Shown here: one piece after another, positions 1 to 30,206 of the stretch
Layout: each line of letters begins with the position of its first letter
Position numbering within the stretch: position 1 is the first letter of the stretch
Source of the DNA: an uncultured Chlorobiota bacterium
GTDB taxonomy: Bacteria > Bacteroidota > Ignavibacteria > UBA10030 > UBA6906
NCBI GenBank assembly: GCA_900696645.1
Contig: CAADGV010000013.1
Span: forward strand, 1 to 30,206
Reading direction: 5' to 3'
DNA length: 30,206 nucleotides
Notes under the pieces: generated by a model
What the model was told of the DNA's origin: nothing
The model's database searches: none
Seen by the model: only the letters and a program-made list of their open reading frames with translations
Program-made: the position numbers and the translations under genes

Positions 1-57
1 CACGGCGTCGAGCTTAAACTGTTTCTCGTAGCGCTTGCGTTTCGCAGCTGTTTCCAT
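1..57 (-). CDS. IS3-family transposase OrfA, N-terminal fragment
   Basis: Nineteen codons starting at the ATG complementary to 55-57 read METAAKRKRYEKQFKLDAV. The K-R-x-Y-x-x-x-F-K-x-x-A-V pattern is the start of the helix-turn-helix of IS3-type OrfA proteins, which bind the element ends. A GGAAGG ribosome-binding site lies about 8 nt upstream, which supports this start. The rest of the protein, and any OrfB integrase made by frameshift, lies beyond the left edge. Confidence 0.75.
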   Translation of the reverse strand, partial: METAAKRKRYEKQFKLDAV

Positions 58-102
58 GATGAACCTTCCTTTCGTTATGTTGAAGATAGTGGTTTATCTT
101 CT

Positions 103-127
103 TGTCCGAAAGTCGGGGGGAAGGTCA
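103..127. repeat. Terminal inverted repeat of the IS3 element
   Basis: About 25 bp form the putative left inverted repeat (IRL, upstream of orfA). Read outward-in on the minus strand it starts TGACC, has a run of six C, then a gap and CGGACA. Its outer edge is placed at base 127 because DUF4386-like coding similarity starts immediately after it. Only one copy is in the window, so it is identified by resemblance to known IS3 ends, not by pairing. Confidence 0.55.
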
Positions 128-368
128 CTTCCTTCCCCGATTCGTTGGCATGTGGTTGTTCCTCAACGGCACAGGGTATGTCGCGATGAGTTTTACTGGA
201 ATCGTCCTGCCGGCATATGCAGAGACTGTCAAAACAATCAGCTTCCCCGCTCTGTTTGGAGAGGTGGCGCTCATGGTGACATTGATAATCAAGGGAGCAA
301 CCGCGAAACCGTTGATTGTTCCCAACAATTCCGAACCATTCATGATCAAGAAGGATATTCAACCGTAG
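128..368 (+). pseudogene. DUF4386 family membrane protein, C-terminal remnant cut by an IS
   Basis: The frame 129-368 encodes FLPRFVGMWLFLNGTGYVAM and then a segment through SFTGIVLPAYAETV and GEVALMVTLIIKG. This matches the last two membrane helices of DUF4386 proteins, whose C-terminal part usually reads LPRxLGxLL...GYLxxSF...LLPxY...GExxLxLWLLxKG. The family is uncharacterised. The N-terminal two thirds are missing because the insertion-sequence end lies directly upstream, so no functional protein is expected. Residues after the last helix are a short hydrophilic tail. A second, separate family member is at 1382-2060. Confidence 0.65.
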
Positions 369-401
369 CGGCTCGAACATATCAGTCAGAGGATGAAACA
401 A

Positions 402-863
402 ATGATACAAGAGCTTCTTGAAACCTGGGACATCCACAGCAGAATCAACCTGTATCTCCTCAATGCAATCAAAGAAGAACATTTGGCCGACCTCTCCGCA
501 TCGGGAGGAAGAAATGTCGGACAGCAGTTTGCCCACATCCACAACGTGCGTCTCATGTGGCTCAAAGCCGCCAGCCCTACTCTGTTAAAGGGGCAGGTGA
601 AGATCGAAAAAGATGCAAAGCTGTCGAAGAAGCTCCTGGCCACTGCGTTGGAGAAGAGTTCAAAGACAATCAAGGAATTATTGGAAAGCGGCTACAAGGA
701 AGGCAAAGTGAAAGGATTTAAGCCACACCCTTCTGCCTTCTTCGGCTATCTGCTTTCCCATGAGAGTCACCACAGAGGGCAAATCATGCTTGCTTTGAAG
801 CAGTCAGGCCATCCTGTAAACCAGAAAGTTCAATACGGACTCTGGGAATGGGGTTCACGATAG
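402..863 (+). CDS. DinB-like (four-helix, metal-binding) protein
   Basis: A 153-residue protein of the DinB/YfiT-like putative metalloenzyme superfamily, whose members carry a divalent metal held by three histidines and often act as bacillithiol- or glutathione-type S-transferases or have unknown roles. The likely ligands are visible: HIH near residues 45-47, and SHESHHRGQ near 119-127 on the last helix. Length fits the family. An ATG at 393 is also possible, but AGAGG at 387-392 sits at a proper distance only from the ATG at 402. It is the only gene in the first 3 kb that looks intact. No partner is evident, since its neighbours are remnants. The substrate cannot be inferred. Confidence 0.8.
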   Translation: MIQELLETWDIHSRINLYLLNAIKEEHLADLSASGGRNVGQQFAHIHNVRLMWLKAASPTLLKGQVKIEKDAKLSKKLLATALEKSSKTIKELLESGYKEGKVKGFKPHPSAFFGYLLSHESHHRGQIMLALKQSGHPVNQKVQYGLWEWGSR

Positions 864-881
864 ATAACGAGGAGCATACGA

Positions 882-1321
882 GTGAAAAACATCAAGATAT
901 TCGGGAGCACCATTAGCCAAGAAACTTGGCATCAAAAGTAATTTCACGATCAGGCTGGTGAATCATAGAAAAGAGTCGAGATCTCTTTGGGAGGTGGGCG
1001 GAGTATGACCGACAAGTTCTTGAAACGCCAATTGCCGGCAACGGTGCGAAAGACCTCGTCAAGCATTTGTACACGAAGGGCGCCTGGTCCCTGTATGTTC
1101 TGTATCGCCTCGTTGGCGAAAATACCTTTGGGTCGATCATTCGTAGCATGCTGACGGAGTTCAAAGATCGCGTCATCAACTTTCAAGACTTTCAGAAGCT
1201 CTGCGAGCGCGAGGCGAGCCGGGATCTTGGTGGTTTCTTTCAAGAATGGATCTATGGAATAGAATCTTCTCAACTCCTGATTGAAAAGGCCTCCATCGAT
1301 GACATCGTGAAACGCTATTAG
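882..1321 (+). pseudogene. M1-family aminopeptidase-like, degraded C-terminal remnant
   Basis: From about 962 the reading frame encodes WAEYDRQ, then KHLYTKGAWSLYVLYRLVGE, then a segment ending SRDLGGFFQEWIYG. The YxKGAxxLxxLxxxxG...F...LxxxxSxxDLxxFFxxWxYG arrangement belongs to the region after the zinc site of M1 metallopeptidases. The HExxH active site is absent. A GTG at 882 with GAGGAG at 869-874 opens a frame of only 19 codons that then stops, so the gene appears to have been reduced by deletions to its start and its tail, joined out of frame. No product is expected. Confidence 0.5.
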
Positions 1322-1381
1322 AATGAGATGGACTTAGACAGTTGTGCGTCGTTATTGAAAACTCAAATGGAGGATACGTAT

Positions 1382-2060
1382 ATGGGCGAAAAAGAGTATT
1401 CGCTCAAAACAAGAGGAAGAATTGTGTTTCTATTTTGGGCACTATACGCGGCACCCGCTATTTACAGTCTGCAGTATGTTCGACCTATGCTCATTGTGTT
1501 TGGAGATGCCGTAGCGACAGTAAACAACATTATGACTCACGAGTTCCTGTTTCGTATGGGGATTGTGAGTCATCTCGTTCAAAGGGGTCAATAAAACTTG
1601 GGTGAGCATATTTTGGACATCAATATTGATGTCCGTTGCCATAACTGTCGTCAATACGCTTAACTATGTTGCACCTCTCGTCATTCTCAGCAAAGCTGAT
1701 TACCTGAAGATATTTCAACAAGAACAACTTCATGCACTTGTGATGATATTCCTCAGACTAAGCAACTATGGACAAGCACTCTTTGAGATTTTCTGGGGAT
1801 TGTATCTCTTTGCTTTTGGATTACTCATTATTAAATCAAGGTTTATTCCAAGAATGTTGGGTATTTTGATGATCGTCGGAAGCATCGGCTTTCCCATCAA
1901 TACTTTTACCAAGCTACTCATCCCGGAATTCTATCCTGCTATATTTACACAAATGGCGATGCTTGTTAGTGGTCTTGGAGTAGTCCCGACCCTCTTTTGG
2001 ATTTTGGTTATAGGTGTCAAAGAACAACAACTGGACAGCGAGCTCAATGCTAAACATTAA
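1382..2060 (+). pseudogene. DUF4386 family membrane protein, frameshifted
   Basis: The first frame (ATG at 1382, GGAGG at 1369-1373) encodes a leading transmembrane helix and then FGDAVATVNNI and EFLFRMGIVSHLV, and ends at 1594. Another frame from about 1602 encodes SIFWTSILMSVAI, LVILSKADYLKIF, LSNYGQALFEIFWGLYLF, and the closing helices to 2060. Together these follow the DUF4386 order (GDAAxTxxNI, LFRxGIxSxL, GxDYL, HxYGxxxxxxFFGLxxL). Between the two parts roughly half of one helix is missing and the frame changes, which points to a small deletion plus shift. Function is unknown in this family. It is a diverged paralogue of the remnant at 128-368. Confidence 0.65.
1615..1634. repeat. Perfect 20-bp palindrome inside the DUF4386 pseudogene
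   Basis: GGACATCAATATTGATGTCC is its own reverse complement over all 20 bases. It lies just after the point where the DUF4386 frame is broken. It could be a chance palindrome, a binding site, or a scar of the event that deleted coding sequence here. Confidence 0.5.
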
Positions 2061-2516
2061 GATGCAACGTGCAGCAAACATCTACGCCGCCTGACTCAAG
2101 AATGGTGGTGCAATAAAAAAGCGCCGCAAGCCAACGAACACATAACACTTTATAAAAGGTCAGAGTCCCCGCTACGCGGCAGAGGGATTTCGCAAACTAC
2201 GCTCAACAAGAGAAAAGTGGTCTGCGGACAAAATGGACGCGGCTCATTTAGAGACAGCTCAGAACTGCTTAGTAGCAGTCATTATTCCGTTTGTCATTCC
2301 ATGGAAGTATGTCTGGATGCACTACGTGAGAAAAGCTGGAGACCGATGGAAATGATTAATACTCTTTTGCCCACAACACCTTTTTCCTTATCTTGTACGT
2401 GGTCCGTCTCCAATACTCCTCTTCCGCTCTTGAGGAACGACGATACTCATTCATGTGTTGTTGAAGTGTCAAAGTCTCTCGCAGTTATCTCCACTCACAA
2501 CTGATGGTGATCGAGC
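2061..2516. other. Intergenic, no gene recognised
   Basis: About 455 bases between the DUF4386 pseudogene and the Crp/Fnr gene. A plus-strand open frame of 95 codons is present (2217-2504), but its translation is rich in S, T and C, has no recognisable domain and no good ribosome-binding site. No strong terminator hairpin was seen. Given its position among remnants it is probably decayed sequence. Confidence 0.4.
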
Positions 2517-3222
2517 ATGGCCGAGCAAACCAAGTTCTGGTACCTGAATCACTTCAACCTCTTTGAAAGCCTGGACGAAGGAACGATGATGGAACTCGAT
2601 CGTATGGCATCCATGAGCGAGGTGAAGCAACATCAACCGATTTACTTTCCGGATGAACCTTCCCACTCCATTTTTCTTCTCAAAAGAGGGCATGTAAAAA
2701 GTCTCCTGCTTGAGCGCGGAAGGGAAGGAAGCAATTCTTGAAGTACTCGGACCGGGGGAGATTTTTGGAGAGCTGTCACAGTTGGAAGCCGGATCTCAAC
2801 GAAGCGAGATTGCCCAGGCATTGGACGATGTTCTGATTTTGCGCGGTGAAACAGGACGACTTTGAACGGCTGATGATGAAAAACCCGGGACTGAATTTCC
2901 AGGTCACCAAGCGCATCGGCCTGCGGATGAAGAAGTTTGAGGAACGGGTAACAGCCCTTGTGTTCAAAGATGTGCGCAAGCGGATTGCCAGCTTCCTTGT
3001 AGCCTATGCAGAAAGAGTTCGGTAGGATGAAACAGGGTATTGTGACCATCAAAATGCATCTTTCCCATCAGGAGATTGCGTTTCTTACCGGGTCAGCGCG
3101 TCAAACTTGTAACAACAACTCTGAACGAACGCAGGAGCGCGGGCCTCATTGATTTTTCCCGGGAGGCTCTCACCATAAAACAATTCGACAAGCTGAAAAC
3201 AAATGTCACAGTGACTTCATAG
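2517..3222 (+). pseudogene. Crp/Fnr family transcription regulator with four frameshifts
   Basis: The first frame gives an N-terminal cyclic-nucleotide-binding fold (LFESLDEGTMMELDRMAS, PIYFPDEPSHSIFLLKRGHV). Continuing in successive frames gives EAILEVLGPGEIFGELSQLE, then VKQDDFERLMMKNPGLNFQV, then EFGRMKQGIVTIKMHLSHQE, then TVTTTLNERRSAGLIDF to a TAG at 3220. The helix-turn-helix (LSHQEIAFLTGSARQTVTTT) is well kept. Each break is repaired by dropping one base: near 2721-2728 (G), 2841-2846 (G), 3011-3015 (A) and 3107-3110 (T). No Fnr-type cysteine cluster is visible. As written the gene makes only 74 residues, but the protein is otherwise normal, so insertion-type sequencing errors are a real alternative to decay. 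The gene precedes the redox fusion at 3310. Confidence 0.75.
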
Positions 3223-3250
3223 TGTGTATTGTCTGTGACCGTCCTGTGAC
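3205..3250. promoter_or_regulatory. Three CTGTGAC half-sites before the redox fusion gene
   Basis: CTGTGAC occurs at 3233-3239 and 3244-3250, and in inverse orientation (GTCACAG) at 3205-3211, the latter as part of the palindrome GTCACAGTGAC. TGTGA is the half-site recognised by Crp-like proteins, and TTGTGAC-type half-sites by the NnrR/Dnr branch. They lie at the end of the Crp/Fnr gene and within 110 bases of the next start codon. That they form an operator is inference; the spacing is not a standard Crp palindrome. Confidence 0.35.
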
Positions 3251-3309
3251 AGTATCTTCATACAATGTTCCGGATGGAAATTCACACTCAGTAAGATACC
3301 TTTGAAACA

Positions 3310-5688
3310 ATGAACATTCTTACGCAGTACACGAAGTGGCTCCATACGAGGTGGCCTGCAGGCATTGTGGAAAAGCTACCGCACGTGAACTCGGATGGCT
3401 CGTCCAACATCCCCGGTCTCTATATCGTCGGCGATCTTACCGGCATTCCGTTACTGAAGTTTTCGGCAGACAGCGGCGCAAGGGCAATTCAAGCCATCCT
3501 GCCCGATCCCGATTTCCGGAAAGCACGTACAACCGCCTCTCACCATGCGATACTCGACGTCGTCATTGTTGGCGCCGGTGTGTCGGGTATGGCGGCTGCA
3601 CTTGAAGCGAGGAAGAAAGGGTTAAGCTTCGAAATACTCGAGGCCACAGAACCCTTTTCCACCATCGTCAACTTTCCCAAAGGAAAACCCATCTTCACGT
3701 CTCCAACCGACATGACGCCGGCAGGTGATTTGCAGTTCACCGCGCAGGTGAAGGAGCCGTTGGTTGACGAACTGAAAGCGCAGACGCTGGCGAAGGGCAT
3801 CACTCCGCGCATAGCGCGTGTTGAGAAAGTGGTGAAGAAAGACGGGCATTTCGAAGTCGTGATTCCGAAGGAAGAGAGTCTGCGCGCGAGAAGGGTAATC
3901 GTGGGTATCGGACGCTCGGGCGACTTCCGAAAACTCGGTGTGCCGGGCGAGAACCGCGACAAGGTGTACAATCGTCTGCACGACCCGAAGGACTACACTA
4001 GTCAGAATGTAATTGTGGTGGGCGGAGGCGACAGCGCGTTGGAAACTTCCATCGCCATCGCTCAATGCGGCGGCTACGTGACCATCTCGTATCGCAAGGA
4101 GGAATTCTCCAGACCAAAGCCCGACAATGTGGAACGTCTGAACAGGCTGATGGCTGACCCGATGGCCGACGTTGCGATTGAAACACCAACCTCCGAGCGC
4201 GTCACGACAAGCAGTGGCGGATTCATGGGTGATGCAAACAAACCCGGCCGTATTACGCTCATGATGAAGAGCCAAATAAAGAACATCGGGGAGAAAGAGG
4301 TGACGCTACTTGATGCCGCAGGAAAGGAGGTCACGCTCCCGAATGATGCAGTCTTCTCCATGATCGGGCGCGAAGCGCCATTGGAGTTCTTCCGGCGGAC
4401 CGGAGTGAAGATCACCGGTGAATTGGGGTGGAAGGGATGGACAGGTTTCGCGCTCTTCTTCCTCTTCTGTCTCTTTATCTACAACTGGAAAGCGGGCGGC
4501 GAGGTCACGAAATTGTTCGAGCGGAATAACTGGTTCCCGCACAACATCCCCGCGGTTGTCACGGGACTTGGCGAGTCTGTTGCCGCCGCGGCAGCCGACA
4601 AGACCACAGTTCTTGGTACGATGATGCTCTCCCTGGGTGAGGGGGGATTCTACTACGCATTTGTTTACAGTCTCATCATCATCATCTGCGGCTACAGGCG
4701 CATTAAGAGGAGGAAGACCCCGTACGTCACGACGCAGACATTGACCCTGACGGCAATCCAGCTTGTTCCGCTGTTCCTGTTGCCCTACTTCATTCTGCCG
4801 TATCTCGGCTACAACGGCGCTTTCGAGTCAGGTTTCGGGAAGAGTATTGCCGACGCGCTGTTCCCTGCCGTCAACTACGGTCACGGGCGTGAGTACTGGC
4901 GGGCCTTCGGAATCATCCTCGCATGGCCGCTGTTTGTGTGGAATGTCTTTACCTCGCAACCTCTCTGGTGGTGGCTTGGTATAAGTCTCGTACAAACATT
5001 TGTCATCATTCCTGTTATCGTGTACTTCTGGGGAAAAGGTGCCTATTGCGGGTGGATATGTTCTTGTGGGGCGATGGCCGAGACACTCGGCGATACGCAT
5101 CGCCACAAGATGCCTCATGGCGCGGGATGGAACCGCGTGAACATGGTCGGTCAGTTCATCCTCGCGGTTGCCTTCCTGTTGCTCATCCTCCGTGTGGTCG
5201 GATGGATAACGCCCGGTACGGATTTTGGAAGGACGGTCAACACAACATTCAACGGCCTCTTCCAGAACTGGTCGCTCCTTGGCATCCAGCTCAACTACAA
5301 ATACATTGTTGACCTGTTTCTTGCAGGAGCGGTGGGGTATGGAGCGTACTTCTGGTTCAGCGGACGCGTATGGTGCCGGTTTGCCTGTCCGCTTGCCGCG
5401 CTCATGCACATCTATGCGCGCTTTAGCCGCTTCCGCATCCTTGCCGATAAGAAGAAATGCATTTCCTGCAACGTCTGCACGTCGGTATGTCACCAGGGGA
5501 TAGACATCATGAACTTCGCCAACAAAGGACTGCCTATGGAAGACCCCGAGTGTGTCCGTTGCAGCGCGTGTGTGCAATCGTGTCCCACCGGGGTGTTGCA
5601 GTTTGGACAAGTTGATCGTTCAAGCGGCGCCGTCATAAGGCGCGATGTCCTTGACGCGTCACCGGTTTTGATGAGAGAGAAGAATTGA
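3310..5688 (+). CDS. Flavin oxidoreductase fused to NapH-type membrane polyferredoxin
   Basis: A 792-residue fusion. Residues 35-62 (GLYIVGDLTGIPLLKFSADS) look like the end of a flavin reductase fold. A complete thioredoxin-reductase-like module follows, with FAD motif GAGVSG at 88-93 and NAD(P) motif GGGDSA at 238-243. About six membrane segments then run from 375 to 690, holding the NapH/CcoG-like motifs CGWICSCG (580-587) and CRFACP (689-694). The tail has two 4Fe-4S clusters: Cys 717/720/723/727 and 748/751/754/758. The expected role is electron transfer between NAD(P)H and a membrane or periplasmic acceptor; the acceptor is not indicated. The start is the ATG at 3310, with a poor ribosome-binding site. 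A Crp/Fnr gene lies directly upstream, suggesting control by oxygen, nitric oxide or redox state. Confidence 0.85.
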   Translation: MNILTQYTKWLHTRWPAGIVEKLPHVNSDGSSNIPGLYIVGDLTGIPLLKFSADSGARAIQAILPDPDFRKARTTASHHAILDVVIVGAGVSGMAAALEARKKGLSFEILEATEPFSTIVNFPKGKPIFTSPTDMTPAGDLQFTAQVKEPLVDELKAQTLAKGITPRIARVEKVVKKDGHFEVVIPKEESLRARRVIVGIGRSGDFRKLGVPGENRDKVYNRLHDPKDYTSQNVIVVGGGDSALETSIAIAQCGGYVTISYRKEEFSRPKPDNVERLNRLMADPMADVAIETPTSERVTTSSGGFMGDANKPGRITLMMKSQIKNIGEKEVTLLDAAGKEVTLPNDAVFSMIGREAPLEFFRRTGVKITGELGWKGWTGFALFFLFCLFIYNWKAGGEVTKLFERNNWFPHNIPAVVTGLGESVAAAAADKTTVLGTMMLSLGEGGFYYAFVYSLIIIICGYRRIKRRKTPYVTTQTLTLTAIQLVPLFLLPYFILPYLGYNGAFESGFGKSIADALFPAVNYGHGREYWRAFGIILAWPLFVWNVFTSQPLWWWLGISLVQTFVIIPVIVYFWGKGAYCGWICSCGAMAETLGDTHRHKMPHGAGWNRVNMVGQFILAVAFLLLILRVVGWITPGTDFGRTVNTTFNGLFQNWSLLGIQLNYKYIVDLFLAGAVGYGAYFWFSGRVWCRFACPLAALMHIYARFSRFRILADKKKCISCNVCTSVCHQGIDIMNFANKGLPMEDPECVRCSACVQSCPTGVLQFGQVDRSSGAVIRRDVLDASPVLMREKN

Positions 5689-5718
5689 CTGTGCCCATTG
5701 CATTTCACGAATGAGACG

Positions 5719-6417
5719 ATGCCCTCCATTCAGCGAATCGGCGTGGTGATACCGGCTTTCAACGAAGAGCATTCGATCGGATTAGTTATCAAGAGTATTC
5801 CCCCGCTTGTTGATGAAATCGTTGTGGTGAATAACGGATCGACTGACCGGACTGCGGAAGCTGCAATACAGTCGGGGGCTACTGTGCTTCATGAGCCAAG
5901 AAGGGGATACGGTTACGCCTGTCTCAAAGGGATTGATCATCTTCTGAACCGCAGGGCGACAATCATTGTATTCCTTGATGGTGACTTCAGTGACTACCCT
6001 GAAGATCTACCTGACCTATTAAGTCCCATTCTGGAGGGCAAGGTTGACTTTGTCATAGGTTCTCGCATGATCGGCGAGAGAGAACCGGGGGCAATGCTCC
6101 CTCAAGCAATCATCGGAAACTGGCTTGCCTCGATGTTGATCCGGTTGTTCTGGGGCTACCGCTTTACAGACTTGGGACCGTTCAGGGCAATTCGTGCCGA
6201 TGCTCTCAGGCAAATGAACATGTCTGACCCGACGTACGGGTGGACGGTGGAAATGCAAATCAAAGCTGCAAAGCTAACATTGAATTGCTCCGAGGTTCCG
6301 GTGCGATACCGCAAACGGATTGGACGGTCGAAGGTAACGGGCACACTTGCAGGCACCATCAAGGCCTCGGCAAAAATCCTCTACACGATTTTCAAGCATG
6401 TGTTCATCAAGGTGTAA
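5719..6417 (+). CDS. Family 2 glycosyltransferase (DPM1/polyprenyl-phosphate type)
   Basis: A 232-residue GT-A glycosyltransferase. It shows the nucleotide-sugar fold (VVIPAFNEEHSIG at the start, EIVVVNNGSTDRT near residue 34), the metal-binding DGD at 87-89, and a DLGPFRAIR segment typical of dolichol- or undecaprenyl-phosphate sugar synthases. No C-terminal membrane helices are present. The frame also opens at a TTG 21 nt earlier, but the ATG at 5719 gives the normal N-terminus. It ends in TAA immediately before the ATG of the next gene, so the two are co-translated. The pairing with a GT-C type membrane protein suggests it makes the lipid-linked sugar which that protein uses. The sugar itself cannot be read from sequence. 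Confidence 0.85.
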   Translation: MPSIQRIGVVIPAFNEEHSIGLVIKSIPPLVDEIVVVNNGSTDRTAEAAIQSGATVLHEPRRGYGYACLKGIDHLLNRRATIIVFLDGDFSDYPEDLPDLLSPILEGKVDFVIGSRMIGEREPGAMLPQAIIGNWLASMLIRLFWGYRFTDLGPFRAIRADALRQMNMSDPTYGWTVEMQIKAAKLTLNCSEVPVRYRKRIGRSKVTGTLAGTIKASAKILYTIFKHVFIKV

Positions 6418-7719
6418 ATGACTTCCGGAAAGCTTGTTGGACTTGGCATTGCTACGACTGTCCTCTACCTCAGTCTCTACATTCCCGATTCACCCGGAAG
6501 CAGGGTGGCGCTTTTTATTGCGGTGAACGCTCTGGCATTTGTGCCGCTTGTGGTGGTGTTCCGTGCGTTCATCAGAAAGTCGGAATCAGTCTCTGACGAA
6601 CGAGCTCTCCTGCTGATTCTCTTCTTCGGAATGGCTTTCAGACTTGCACTTATTCCTCTTGATCCCGTGGCCTCCGATGATATCTATCGGTATGTTTGGG
6701 ATGGAAAAGTTGCTCTCTCGGGCACGAATCCTTTTGCGCTTGCACCGAGCGACCCCCGACTTTCACACTTACACACCGTAGACCTTCCATCCAAGATCAA
6801 CTTCCCCGACATGCGGACGATCTACCCGCCATTTGCGCAAATGTTCTTCGCTTTTTCCAACCTCCTGTTCGGTGATTCTGTTTCCGGGATGAAGTTGTTG
6901 CTTGTTCTGTGCGATCTGGGCACTATGATTCTGCTTGTGGTTCTTCTAAGACGTATTGCCCTGCCCCCTGCAAGGGTTGTACTGTATGCCTGGAGTCCTG
7001 TTCCGATCATGTACGTTGCACTGGATGGACATATTGATGCCTTCGGAATCCCGCTGTTGCTGCTTGCTGTGTATCTCATCATAAGGGAGAGAAGAATATT
7101 GGGATCTGCAACAATGGGGCTTGCCGGTCTTGCAAAGCTTTATCCGATGTTTGTCGTTCCACTGTTGTTTCAACGCGGGAAGAATGTGAAAAAGAATGCC
7201 GTTGTGTTGTTGCCCCTCCTGGTCTTCGGTATTGGCTGCTGGGCCTACGTAGAACCGACGGGCGGGCTTGTCGAATCATTTAAAGTCTTCACTTCGCAGT
7301 TTGAATTCAACGGGTCCGTGTTCTCACTCATGAAGTTCGTTACGGGAATGAACGTCGAATCACGCATTGTGTGCGCGATCATTTTCAGCGCGTGGATTCT
7401 CATGCTTGTCTTTTTGGACCGAACACTCATCGAGAAGACTTTCTTGGGATTTCTGGGATTTGTCATCCTTTCCCCGGTTGTGCACCCCTGGTACCTGACG
7501 TGGTTGGCGGCGTTGATCGTAGTCCGTTGGTCGCCGGCAGTGTTCTCGTTACTGATTCTCTCCAATCTGAGCAATATCGTGGTGTACGAATACAGGACCT
7601 CGGGCGTCTGGGCGGATAATCCCGTCGTGTTGTTGCTGGAATATCTGCCGTTCTTTGCATTGCTGATGTGGGAACTTTCACGCGGAAGAGCAAGATTCCC
7701 CTTGGTACGATCGTCATGA
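6418..7719 (+). CDS. Polytopic membrane glycosyltransferase, GT-C/GT87-like
   Basis: A 433-residue protein with about ten hydrophobic segments. After the first two helices comes SDDIYRYVWDGKVALSGTNP, the acidic extracytoplasmic loop of GT-C (GT87/DUF2029-like) transferases that use polyprenyl-phosphate sugars. Further markers are YPPFAQMFF near 140, AWSPVPIMYVALDGHIDAFG near 190-210, GLAKLYP near 240 and SPVVHPWYLTWL near 355. It starts one base after the upstream GT2 stop and overlaps the following gene by ATGA, so three genes form one translationally coupled unit. It probably transfers the sugar from the lipid carrier made by the upstream GT2. Acceptor unknown. Confidence 0.75.
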   Translation: MTSGKLVGLGIATTVLYLSLYIPDSPGSRVALFIAVNALAFVPLVVVFRAFIRKSESVSDERALLLILFFGMAFRLALIPLDPVASDDIYRYVWDGKVALSGTNPFALAPSDPRLSHLHTVDLPSKINFPDMRTIYPPFAQMFFAFSNLLFGDSVSGMKLLLVLCDLGTMILLVVLLRRIALPPARVVLYAWSPVPIMYVALDGHIDAFGIPLLLLAVYLIIRERRILGSATMGLAGLAKLYPMFVVPLLFQRGKNVKKNAVVLLPLLVFGIGCWAYVEPTGGLVESFKVFTSQFEFNGSVFSLMKFVTGMNVESRIVCAIIFSAWILMLVFLDRTLIEKTFLGFLGFVILSPVVHPWYLTWLAALIVVRWSPAVFSLLILSNLSNIVVYEYRTSGVWADNPVVLLLEYLPFFALLMWELSRGRARFPLVRSS

Positions 7720-8723
7720 GTCATGAAGCCCTTATCATATTCGCGAAGCTCCCCCGTCCCGGAGAAGTTAAAACCCGGCTTGGTGAAAACCTGGGAATGA
7801 AGGAAGCTGCAGAGGTGTACAGAACATTTGCGGAGCATGCGTTTTCATTAGGGCATCAGCTTCTTGCAACGGGGAAGAAGATATACGTGTTCTACGAACC
7901 GCGAGCCGGTGCGGATCAGATGCGATCATGGGTCGGGCCATCGTTCCGTCTGGCATCGCAAAAAGGCGAAACGTTGGGCGACCGTATGCGCGATGCGTTC
8001 GAGCAGACATTTGCACAAGGATCAGCCCGTACCGTCATTATCGGTACGGATGTTCCTGAACTGGACGCGGGCAGTCTCGAACGTGCCTTCGATGCGCTGC
8101 TGGATCACGACGCTGTGATCGGCCCGTCAACTGATGGGGGATACTATCTATTGGGAATGAACGCACCGGTAAAAGATGTGTTCGATGGCTTGGTCTGGAG
8201 CGCAGCGACTGTCTATCACGAGACCCTGGAGCGCTTTCGCCGCCTTCGGCTCTCCTTTGCTGAACTGAATGAACTTGCTGATATCGACACAATGACTGAT
8301 TACAACGCTTACCTTGAAAGAACAGGCGGCATCAAGTCACCCACTACAGATGTAGAATACATATCTCGTCCAAAATCCGGAGGAATAATGTCATCATACT
8401 ATGAATCCAAAGACCTCGCCAAGTTCAGTGACATCGGTAAGAACCAAAAACACCTTTGGGACAAATTCATTGCGTGGTATACTGAAGCAACCACTACAGA
8501 GGGTGCGCTTACCAAACGCGAGAAATCGTTGATTGGTCTGGCTGTCGCTCACACCGTCCAATGTCCGTATTGCATTGATGCCTACACCAACCAATGTCTC
8601 GAAACCGGCGCCAATCTCGATCAGATGACCGAGGCGCTTCATGTTACCGCTGCCGTCAGAGGTGGGGCATCTCTCGTCCATGGTGTGCAATGCAGAACTA
8701 TTGTCGAGAAACTGACTATGTGA
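7716..8723 (+). CDS. DUF2064 glycosyltransferase fused to arsenosugar-type peroxidase-like protein
   Basis: A single 335-codon frame covers two proteins normally encoded separately. Residues 1-212 are a DUF2064/TIGR04282-type transferase (IIFAKLPRPGEVKTRLGENL at the start, IIGTDVPELD, GPSTDGGYYLLG). Residues 225-335 are a complete AhpD-like protein of the kind found in arsenosugar gene clusters (SSYYESKDLAKFSDIG, EGALTKREKSLIGLAVAHTV, CPYC at 283-286, RGGASLVHGVQ). The joint is a 12-residue hydrophilic stretch with no stop. The second part keeps its own ATG (8388) with a GGAGGA ahead of it, so a free form is also likely. The start overlaps the previous gene as ATGA. Known clusters also carry ArsM and radical-SAM ArsS; neither is in this window. 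Confidence 0.85.
   Translation: MSHEALIIFAKLPRPGEVKTRLGENLGMKEAAEVYRTFAEHAFSLGHQLLATGKKIYVFYEPRAGADQMRSWVGPSFRLASQKGETLGDRMRDAFEQTFAQGSARTVIIGTDVPELDAGSLERAFDALLDHDAVIGPSTDGGYYLLGMNAPVKDVFDGLVWSAATVYHETLERFRRLRLSFAELNELADIDTMTDYNAYLERTGGIKSPTTDVEYISRPKSGGIMSSYYESKDLAKFSDIGKNQKHLWDKFIAWYTEATTTEGALTKREKSLIGLAVAHTVQCPYCIDAYTNQCLETGANLDQMTEALHVTAAVRGGASLVHGVQCRTIVEKLTM
8379..8390 (+). promoter_or_regulatory. Internal ribosome-binding site and start for the peroxidase-like domain
   Basis: GGAGGA at 8379-8384 precedes an in-frame ATG at 8388, exactly where stand-alone peroxidase-like homologues begin. The site lies within the coding sequence of the fused gene and looks like the retained start of a formerly separate gene. 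It could allow production of the 111-residue protein by itself. Confidence 0.6.
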
Positions 8724-8737
8724 AGATTGGTGAGGGC

Positions 8738-8815
8738 ATGAGTTCGCCGACATTCTCTGTCGTGATCCCGGCCGTGGAACGCAGTGCAATGCGTGATATG
8801 GATGACTTCTCGTAG
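8738..8815 (+). pseudogene. GT2 glycosyltransferase, truncated after the first strand
   Basis: An ATG at 8738, 14 nt after the fused gene and behind a GTGAGGG sequence, encodes MSSPTFSVVIPA and then unrelated residues to a stop at 8813. S-x-x-x-FSVVIPxxNE is how the TIGR04283-type GT2 of arsenosugar clusters begins, and that gene commonly accompanies the DUF2064 transferase and the peroxidase-like protein. Similarity stops at about base 8774, so the remainder was deleted or replaced. The breakpoint is close to the start of the restriction-modification island. The identification rests on about 12 residues plus gene order. Confidence 0.5.
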
Positions 8816-9358
8816 GGATTGTCTCTGAGGTCCCGGCTCGGGAAGTTCGCGGGGAGAGCAGCTAAAGTACGTCATTCTTCATCCGACGATTCCACAACCG
8901 ACGGGGATTGCCGTCGGCATTGGTGCCGTTCTTCCGACAGGAACCTTCTGACAACCTTACCGATTGACTCAGCGCCCCAACGCGCTTGGTGACTAACGTG
9001 CGTTTCGGGATCTCGGTACCCCCCGAATGCCATTGACTCGCCTTGATCTTCGCACGTAAAGCAAAAGATTCTTGCAAATCTCCCCTTCATTTCCTATCGT
9101 TTAACAGGGTTTTTATCTCCCCAACCGTCTGCGCTATCAGGGCCGCGGACAACAATAACTACAAGCGTTACCCACCTCGGTCCAGGTAACGGGGTGCCGT
9201 ACGCTGAGGCGTACATGCGTTCTTTTTTGTGACCGTGCGTTTTCACGGTCGTTGATTTGGCACAAGGACCTGATGCAAGGGGAAATGATTCACTTTCGAA
9301 ACAGAACTGCGCTTTTCTGAGCGCGAGATTGCTATCCTAAACCTCTGCGCGTTGTCGT
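8816..9358. other. Intergenic boundary between the arsenosugar-like operon and the RM island
   Basis: About 540 bases without a convincing gene. It contains a short inverted repeat GTACGC/GCGTAC (in 9198-9215) and a 7-bp hairpin (9231-9250), neither followed by a T-run. A 72-codon minus-strand frame (8872-9090) has an AGGA-type site before its start but no recognisable domain. This is probably the left junction of the restriction-modification island together with its promoter region. Confidence 0.45.
9231..9250. repeat. 7-bp stem hairpin upstream of hsdR
   Basis: GACCGTG (9231-9237) pairs with CACGGTC (9244-9250) around a CGTTTT loop. A TTTTTT run lies before the stem on the plus strand, so on neither strand is there the T-run after the stem expected of an intrinsic terminator. 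It could be an operator or leader structure for hsdR, whose start is 109 bases downstream. Confidence 0.4.
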
Positions 9359-11890
9359 ATGAAAGAAGCCTCCGCCCGTATCAAGGTTAATAAGCTACTC
9401 GAAGCCTCGGGCTGGCGTTTCTTTGACGACGCCAATGGTTCTGCGAACATTCAACTCGAACTCAGCGTCAAACTGAAGCCAAAGGATCTCGACGCTCTCG
9501 GCGAGAACTTCGAGAAGACAAGCAAGGGGTTCATCGACTTCCTTTTGCTCAACGAGAAGGGTTTCCCCTTCATTGTCTTGGAAGCAAAGGCCGAGGACAA
9601 GAATCCCCTTTCAGCCAAAGAGCAAGCACGCAAATATGCCAAGTCGCAGAATTGCCGTTTCGTTATTCTCTCCAACGGCAACCTGCATTATTTCTGGGAC
9701 CTCAAGCGCGGCAACCCTTACGTCATCACAACCTTCCCCACACCTACTTCAGTCACGGGCTATCAGAAGACTGTGGCCGACCCGAACCGCGTCGTCGAGG
9801 AAGTTGTCGGCGATGACTACATCGTTCTGACTCAGCGACCAGGGTACGCTTCTGAAGCCGCTTGGAAGAACGAGAGTGAGCGGGAACGGTTCATTCAGAC
9901 CAATGGGCTTCGCTTCCTTCGCCCATATCAGATGAAGGCCATCTATGCCGTTCAGCAATCTGTGGCAAAAGGGAATGATCGTTTCTTGCTCGAAATGGCA
10001 ACGGGCACCGGCAAGACTCTCACCGCTGGCGCAATCATCAAGCTGTTTCTCCGCACGGGTAATGCGCGCCGCGTGCTCTTTCTCGTCGACCGACTCGAAT
10101 TAGAGGATCAAGCACTCAAGGCCTTCAAGAAGCTCCTGGCCAATGATTACAAGAGCGTTATCTACAAGGAGAGCCGAGATGACTGGCGCCACGCAGAAGT
10201 TGTCGTCACCACGGTTCAGTCTCTGCTCTTCAACAACAAATACCAACGGCTCTTCTCGCCGACAGACTTCGATCTCGTCATCTCGGATGAAGCCCACCGC
10301 TCCATTGGTGGGAATGCCCGCGCCGTCTTCGATCACTTCATCGGCTACAAGCTGGGGCTCACGGCAACGCCGCGTGATTACCTCAAGAAGTTCAACAAGA
10401 GTAAGCCCTCGACCAGAGACCCGCGTGAGTTCGAGCGTCGTCTGCTTCTCGACACTTATCGCACATTCGGTTGCGAAGACAGCCAGCCGACGTACCGCTA
10501 TTCATTATTGGATGGTGTGAAGGATGGATTCCTCATCAATCCGACCGTCGTTGATGCACGGAGCGAAGTAACGACGGAACTCCTGTCCGAGGCGGGTTTT
10601 GTCGTTGAGTTCAAAGACGATGAGGGAGACGATCAGAAGGAGGCATACAAACAGCGCGAGTTTGAGAAGCGCTTTTTCTCACCTGCTACAAACCAGCTTT
10701 TCTGCAAGGTGTTTCTCGAAAACGCCCTGCGCGACCCCGTTAGCGGTGAGATCGGGAAGTCCATCATCTTCGCGGTAAGCCAAAACCACGCAGCAAAGCT
10801 GACACAGATTCTCAATGAGATGGCTGACCGCATGTTTCCCGGCAAGTATAACTCCGACTTCGCCGTGCAGGTAACTTCCCAAGTGGAAAACGCCCAACAG
10901 CACACCATCAACTTTACCAACAACAACCTGCTTGGTTCTGCGAACTTCATACCCACGTACAAGACAAGCAAAGCACGCGTCTGCGTCACTGTCGGGATGA
11001 TGACAACCGGCTATGACTGCACCGACGTCTTAAACCTGGGCCTGTTCCGTCCTATTTTTTCGCCCACCGACTTCATCCAGATCAAGGGGCGAGGGACTCG
11101 TAAGCATGATTTCCGCGAACAACTCTTCGACGACGCGATAAAGGAGAGCGTCAAGGAACCAAAAAAGAAGAAGTTCAAGCTCTTCGACTTTTTTGCCAAC
11201 TGCGAGTACTTCGAAGAACACTACAACTATGATGAAGTACTGAAACTCCCCAAGCCGAAGGGCAAAGGTGATGGTGGAGGTGGCGGCGAAGGCCCGGTGA
11301 CGCTCGAATCCTATGAACACCTCGGCGATGACATCCTTGCTACATTGAGGGAGGAAGTCATCGGTTATGAGGGGATGAAGATCGACCGGATGTTTTACGA
11401 GAGATTCGAGGAGCGTGTGCGGGAGAACGACTTCATTGCTGCCAGTGTCCAGGCCGGACATTGGGATCGGGTGATTGAGTACGTGAACAAAGAGGTCTTT
11501 GACAAGCCGGAAGAATACTACTCGTTGGAGAAACTGAGGAAGGCTGCAGGCGTTGACCGTCGTCTTACGCTGCGTGAGATTCTTGAGAAGATCTTCAACC
11601 TCATTCCGCGGTTCAAGTCCAAGGATGAGTTGTTGGAAGAAGAGTTCTCGAAGTTCGTCGCCGACTACAAACCGGAGGAAGCCGAAGCGATCCCGGCAAT
11701 CAAGAACTACTTCAAGGCGTATGCAACCAGCGAGAAGATTCGCTACATTATTGAATCAGGTCAGTTGACCGATCTGGCCACAAATCCGGTGTTTTCAACG
11801 CGAGACTTCAAGGCAGTGCCCAAGAAATACCGCACGCTCATTCCGGAGTATATCAAGGATTACGTTTCACTGAACCAATTTGCGGCGTGA
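9359..11890 (+). CDS. hsdR: Type I restriction enzyme R subunit (EcoEI-like HsdR)
   Basis: An 843-residue restriction subunit that cuts DNA after ATP-driven translocation, in complex with modification and specificity units. In order: the nuclease motif (FIDFLL with Asp60, then Glu75-Ala-Lys77); a helicase motor with Walker A MATGTGKT at 213-220, the DEAH box at 310-313, TATP at 335-338 and motif VI QIKGRGTR at 574-581; and a C-terminal EcoEI-R-like helical domain. An acidic/glycine-rich linker (GKGDGGGGGEGP) lies near residue 640. The ATG at 9359 has no obvious ribosome-binding site. The TGA overlaps a GTG of the next gene, so hsdR and its partners form one operon. All catalytic motifs are intact, so activity is likely. 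Confidence 0.92.
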   Translation: MKEASARIKVNKLLEASGWRFFDDANGSANIQLELSVKLKPKDLDALGENFEKTSKGFIDFLLLNEKGFPFIVLEAKAEDKNPLSAKEQARKYAKSQNCRFVILSNGNLHYFWDLKRGNPYVITTFPTPTSVTGYQKTVADPNRVVEEVVGDDYIVLTQRPGYASEAAWKNESERERFIQTNGLRFLRPYQMKAIYAVQQSVAKGNDRFLLEMATGTGKTLTAGAIIKLFLRTGNARRVLFLVDRLELEDQALKAFKKLLANDYKSVIYKESRDDWRHAEVVVTTVQSLLFNNKYQRLFSPTDFDLVISDEAHRSIGGNARAVFDHFIGYKLGLTATPRDYLKKFNKSKPSTRDPREFERRLLLDTYRTFGCEDSQPTYRYSLLDGVKDGFLINPTVVDARSEVTTELLSEAGFVVEFKDDEGDDQKEAYKQREFEKRFFSPATNQLFCKVFLENALRDPVSGEIGKSIIFAVSQNHAAKLTQILNEMADRMFPGKYNSDFAVQVTSQVENAQQHTINFTNNNLLGSANFIPTYKTSKARVCVTVGMMTTGYDCTDVLNLGLFRPIFSPTDFIQIKGRGTRKHDFREQLFDDAIKESVKEPKKKKFKLFDFFANCEYFEEHYNYDEVLKLPKPKGKGDGGGGGEGPVTLESYEHLGDDILATLREEVIGYEGMKIDRMFYERFEERVRENDFIAASVQAGHWDRVIEYVNKEVFDKPEEYYSLEKLRKAAGVDRRLTLREILEKIFNLIPRFKSKDELLEEEFSKFVADYKPEEAEAIPAIKNYFKAYATSEKIRYIIESGQLTDLATNPVFSTRDFKAVPKKYRTLIPEYIKDYVSLNQFAA

Positions 11891-11892
11891 GA

Positions 11893-12567
11893 ATGGACGA
11901 AGGCACGCTTATCCCCAAACACGGCGGCTACCGCAAGCTCAAGAGCTTTCAGGTGGCGCAACTCTGTTATGACGTCACCGTGCGATTCTGTGACCGCTAC
12001 ATCGACAAGCGGAGCCGTACTCATGACCAGATGGTGCAGGCAGCGCGCAGCGGTGTACAGAATATTGCCGAGGGGAGCAAGGCGTCGGGTACATCAAAGA
12101 AGACTGAACTCAAGCTCACAAACGTGGCACGTGCCAGCCTCGAGGAGTTGCGGCTGGATTACGAGGACTTCCTACGGCAAAGAAGCTTGAACCTTTATCC
12201 ACCTGATCACCCTTCGCTGGTCCGCTTCAAAGCGAAACGCTGTGCCACACTCGAACAAGTGCGTACCTGGGTGGAAGACGAGAGGGCGAGGGCAAAGGTG
12301 CCAAAGGAAGGACAGTCAGGGACTGGCACGGACAAACACCGACAGAGTACAAAAACGTCCGTGACGGACCGTGGCCGTCCGTGTGGGTCTATACCAAAGC
12401 CAGAGGAACTGGTGGCGAATGCCGCGCTCTCGCTGCTAAACCTTGCCTCCTACTTGCTCAGTCGTCAGCTCGAAGCTCAAGCCGCCGCCTTCGAAAAGGA
12501 AGGTGGTTTTACTGAGCGCCTTTATCGCATCCGTTCCACCAGACGACAACGGCCGCCACGTTCATAG
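11893..12567 (+). CDS. Four-helix-bundle protein with suffix domain, in RM operon
   Basis: A 224-residue protein. Residues 10-115 resemble the four-helix-bundle family first seen in 23S rRNA intervening sequences (FQVAQLCYDVTVRFCDRY, then MVQAARSGVQNIAEGS with the family's A-R-S-x-x-N-I-A-E-G signature). A low-complexity linker rich in G, T, D, K and R follows (about residues 135-170). The end (ANAALSLLNLASYLLSRQLE, FEKEGGFTERLYRIRS) is a suffix domain found on such proteins in restriction-modification operons. The role is unknown; an accessory or regulatory subunit is plausible. A GTG six bases earlier, overlapping the hsdR stop, is an alternative start. It ends 10 bases before the next gene. 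Confidence 0.8.
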   Translation: MDEGTLIPKHGGYRKLKSFQVAQLCYDVTVRFCDRYIDKRSRTHDQMVQAARSGVQNIAEGSKASGTSKKTELKLTNVARASLEELRLDYEDFLRQRSLNLYPPDHPSLVRFKAKRCATLEQVRTWVEDERARAKVPKEGQSGTGTDKHRQSTKTSVTDRGRPCGSIPKPEELVANAALSLLNLASYLLSRQLEAQAAAFEKEGGFTERLYRIRSTRRQRPPRS

Positions 12568-12577
12568 AGCACTTTCC

Positions 12578-15085
12578 ATGTTAGATACCGACACCAAACG
12601 CCGCATAGATACCGCACGCGACATTCTTGTAGGAAAAGTCCCCGACCCGAAATCCCAGGTCGAGCAAATCACCATCGCCCTGATCTACAAGTTCATGGAT
12701 GATATGGACGCTGATGCAGAGGAGATGGGCGGAAAGCGGAAGTTCTTCACCGGCGATTTTGCCCGCTACGGCTGGGCTCGAATCATGCGTGCAGGGCTCG
12801 GCGGCCACGAGATGCTGGGACTCTACGCCGAAGGCATCACAAAGATGCCGGAGAACCCCGGGATCCCGCTGCTTTTCCGGGACATATTCAAGAATGCCTT
12901 CCTGCCCTACCGCGATCCCGAAACGCTCAAAGCATTCCTCAAGATCATTGATGAGTTCACCTACGACCACAGCGAGAGGTTAGGCGATGCGTTCGAGTAT
13001 CTGCTCTCCGTTCTCGGCTCGCAGGGGGATGCCGGACAGTTTCGCACGCCGCGCCACATCATTGATTTCATCGTCGCCGTCGTTGACCCGAAGAAGGATG
13101 AAACGGTGCTCGATCCGGCGTGCGGCACGGCCGGATTTCTGATCTCTTCGTACAAGCATATCCTCCGCGCCAATGTGGACGACAAGGGAAACAGCACACT
13201 CACGCCCGACGACCGTGGCCGACTCGCCAAGAACTTCACGGGCTACGACATCTCGCCCGATATGGTGCGGCTGTCGCTGGTGAATCTCTACCTTCACGGC
13301 TTCACCGATCCGCACATCTACGAGTATGATACGCTGACGCAGGAGGAGCGCTGGAACGAGTTTGCCGACGTCATCCTCGCCAACCCGCCCTTCATGACTC
13401 CGAAAGGGGGCATCAAGCCGCACAAGCGGTTCTCGGTACAGAGCAAGCGGAGCGAGGTGCTGTTTGTGGACTATATGGCCGAGCATCTCACACCCACGGG
13501 CCGCGCAGGGATTATTGTGCCGGAAGGGATCATCTTTCAGAGCCAGACGGCGTACACCGAGTTGCGGAAGATGCTGGTGGAGAACAGTCTCGTTGCCGTT
13601 GTCTCCCTGCCTGCCGGCGTGTTCAATCCCTATTCGGGTGTGAAGACTTCGATTCTCATTCTCGACAAATCACTTGCACGGAAGGCGGCAACCATTGCCT
13701 TCTTCAAAGTGGAGAACGACGGGTTCGGACTCGGCGCGCAGCGCCGTGCTATTGAGAAGAACGACCTGCCGCAGGTACAGGCAGAACTTGCCGACTACCT
13801 CGTCGCCCTGAGGAACGACAAGCCTACAGGTAAACTCCAGTCGGCTCTCGGTTTGATAGTCTCGAAAGAGAAGATTGCCGCGAATGGTGATTACAACTTG
13901 AGTGGGGAGAGGTATCGGGAGGGTGCCACATCGACAACAAAGTACCGGCTCATTCCAGTTGGACAGCTAATGAAGGAAGGTGTCAAAACAATTGACCCGC
14001 GATCATCACCGGATGAGCTCTTTGAACTTTGGAGCATTCCCGCATTTGATGCAGGTCGCCCAGAATTGCTTCGCGGGAGCGAGATCGGTTCGCAAAAGAA
14101 GGCAGTATTTCCGGGTGATGTCTTACTCTCTCGGATTATTCCTCACATTCGTCGTAGTTGGGTCGTCGAGGCAAACCAAGATGGACGAAGGCAGATCGCA
14201 TCGACTGAGTGGATTGTGTTCTCAAACGTTGAAGTACTGCCGCACTATCTGAGGCTATTGCTTGTCTCAGATCGCTTTCATGCTTCGTTCATGCAGACAA
14301 TTACAGGTGTTGGTGGTTCACTGTCACGGGCGAATCCTGGGGCTGTTGGCGAAATCCAAATCCCTCTCCCGCCGCTTGATGTGCAGAAGGAAATCGTGGC
14401 GGAGATCGAGGGCTACCAGAACGTCATCAACGGCGCCCGCGCCGTGGTTGAGAACTACCATCCGCATATTCCTATTCACCCCGACTGGCCGTTGGAGGAC
14501 CTGGGCCAAGTCTGCGAGATAAATCCCGAAACGATCAGCCCCGAAGCCGAATATCCAGACCAGTCCATTTACTACATCGACATCTCCTCAGTGGAGAACG
14601 GCACCGGACGCCTCTTGGGTTACAGCGAGGTTGCTGTGTCCGAAGCACCGAGTCGCGCAAGACGAGTAGTCCGTCCGGGTGATGTGCTCTTATCGACTGT
14701 TCGTCCTAATCTGAAGGCATTCACTCTGCTCAAGGAGGTCCGACAGCGCGCAGTCGCCTCAACGGGGTTTGCGGTCCTAAGAAGTCACCCGGAGACACTT
14801 GAGCCAATGTTTCTCCTAACATCACTGTTTGCGGACAGCGCCGTCGCGCAAATGGTTGGCATGATGGGAAAGGGCTCCTATCCAAGCATCAACCAATCGG
14901 ACGTGGCGGCAATAAGGATTCCTCTTCCGCCTCTAAACGTCCAGAAGGCGATCGTCGCCGAGATCGAAGCCGAGCAAGCGCTTGTTGCCGCAAACAGGGA
15001 GTTGATAACCCGCTTCGAGAAGAAAATCCAGGATACGCTTGCGCGGGTGTGGGGGGAAGAGAAACCGGAAGCAACGGAGGCCTGA
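12578..15085 (+). CDS. hsdM: Type I RM modification-specificity fusion (HsdM-HsdS)
   Basis: An 835-residue protein joining the adenine-N6 methyltransferase and the sequence-recognition subunit. HsdM part: helical N-terminal domain, SAM-binding motif DPACGTAGF at 179-187, catalytic NPPF at 269-272, ending near 440. HsdS part: two target-recognition domains (about 455-590 and 638-780), each followed by a conserved helix with IPLPPLxVQKxIVAEIE (595-611 and 781-797). It is therefore a full two-half S unit predicting a bipartite target. The frame is open further upstream, but the ATG at 12578 follows the previous stop by 10 bases and matches HsdM starts. With hsdR it should form an R/MS complex; a separate hsdS is not needed and none is seen. 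Confidence 0.9.
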   Translation: MLDTDTKRRIDTARDILVGKVPDPKSQVEQITIALIYKFMDDMDADAEEMGGKRKFFTGDFARYGWARIMRAGLGGHEMLGLYAEGITKMPENPGIPLLFRDIFKNAFLPYRDPETLKAFLKIIDEFTYDHSERLGDAFEYLLSVLGSQGDAGQFRTPRHIIDFIVAVVDPKKDETVLDPACGTAGFLISSYKHILRANVDDKGNSTLTPDDRGRLAKNFTGYDISPDMVRLSLVNLYLHGFTDPHIYEYDTLTQEERWNEFADVILANPPFMTPKGGIKPHKRFSVQSKRSEVLFVDYMAEHLTPTGRAGIIVPEGIIFQSQTAYTELRKMLVENSLVAVVSLPAGVFNPYSGVKTSILILDKSLARKAATIAFFKVENDGFGLGAQRRAIEKNDLPQVQAELADYLVALRNDKPTGKLQSALGLIVSKEKIAANGDYNLSGERYREGATSTTKYRLIPVGQLMKEGVKTIDPRSSPDELFELWSIPAFDAGRPELLRGSEIGSQKKAVFPGDVLLSRIIPHIRRSWVVEANQDGRRQIASTEWIVFSNVEVLPHYLRLLLVSDRFHASFMQTITGVGGSLSRANPGAVGEIQIPLPPLDVQKEIVAEIEGYQNVINGARAVVENYHPHIPIHPDWPLEDLGQVCEINPETISPEAEYPDQSIYYIDISSVENGTGRLLGYSEVAVSEAPSRARRVVRPGDVLLSTVRPNLKAFTLLKEVRQRAVASTGFAVLRSHPETLEPMFLLTSLFADSAVAQMVGMMGKGSYPSINQSDVAAIRIPLPPLNVQKAIVAEIEAEQALVAANRELITRFEKKIQDTLARVWGEEKPEATEA

Positions 15086-15087
15086 GC

Positions 15088-15207
15088 ATGGAAGAAGCCG
15101 ATCATCCAACAGCCAAGTTTCTCCTCGTTAGCAATTTCCTTGGTATTGAGTCGCTCCACCGAACCCCGCGAGCTTCGTATATCGAACCGCAAGATGTGGC
15201 GGCATGA
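15088..15207 (+). CDS. Small 39-residue ORF directly after hsdMS
   Basis: The frame reads MEEADHPTAKFLLVSNFLGI and continues to a stop at 15205. It is notable only for its position: GGAGG at 15076-15080 lies 7 bases before the ATG, and the ATG is two bases after the hsdMS stop. I do not recognise the sequence. It may be a real small protein of the operon, or the start of a gene whose remainder has been lost. Confidence 0.35.
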   Translation: MEEADHPTAKFLLVSNFLGIESLHRTPRASYIEPQDVAA

Positions 15208-15787
15208 AGGCCCGCGGGGACGAAGTAGTTGTCGGGATTTGTATACCATGCTGTCACGCCTGCCGCCATAGTTAGGCGGTTTCAAGTGCCGTCACCGTAC
15301 CGTGACAGCAAATCGGGCTCGGGGTGTCGTCACGGCGCTTCGCGCCCCGACGCAACCGTGACGACCGGGATTGCGGCGTTTTCCGAATATTGCCCAACCA
15401 TTTCTGCCTTGCCCCTCTGTAGAATCTTCACTCTTCATCCAATTTTTTCCCCCTCGATTTTCCTCACATTCACTTTTCTTGCTACACTCCAGCAACGAAT
15501 TGTTCTGGCATACCATCTGTAGAGCCCTCTCGTTGAGCAAATCAACAACACGAACGGGTACACAACACAACAGCAAGGAGAAAGCTAACGGTAGCAAGAA
15601 GTAGCAAGGAAGTAGCGGACGATTAGCGAGAAACGATCTTTGAAAGAGATACATCGGAGAGAGACGTTCCGGAGTGGCAAGTGGTTCCGGGCAATGCACA
15701 ACGCCAACGCATTACGACTGAGAGAACACTCATGGCCAGAGTGAATACCTAAATCATACATCAACCATTAACAGAAAGGTACTTATT
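15208..15787. other. Intergenic after the RM operon
   Basis: About 580 bases. The first part carries the nested hairpin at 15326-15365. The second part (15420-15780) is low in coding signal, with pyrimidine-rich sequence on the plus strand near 15440-15490 and a short imperfect tandem of GTAGCAAG units near 15592-15617. It probably holds the promoter and leader of the small gene at 15788. No gene is supported here. Confidence 0.4.
15326..15365. repeat. Nested REP-like hairpin
   Basis: GTCGTCACGG (15326-15335) pairs with CCGTGACGAC (15356-15365), and within the loop GGCGC-TTC-GCGCC (15334-15346) can form a second stem. There is no T-run afterwards, so it is more like an extragenic palindrome than an intrinsic terminator, although it could stabilise the end of the RM transcript. 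Confidence 0.5.
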
Positions 15788-16020
15788 ATGGCTACTCCAA
15801 GGTTAGGCTCATTCCTCGACGGCCTCTCTGGTCGGATGGGAAACGTCGTTTTCTCCGAGCGCTACGGGAAAACCGTCATGGGTCGCAGGCCGCGTCGCAA
15901 ATGCAGCGAACAACCTAAAACGCCTCGCAGACGTGCGGTGCGTTTGTGTTTCGAAGAGTGTTGATACGTCAATCTGCGGGATTCAAAGCTGGCAGACCCA
16001 GGAAAAACTACTTTGACATT
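15788..16020 (+). pseudogene. Unknown gene, N-terminal part with premature stop and repeat at its end
   Basis: An ATG at 15788 opens 58 codons beginning MATPRLGSFLDGLSGRMGNV, then VFSERYGKTVMGRRPRR and QPKTPRRRAVRL. The pattern G-x-x-G-N-V-V-F...G-K...R-x-P...Q-x-x-x-R-x-x-F is like small proteins of unknown function I have seen in Bacteroidota-type genomes. After the TGA at 15962 the same frame continues with DSKLADPGK, which fits the LADPxKK segment I associate with such proteins. The coding pattern then runs into the repeat at 16021. A nonsense mutation followed by repeat insertion is the simplest reading; a genuine 58-residue protein is the alternative. Confidence 0.4.
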
Positions 16021-16132
16021 CATTGCGAGGAGTCCCGACTTGTCGGGACGACGAAGCAATCTCGTTTGTCTTTTCAGATTCAGGGGTGGGATTGCTTCGT
16101 CCCGCCGAACAAAGGCGGGACTAGCAATGACG
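16021..16132. repeat. MITE/REP-like long inverted repeat (CATTGC...GCAATG)
   Basis: The element begins CATTGCGAGGAGTCCCGAC and ends GGCGGGACTAGCAATGACG. Its two halves are imperfect inverted copies: each has an outer CATTGC, a nested palindrome (GTCCCGAC-TT-GTCGGGAC on the left, CCCGCC...GGCGGG on the right) and an inner GACGAAGCAATC box. Elements of this form with CGAAGCAATC boxes are common dispersed repeats in environmental bacterial genomes. No transposase is encoded, so it would be moved in trans. Confidence 0.7.
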
Positions 16133-16178
16133 CGTAAACTGGCTCTTTCTTCACCTGTTAGCCTCGTTAAGCAGAGGC

Positions 16179-16243
16179 GAAGAATCCAGAGATTGTTGCG
16201 CTGTTCCGGATTCTTCATCCGCCTTCGGCGGATTCAGAATGAC
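16179..16243. repeat. Second REP-like element (GAAGAATCC...GGATTCTTC)
   Basis: GAAGAATCC (16179-16187) is repeated in inverse as GGATTCTTC (16208-16216), followed directly by the hairpin ATCCGCC-TTC-GGCGGAT (16217-16233) and CAGAATGAC. This is a different family from the element at 16021 but equally typical of non-coding dispersed repeats. Confidence 0.6.
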
Positions 16244-16324
16244 GGTGCACGTCAAAATAAGGCATCACCCAAAGCAAGTTGCTTTCCACAACGAAATTCA
16301 TTAACCTAATGAGGAAATTTTTAG

Positions 16325-16388
16325 GGACGCTTAGCTCAGTTGGTCTAGAGCGTCCCGTCTCGTATGAGACGGGAAGGTCACTGGTTGA
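16325..16388 (+). pseudogene. Defective tRNA-Val copy with hairpin in place of the anticodon arm
   Basis: The acceptor 5' strand, D-arm and base 26 are identical to the intact tRNA-Val at 16652; with flanks this is a 32-bp direct repeat (16323-16354 and 16650-16681). In place of the 17-nt anticodon arm is a 22-nt segment forming a 9-bp stem TCCCGTCTC/GAGACGGGA with GTAT loop. The variable loop and first T-arm bases match again (GAAGGTCACTGGTT), then similarity ends and no 3' acceptor strand follows. It cannot fold as a tRNA. Positionally it is the left flank of the GIY-YIG gene. Confidence 0.75.
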
Positions 16389-16413
16389 AGGCAGCGGTAA
16401 ATACAGAACATCA

Positions 16414-16675
16414 ATGTACTTTGTGTACATCATTTTTTAGTGAAAGTCTGAATCGTTATTACGTTGGACATACGGATGATCTTGGCCGGAGACTTGAGCA
16501 GCACAACACAGGACGTTCCCAATACACAAAAGGCGGAACACCGTGGTCAATGCAGTATGTTGAGCCATACGATTCAAGGTCGGCAGCGATGAAACGCGAG
16601 TACGAGATCAAGTCCCGCAAGAGCAGAAAGTACATCAACAAGCTTATTCAGGGACGCTTAGCTCAGTTGGTCTAG
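16414..16675 (+). CDS. GIY-YIG nuclease-family protein, frameshifted, ending inside tRNA-Val
   Basis: A small single-domain GIY-YIG protein of about 86 residues. From the ATG at 16414 the frame reads MYFVYIIF then stops within a run of six T. Skipping one base there continues as SESLNRYYVGHTDDLGRRLE, then QYTKGGTPWSMQYVE and AAMKREYEIKSRKSRKYINK. The features expected of the fold are present: Y-V-Y-I first strand, YYVG second strand, catalytic Arg in GRRLEQHN and Glu in MKREYEIK. The last codons (GRLAQLV) are translated from the tRNA-Val gene, and the stop is the TAG at 16673 in its D-loop. The single T insertion may be mutation, slippage or a sequencing error. It sits between two tRNA-Val copies, suggesting a tRNA-targeting mobile gene. 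Confidence 0.75.
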
Positions 16676-16726
16676 AGCGTCTGCCTTACAAGCAGAAGGT
16701 CACTGGTTCGACTCCAGTAGCGTCCA
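16652..16726 (+). tRNA. tRNA-Val (anticodon TAC)
   Basis: A complete 75-nt cloverleaf. Acceptor stem GGACGCT/AGCGTCC pairs 7 of 7. D-stem GCTC/GAGC encloses a loop with the invariant GG. Anticodon stem TCTGC/GCAGA holds loop CTTACAA with anticodon TAC. The variable loop is AGGTC. T-stem ACTGG/CCAGT encloses TTCGACT. The discriminator is A and a full CCA end is not encoded. Its first 24 bases overlap the end of the GIY-YIG reading frame. A defective copy lies 327 bases upstream and a fragment 106 bases downstream. Confidence 0.95.
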
Positions 16727-16741
16727 CAAGCATCCCGCCTT

Positions 16742-16766
16742 ATCCCGACAAACAGCGTGTCGGGAT
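16742..16766. terminator. Hairpin just after tRNA-Val, possible terminator
   Basis: ATCCCGACA (16742-16750) and TGTCGGGAT (16758-16766) form a perfect 9-bp stem with a 7-nt loop, 15 bases after the tRNA. The following TCTCATT is only a weak T-tract. The TCCCGAC/GTCGGGA core recurs in the MITE-like element at 16021, so this may be a repeat unit as much as a terminator. Confidence 0.45.
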
Positions 16767-16769
16767 TCT

Positions 16770-16829
16770 CATTCCGACATCGAAGTTAGCGCAAGATCAG
16801 GCGCGTGTATGCTAACTTCGGTCGGAATG
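16770..16829. repeat. Long near-perfect inverted repeat
   Basis: The left arm CATTCCGAC-AT-CGAAGTTAGC (16770-16790) and right arm GCTAACTTCGGTCGGAATG (16811-16829) pair over 19 bp with a two-base bulge, enclosing a 20-nt loop. It lies directly between the intact tRNA-Val and the tRNA-Val fragment at 16832. It has no T-run after it and looks like a small mobile palindrome. Confidence 0.65.
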
Positions 16830-16831
16830 GA

Positions 16832-16853
16832 ACAAGCAGGAGGTCACTGGTTC
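16832..16853 (+). pseudogene. tRNA-Val fragment (anticodon loop to T-arm)
   Basis: Twenty-two bases match the intact tRNA-Val from the anticodon loop through the variable loop into the T-arm (16688-16709), with one mismatch (G at 16840). The neighbouring bases on both sides are unrelated to tRNA. It is most simply a leftover of a former tRNA copy or of insertion of the long palindrome into one. Confidence 0.6.
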
Positions 16854-17003
16854 CTCCGAAGGAGTTCCTTCCCCGTTTGATCTGCTTTCTTTTTCTGTGA
16901 TGTGAAAAGTACATTCCCCCTCATTCATCAAGATCCCCGCCCCCACGAGCGTGGGAGCAGGGCTTGCGTGCAGTCGATCTCCGAACCCGTTGATAACTCC
17001 CTG

Positions 17004-17402
17004 CTATTTCATTGCTTTCTGGAACTTCTTATCCCATTCCTTCACCTCCGGATCCTTCTTGAAGGCTTTCTGATCGCTGCTTATTTGTTTATTGACCGCC
17101 TTGGCATCGCCTTCGTACCCGACACTTTTGGCAATATCAACAAGCTTGGCAAAGAAGGCGCCAAGATCTTTCTTCGCCTTGATGTTCTTGCATTCGGCGG
17201 ATTCGGTCCACGCAACCGCTTTCTTGTAATATGCAATCAACCTGCCGCTACTTTTGGCCGGCTCGACCTTCTGTGAAGTACCGGCTTCAAGTGTTGAACC
17301 CAGCAAAGCTTCGCTTGTCTCACTCTTCTTCTCACCGCGCGCTGAGAGCAAAAAAGTAAACGACAGAACAAGAATCGTAATGAAGAAATTGTTCGGTTTC
17401 AT
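17004..17402 (-). CDS. Hypothetical secreted protein
   Basis: A 132-residue protein with a clear signal peptide (MKPNN, then the hydrophobic FFITILVLSFTFLLS, then ARGEKK) and a strongly charged, lysine-rich, probably helical mature part. An AGGAG sequence 6-7 bases before the ATG supports the start. There is no lipobox cysteine in the leader, so it is probably periplasmic. I recognise no domain. Position-specific function cannot be inferred: the neighbours are a tRNA region on one side and a degraded sorting-domain gene on the other. Confidence 0.7.
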   Translation of the reverse strand: MKPNNFFITILVLSFTFLLSARGEKKSETSEALLGSTLEAGTSQKVEPAKSSGRLIAYYKKAVAWTESAECKNIKAKKDLGAFFAKLVDIAKSVGYEGDAKAVNKQISSDQKAFKKDPEVKEWDKKFQKAMK

Positions 17403-17454
17403 GTCTTTCTCCTGTGATTGTATTGTGTGTTTAGGTTGTTGACTTATTGCCGAG

Positions 17455-17690
17455 TTACCTCACGACAACAAGTTTCTTCGTCTGCACATAGCTCGGGCCT
17501 TGATTTGATACAGATACATGCCGCGATGCTCTGACCGGGTGAAGTGAACCCCGGACGTTGGTTGGAGGCTGTGATAGTGCAGGGGACGCCGTGCAGCCAG
17601 CGCCATGATAAAGACGCTGAGCCGGCAAAATGAAAAAGAACAGGATTTCTTAGGGTTGTTGATCTGGAGAGAGTTCTCAACAAACAGCAT
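17455..17690 (-). pseudogene. Remnant of a type IX secretion C-terminal sorting domain
   Basis: On the minus strand one frame gives SGVHFTRSEHRGMYLYQIKA and another, one base out, gives YVQTKKLVVVR followed by TAA. Together they match the end of type IX secretion sorting domains (GxHxxxxxxxxLxSGMYLYQIKAG...VQTKKLVLxR). The front part of the domain (NYPNPFNPxT) and any passenger protein are not recognisable upstream. At least one frameshift is present, so this is the tail of a decayed exported-protein gene. Confidence 0.6.
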
Positions 17691-17771
17691 TCTCTCAGGG
17701 GAACGTCAGAGCAGAAAGAACAGTTGGTGCGTACACCCGGAATACTCTTAGAGTGGTCTGTAACGGATTAT

Positions 17772-17791
17772 GATGCCGCGGTCGCGGCATC
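17772..17791. repeat. 9-bp stem hairpin in the gap before the P-loop gene
   Basis: GATGCCGCG pairs perfectly with CGCGGCATC around a two-base GT centre. It lies in a non-coding gap (17691-17973) downstream of the minus-strand P-loop gene. On the minus strand no T-run follows it, so classical intrinsic termination is doubtful. Nothing else was seen in this gap. Confidence 0.4.
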
Positions 17792-17973
17792 TTTGCGTGA
17801 TAGGATTTCTTATCCCCTGTAAAAAGATACTTCGCAGCGCATCCAATGTCAAGAAGAATCGAACGGCTTGCAGCGCGACTGTTGAAGAGTTCATCATACG
17901 CGAATCAAGAACACATTCGCAATGCTGAACGAAGTCTGATTCTCGATTCACTCGTTGTGGAAAGTAACGAGGG

Positions 17974-18687
17974 TCAGATCGTTGTCTCCCGCAACTTCTT
18001 CGTCACGCGCTCCAACTCGTCGCCGATCAGTTTCGGATCGAGGGTTTTCTCCGGCATGTTTTCAAAGACAGCGTACGGCACTTTGATTCCCTTCACCTCA
18101 ATGAAGTCCGGATTCCGGGCTTCGAGTTTCTCCCAGTCATTTGTCTTGTAGTAGAACTCCATCTTCTCGTCGGGAAGTGAGTGGTAGAGAATGGAGTGTT
18201 CTTCCCCCGGTCGGGCGCGGCGGCGATTCTTCCTGACTGATTCGGCGTAGTCAACGCGGATGTACACGATACCCGCCTTGCTAAGAATGTCCTCGTGCAA
18301 ATAATTCAACGCTTCTTCGATGCCGTTTTCGCCGCCGCGGGCAAACTCGACAAGCGTTGTTGTGTTTACGTGATAGTTGGGATTGCGTGCGACTTTTTTC
18401 CTATACTCAAGATTGATGCGCTCGATGTAGAGATTCCAGATGAAATGATCCTTGAACCAGTACTTCTCGTCCGTCCAGATGCGCGGCTTGCCGTACTTCG
18501 TAAGGATATCGTCAATCTCGAATGTTTCCCACACATAGACAAAGTCATCCAGTTCATCAACATTCCCGATGTGAAACCGTTGCAGTCGCTCCGCCGGGTC
18601 GCATTTCTTCAGGTAATCAATCACTTCGGATTTTCCGGCCGCCGGGCGTGCCGTAAGAATGATAACAGGAAAGTTGCTTGTACTCAT
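17974..18687 (-). CDS. P-loop NTPase of unknown function
   Basis: A 237-residue soluble protein starting with a phosphate-binding loop: ILTARPAAGKS (Walker A at 13-20), as in kinases and small P-loop NTPases. A basic stretch RKNRRRARPGEEHS (about 164-177) could be a lid or a nucleotide-contact region, and the C-terminus is helical. I do not recognise the family beyond the P-loop. GGAG lies six bases before the ATG. It is the second gene of a minus-strand pair, 19 bases after the 5'-nucleotidase stop, so it may act on nucleotides or signalling in the same pathway. That link is only by position. Confidence 0.7.
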   Translation of the reverse strand: MSTSNFPVIILTARPAAGKSEVIDYLKKCDPAERLQRFHIGNVDELDDFVYVWETFEIDDILTKYGKPRIWTDEKYWFKDHFIWNLYIERINLEYRKKVARNPNYHVNTTTLVEFARGGENGIEEALNYLHEDILSKAGIVYIRVDYAESVRKNRRRARPGEEHSILYHSLPDEKMEFYYKTNDWEKLEARNPDFIEVKGIKVPYAVFENMPEKTLDPKLIGDELERVTKKLRETTI

Positions 18688-18706
18688 GCGCTGCTCCGTG
18701 TTCGTG

Positions 18707-20227
18707 TTATTGAATGATCTGGATCCGCTTTTCGGTAACGTTGGCGATGGTTTTCGCTTTGCGTGCGGCGTTCTCGATGACGTTGAATATCGTGTGCTTT
18801 GAGTAAATCGGCTTGTCTATTTCGAGTCCGAGATACTTTTTCGCTTGCCCGACCATGAAGTCACTCATCGCACAGCTGTACATACGTTCATCATCCACGG
18901 GCTTTCCGCCGATCCGTATCGATGCAAGCTCGAATGTTCCGTTTGGCAGCTTTCGTAGTGTCGCCTCAATGCCCGAAAACACAAGGGATTCCTCCGCCTT
19001 CATGCTGTGAAGGACAACCTTTTTCAACTGCTTGCCGCTGAGTTGAAACGTGGTGAGCATATTCCGGAACGGCAGAACTTGAAACAACGTCTGCTTCGTC
19101 AGCGGACCGGCGGACACATTCGAGCGAATGCCGCTGACGTTCATGAACGCAACATCCGCAAGGGCCGCTTCGCGCTGCGCGTCGGCGATAAACTGCCCGA
19201 TATTGCTGTCGCCGCGTTGCCTCGTCCAATCGACCGCAAGATGTGCAATCACTTCATTGTATTCCGTTTCGATTTCTCGTTGCATCGAATCAACAAGGGC
19301 AGAGAGTTGCGTTGCCGGACGGTTTTCTCCCGGCCACAACTGAATGAGCTTGCCGTTGAACTTCGTTATCTTTCCGTTTTCAACCGTAACTTCCAGCTCG
19401 CCGAGATTTTCACAATAGCGACCCGCCTGCACAATAACGACATCATTCACAACCTTCGGTTTCGTCAGCCGTGTGTGCGAGTGTCCGCCGACGATGATAT
19501 CAAGTCCACGAACAGTTGCGGCAAGAACGGAATCATTGTCTGCTCCCTGATGTGTCAAGGCTATGATCAGATCGGTTTCAGCGCTAATCTTGTCGATTAC
19601 CTTCTGCGCTGTTTCGACAGGAGAGAGAACGCGTACTCCCTTCACGTTATCGGGAAGAACCATTCCGGCCAATGATTGCAGAATCAGTCCGAAAATTCCG
19701 ATTCTTATCCCTCCCTTGTTGACGATGATGTACTCGCGATTGTTGAACGGCAACTCTCCCTTATCGTTCACAAGATTTGCGGAAAGCGCCGGAAACCGGG
19801 CAATCCTGATCAGCGCCTTGAGGTTTTCCTGTGAGATGTCGAATTCATGATTTCCGATCGCCCACGCATCATACTTGATCAAGTTCATCATCTCGAACAA
19901 TATTCCGCCTTCCGCACCCTTGTAGACCCGGTCAGTAATCGGGTTTCCCGTCATCACGTCGCCGGCGTCGAGCAGCAGGACATGCGGCTTCACTCTTCTG
20001 ATGCTGTCGATTTTGAATTCAAGTTCTTTGAACCCTCCCACCATCGGTTTCGGGGTTTCCCTCATCCACGTCGCTTCGTGAGGCACGAAGCTCGCGTGCA
20101 TGTCGTTTGTGTGAAGGATGGTGATGGTTGTTGCCTGCGAAGCATCATGTTGTTGCGCCGTCGAGCAACTGACGGTCACAAAAGAGACAAGGAGAACGCA
20201 GTTGAGTCTCAGAGAATATGATAGCAT
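18707..20227 (-). CDS. Lipoprotein 5'-nucleotidase / metallophosphatase (UshA-like)
   Basis: A 506-residue enzyme that hydrolyses nucleotides or cyclic phosphates outside the inner membrane. The N-terminus MLSYSLRLNCVLLVSFVTVS-C is a lipoprotein signal with lipidated Cys21. The two-metal calcineurin-like site is complete: TNDMH (40-44), DAGD (87-90), GNHEFD (125-130), THQG with His225, and GGHSH (247-251). The C-terminal half is the 5_nucleotid_C substrate domain (GDSNIGQFIADAQREAA, NVSGIRSNV, LPFRNML). A TTG 13 codons earlier is open but would spoil the signal; the ATG at 20227 is preferred although no strong ribosome-binding site is visible. It is followed closely by the P-loop gene. Confidence 0.9.
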   Translation of the reverse strand: MLSYSLRLNCVLLVSFVTVSCSTAQQHDASQATTITILHTNDMHASFVPHEATWMRETPKPMVGGFKELEFKIDSIRRVKPHVLLLDAGDVMTGNPITDRVYKGAEGGILFEMMNLIKYDAWAIGNHEFDISQENLKALIRIARFPALSANLVNDKGELPFNNREYIIVNKGGIRIGIFGLILQSLAGMVLPDNVKGVRVLSPVETAQKVIDKISAETDLIIALTHQGADNDSVLAATVRGLDIIVGGHSHTRLTKPKVVNDVVIVQAGRYCENLGELEVTVENGKITKFNGKLIQLWPGENRPATQLSALVDSMQREIETEYNEVIAHLAVDWTRQRGDSNIGQFIADAQREAALADVAFMNVSGIRSNVSAGPLTKQTLFQVLPFRNMLTTFQLSGKQLKKVVLHSMKAEESLVFSGIEATLRKLPNGTFELASIRIGGKPVDDERMYSCAMSDFMVGQAKKYLGLEIDKPIYSKHTIFNVIENAARKAKTIANVTEKRIQIIQ

Positions 20228-20305
20228 GTGAGGGATTGTCTTGTGGTTGGATAAAACTGATTGCAAATAAATCTACGAAGAAATGGAAAAGGATGGAAGC
20301 ATCAT

Positions 20306-22075
20306 TTACTTCAACAGGAGCATCGGCTTCGACAATTTCTTGCCTTCCCACTCCAGAGTGTAGAAGTAAACGCCGCTTGAAAAACGCGTAGCGTCTAACA
20401 CTGCTGTGTGGCTTCCCGCCTCAAGCACTCGTTCCACCAGCGTTGCTATCTCCCTTCCCAACACATCCGACACTTTCAGAGTCACCACTCCCGACGCAGG
20501 AATCTCGAAGCGGATTGTAGTTGAAGGATTGAACGGATTCGGGTAGTTGTTTTCGAGACGAAATCTGCCGGCGACTCCGAGCGGTACTGACGTTGGCGAT
20601 GACTTGACAGTGAACGTAAACGCGCCGGCTTCGCCGACCAACGGAAATGTTGATCGCCGCCCCGAAAACGATGTCGCTTCCATGAAGTACGAAACGCGGC
20701 TCCCCGCCGTTTGCGCAGGAACCTCGGCAACGTACACACCGCCCGAATCCGTCATCTGCACGCGTGCAAACGAAGCAGTCGAGTCGGCCCGCCAAAACAA
20801 AAACGCAGAATCCGCGCCGCTCCGCACGCGGACTGTTGCTTCGATGCGATATGAAGTTGCGGTATCAGACACCTCCCATAGGCGTTTGTGCCTGATACGC
20901 ACCGGCTCACGCACGCCGATTTCCTTCGCGATGCAATGAATTGCCCCCGACTGCGGAATGATGGCATTGCAGTCAAAACCGAGAATACGGTATCCCGGCA
21001 TTGCTTCACGCCAAGTCTGCATCGCAGCTGCATCTGTCGGCAGGTTGTACACCGGTAAAAGAACAGTCTTGTTTACAATCAGCGCGTTCACGTACGTGAG
21101 ATAGTATGATTGTGGCGGATATCTGCCGGATGCGTCGGCAGGCATCGGAATGCGGATAATCCGGTAAGGCCGGCCGTAGCTGTTCGTGAGTGTGGCGAGA
21201 TAGTTGACGGTATTCTCGATACGCTGGTAGTCCGACACGTTCAAGGGATACTGCCCGACGAGTAGTGTTTCTTCATTCAACATCTTCATGTGCATGTCAA
21301 TGTGGTGAATGCCGTCGTACAGCAGCGTGTCCATTGTTATGAATGACGAGATGCCGTTATACTGCAACAGAATACTGTCAATGCGCTCAACCGATTGCAG
21401 CCGATTTTCGAAATAGATCAGTTTTGAAGCGAAGCCCCTTCCCGACCCATCCACCATATAATTTCCGCCGGGATGGGAAAGACTATCCGGCATCGTTACG
21501 GTTTGATACAACGGCAGGTTCCACAATTGCGCAAGGGCAACCGGAACAACGTCATCCTGCGGGCGTGGACGGTTGTACCGGAAGTCGACGATTGCCATCG
21601 AATCCGTATCAACGTCGTACACACACCACGGACCGTAGTCGCGTGACCAAATGCTGTTCGTACCGATGGAAAGAAATTCGATGTTGGTGAGGGGGATACT
21701 TCTTGAAGCGAGATACGATTTGATGTTGGCGGAATCCGACGTTCCCGGCCTTGTGATAATCCACACCATTCCCTCATCCTGCGCGGCATCAACAATCTGG
21801 CTCAACAACAGATTTTGTGTATTGTACGCCCACCGGACAATTATTCCTTCGAGTTCCTCGAACTCCGCCATCGTGCGAACAGCCCGTGGCGGCGGCACAA
21901 TCCGGACGGCCGCAGGAGGCGTGTAGAACGGGGCGAATGCGCGTTCTTCTTTCGTTGCGAAGCGCGGAAGGGGGTGTTGCTCGGTTTCTGAGACCTGCCC
22001 CCGGACATCGAACACGAAAGCGAGTTGACCCAGAAAACAGGTGATGGAGAATAGGGATAGAAAGTTCTGTCGCAT
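20306..22075 (-). CDS. Secreted agmatine/peptidylarginine deiminase-like protein with type IX sorting domain
   Basis: A 589-residue exported enzyme. A signal peptide covers residues 1-27. Residues 70-385 are the PAD_porph/agmatine deiminase fold that hydrolyses a guanidino group to citrulline or carbamoyl products: WSRDYGPW (143-150), GIHHIDMHMK (255-264) and the nucleophile Cys381 in AIHCIAKEIG. A beta-sandwich (400-490) follows, then a type A sorting domain (NNYPNPFNPST at 509-519, SGVYFYTLEW, KKLSKPMLLLK), which directs type IX secretion to the cell surface. No ribosome-binding site is clear; the leader is AT-rich. Whether the substrate is agmatine or protein arginine cannot be decided, but surface location favours peptide or extracellular substrates. 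Confidence 0.9.
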   Translation of the reverse strand: MRQNFLSLFSITCFLGQLAFVFDVRGQVSETEQHPLPRFATKEERAFAPFYTPPAAVRIVPPPRAVRTMAEFEELEGIIVRWAYNTQNLLLSQIVDAAQDEGMVWIITRPGTSDSANIKSYLASRSIPLTNIEFLSIGTNSIWSRDYGPWCVYDVDTDSMAIVDFRYNRPRPQDDVVPVALAQLWNLPLYQTVTMPDSLSHPGGNYMVDGSGRGFASKLIYFENRLQSVERIDSILLQYNGISSFITMDTLLYDGIHHIDMHMKMLNEETLLVGQYPLNVSDYQRIENTVNYLATLTNSYGRPYRIIRIPMPADASGRYPPQSYYLTYVNALIVNKTVLLPVYNLPTDAAAMQTWREAMPGYRILGFDCNAIIPQSGAIHCIAKEIGVREPVRIRHKRLWEVSDTATSYRIEATVRVRSGADSAFLFWRADSTASFARVQMTDSGGVYVAEVPAQTAGSRVSYFMEATSFSGRRSTFPLVGEAGAFTFTVKSSPTSVPLGVAGRFRLENNYPNPFNPSTTIRFEIPASGVVTLKVSDVLGREIATLVERVLEAGSHTAVLDATRFSSGVYFYTLEWEGKKLSKPMLLLK

Positions 22076-22147
22076 ACTTGATAAATATACACTCTCTGCA
22101 ACAAAACCGATACAAAAAAATGCATGAGGGACTGTAACGGAAAGAGC

Positions 22148-23248
22148 TTAGCGCGAGGTAAACTTCTTCCTTCTGTTGCGGATATAATCCACGAACACAA
22201 ACTCGCCTAAATTATTCAGAGATGAGTAGTACGCTCGGCCCTGATTTGCTTTTGTGAGTTCTTCCACAAAGTTGATAAGATACGGATCGCGGGCAACCAT
22301 AAACGTGGTGATGGGAATTTTCTCGCGACGGCACGCAACCGCTTCGTCCAGCGTTTTGTTGACGATTTTCGGATCAAGACCGAAGGAATTTTTGTAGAGC
22401 TTCCCCAATTCGGTGAAGATGGCGGAAGGTTTTCCGTCTGTAACCATGAAGATTTGCTTGTTGGCGTTGCCGCATTTGCGCAACAACTGCCGCGCAAGCT
22501 GAAGTCCTGCCCTCGTGTTGGTATGGTACGGACCAACATTCAGAAACGGCAACTCGTTGATGCTTACCAATTGCGCATCGTCCCCGAATGTTATCATGGC
22601 AAGATAGTCCTTGGGAAATCTTGTCATAATGAGTTCAGAAAGTGCGAGCGCTACCTGCTTCGCCGGTGTGATGCGATCTTCACCGTATAGAATCATGCTG
22701 TGGCTGATGTCGATCATCAAGACTGTGGCACACGTGGTTTGATGCTCGGTTTCGTAGACTTCGAAGTCTTCCTCCTTCAGCGTAAAATCATCAATGCCGT
22801 CGCGCCTGAAGGCGTTGGAAAGAGTCGAAGTCAGATCAATGTTCGTGGGGTGATCGCCAAAATTGAATTTCTTCGTCTCGCTCAGCCGATCAACGCCGCT
22901 GCCTGTGTAGGGGGTTTCGTGCGCCCCGGTTGGCGATTTCTTGAGAGACGTGAATATCTCTTTCAGCGCGTCCTGGCGGATGCGCTGAATTCCTTTGCCG
23001 GTAAGCGCCGGGACATCATTCACGTCTTCTATAATCCCCATCTCCCGCAACTTGTCAATGAGATCATCCATTGACATATTCTCATCGAACAGTCCGTACT
23101 CTTCGCCAAGCTGGCGGAGCCATTCGAGCGCTTCCTGCACGTCGCCGCTCGTCTGCACAGTGAGATAGCTGAACAACGACACCATTTGTTGGAGACGCTG
23201 CTCGTCTGTCTGCGATTGCGGGGTCCATTGTGAATAACGGAAGCGCAT
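22148..23248 (-). CDS. VWA-domain protein, partner of the MoxR/ChlI-type ATPase
   Basis: A 366-residue protein. The N-terminal 170 residues are charged and helical. Residues 173-355 are a von Willebrand factor A domain with an intact metal site: D180-I-S182-H-S184 in VLMIDISHSMI and TDGKPSA at 270-276. Such proteins act with AAA+ ATPases of the MoxR/Mg-chelatase class to remodel or load metal into targets. The upstream ATPase (23808-25319) belongs to that class. GGAATAGG just before the ATG overlaps the end of the toxin gene, so translation is probably coupled to it. The target of the pair is unknown. Confidence 0.85.
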   Translation of the reverse strand: MRFRYSQWTPQSQTDEQRLQQMVSLFSYLTVQTSGDVQEALEWLRQLGEEYGLFDENMSMDDLIDKLREMGIIEDVNDVPALTGKGIQRIRQDALKEIFTSLKKSPTGAHETPYTGSGVDRLSETKKFNFGDHPTNIDLTSTLSNAFRRDGIDDFTLKEEDFEVYETEHQTTCATVLMIDISHSMILYGEDRITPAKQVALALSELIMTRFPKDYLAMITFGDDAQLVSINELPFLNVGPYHTNTRAGLQLARQLLRKCGNANKQIFMVTDGKPSAIFTELGKLYKNSFGLDPKIVNKTLDEAVACRREKIPITTFMVARDPYLINFVEELTKANQGRAYYSSLNNLGEFVFVDYIRNRRKKFTSR

Positions 23249-23251
23249 TGC

Positions 23252-23551
23252 CTATTCCATTGCCCTGTCTGGGTGTTGACGCGTGTCGAAGAACTTAATC
23301 AAGTGTAATTCATTTTTGACTACACGATAGAAAAGTTTCGTATGCTTTGAAATGAGATACGAACGAATGTTGTTCTGCAGCCTCTCTTCTTCCTTTCCCA
23401 TTTTCGGGCTCATGGACAAGTATCGAAGTACTGCATCAACACGTTCTTTAAACTCCACTGCGACACTATGCGACCACTCGTCGTGAAGATACTCGAGAAC
23501 TTGCAAGAAGCTCACCCGCGCTTTCGCAGTCCAGAAGATTTTGACAGCCAT
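23252..23551 (-). CDS. RelE/ParE-type toxin
   Basis: A 99-residue basic protein with the ParE/RelE layout: MAVKIFWTAKARVSFLQVLE (strand then helix), NIRSYLISKHTKLFYRVVK (the R...Y.I...Y..Y core) and LHLIKFFDTRQHPDRAM with the closing F-D-x-R-Q-x-P motif. ParE members poison gyrase and RelE members cleave mRNA; the sequence favours ParE by its DTRQxP tail but does not settle it. It overlaps the antitoxin gene by 40 bases and its stop lies three bases before the VWA gene start, so it is embedded in that operon. Confidence 0.85.
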   Translation of the reverse strand: MAVKIFWTAKARVSFLQVLEYLHDEWSHSVAVEFKERVDAVLRYLSMSPKMGKEEERLQNNIRSYLISKHTKLFYRVVKNELHLIKFFDTRQHPDRAME

Positions 23552-23778
23552 TCATTTGCTTCTTTCATCACTTGCTCATGCGGTATTAGATTGTTTGGGT
23601 TCTTGCTTTCTTCAATGGCCTCCTCCAACTCCTTTTGCTGTGCGTCAGTAAGGGTATCCCACAGATCTCCATGAGATTGCATCGTCGTCAGAACATCATG
23701 AAGCATCACAAGTTGATCCTCGGCCTCGATTTTGTCAACAAGCGAATGGATTTCTTTCTTCAATTCAAGAGTACTCAT
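23512..23778 (-). CDS. Antitoxin of the ParE-type module
   Basis: An 88-residue acidic, helical protein (STLELKKEIHSLVDKIEAED at the start; EEAIEESKNPNNLIPHEQVM, EANEWLSK at the end). The pattern E-L-K-x-x-I-x-x-L-I-D-x-I-x-D...L and an I-x-H-E-x-V-M-x-E-x-x-x-W-L tail is what I associate with small antitoxins paired with ParE proteins. AGAGG stands about 7-8 bases before the ATG. It precedes and overlaps the toxin, the usual order, and begins 29 bases after the ATPase gene stops. It should neutralise the toxin by wrapping it with its C-terminal segment, and may repress its own promoter. Confidence 0.75.
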   Translation of the reverse strand: MSTLELKKEIHSLVDKIEAEDQLVMLHDVLTTMQSHGDLWDTLTDAQQKELEEAIEESKNPNNLIPHEQVMKEANEWLSKSSGLRKRG

Positions 23779-23807
23779 ATTCCGACCTCTTTCAGAAAAG
23801 ATGATTG

Positions 23808-25319
23808 TTAGTCTTCTTCAAATCCTCTGCCCGGCCCCGAGAAAATGCTTCCTACCATATCTTTGTATAATGTGAGATGATCGACCTCATCTTTTGCAAT
23901 CTTCGAATTCTGATGCAGGCCGTCCAGCACAAATTCCATCATTGACGGAAGCTCGTACTTCTCGTCGATATCGGGCATGTGCTTTTTCGTCAACTCGCGC
24001 AGGCCTTTCACTTTGTCCAACTCTCGCAGGTATTTCTCCGCCGGCATGTCGTCGGAGATTTCAATTTTGTTGCCCGATTCAAACCAGAGGGTAATTTTCG
24101 CGTACTCTCCCTCCTCAACATATTGACGGCCTCCCTCGACGCTCTGCGGACGGGCCGGCCGTTTTCGCAACGGGTCGGGAAAGTATTTCTTGAATGTTTC
24201 CCGCACCGCTTTCCCCACCAGCGCCTTGCTGACTTTCACCGGGCCTTCCTGTTCACCTTCGAACACAAGCTCCACTTTACCCGTCATGCCGGGCAGCACA
24301 TGCGGCAGATCGCAGATGCGCGGTACAATTACCTTTTCGCCCATCATGATTGCACGGCGTTCGGCGTTGCTTACAAGGTTTTCCATTGCTGCAATCGTGA
24401 GCCGGGCACTGACGCCGGATTTCTGATCCACGAACTCACTCTTGCGTGCTTCGAAGGCGATCTGCTCGACAATCTCCCGGAAGAACTGCGGTATCCGAAC
24501 CTCGCGGCCGTCGCGTTGAATATGTGCTTCCTGCTCGGTGATGCTGATTGCTTCTTCAAGCGAGCGGGGATAGTGTGTGAGAATTTGTGAATCGATGCGA
24601 TCTTTCAACGGTGTGATGATGTTGCCGCGATTCGTGTAGTCTTCAGGATTTGCTGTGAAGAGAAGCATGATGTCCATCGGAATCCGGACATTGAAGCCGC
24701 GAATCTGGATGTCCTTCTCTTCGAGAATATTAAAGAGCCCAACCTGAATGCGCGGCTGCAAATCCGGCAGCTCGTTGATGGCAAAAATGCCGCGGTTGCA
24801 GCGGGGAATGATGCCGAAATGAATTGCCCCTTCATGCGAATAGTGCAACCGCTTCGCCGCCGCTTTGATCGGGTCAATGTCACCGATGAGATCGGCAATT
24901 GTCACGTCGGGTGTTGCGAGCTTTTCGCCGTACCGCTGGTCGCGGTGCAACCACTCAATGGGTGTTTCTTCGCCCATTTCGTTCACGAGATCGACGGCGT
25001 GTTTACTCACAGGACGAAACGGGTCATCGTTGATCTCGCTTCCTTTTACAACGGGTATGTATTCGTCAAGAAGGCCGGGTAACGAGCGGACAATTCTTGA
25101 TTTTGCCTGACCGCGCAAGCCGAGCAGAATCAGATCGTGCTTGGCGAGTATTGCATTGACAATCGCGGGAATCACCGTCTTCTCATACCCGATGATGCCC
25201 GGAAACAGCGGCTCCTTGTTGTTGAGTTTGCGAATCAGGTTGGCTCGCAGCTCATCCTTCACCGATTGGACTTTGTAACCGCTCTTGCGTAACTCGCCGA
25301 GCGTGGCGGGGCGACTCAT
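23808..25319 (-). CDS. AAA+ ATPase of Mg-chelatase subunit I / MoxR type
   Basis: A 503-residue ATPase. Walker A is LLGLRGQAKS (65-74), Walker B-like IFAINELPD (178-186), sensor 1 FTANPEDYTNRG (221-232), and LKDRID (238-243) carries the probable arginine finger. These match ChlI/BchI-like ATPases. Residues 395-503 form an acidic C-terminal extension. The ATG at 25319 has GAGAGGA nearby and gives the normal start; an alternative start ten codons earlier is less likely. It is the first gene of a minus-strand operon with the toxin-antitoxin pair and the VWA protein. ATPase plus VWA protein is the standard two-component chaperone or chelatase arrangement; no tetrapyrrole genes are present, so a MoxR-like remodelling role is more likely. 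Confidence 0.88.
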   Translation of the reverse strand: MSRPATLGELRKSGYKVQSVKDELRANLIRKLNNKEPLFPGIIGYEKTVIPAIVNAILAKHDLILLGLRGQAKSRIVRSLPGLLDEYIPVVKGSEINDDPFRPVSKHAVDLVNEMGEETPIEWLHRDQRYGEKLATPDVTIADLIGDIDPIKAAAKRLHYSHEGAIHFGIIPRCNRGIFAINELPDLQPRIQVGLFNILEEKDIQIRGFNVRIPMDIMLLFTANPEDYTNRGNIITPLKDRIDSQILTHYPRSLEEAISITEQEAHIQRDGREVRIPQFFREIVEQIAFEARKSEFVDQKSGVSARLTIAAMENLVSNAERRAIMMGEKVIVPRICDLPHVLPGMTGKVELVFEGEQEGPVKVSKALVGKAVRETFKKYFPDPLRKRPARPQSVEGGRQYVEEGEYAKITLWFESGNKIEISDDMPAEKYLRELDKVKGLRELTKKHMPDIDEKYELPSMMEFVLDGLHQNSKIAKDEVDHLTLYKDMVGSIFSGPGRGFEED

Positions 25320-25378
25320 ACAATTCCTCTCACAATATTCAGGCGACACATTTTCATTTCATTTACTGCGTCAATGTA

Positions 25379-25407
25379 GGCGGTTTGATTCTCAAAATCA
25401 AACCGCC
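25379..25407. repeat. Perfect 12-bp inverted repeat in a divergent promoter region
   Basis: GGCGGTTTGATT and AATCAAACCGCC pair perfectly around CTCAA. It lies 60 bases from the start of the ATPase operon and 45 bases from the start of the LPS operon, which read away from each other. With no T-run on either side it is more likely an operator or an extragenic palindrome than a terminator. Confidence 0.55.
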
Positions 25408-25451
25408 GGTCACAGCCCTGTTCATTGCAATTGCAAATCGATTTTGGTAGA

Positions 25452-26519
25452 ATGATACGCAGCATGACCGATGTACTCCATAAAACACTCGTCATTCGAT
25501 TAAGTTCCATCGGCGATATCGTGCTGTCATCGCTGCTCGTGCGTGTGCTGCGCAGCCGGTTTCCTGCTTGCCGGCTCGACTATTGTGTGAAGGAAGAATT
25601 CGCCGACCTCGTCCGTTTGAACCCGAACATCTCGAATGTCATCACATTCCCGAAACACGGCGGGTTCGGCGATGTGCGGAAACTCATGCGTACGATCAGA
25701 GAAAACGATTACGACCTCATTATCGACATCCACGATAGTTTAAGAAGCCGGTTTCTCCATCTCGGCGCAGCACGTGTCGTACGCATCAACAAAAGAAAGC
25801 TCGCACGGTTCCTGCTTGTCAAGTTCAAGTGGAATGTGTATGGTCGATTTGGCGGAAGCCCCGGCGTTGCGCTACGTTATCTCGAACCGCTCCGCCCGTT
25901 CGGAATTGAAGATGACGGAAAGGGACTTGAACTCTTCATCGCCGAAAACGACCGGCAAAGAACAGAACAACTCATTCGCGAAGCCGGATTCGGTCAGGAA
26001 CAGTTCATCGGCGTTTGCCCGTCTGCCAAACATCACAATAAGATGTGGCTGAAGGAACGGTTTGCAGAAACTGCGTCGGTATTGAGTATCGGGCGGCAGA
26101 GCCCTGTCGTTCTTTTCGGTTCCGGAGATGAGGCGGAACGTTGCAACGCCATCGCCAATCTCATCCGGGAACAAAATCCGCAAGCGGGAATCCTGAATCT
26201 TGCCGGAAGGATCTCGTTGAACGAAACGGCGGCGATGATGGATCGCTGCTCGATTGTCATCACGAACGACTCGGGGTTGATGCACATTGCGGCCGCTCGC
26301 AAGCGAAAAGTCGTTGCAATCTTCGGCCCGACGGTGAAGGAACTGGGCTTCTTCCCGTTCGGTACCCAGAACGAAGTTATCGAGAATACTGAATTGGAAT
26401 GCCGCCCCTGTACACACATCGGGCTGGCTGATTGTCCCAAAGGACATTTCAAATGCATGAATGATATTTCCGCAGCGCAGGTGATCGCATCCGCTAACAG
26501 ACTTCTGCAAACGCAATGA
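25452..26519 (+). CDS. Family 9 glycosyltransferase (heptosyltransferase-like)
   Basis: A 355-residue GT-B enzyme of the ADP-heptose:LPS heptosyltransferase family. It begins KTLVIRLSSIGDIVLSSLLV (the N-terminal donor-fold loop), has CPSAKHHNKMWLKERFAE in the middle, and the nucleotide-sugar-binding TNDSGLMHIAAA at 271-282 followed by VVAIFGPT. Cysteines in ECRPC...DCPKGHFKCM near the end are usual for WaaF-type proteins. It probably adds a heptose-like sugar to the LPS inner core. The ATG at 25452 is preferred; another at 25464 is possible and neither has a strong ribosome-binding site. It overlaps the Kdo transferase by ATGA. Confidence 0.85.
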   Translation: MIRSMTDVLHKTLVIRLSSIGDIVLSSLLVRVLRSRFPACRLDYCVKEEFADLVRLNPNISNVITFPKHGGFGDVRKLMRTIRENDYDLIIDIHDSLRSRFLHLGAARVVRINKRKLARFLLVKFKWNVYGRFGGSPGVALRYLEPLRPFGIEDDGKGLELFIAENDRQRTEQLIREAGFGQEQFIGVCPSAKHHNKMWLKERFAETASVLSIGRQSPVVLFGSGDEAERCNAIANLIREQNPQAGILNLAGRISLNETAAMMDRCSIVITNDSGLMHIAAARKRKVVAIFGPTVKELGFFPFGTQNEVIENTELECRPCTHIGLADCPKGHFKCMNDISAAQVIASANRLLQTQ

Positions 26520-27796
26520 AAACTGTCTGGCAAACTGCGTACAGCCTGCTTGCCCTCCCGCTGATGTGGTTTGTCGTCAGAATACTCGGCCTCTTCAACA
26601 GAAAGGTCAGACGGGGGATTCAGGGACGGCGTGATCTTTTCGCGATGCTTGAACGGCAAGTCGCGGAGAAGCTGGCACCCGGTAAGCGTGTGTGGTTTCA
26701 TGCATCGTCAATGGGCGAGTTTGAACAGGCGAAACCGATCATTGCGGAACTGAAACGTCGCCATCCCGACATCCGCGTCATCGCTACATTCTTCTCCCCG
26801 TCAGGATTCGAACATTCCCGGAAATATCCCCTCGCGGATGTGATCAGCTACATTCCGTTCGACACACGGAAAGGTGCCAAACGTTTTCTCGACCTGACAC
26901 GTCCTGATGTTGCCGTCATCATTCGTTACGACGTCTGGCCCAATCATATCTGGGAATTGCAGCGCTGCAAAGTTCCGGTTCTGATCGCCAACGCAACAAT
27001 GCGACAGAATACGCTACGCCGCTTTCCGCTTGTGCGGAAGTTCCACTACTTCGTCTATAATGCGATAGATAGCATTCTCACCGTATCGGAGCGGGACGCC
27101 GAAGCCTTCAAGGTGTTCTCTCTCACACATCCTGCCATTCAAGCAATCGGCGACACACGCTACGATCAGGTAAGCATCAGAAGTGCGGAAGCGAAGAAGC
27201 GACATGTGATTGCGGAGCCAGTGCTTCGCGGCAAGCGTGTACTCGTCGCAGGCAGCACGTGGCCGGAAGATGAGGAGGTGCTGCTAACCGGTTACTTGCG
27301 ACTGCGACAAACGATGAAGCATCTCCTGCTCGTTATTGTGCCTCACGAGCCGACCGTTGAACATTTGGAGGAACTCGAGGCGGAGCTTGCGGGAAAAGCA
27401 TCGTTCATCCGTTTTTCCGCATTGAATGACTACAATGGTGAGGATGTTATCATTGTTGACAGCATTGGCATTCTCCTCACACTCTACACCTATGCCGATG
27501 TTGCGTTCATCGGCGGAAGTTTCAAGCAGAACGTTCACAACGTGTTGGAAGCAGCGGTGTACGGAATACCTGTGGTGTACGGACCACGTCACGCAAACTC
27601 GCAGGAAGCAGTCACGCTGGCAAAATCAGGCGGAGGATTCGTGGTGCAGGATTCCGATTCCCTCTTCATGTCGTTGAAGGCGTTGTACGAGAATGAAGAG
27701 AAGAGAAAACATGCCGGAGCAATTGCGGCGGCGTTCGTAAATCAGAGAATCGGGGCAACAGAGAAGTTTTTGGCGCATTTGAGCAAGTATTTATAG
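26516..27796 (+). CDS. waaA: 3-deoxy-D-manno-octulosonic acid (Kdo) transferase
   Basis: A 426-residue family 30 enzyme that moves Kdo from CMP-Kdo to lipid A precursor at the cytoplasmic face of the inner membrane. One N-terminal hydrophobic anchor (YSLLALPLMWFVVRILGL) is followed by VWFHASSMGEFEQAKPII with catalytic Glu68, DVWPNHIWEL, VAGSTWPEDEE, and the donor site AFIGGSFKQNVHNVLEAAVY. Length and motif order are normal. The start overlaps the previous stop as ATGA, a sign of coupling with the heptosyltransferase. It shows that the organism makes a Kdo-containing outer membrane lipid. Confidence 0.93.
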   Translation: MKTVWQTAYSLLALPLMWFVVRILGLFNRKVRRGIQGRRDLFAMLERQVAEKLAPGKRVWFHASSMGEFEQAKPIIAELKRRHPDIRVIATFFSPSGFEHSRKYPLADVISYIPFDTRKGAKRFLDLTRPDVAVIIRYDVWPNHIWELQRCKVPVLIANATMRQNTLRRFPLVRKFHYFVYNAIDSILTVSERDAEAFKVFSLTHPAIQAIGDTRYDQVSIRSAEAKKRHVIAEPVLRGKRVLVAGSTWPEDEEVLLTGYLRLRQTMKHLLLVIVPHEPTVEHLEELEAELAGKASFIRFSALNDYNGEDVIIVDSIGILLTLYTYADVAFIGGSFKQNVHNVLEAAVYGIPVVYGPRHANSQEAVTLAKSGGGFVVQDSDSLFMSLKALYENEEKRKHAGAIAAAFVNQRIGATEKFLAHLSKYL

Positions 27797-27919
27797 GCGT
27801 AAGCGAACCTCATCATAGTGTTGACGGGATCCTGCGCTATGCCTGCCCGCCGGAACTTCTTTTGCGCAGGAGGGACTCTTTACAATTGTTTGGGGGGTAG
27901 ACGGCGCAATTCAACACCA

Positions 27920-28405
27920 CTACTTTTCTGCTGTGACATTTGGGGACAAACGACTCAGCAACTTTCGCTTGTTCTCAGAGTTCAATTTGTGGATTTGATA
28001 TTTGGTATCAGCACCGGCGCCAAGCCCGACTGCTCCTCCAAGCCCGCCACCAATCACTACTCCGAGAGCAATTGATGATGCGCGAGCCATGCCTGAGAAC
28101 ATTCCGTCACCTTGCGACATCTGATTCATCGCAACGCCCCCGACAACCGCACCAACCAAGAAGCCCAATCCGAATTTCGATTTGTTTCTTCGCAGCAAGT
28201 ACGCGATGGAATCTTGATGAAGTGCAAACTGCTGGTTCATGAATCTCATGTGGAGCGAATCTGCCTCGAATCGTTCGATTGTCACATTCACGAACGGTTG
28301 ACTTGAAGTCGAGTAGACTTCCCACAATTGAGGTTGAGCAAAAACGCGATGGCAACTGATAAAGGTCACGGCAACTACAAACAGGAAGATGGCTTTCGCA
28401 CTCAT
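27920..28405 (-). CDS. Hypothetical secreted protein with glycine-zipper segment
   Basis: A 161-residue protein. A signal peptide (MSAKAIFLFVVAVTFISC...FAQ) is followed by a beta-rich part (residues 25-75) and then two glycine-rich hydrophobic stretches, GLGFLVGAVVGGVAM and IALGVVIGGGLGGAVGLGAG, typical of glycine-zipper membrane segments. The tail is basic. A strong GGGAGGT lies at the right distance before the ATG. A cysteine at residue 18 could make it a lipoprotein, but the -3 to -1 residues (FIS) are only a partial lipobox, and QAxP after FAQ suggests ordinary signal cleavage. Function unknown; membrane-perturbing or surface-structure roles are possible. Confidence 0.7.
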   Translation of the reverse strand: MSAKAIFLFVVAVTFISCHRVFAQPQLWEVYSTSSQPFVNVTIERFEADSLHMRFMNQQFALHQDSIAYLLRRNKSKFGLGFLVGAVVGGVAMNQMSQGDGMFSGMARASSIALGVVIGGGLGGAVGLGAGADTKYQIHKLNSENKRKLLSRLSPNVTAEK

Positions 28406-28885
28406 TCTGACCTCCCTAAGTTTTGTCCTCTGTACTAATTGCGCCCTAACGATTGGCTGCTAAGCTGCGGCAACGACTGGCAAAGTTCTACACTGTCGGT
28501 ACTGCGCAGGAAACCCGCAACATATCACACAGCTGACTCTTTCCGTTCACTGATTGAATTCCATCGGTGTAACTGACTTGGGAGGGGTTTCATGAACCGC
28601 GAAAAGGCAAGTCGGATAGCGATGTGTTCATGAACAGTCTGCCGGTTGGGTAAACACGGCATCTCGTGAAACGAAGCTACCAAATCCCACCGCAAAAGTC
28701 AAATGCAGCGGGTCTCCGCCGGAATGCGGCGAACGGGCTCGGCAATTCGGATCAGAGTCGGCCTCCCCGCAAATCCTTGCAACTCTCCCCCCTTCTCGGT
28801 ATCATCTTACAGCAACACTCACCATCATTGGTACATAACTCCCCGGAAGCATTTGCCGCATGGCGGCTCGATTGATGGGTCTGCG
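28406..28885. other. Intergenic region between divergent genes
   Basis: About 480 bases separating the glycine-zipper gene from the metallopeptidase gene. It contains a very strong ribosome-binding sequence (GGGAGGGG, 28580-28587) followed by an ATG at 28592 and only 13 codons, ending at 28633. This could be a leader peptide or the start of a lost gene. No strong hairpin or other gene was found. Promoters for both flanking genes probably lie here. Confidence 0.4.
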
Positions 28886-30206
28886 ATGACTTTGATGTTC
28901 CGTTCTTTGCTCTTCCTCATGCTCGGCGTGACCGCCGTGGATGCATACGCGCAGTTTTTCTACTTCGGCCGCAACAAAGTCCAATACACGGACTTCGAGT
29001 GGCACGTGCTCAAAACCGAGCATTTCGACATCTACTACTATCCCGAGATGAAGGAACTTGCCGAGCGGGGCGCGTTCTTTGCCGAGGAGGCGTACAAGGA
29101 GCTTGAACCGCGCTTCAACCATTCGCTCAACCAGCGCGTTCCCCTCATTTTCTACAGCTCGCATCTCCACTTCCAGCAAACCAATACCACCGGCGGGTTC
29201 ATTCCCGAAGGGGTTGGCGGGTTTTTCGAGTTTCTGAAAGGGCGCGTCGTCATTCCCTCCGACGGCTCGACTGCGCAGTTCCGGCACGTTATCCGCCACG
29301 AGTTGGTGCATGTGTTCATGTACAGTAAAATCTCACGCGTCATGTCCGACCACCGGAAGGCGCAGGACCGCATGCCCCCCCTCTGGTTCACCGAAGGACT
29401 CGCCGAGTACTGGTCGACTCACTGGGACACGCAAGCGGATATGGTGATGCGCGACGCGACACTCAGCGGCATCGTTGTCGGGTTGAACGACATGGATCGC
29501 ATCTACGGCTCGTTCCTGATGTACAAAGAGGGACAGAACGCGTTGCAGTACATTGCTCAGAATTATGGAGAAGAGAAGATTCTTCTTCTGCTGGAGAATT
29601 TCTGGAAGGACAACTCCTTCAGCACCGTTCTGAAATTGACCATCGGTAAGAACTACAAAGAGTTTGACGAAGAATGGCTGTACGCTCTGAAGAAACAGTA
29701 CTACCCGCTCTACGCGGTGGAAGATTCTCCCAGCAAAATTGCCACGCCGATTGTCGTGGACGGGTTCAACTCGAAGCCCGTCGTGTTCGAGCACGACACC
29801 GCGCGAGAAGTCTATTTCATCGGCAACAAAACCGGTTACTCGGGCATCTACCGGAAATCTCTTGAGCCACCGGCCAGCTCCGACGTGAGGGAACGGTATT
29901 CGGAACGGGCGTGGGCGCAGGAGCCGGCCGAAAATGTTGTTCAAGGCGAAAAAACGGACGAGTTCGAGGCGTTTCATTTGCTTCGCGGAAAGATTGATGT
30001 TTCGAAAGACGGCATACTTGCCTTCGTCACGAAAAGCGGCGAGAATGATGCGATACATCTTTTTGACGTGAAAGAACGCGATCTGATCGAAACCTTCCGG
30101 TTCAAGTCGCTTGTCAGCATTGGTTCCACGTCGTGGTCACCCGACGGCAAGCAGATAGTCTTCTCGTCGATCGATAAGTCGGGCAATAACAATCTCTATG
30201 TCATCC
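28886..30206 (+). CDS. Exported zinc metallopeptidase-like protein with TolB-type propeller, partial
   Basis: The gene is open to the window edge (440 codons seen, no stop). The ATG at 28886 gives a signal peptide (MTLMFRSLLFLMLGVTAVDA, then YAQ). Residues 32-300 form a gluzincin-like domain: HELVH at 138-142 (HExxH) and WFTEGLAEYW at 167-176 supplying the third zinc ligand, as in the peptidase MA family. After residue 305 the sequence turns to beta-propeller repeats (PVVFEHDTAREVYFIGNKTG, STSWSPDGKQIVFSSIDKSG) of the TolB/WD40-like type. Proteins with this order are common in Bacteroidota and Ignavibacteria; their substrates are unknown. No clear ribosome-binding site is seen. The stop and remaining propeller blades lie beyond the edge. 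Confidence 0.8.
   Translation, partial: MTLMFRSLLFLMLGVTAVDAYAQFFYFGRNKVQYTDFEWHVLKTEHFDIYYYPEMKELAERGAFFAEEAYKELEPRFNHSLNQRVPLIFYSSHLHFQQTNTTGGFIPEGVGGFFEFLKGRVVIPSDGSTAQFRHVIRHELVHVFMYSKISRVMSDHRKAQDRMPPLWFTEGLAEYWSTHWDTQADMVMRDATLSGIVVGLNDMDRIYGSFLMYKEGQNALQYIAQNYGEEKILLLLENFWKDNSFSTVLKLTIGKNYKEFDEEWLYALKKQYYPLYAVEDSPSKIATPIVVDGFNSKPVVFEHDTAREVYFIGNKTGYSGIYRKSLEPPASSDVRERYSERAWAQEPAENVVQGEKTDEFEAFHLLRGKIDVSKDGILAFVTKSGENDAIHLFDVKERDLIETFRFKSLVSIGSTSWSPDGKQIVFSSIDKSGNNNLYVI

Follow-up and report, generated by a model that had tools for sequence, protein, structure and literature searches.

We found that a small GIY-YIG nuclease gene lying among copies of tRNA-Val in the window (the whole stretch of DNA analysed here, 30,206 nt) is best read as a decayed copy of a minimal mobile element that homes into tRNA genes and is made of one small nuclease gene and a piece of tRNA, a reading to which we give a probability of about 0.7. 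At loci of this kind the gene and its tRNA lie on the same strand, element-free sites occur in related genomes, tRNA remnants lie around the unit in a consistent geometry, hairpins stand at their loops, nuclease lineages are sorted by tRNA isotype, and tandem copies are found.

Between 16323 and 16864 the window holds, on the forward strand, a damaged tRNA-Val copy, a small GIY-YIG gene, an intact tRNA-Val(TAC), a palindrome and a third tRNA-Val fragment, so that every part listed in a preliminary description of this DNA could be located in the sequence. The intact tRNA-Val(TAC) occupies 16652-16727 (ARAGORN; Rfam tRNA, 75 bits). To its left, a 5' remnant at 16325-16354 corresponds to tRNA positions 1-30 and matches the intact copy at 100% over 30 nt; in place of the remnant's anticodon arm there is a short GC hairpin, TCCCGTCTCGTATGAGACGGGA (16353-16374, an inverted repeat with a folding z of -4.6), after which the remnant resumes with AGGTCACTGGTT (16375-16386, tRNA positions ~44-56) and ends in the T loop at GGTT. 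The nuclease gene follows at 16414-16651. Beyond the 3' end of the intact tRNA lie a long palindrome (~16770-16829, to which no strand applies), the third fragment (16832-16853, tRNA positions 37-58) and, immediately 3' of that fragment's GGTTC and thus at the T-loop position, another hairpin, CTCCGAAGGAG (16854-16864). The direct repeat described as flanking the gene over 32 bp exists and is a little longer, 35 nt at 97% identity (16320-16354 and 16647-16681), with a spacing of 327 nt. Upstream, at 16032-16240, the window also carries short GC palindromes, TCCCGACTTGTCGGGA, TCCCGCC...GGCGGGA and ATCCGCCTTCGGCGGAT, within larger repeated foldbacks; some of them start straight after TTC, like the hairpins of the tRNA remnants, and they may belong to a general palindrome family of these genomes.

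Pfam recognises a GIY-YIG domain in the window gene (PF01541, E 1.9e-13), in agreement with the preliminary description, which had not noticed that the gene is broken. The GIY half starts at ATG 16414, reads MYFVYIIF and stops at TAG 16438-16440, and the YIG half belongs to an ORF at 16364-16675 whose frame differs from it by one base at a run of six Ts (16433-16438). This second ORF enters the tRNA-Val, whose D loop supplies its stop codon (TAG 16673-16675). Judged from the reading frames, the window gene is either a broken copy or the product of a sequencing error at the six-T run. In an alignment of 24 relatives Y4, Y15, G17, R25, H29 and E61 are invariant; Y4, Y15, G17, R25 and E61 are of catalytic type, and the window copy has its first catalytic-type Tyr in the wrong frame. 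The related ORFs are mostly ~80-160 aa long, with little beyond the nuclease domain, and the GIY-YIG gene is the sole gene of a unit of ~330 nt, which contains no recombinase gene.

We searched for tRNA-Val in two genomes of the same genus, G001 and G002 (the window's own genome being G000). G001 has one intact tRNA-Val, without insert and with window-like flanks on both sides: the left flank of the window abuts the tRNA directly (37/46 identical), and the right flank follows the tRNA (63/72 aligned columns). When the window is joined across 16325-16651, 173 of 194 aligned columns are identical to G001, which is the empty site that the preliminary description had suggested looking for. At the corresponding locus of G002 there is no nuclease gene, and the palindrome and third fragment are present as a longer 3' remnant with hairpins. 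Since G002 has this part without the gene, the part is older than the gene insertion, and the third tRNA-Val fragment would be an older duplication common to G002; the left part of the palindrome is also found in G001, and the entire palindrome in G002. Element-free alleles at the same site were seen at further loci of the G000/G001 pair. The elements at tRNA-Gly and tRNA-Asp of G000 (L004 and L005) have no counterpart in G001 (L129 and L194), and the element at tRNA-Cys of G001 (L043 vs L125) is absent from G000. Single differences of this kind could be losses, because precise recombination between the 35-nt repeats also recreates an empty site. The orthologous tRNA-Ser(GCT) loci of G000 (L007) and G001 (L039) have nucleases from separate lineages, suggesting turnover at a single target.

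The arrangement seen in the window is not a chance one, given that six of the seven stand-alone GIY-YIG genes of its genome adjoin tRNAs, within ~100 nt and on the same strand. The tRNAs concerned are Leu, Ser, Gly, Asp, Val and Ser, and on the other side of each of the six genes there is a damaged copy of the adjoining tRNA or of its terminator. We then counted small GIY-YIG genes by locus in 41 genomes of the order, where they split into two branches, class A and class B (support 100). Class B loci adjoin a tRNA in 53 of 58 cases, compared with 1 of 32 in the sister class A (Fisher p 8e-18, with loci that are related and so are not independent trials). The five class B exceptions comprise two at contig ends with tRNA pieces and three that form a special clade. 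A cross-phylum sample independent of the order survey, 84,980 species scanned with one protein as query, gave 43 loci, about 34 of them adjoining a tRNA, in Bacteroidota, Cloacimonadota, Neomarinimicrobiota (Fidelibacterota), Omnitrophota, Zixibacteria, Balneolota, several Patescibacteria groups and others. With both surveys pooled, gene and tRNA share the strand in 86/86 tRNA-adjacent loci, which again are related loci and not independent trials. The class A versus class B contrast and this strand rule led us to reject chance adjacency. The excess of small GIY-YIG genes near tRNAs that had been anticipated in the preliminary description is thus borne out, and its proposal of a tRNA-targeting mobile unit gains support from the element-free site in G001, the three further present/absent loci and the class B excess. 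Phages were rejected as the main home of these genes, a phage collection having given distant matches only (32-48% identity). One class A GIY-YIG gene (L035:1480-1716) has tRNA-Asn at a distance of 174 nt on one side and a 3' tRNA fragment (57-76) on the other, possibly an independent origin of the same arrangement.

The nuclease lineages follow the isotype of the tRNA. On the tree of the order set, 13 changes account for 11 isotypes (the minimum being 10), where shuffles need 32 or more; with other phyla included there are 30 changes for 14 isotypes, where shuffles need 60 or more. The alignment behind these trees is short (77-78 columns) and leaves many forks unresolved. The Val nuclease of the window groups loosely with a Val element of Balneolota.

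The remnants are arranged in a regular way around the unit. Across the pooled loci, those on its left are 5' tRNA pieces in 36 cases and 3' pieces in 3, and those on its right are 3' pieces in 39 cases and 5' pieces in 5. This geometry, with the intact copy kept, fits the earlier suggestion that the tRNA had been regenerated. The clearest case is L039, where a host tRNA-Ser is split at 35/36 with an intact tRNA-Ser and the gene between its halves: tRNA positions 1-35 come first and the intact tRNA-Ser with the gene next, followed by positions 36-58, 58-74 and 74-91 with hairpins between them, and an anticodon-loop hairpin is common to both remnants. Break positions peak 17-19 nt from the tRNA 3' end, at GTTC^GA in the T loop (31 of 218, against ~10 expected if uniform), and a second excess lies at both ends of the anticodon stem, the whole arm being replaced by a hairpin. 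A loop-only account of the breakpoints was rejected: pooled D-loop and anticodon-loop counts are near chance, and the excess lies in the T loop and at the stem ends. Among the inserts between neighbouring remnant pieces, 30 of 39 fold better than shuffles (z below -2), a total that overstates independence because a few tandem copies recur in it. A hairpin TCCCGA...TCGGGA, with interiors that differ, takes the place of the tRNA stretch ~52-59 in tRNA-Asp loci of Ignavibacteria, Neomarinimicrobiota and Cloacimonadota. The motif GTTCNA is kept in 80/85 intact tRNAs vs 12/43 3' remnants, and most of these 12 are long (30 nt or more) and broken upstream of the T arm instead. At least two gene copies stand in tandem at L065, L086, L095, L098, L051, L070 and L136, several of them alternating with tRNA fragments, and at the tRNA-Asp locus of G002 a second copy begins at the contig end. 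At another locus of that genome (L130, G002:C129) a tRNA-Gly is followed by tandem repeats of its own 3' fragment, with a long hairpin replacing the T loop and no nuclease gene before the contig ends.

We hypothesise that the target of the nuclease would be one loop of a tRNA gene that matches its isotype and carries no element. In many lineages the cut would fall in the T loop (GTTC^GA), in others in the anticodon loop or the D loop. The break would then be repaired from a DNA that bears the element, which would bring in the gene along with part of a tRNA and leave one complete tRNA. The displaced part of the tRNA would persist beyond the unit as a remnant, in which a short hairpin would have destroyed the cut site and may have a protective role. 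The hairpin alone does not explain self-immunity, since the intact tRNA keeps the presumed target in 80 of the 85 loci.

A relative of the tRNA-associated elements bears on what the nuclease might recognise. In a sister clade (L063, L066, L075, L174-L181, L185, L186) a class B gene lies away from tRNAs between terminal inverted repeats, TTYACCCCGTGAGATA ... TATCTCACGGGGTRAA. These repeats flank the gene in 8-9 dispersed loci, some of them inside protein genes; the interrupted genes include tyrosine recombinases, an ORF6N-like gene and two nuclease-like genes, as judged from frames read by inspection. In L179 a compensating change is found in both repeat arms (CCCCGTTAG / CTAACGGGG). The junctions, TTCA|A and TTTA|C, point to a target-site duplication of 0-1 nt when read by eye on the element-bearing copies alone. 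Gene-less palindromes with these repeats were rejected as an abundant repeat family; as they occur at only 4 sites in 98 genomes, the sister clade is low-copy. From its sequence organisation it looks like a small transposon-like relative of the tRNA-associated elements.

This relative sits within a palindrome of inverted repeats, and hairpins swap whole tRNA arms at the tRNA loci, so an SLX1/UPF0213-type nuclease could instead act on hairpin or cruciform DNA, with elements entering the loops of any foldback. Because the domain is nearest by sequence, among solved structures, to UPF0213 proteins (1zg2, E 1.8e-16), 1ywl and SLX1, a structure-sensing nuclease is a serious alternative or addition to the homing reading. 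As an account of the whole we consider it unlikely, the isotype-specific lineages implying sequence recognition. A wider and quite tentative idea, to which we lean somewhat more readily, is that small GIY-YIG proteins move the elements that encode them into loci able to form foldbacks (tRNA genes by isotype, and protein genes for the inverted-repeat elements of the sister clade), leaving hairpins at the cut loops, in which case the nuclease alone would be the mover of a transposon-like family across phyla.

Local tandem duplication, by which a resident gene and its tRNA would have been duplicated by ordinary recombination and the spare tRNA would have decayed with nothing mobile involved, draws on the existence of tandem units (L065, L086, L095, L098) and on the duplicated terminators, which are host-specific. 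At tRNA-Asp the duplicated copy of the terminator matches that of the host itself, and this fits local duplication as well as import. Such a process accounts poorly for related genes beside at least 11 tRNA isotypes, with a sorting by isotype that holds across genera and phyla, for four element-free sites, and for remnants that are broken at loops and whose 5' and 3' pieces complement each other from either side of the unit, and we regard it as improbable. Less credible still is a nuclease that serves or defends the host (in tRNA processing, or like an anticodon nuclease) and is kept beside tRNAs for co-expression. Co-transcription would be consistent with the 86/86 co-orientation and with stop codons that fall within the tRNA downstream of the gene; this reading is contradicted by the uneven occurrence of the gene inside a single genus, by its disrupted copies (the window and ORFs with internal stops) and by the damaged copy of the neighbouring tRNA found at most loci. 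That the loci are what is left of islands driven by an integrase, or of group I introns, with the GIY-YIG gene as sole survivor, is the least probable of all and both forms were rejected, for although integrases classically target tRNA genes and GIY-YIG enzymes are common among intron endonucleases, the GIY-YIG gene stands alone in a unit of ~330 nt without recombinase, the Rfam gathering search found tRNAs only and no group I intron in the 24 loci scanned, an intact tRNA is present, and the place of insertion differs between loci, being the D, the anticodon or the T loop.

The elements do share features with these known systems. Like tRNA-site integrative elements (phages, ICEs, satellites), they lie in a tRNA gene, retain an intact copy and leave the displaced fragment on the far side. 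Those elements restore the tRNA 3' end, whereas here 5' as well as 3' versions occur, without integrase, in units of ~330 nt and with hairpin-broken remnants. As with group I introns that carry GIY-YIG genes in tRNA genes, a GIY-YIG gene lies within a tRNA locus, but no intron RNA is found here and the tRNA is continuous beside the gene. UPF0213 / YhbQ-like proteins and SLX1, the best sequence matches to these nucleases among solved structures, are known as stand-alone or repair proteins and not as tRNA-bound elements, and class A, found in the same genomes and not beside tRNAs, is a branch separate from class B.

The homing reading finds its nearest parallel in SegB, described in the SegB passages of PMC13096335 (citing Brok-Volchanskaya et al. 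2008) as a free-standing GIY-YIG homing endonuclease of T-even phages that cuts inside phage tRNA genes at the motif RAWTSGAAC and, in phage T6, causes tandem amplification of the tRNA together with its own gene. The reverse complement of this motif, GTTCSAWTY, would equal the tRNA T-loop consensus, an equation that is ours and not that of the SegB passages of PMC13096335. In T4, segB and tRNA-Arg share the strand, and the gene ends 5 nt short of the tRNA; the tRNA strand of the 71.0-72.5 kb region of T4 (L200) contains the reverse complement of RAWTSGAAC four times. The elements described here resemble SegB in being GIY-YIG, outside introns and beside tRNA genes on the same strand, and in having tandem copies of tRNA and gene, as in the amplification reported for SegB in those passages. 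They differ in being chromosomal, with ORFs of ~80-160 aa that are mostly the domain alone, where SegB is a phage protein of 221 aa that has, C-terminal to the nuclease domain, an additional DNA-binding part. They also show split tRNA remnants with hairpins, unlike SegB, and they are sorted by tRNA isotype, where the SegB passages of PMC13096335 report no isotype preference. A comparison by hhalign for kinship with SegB aligned 18 columns, covering the first motif only, at a probability of 2.6%. The elements thus appear to act in the manner of SegB, as free-standing homing endonucleases do, and, by the tests made, are not members of the SegB protein family. A search of the open-licence full-text literature turned up no account of GIY-YIG elements that are chromosomal, sorted by isotype and accompanied by hairpin-broken tRNA remnants.

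If the homing reading is true, a family of ~330-nt selfish elements lives in the tRNA genes of many bacterial phyla and has so far gone unnoticed; it would have been overlooked because the genes are annotated, if at all, as generic GIY-YIG and the remnants are missed by tRNA finders. The family would provide natural nucleases sorted by tRNA isotype, and it would represent a route into an essential gene without breaking it. It would also be a genomic counterpart of the recently described tRNA-amplifying phage nuclease SegB, and it makes testable the question of why broken tRNA copies have hairpins exactly at the loops of the cloverleaf.
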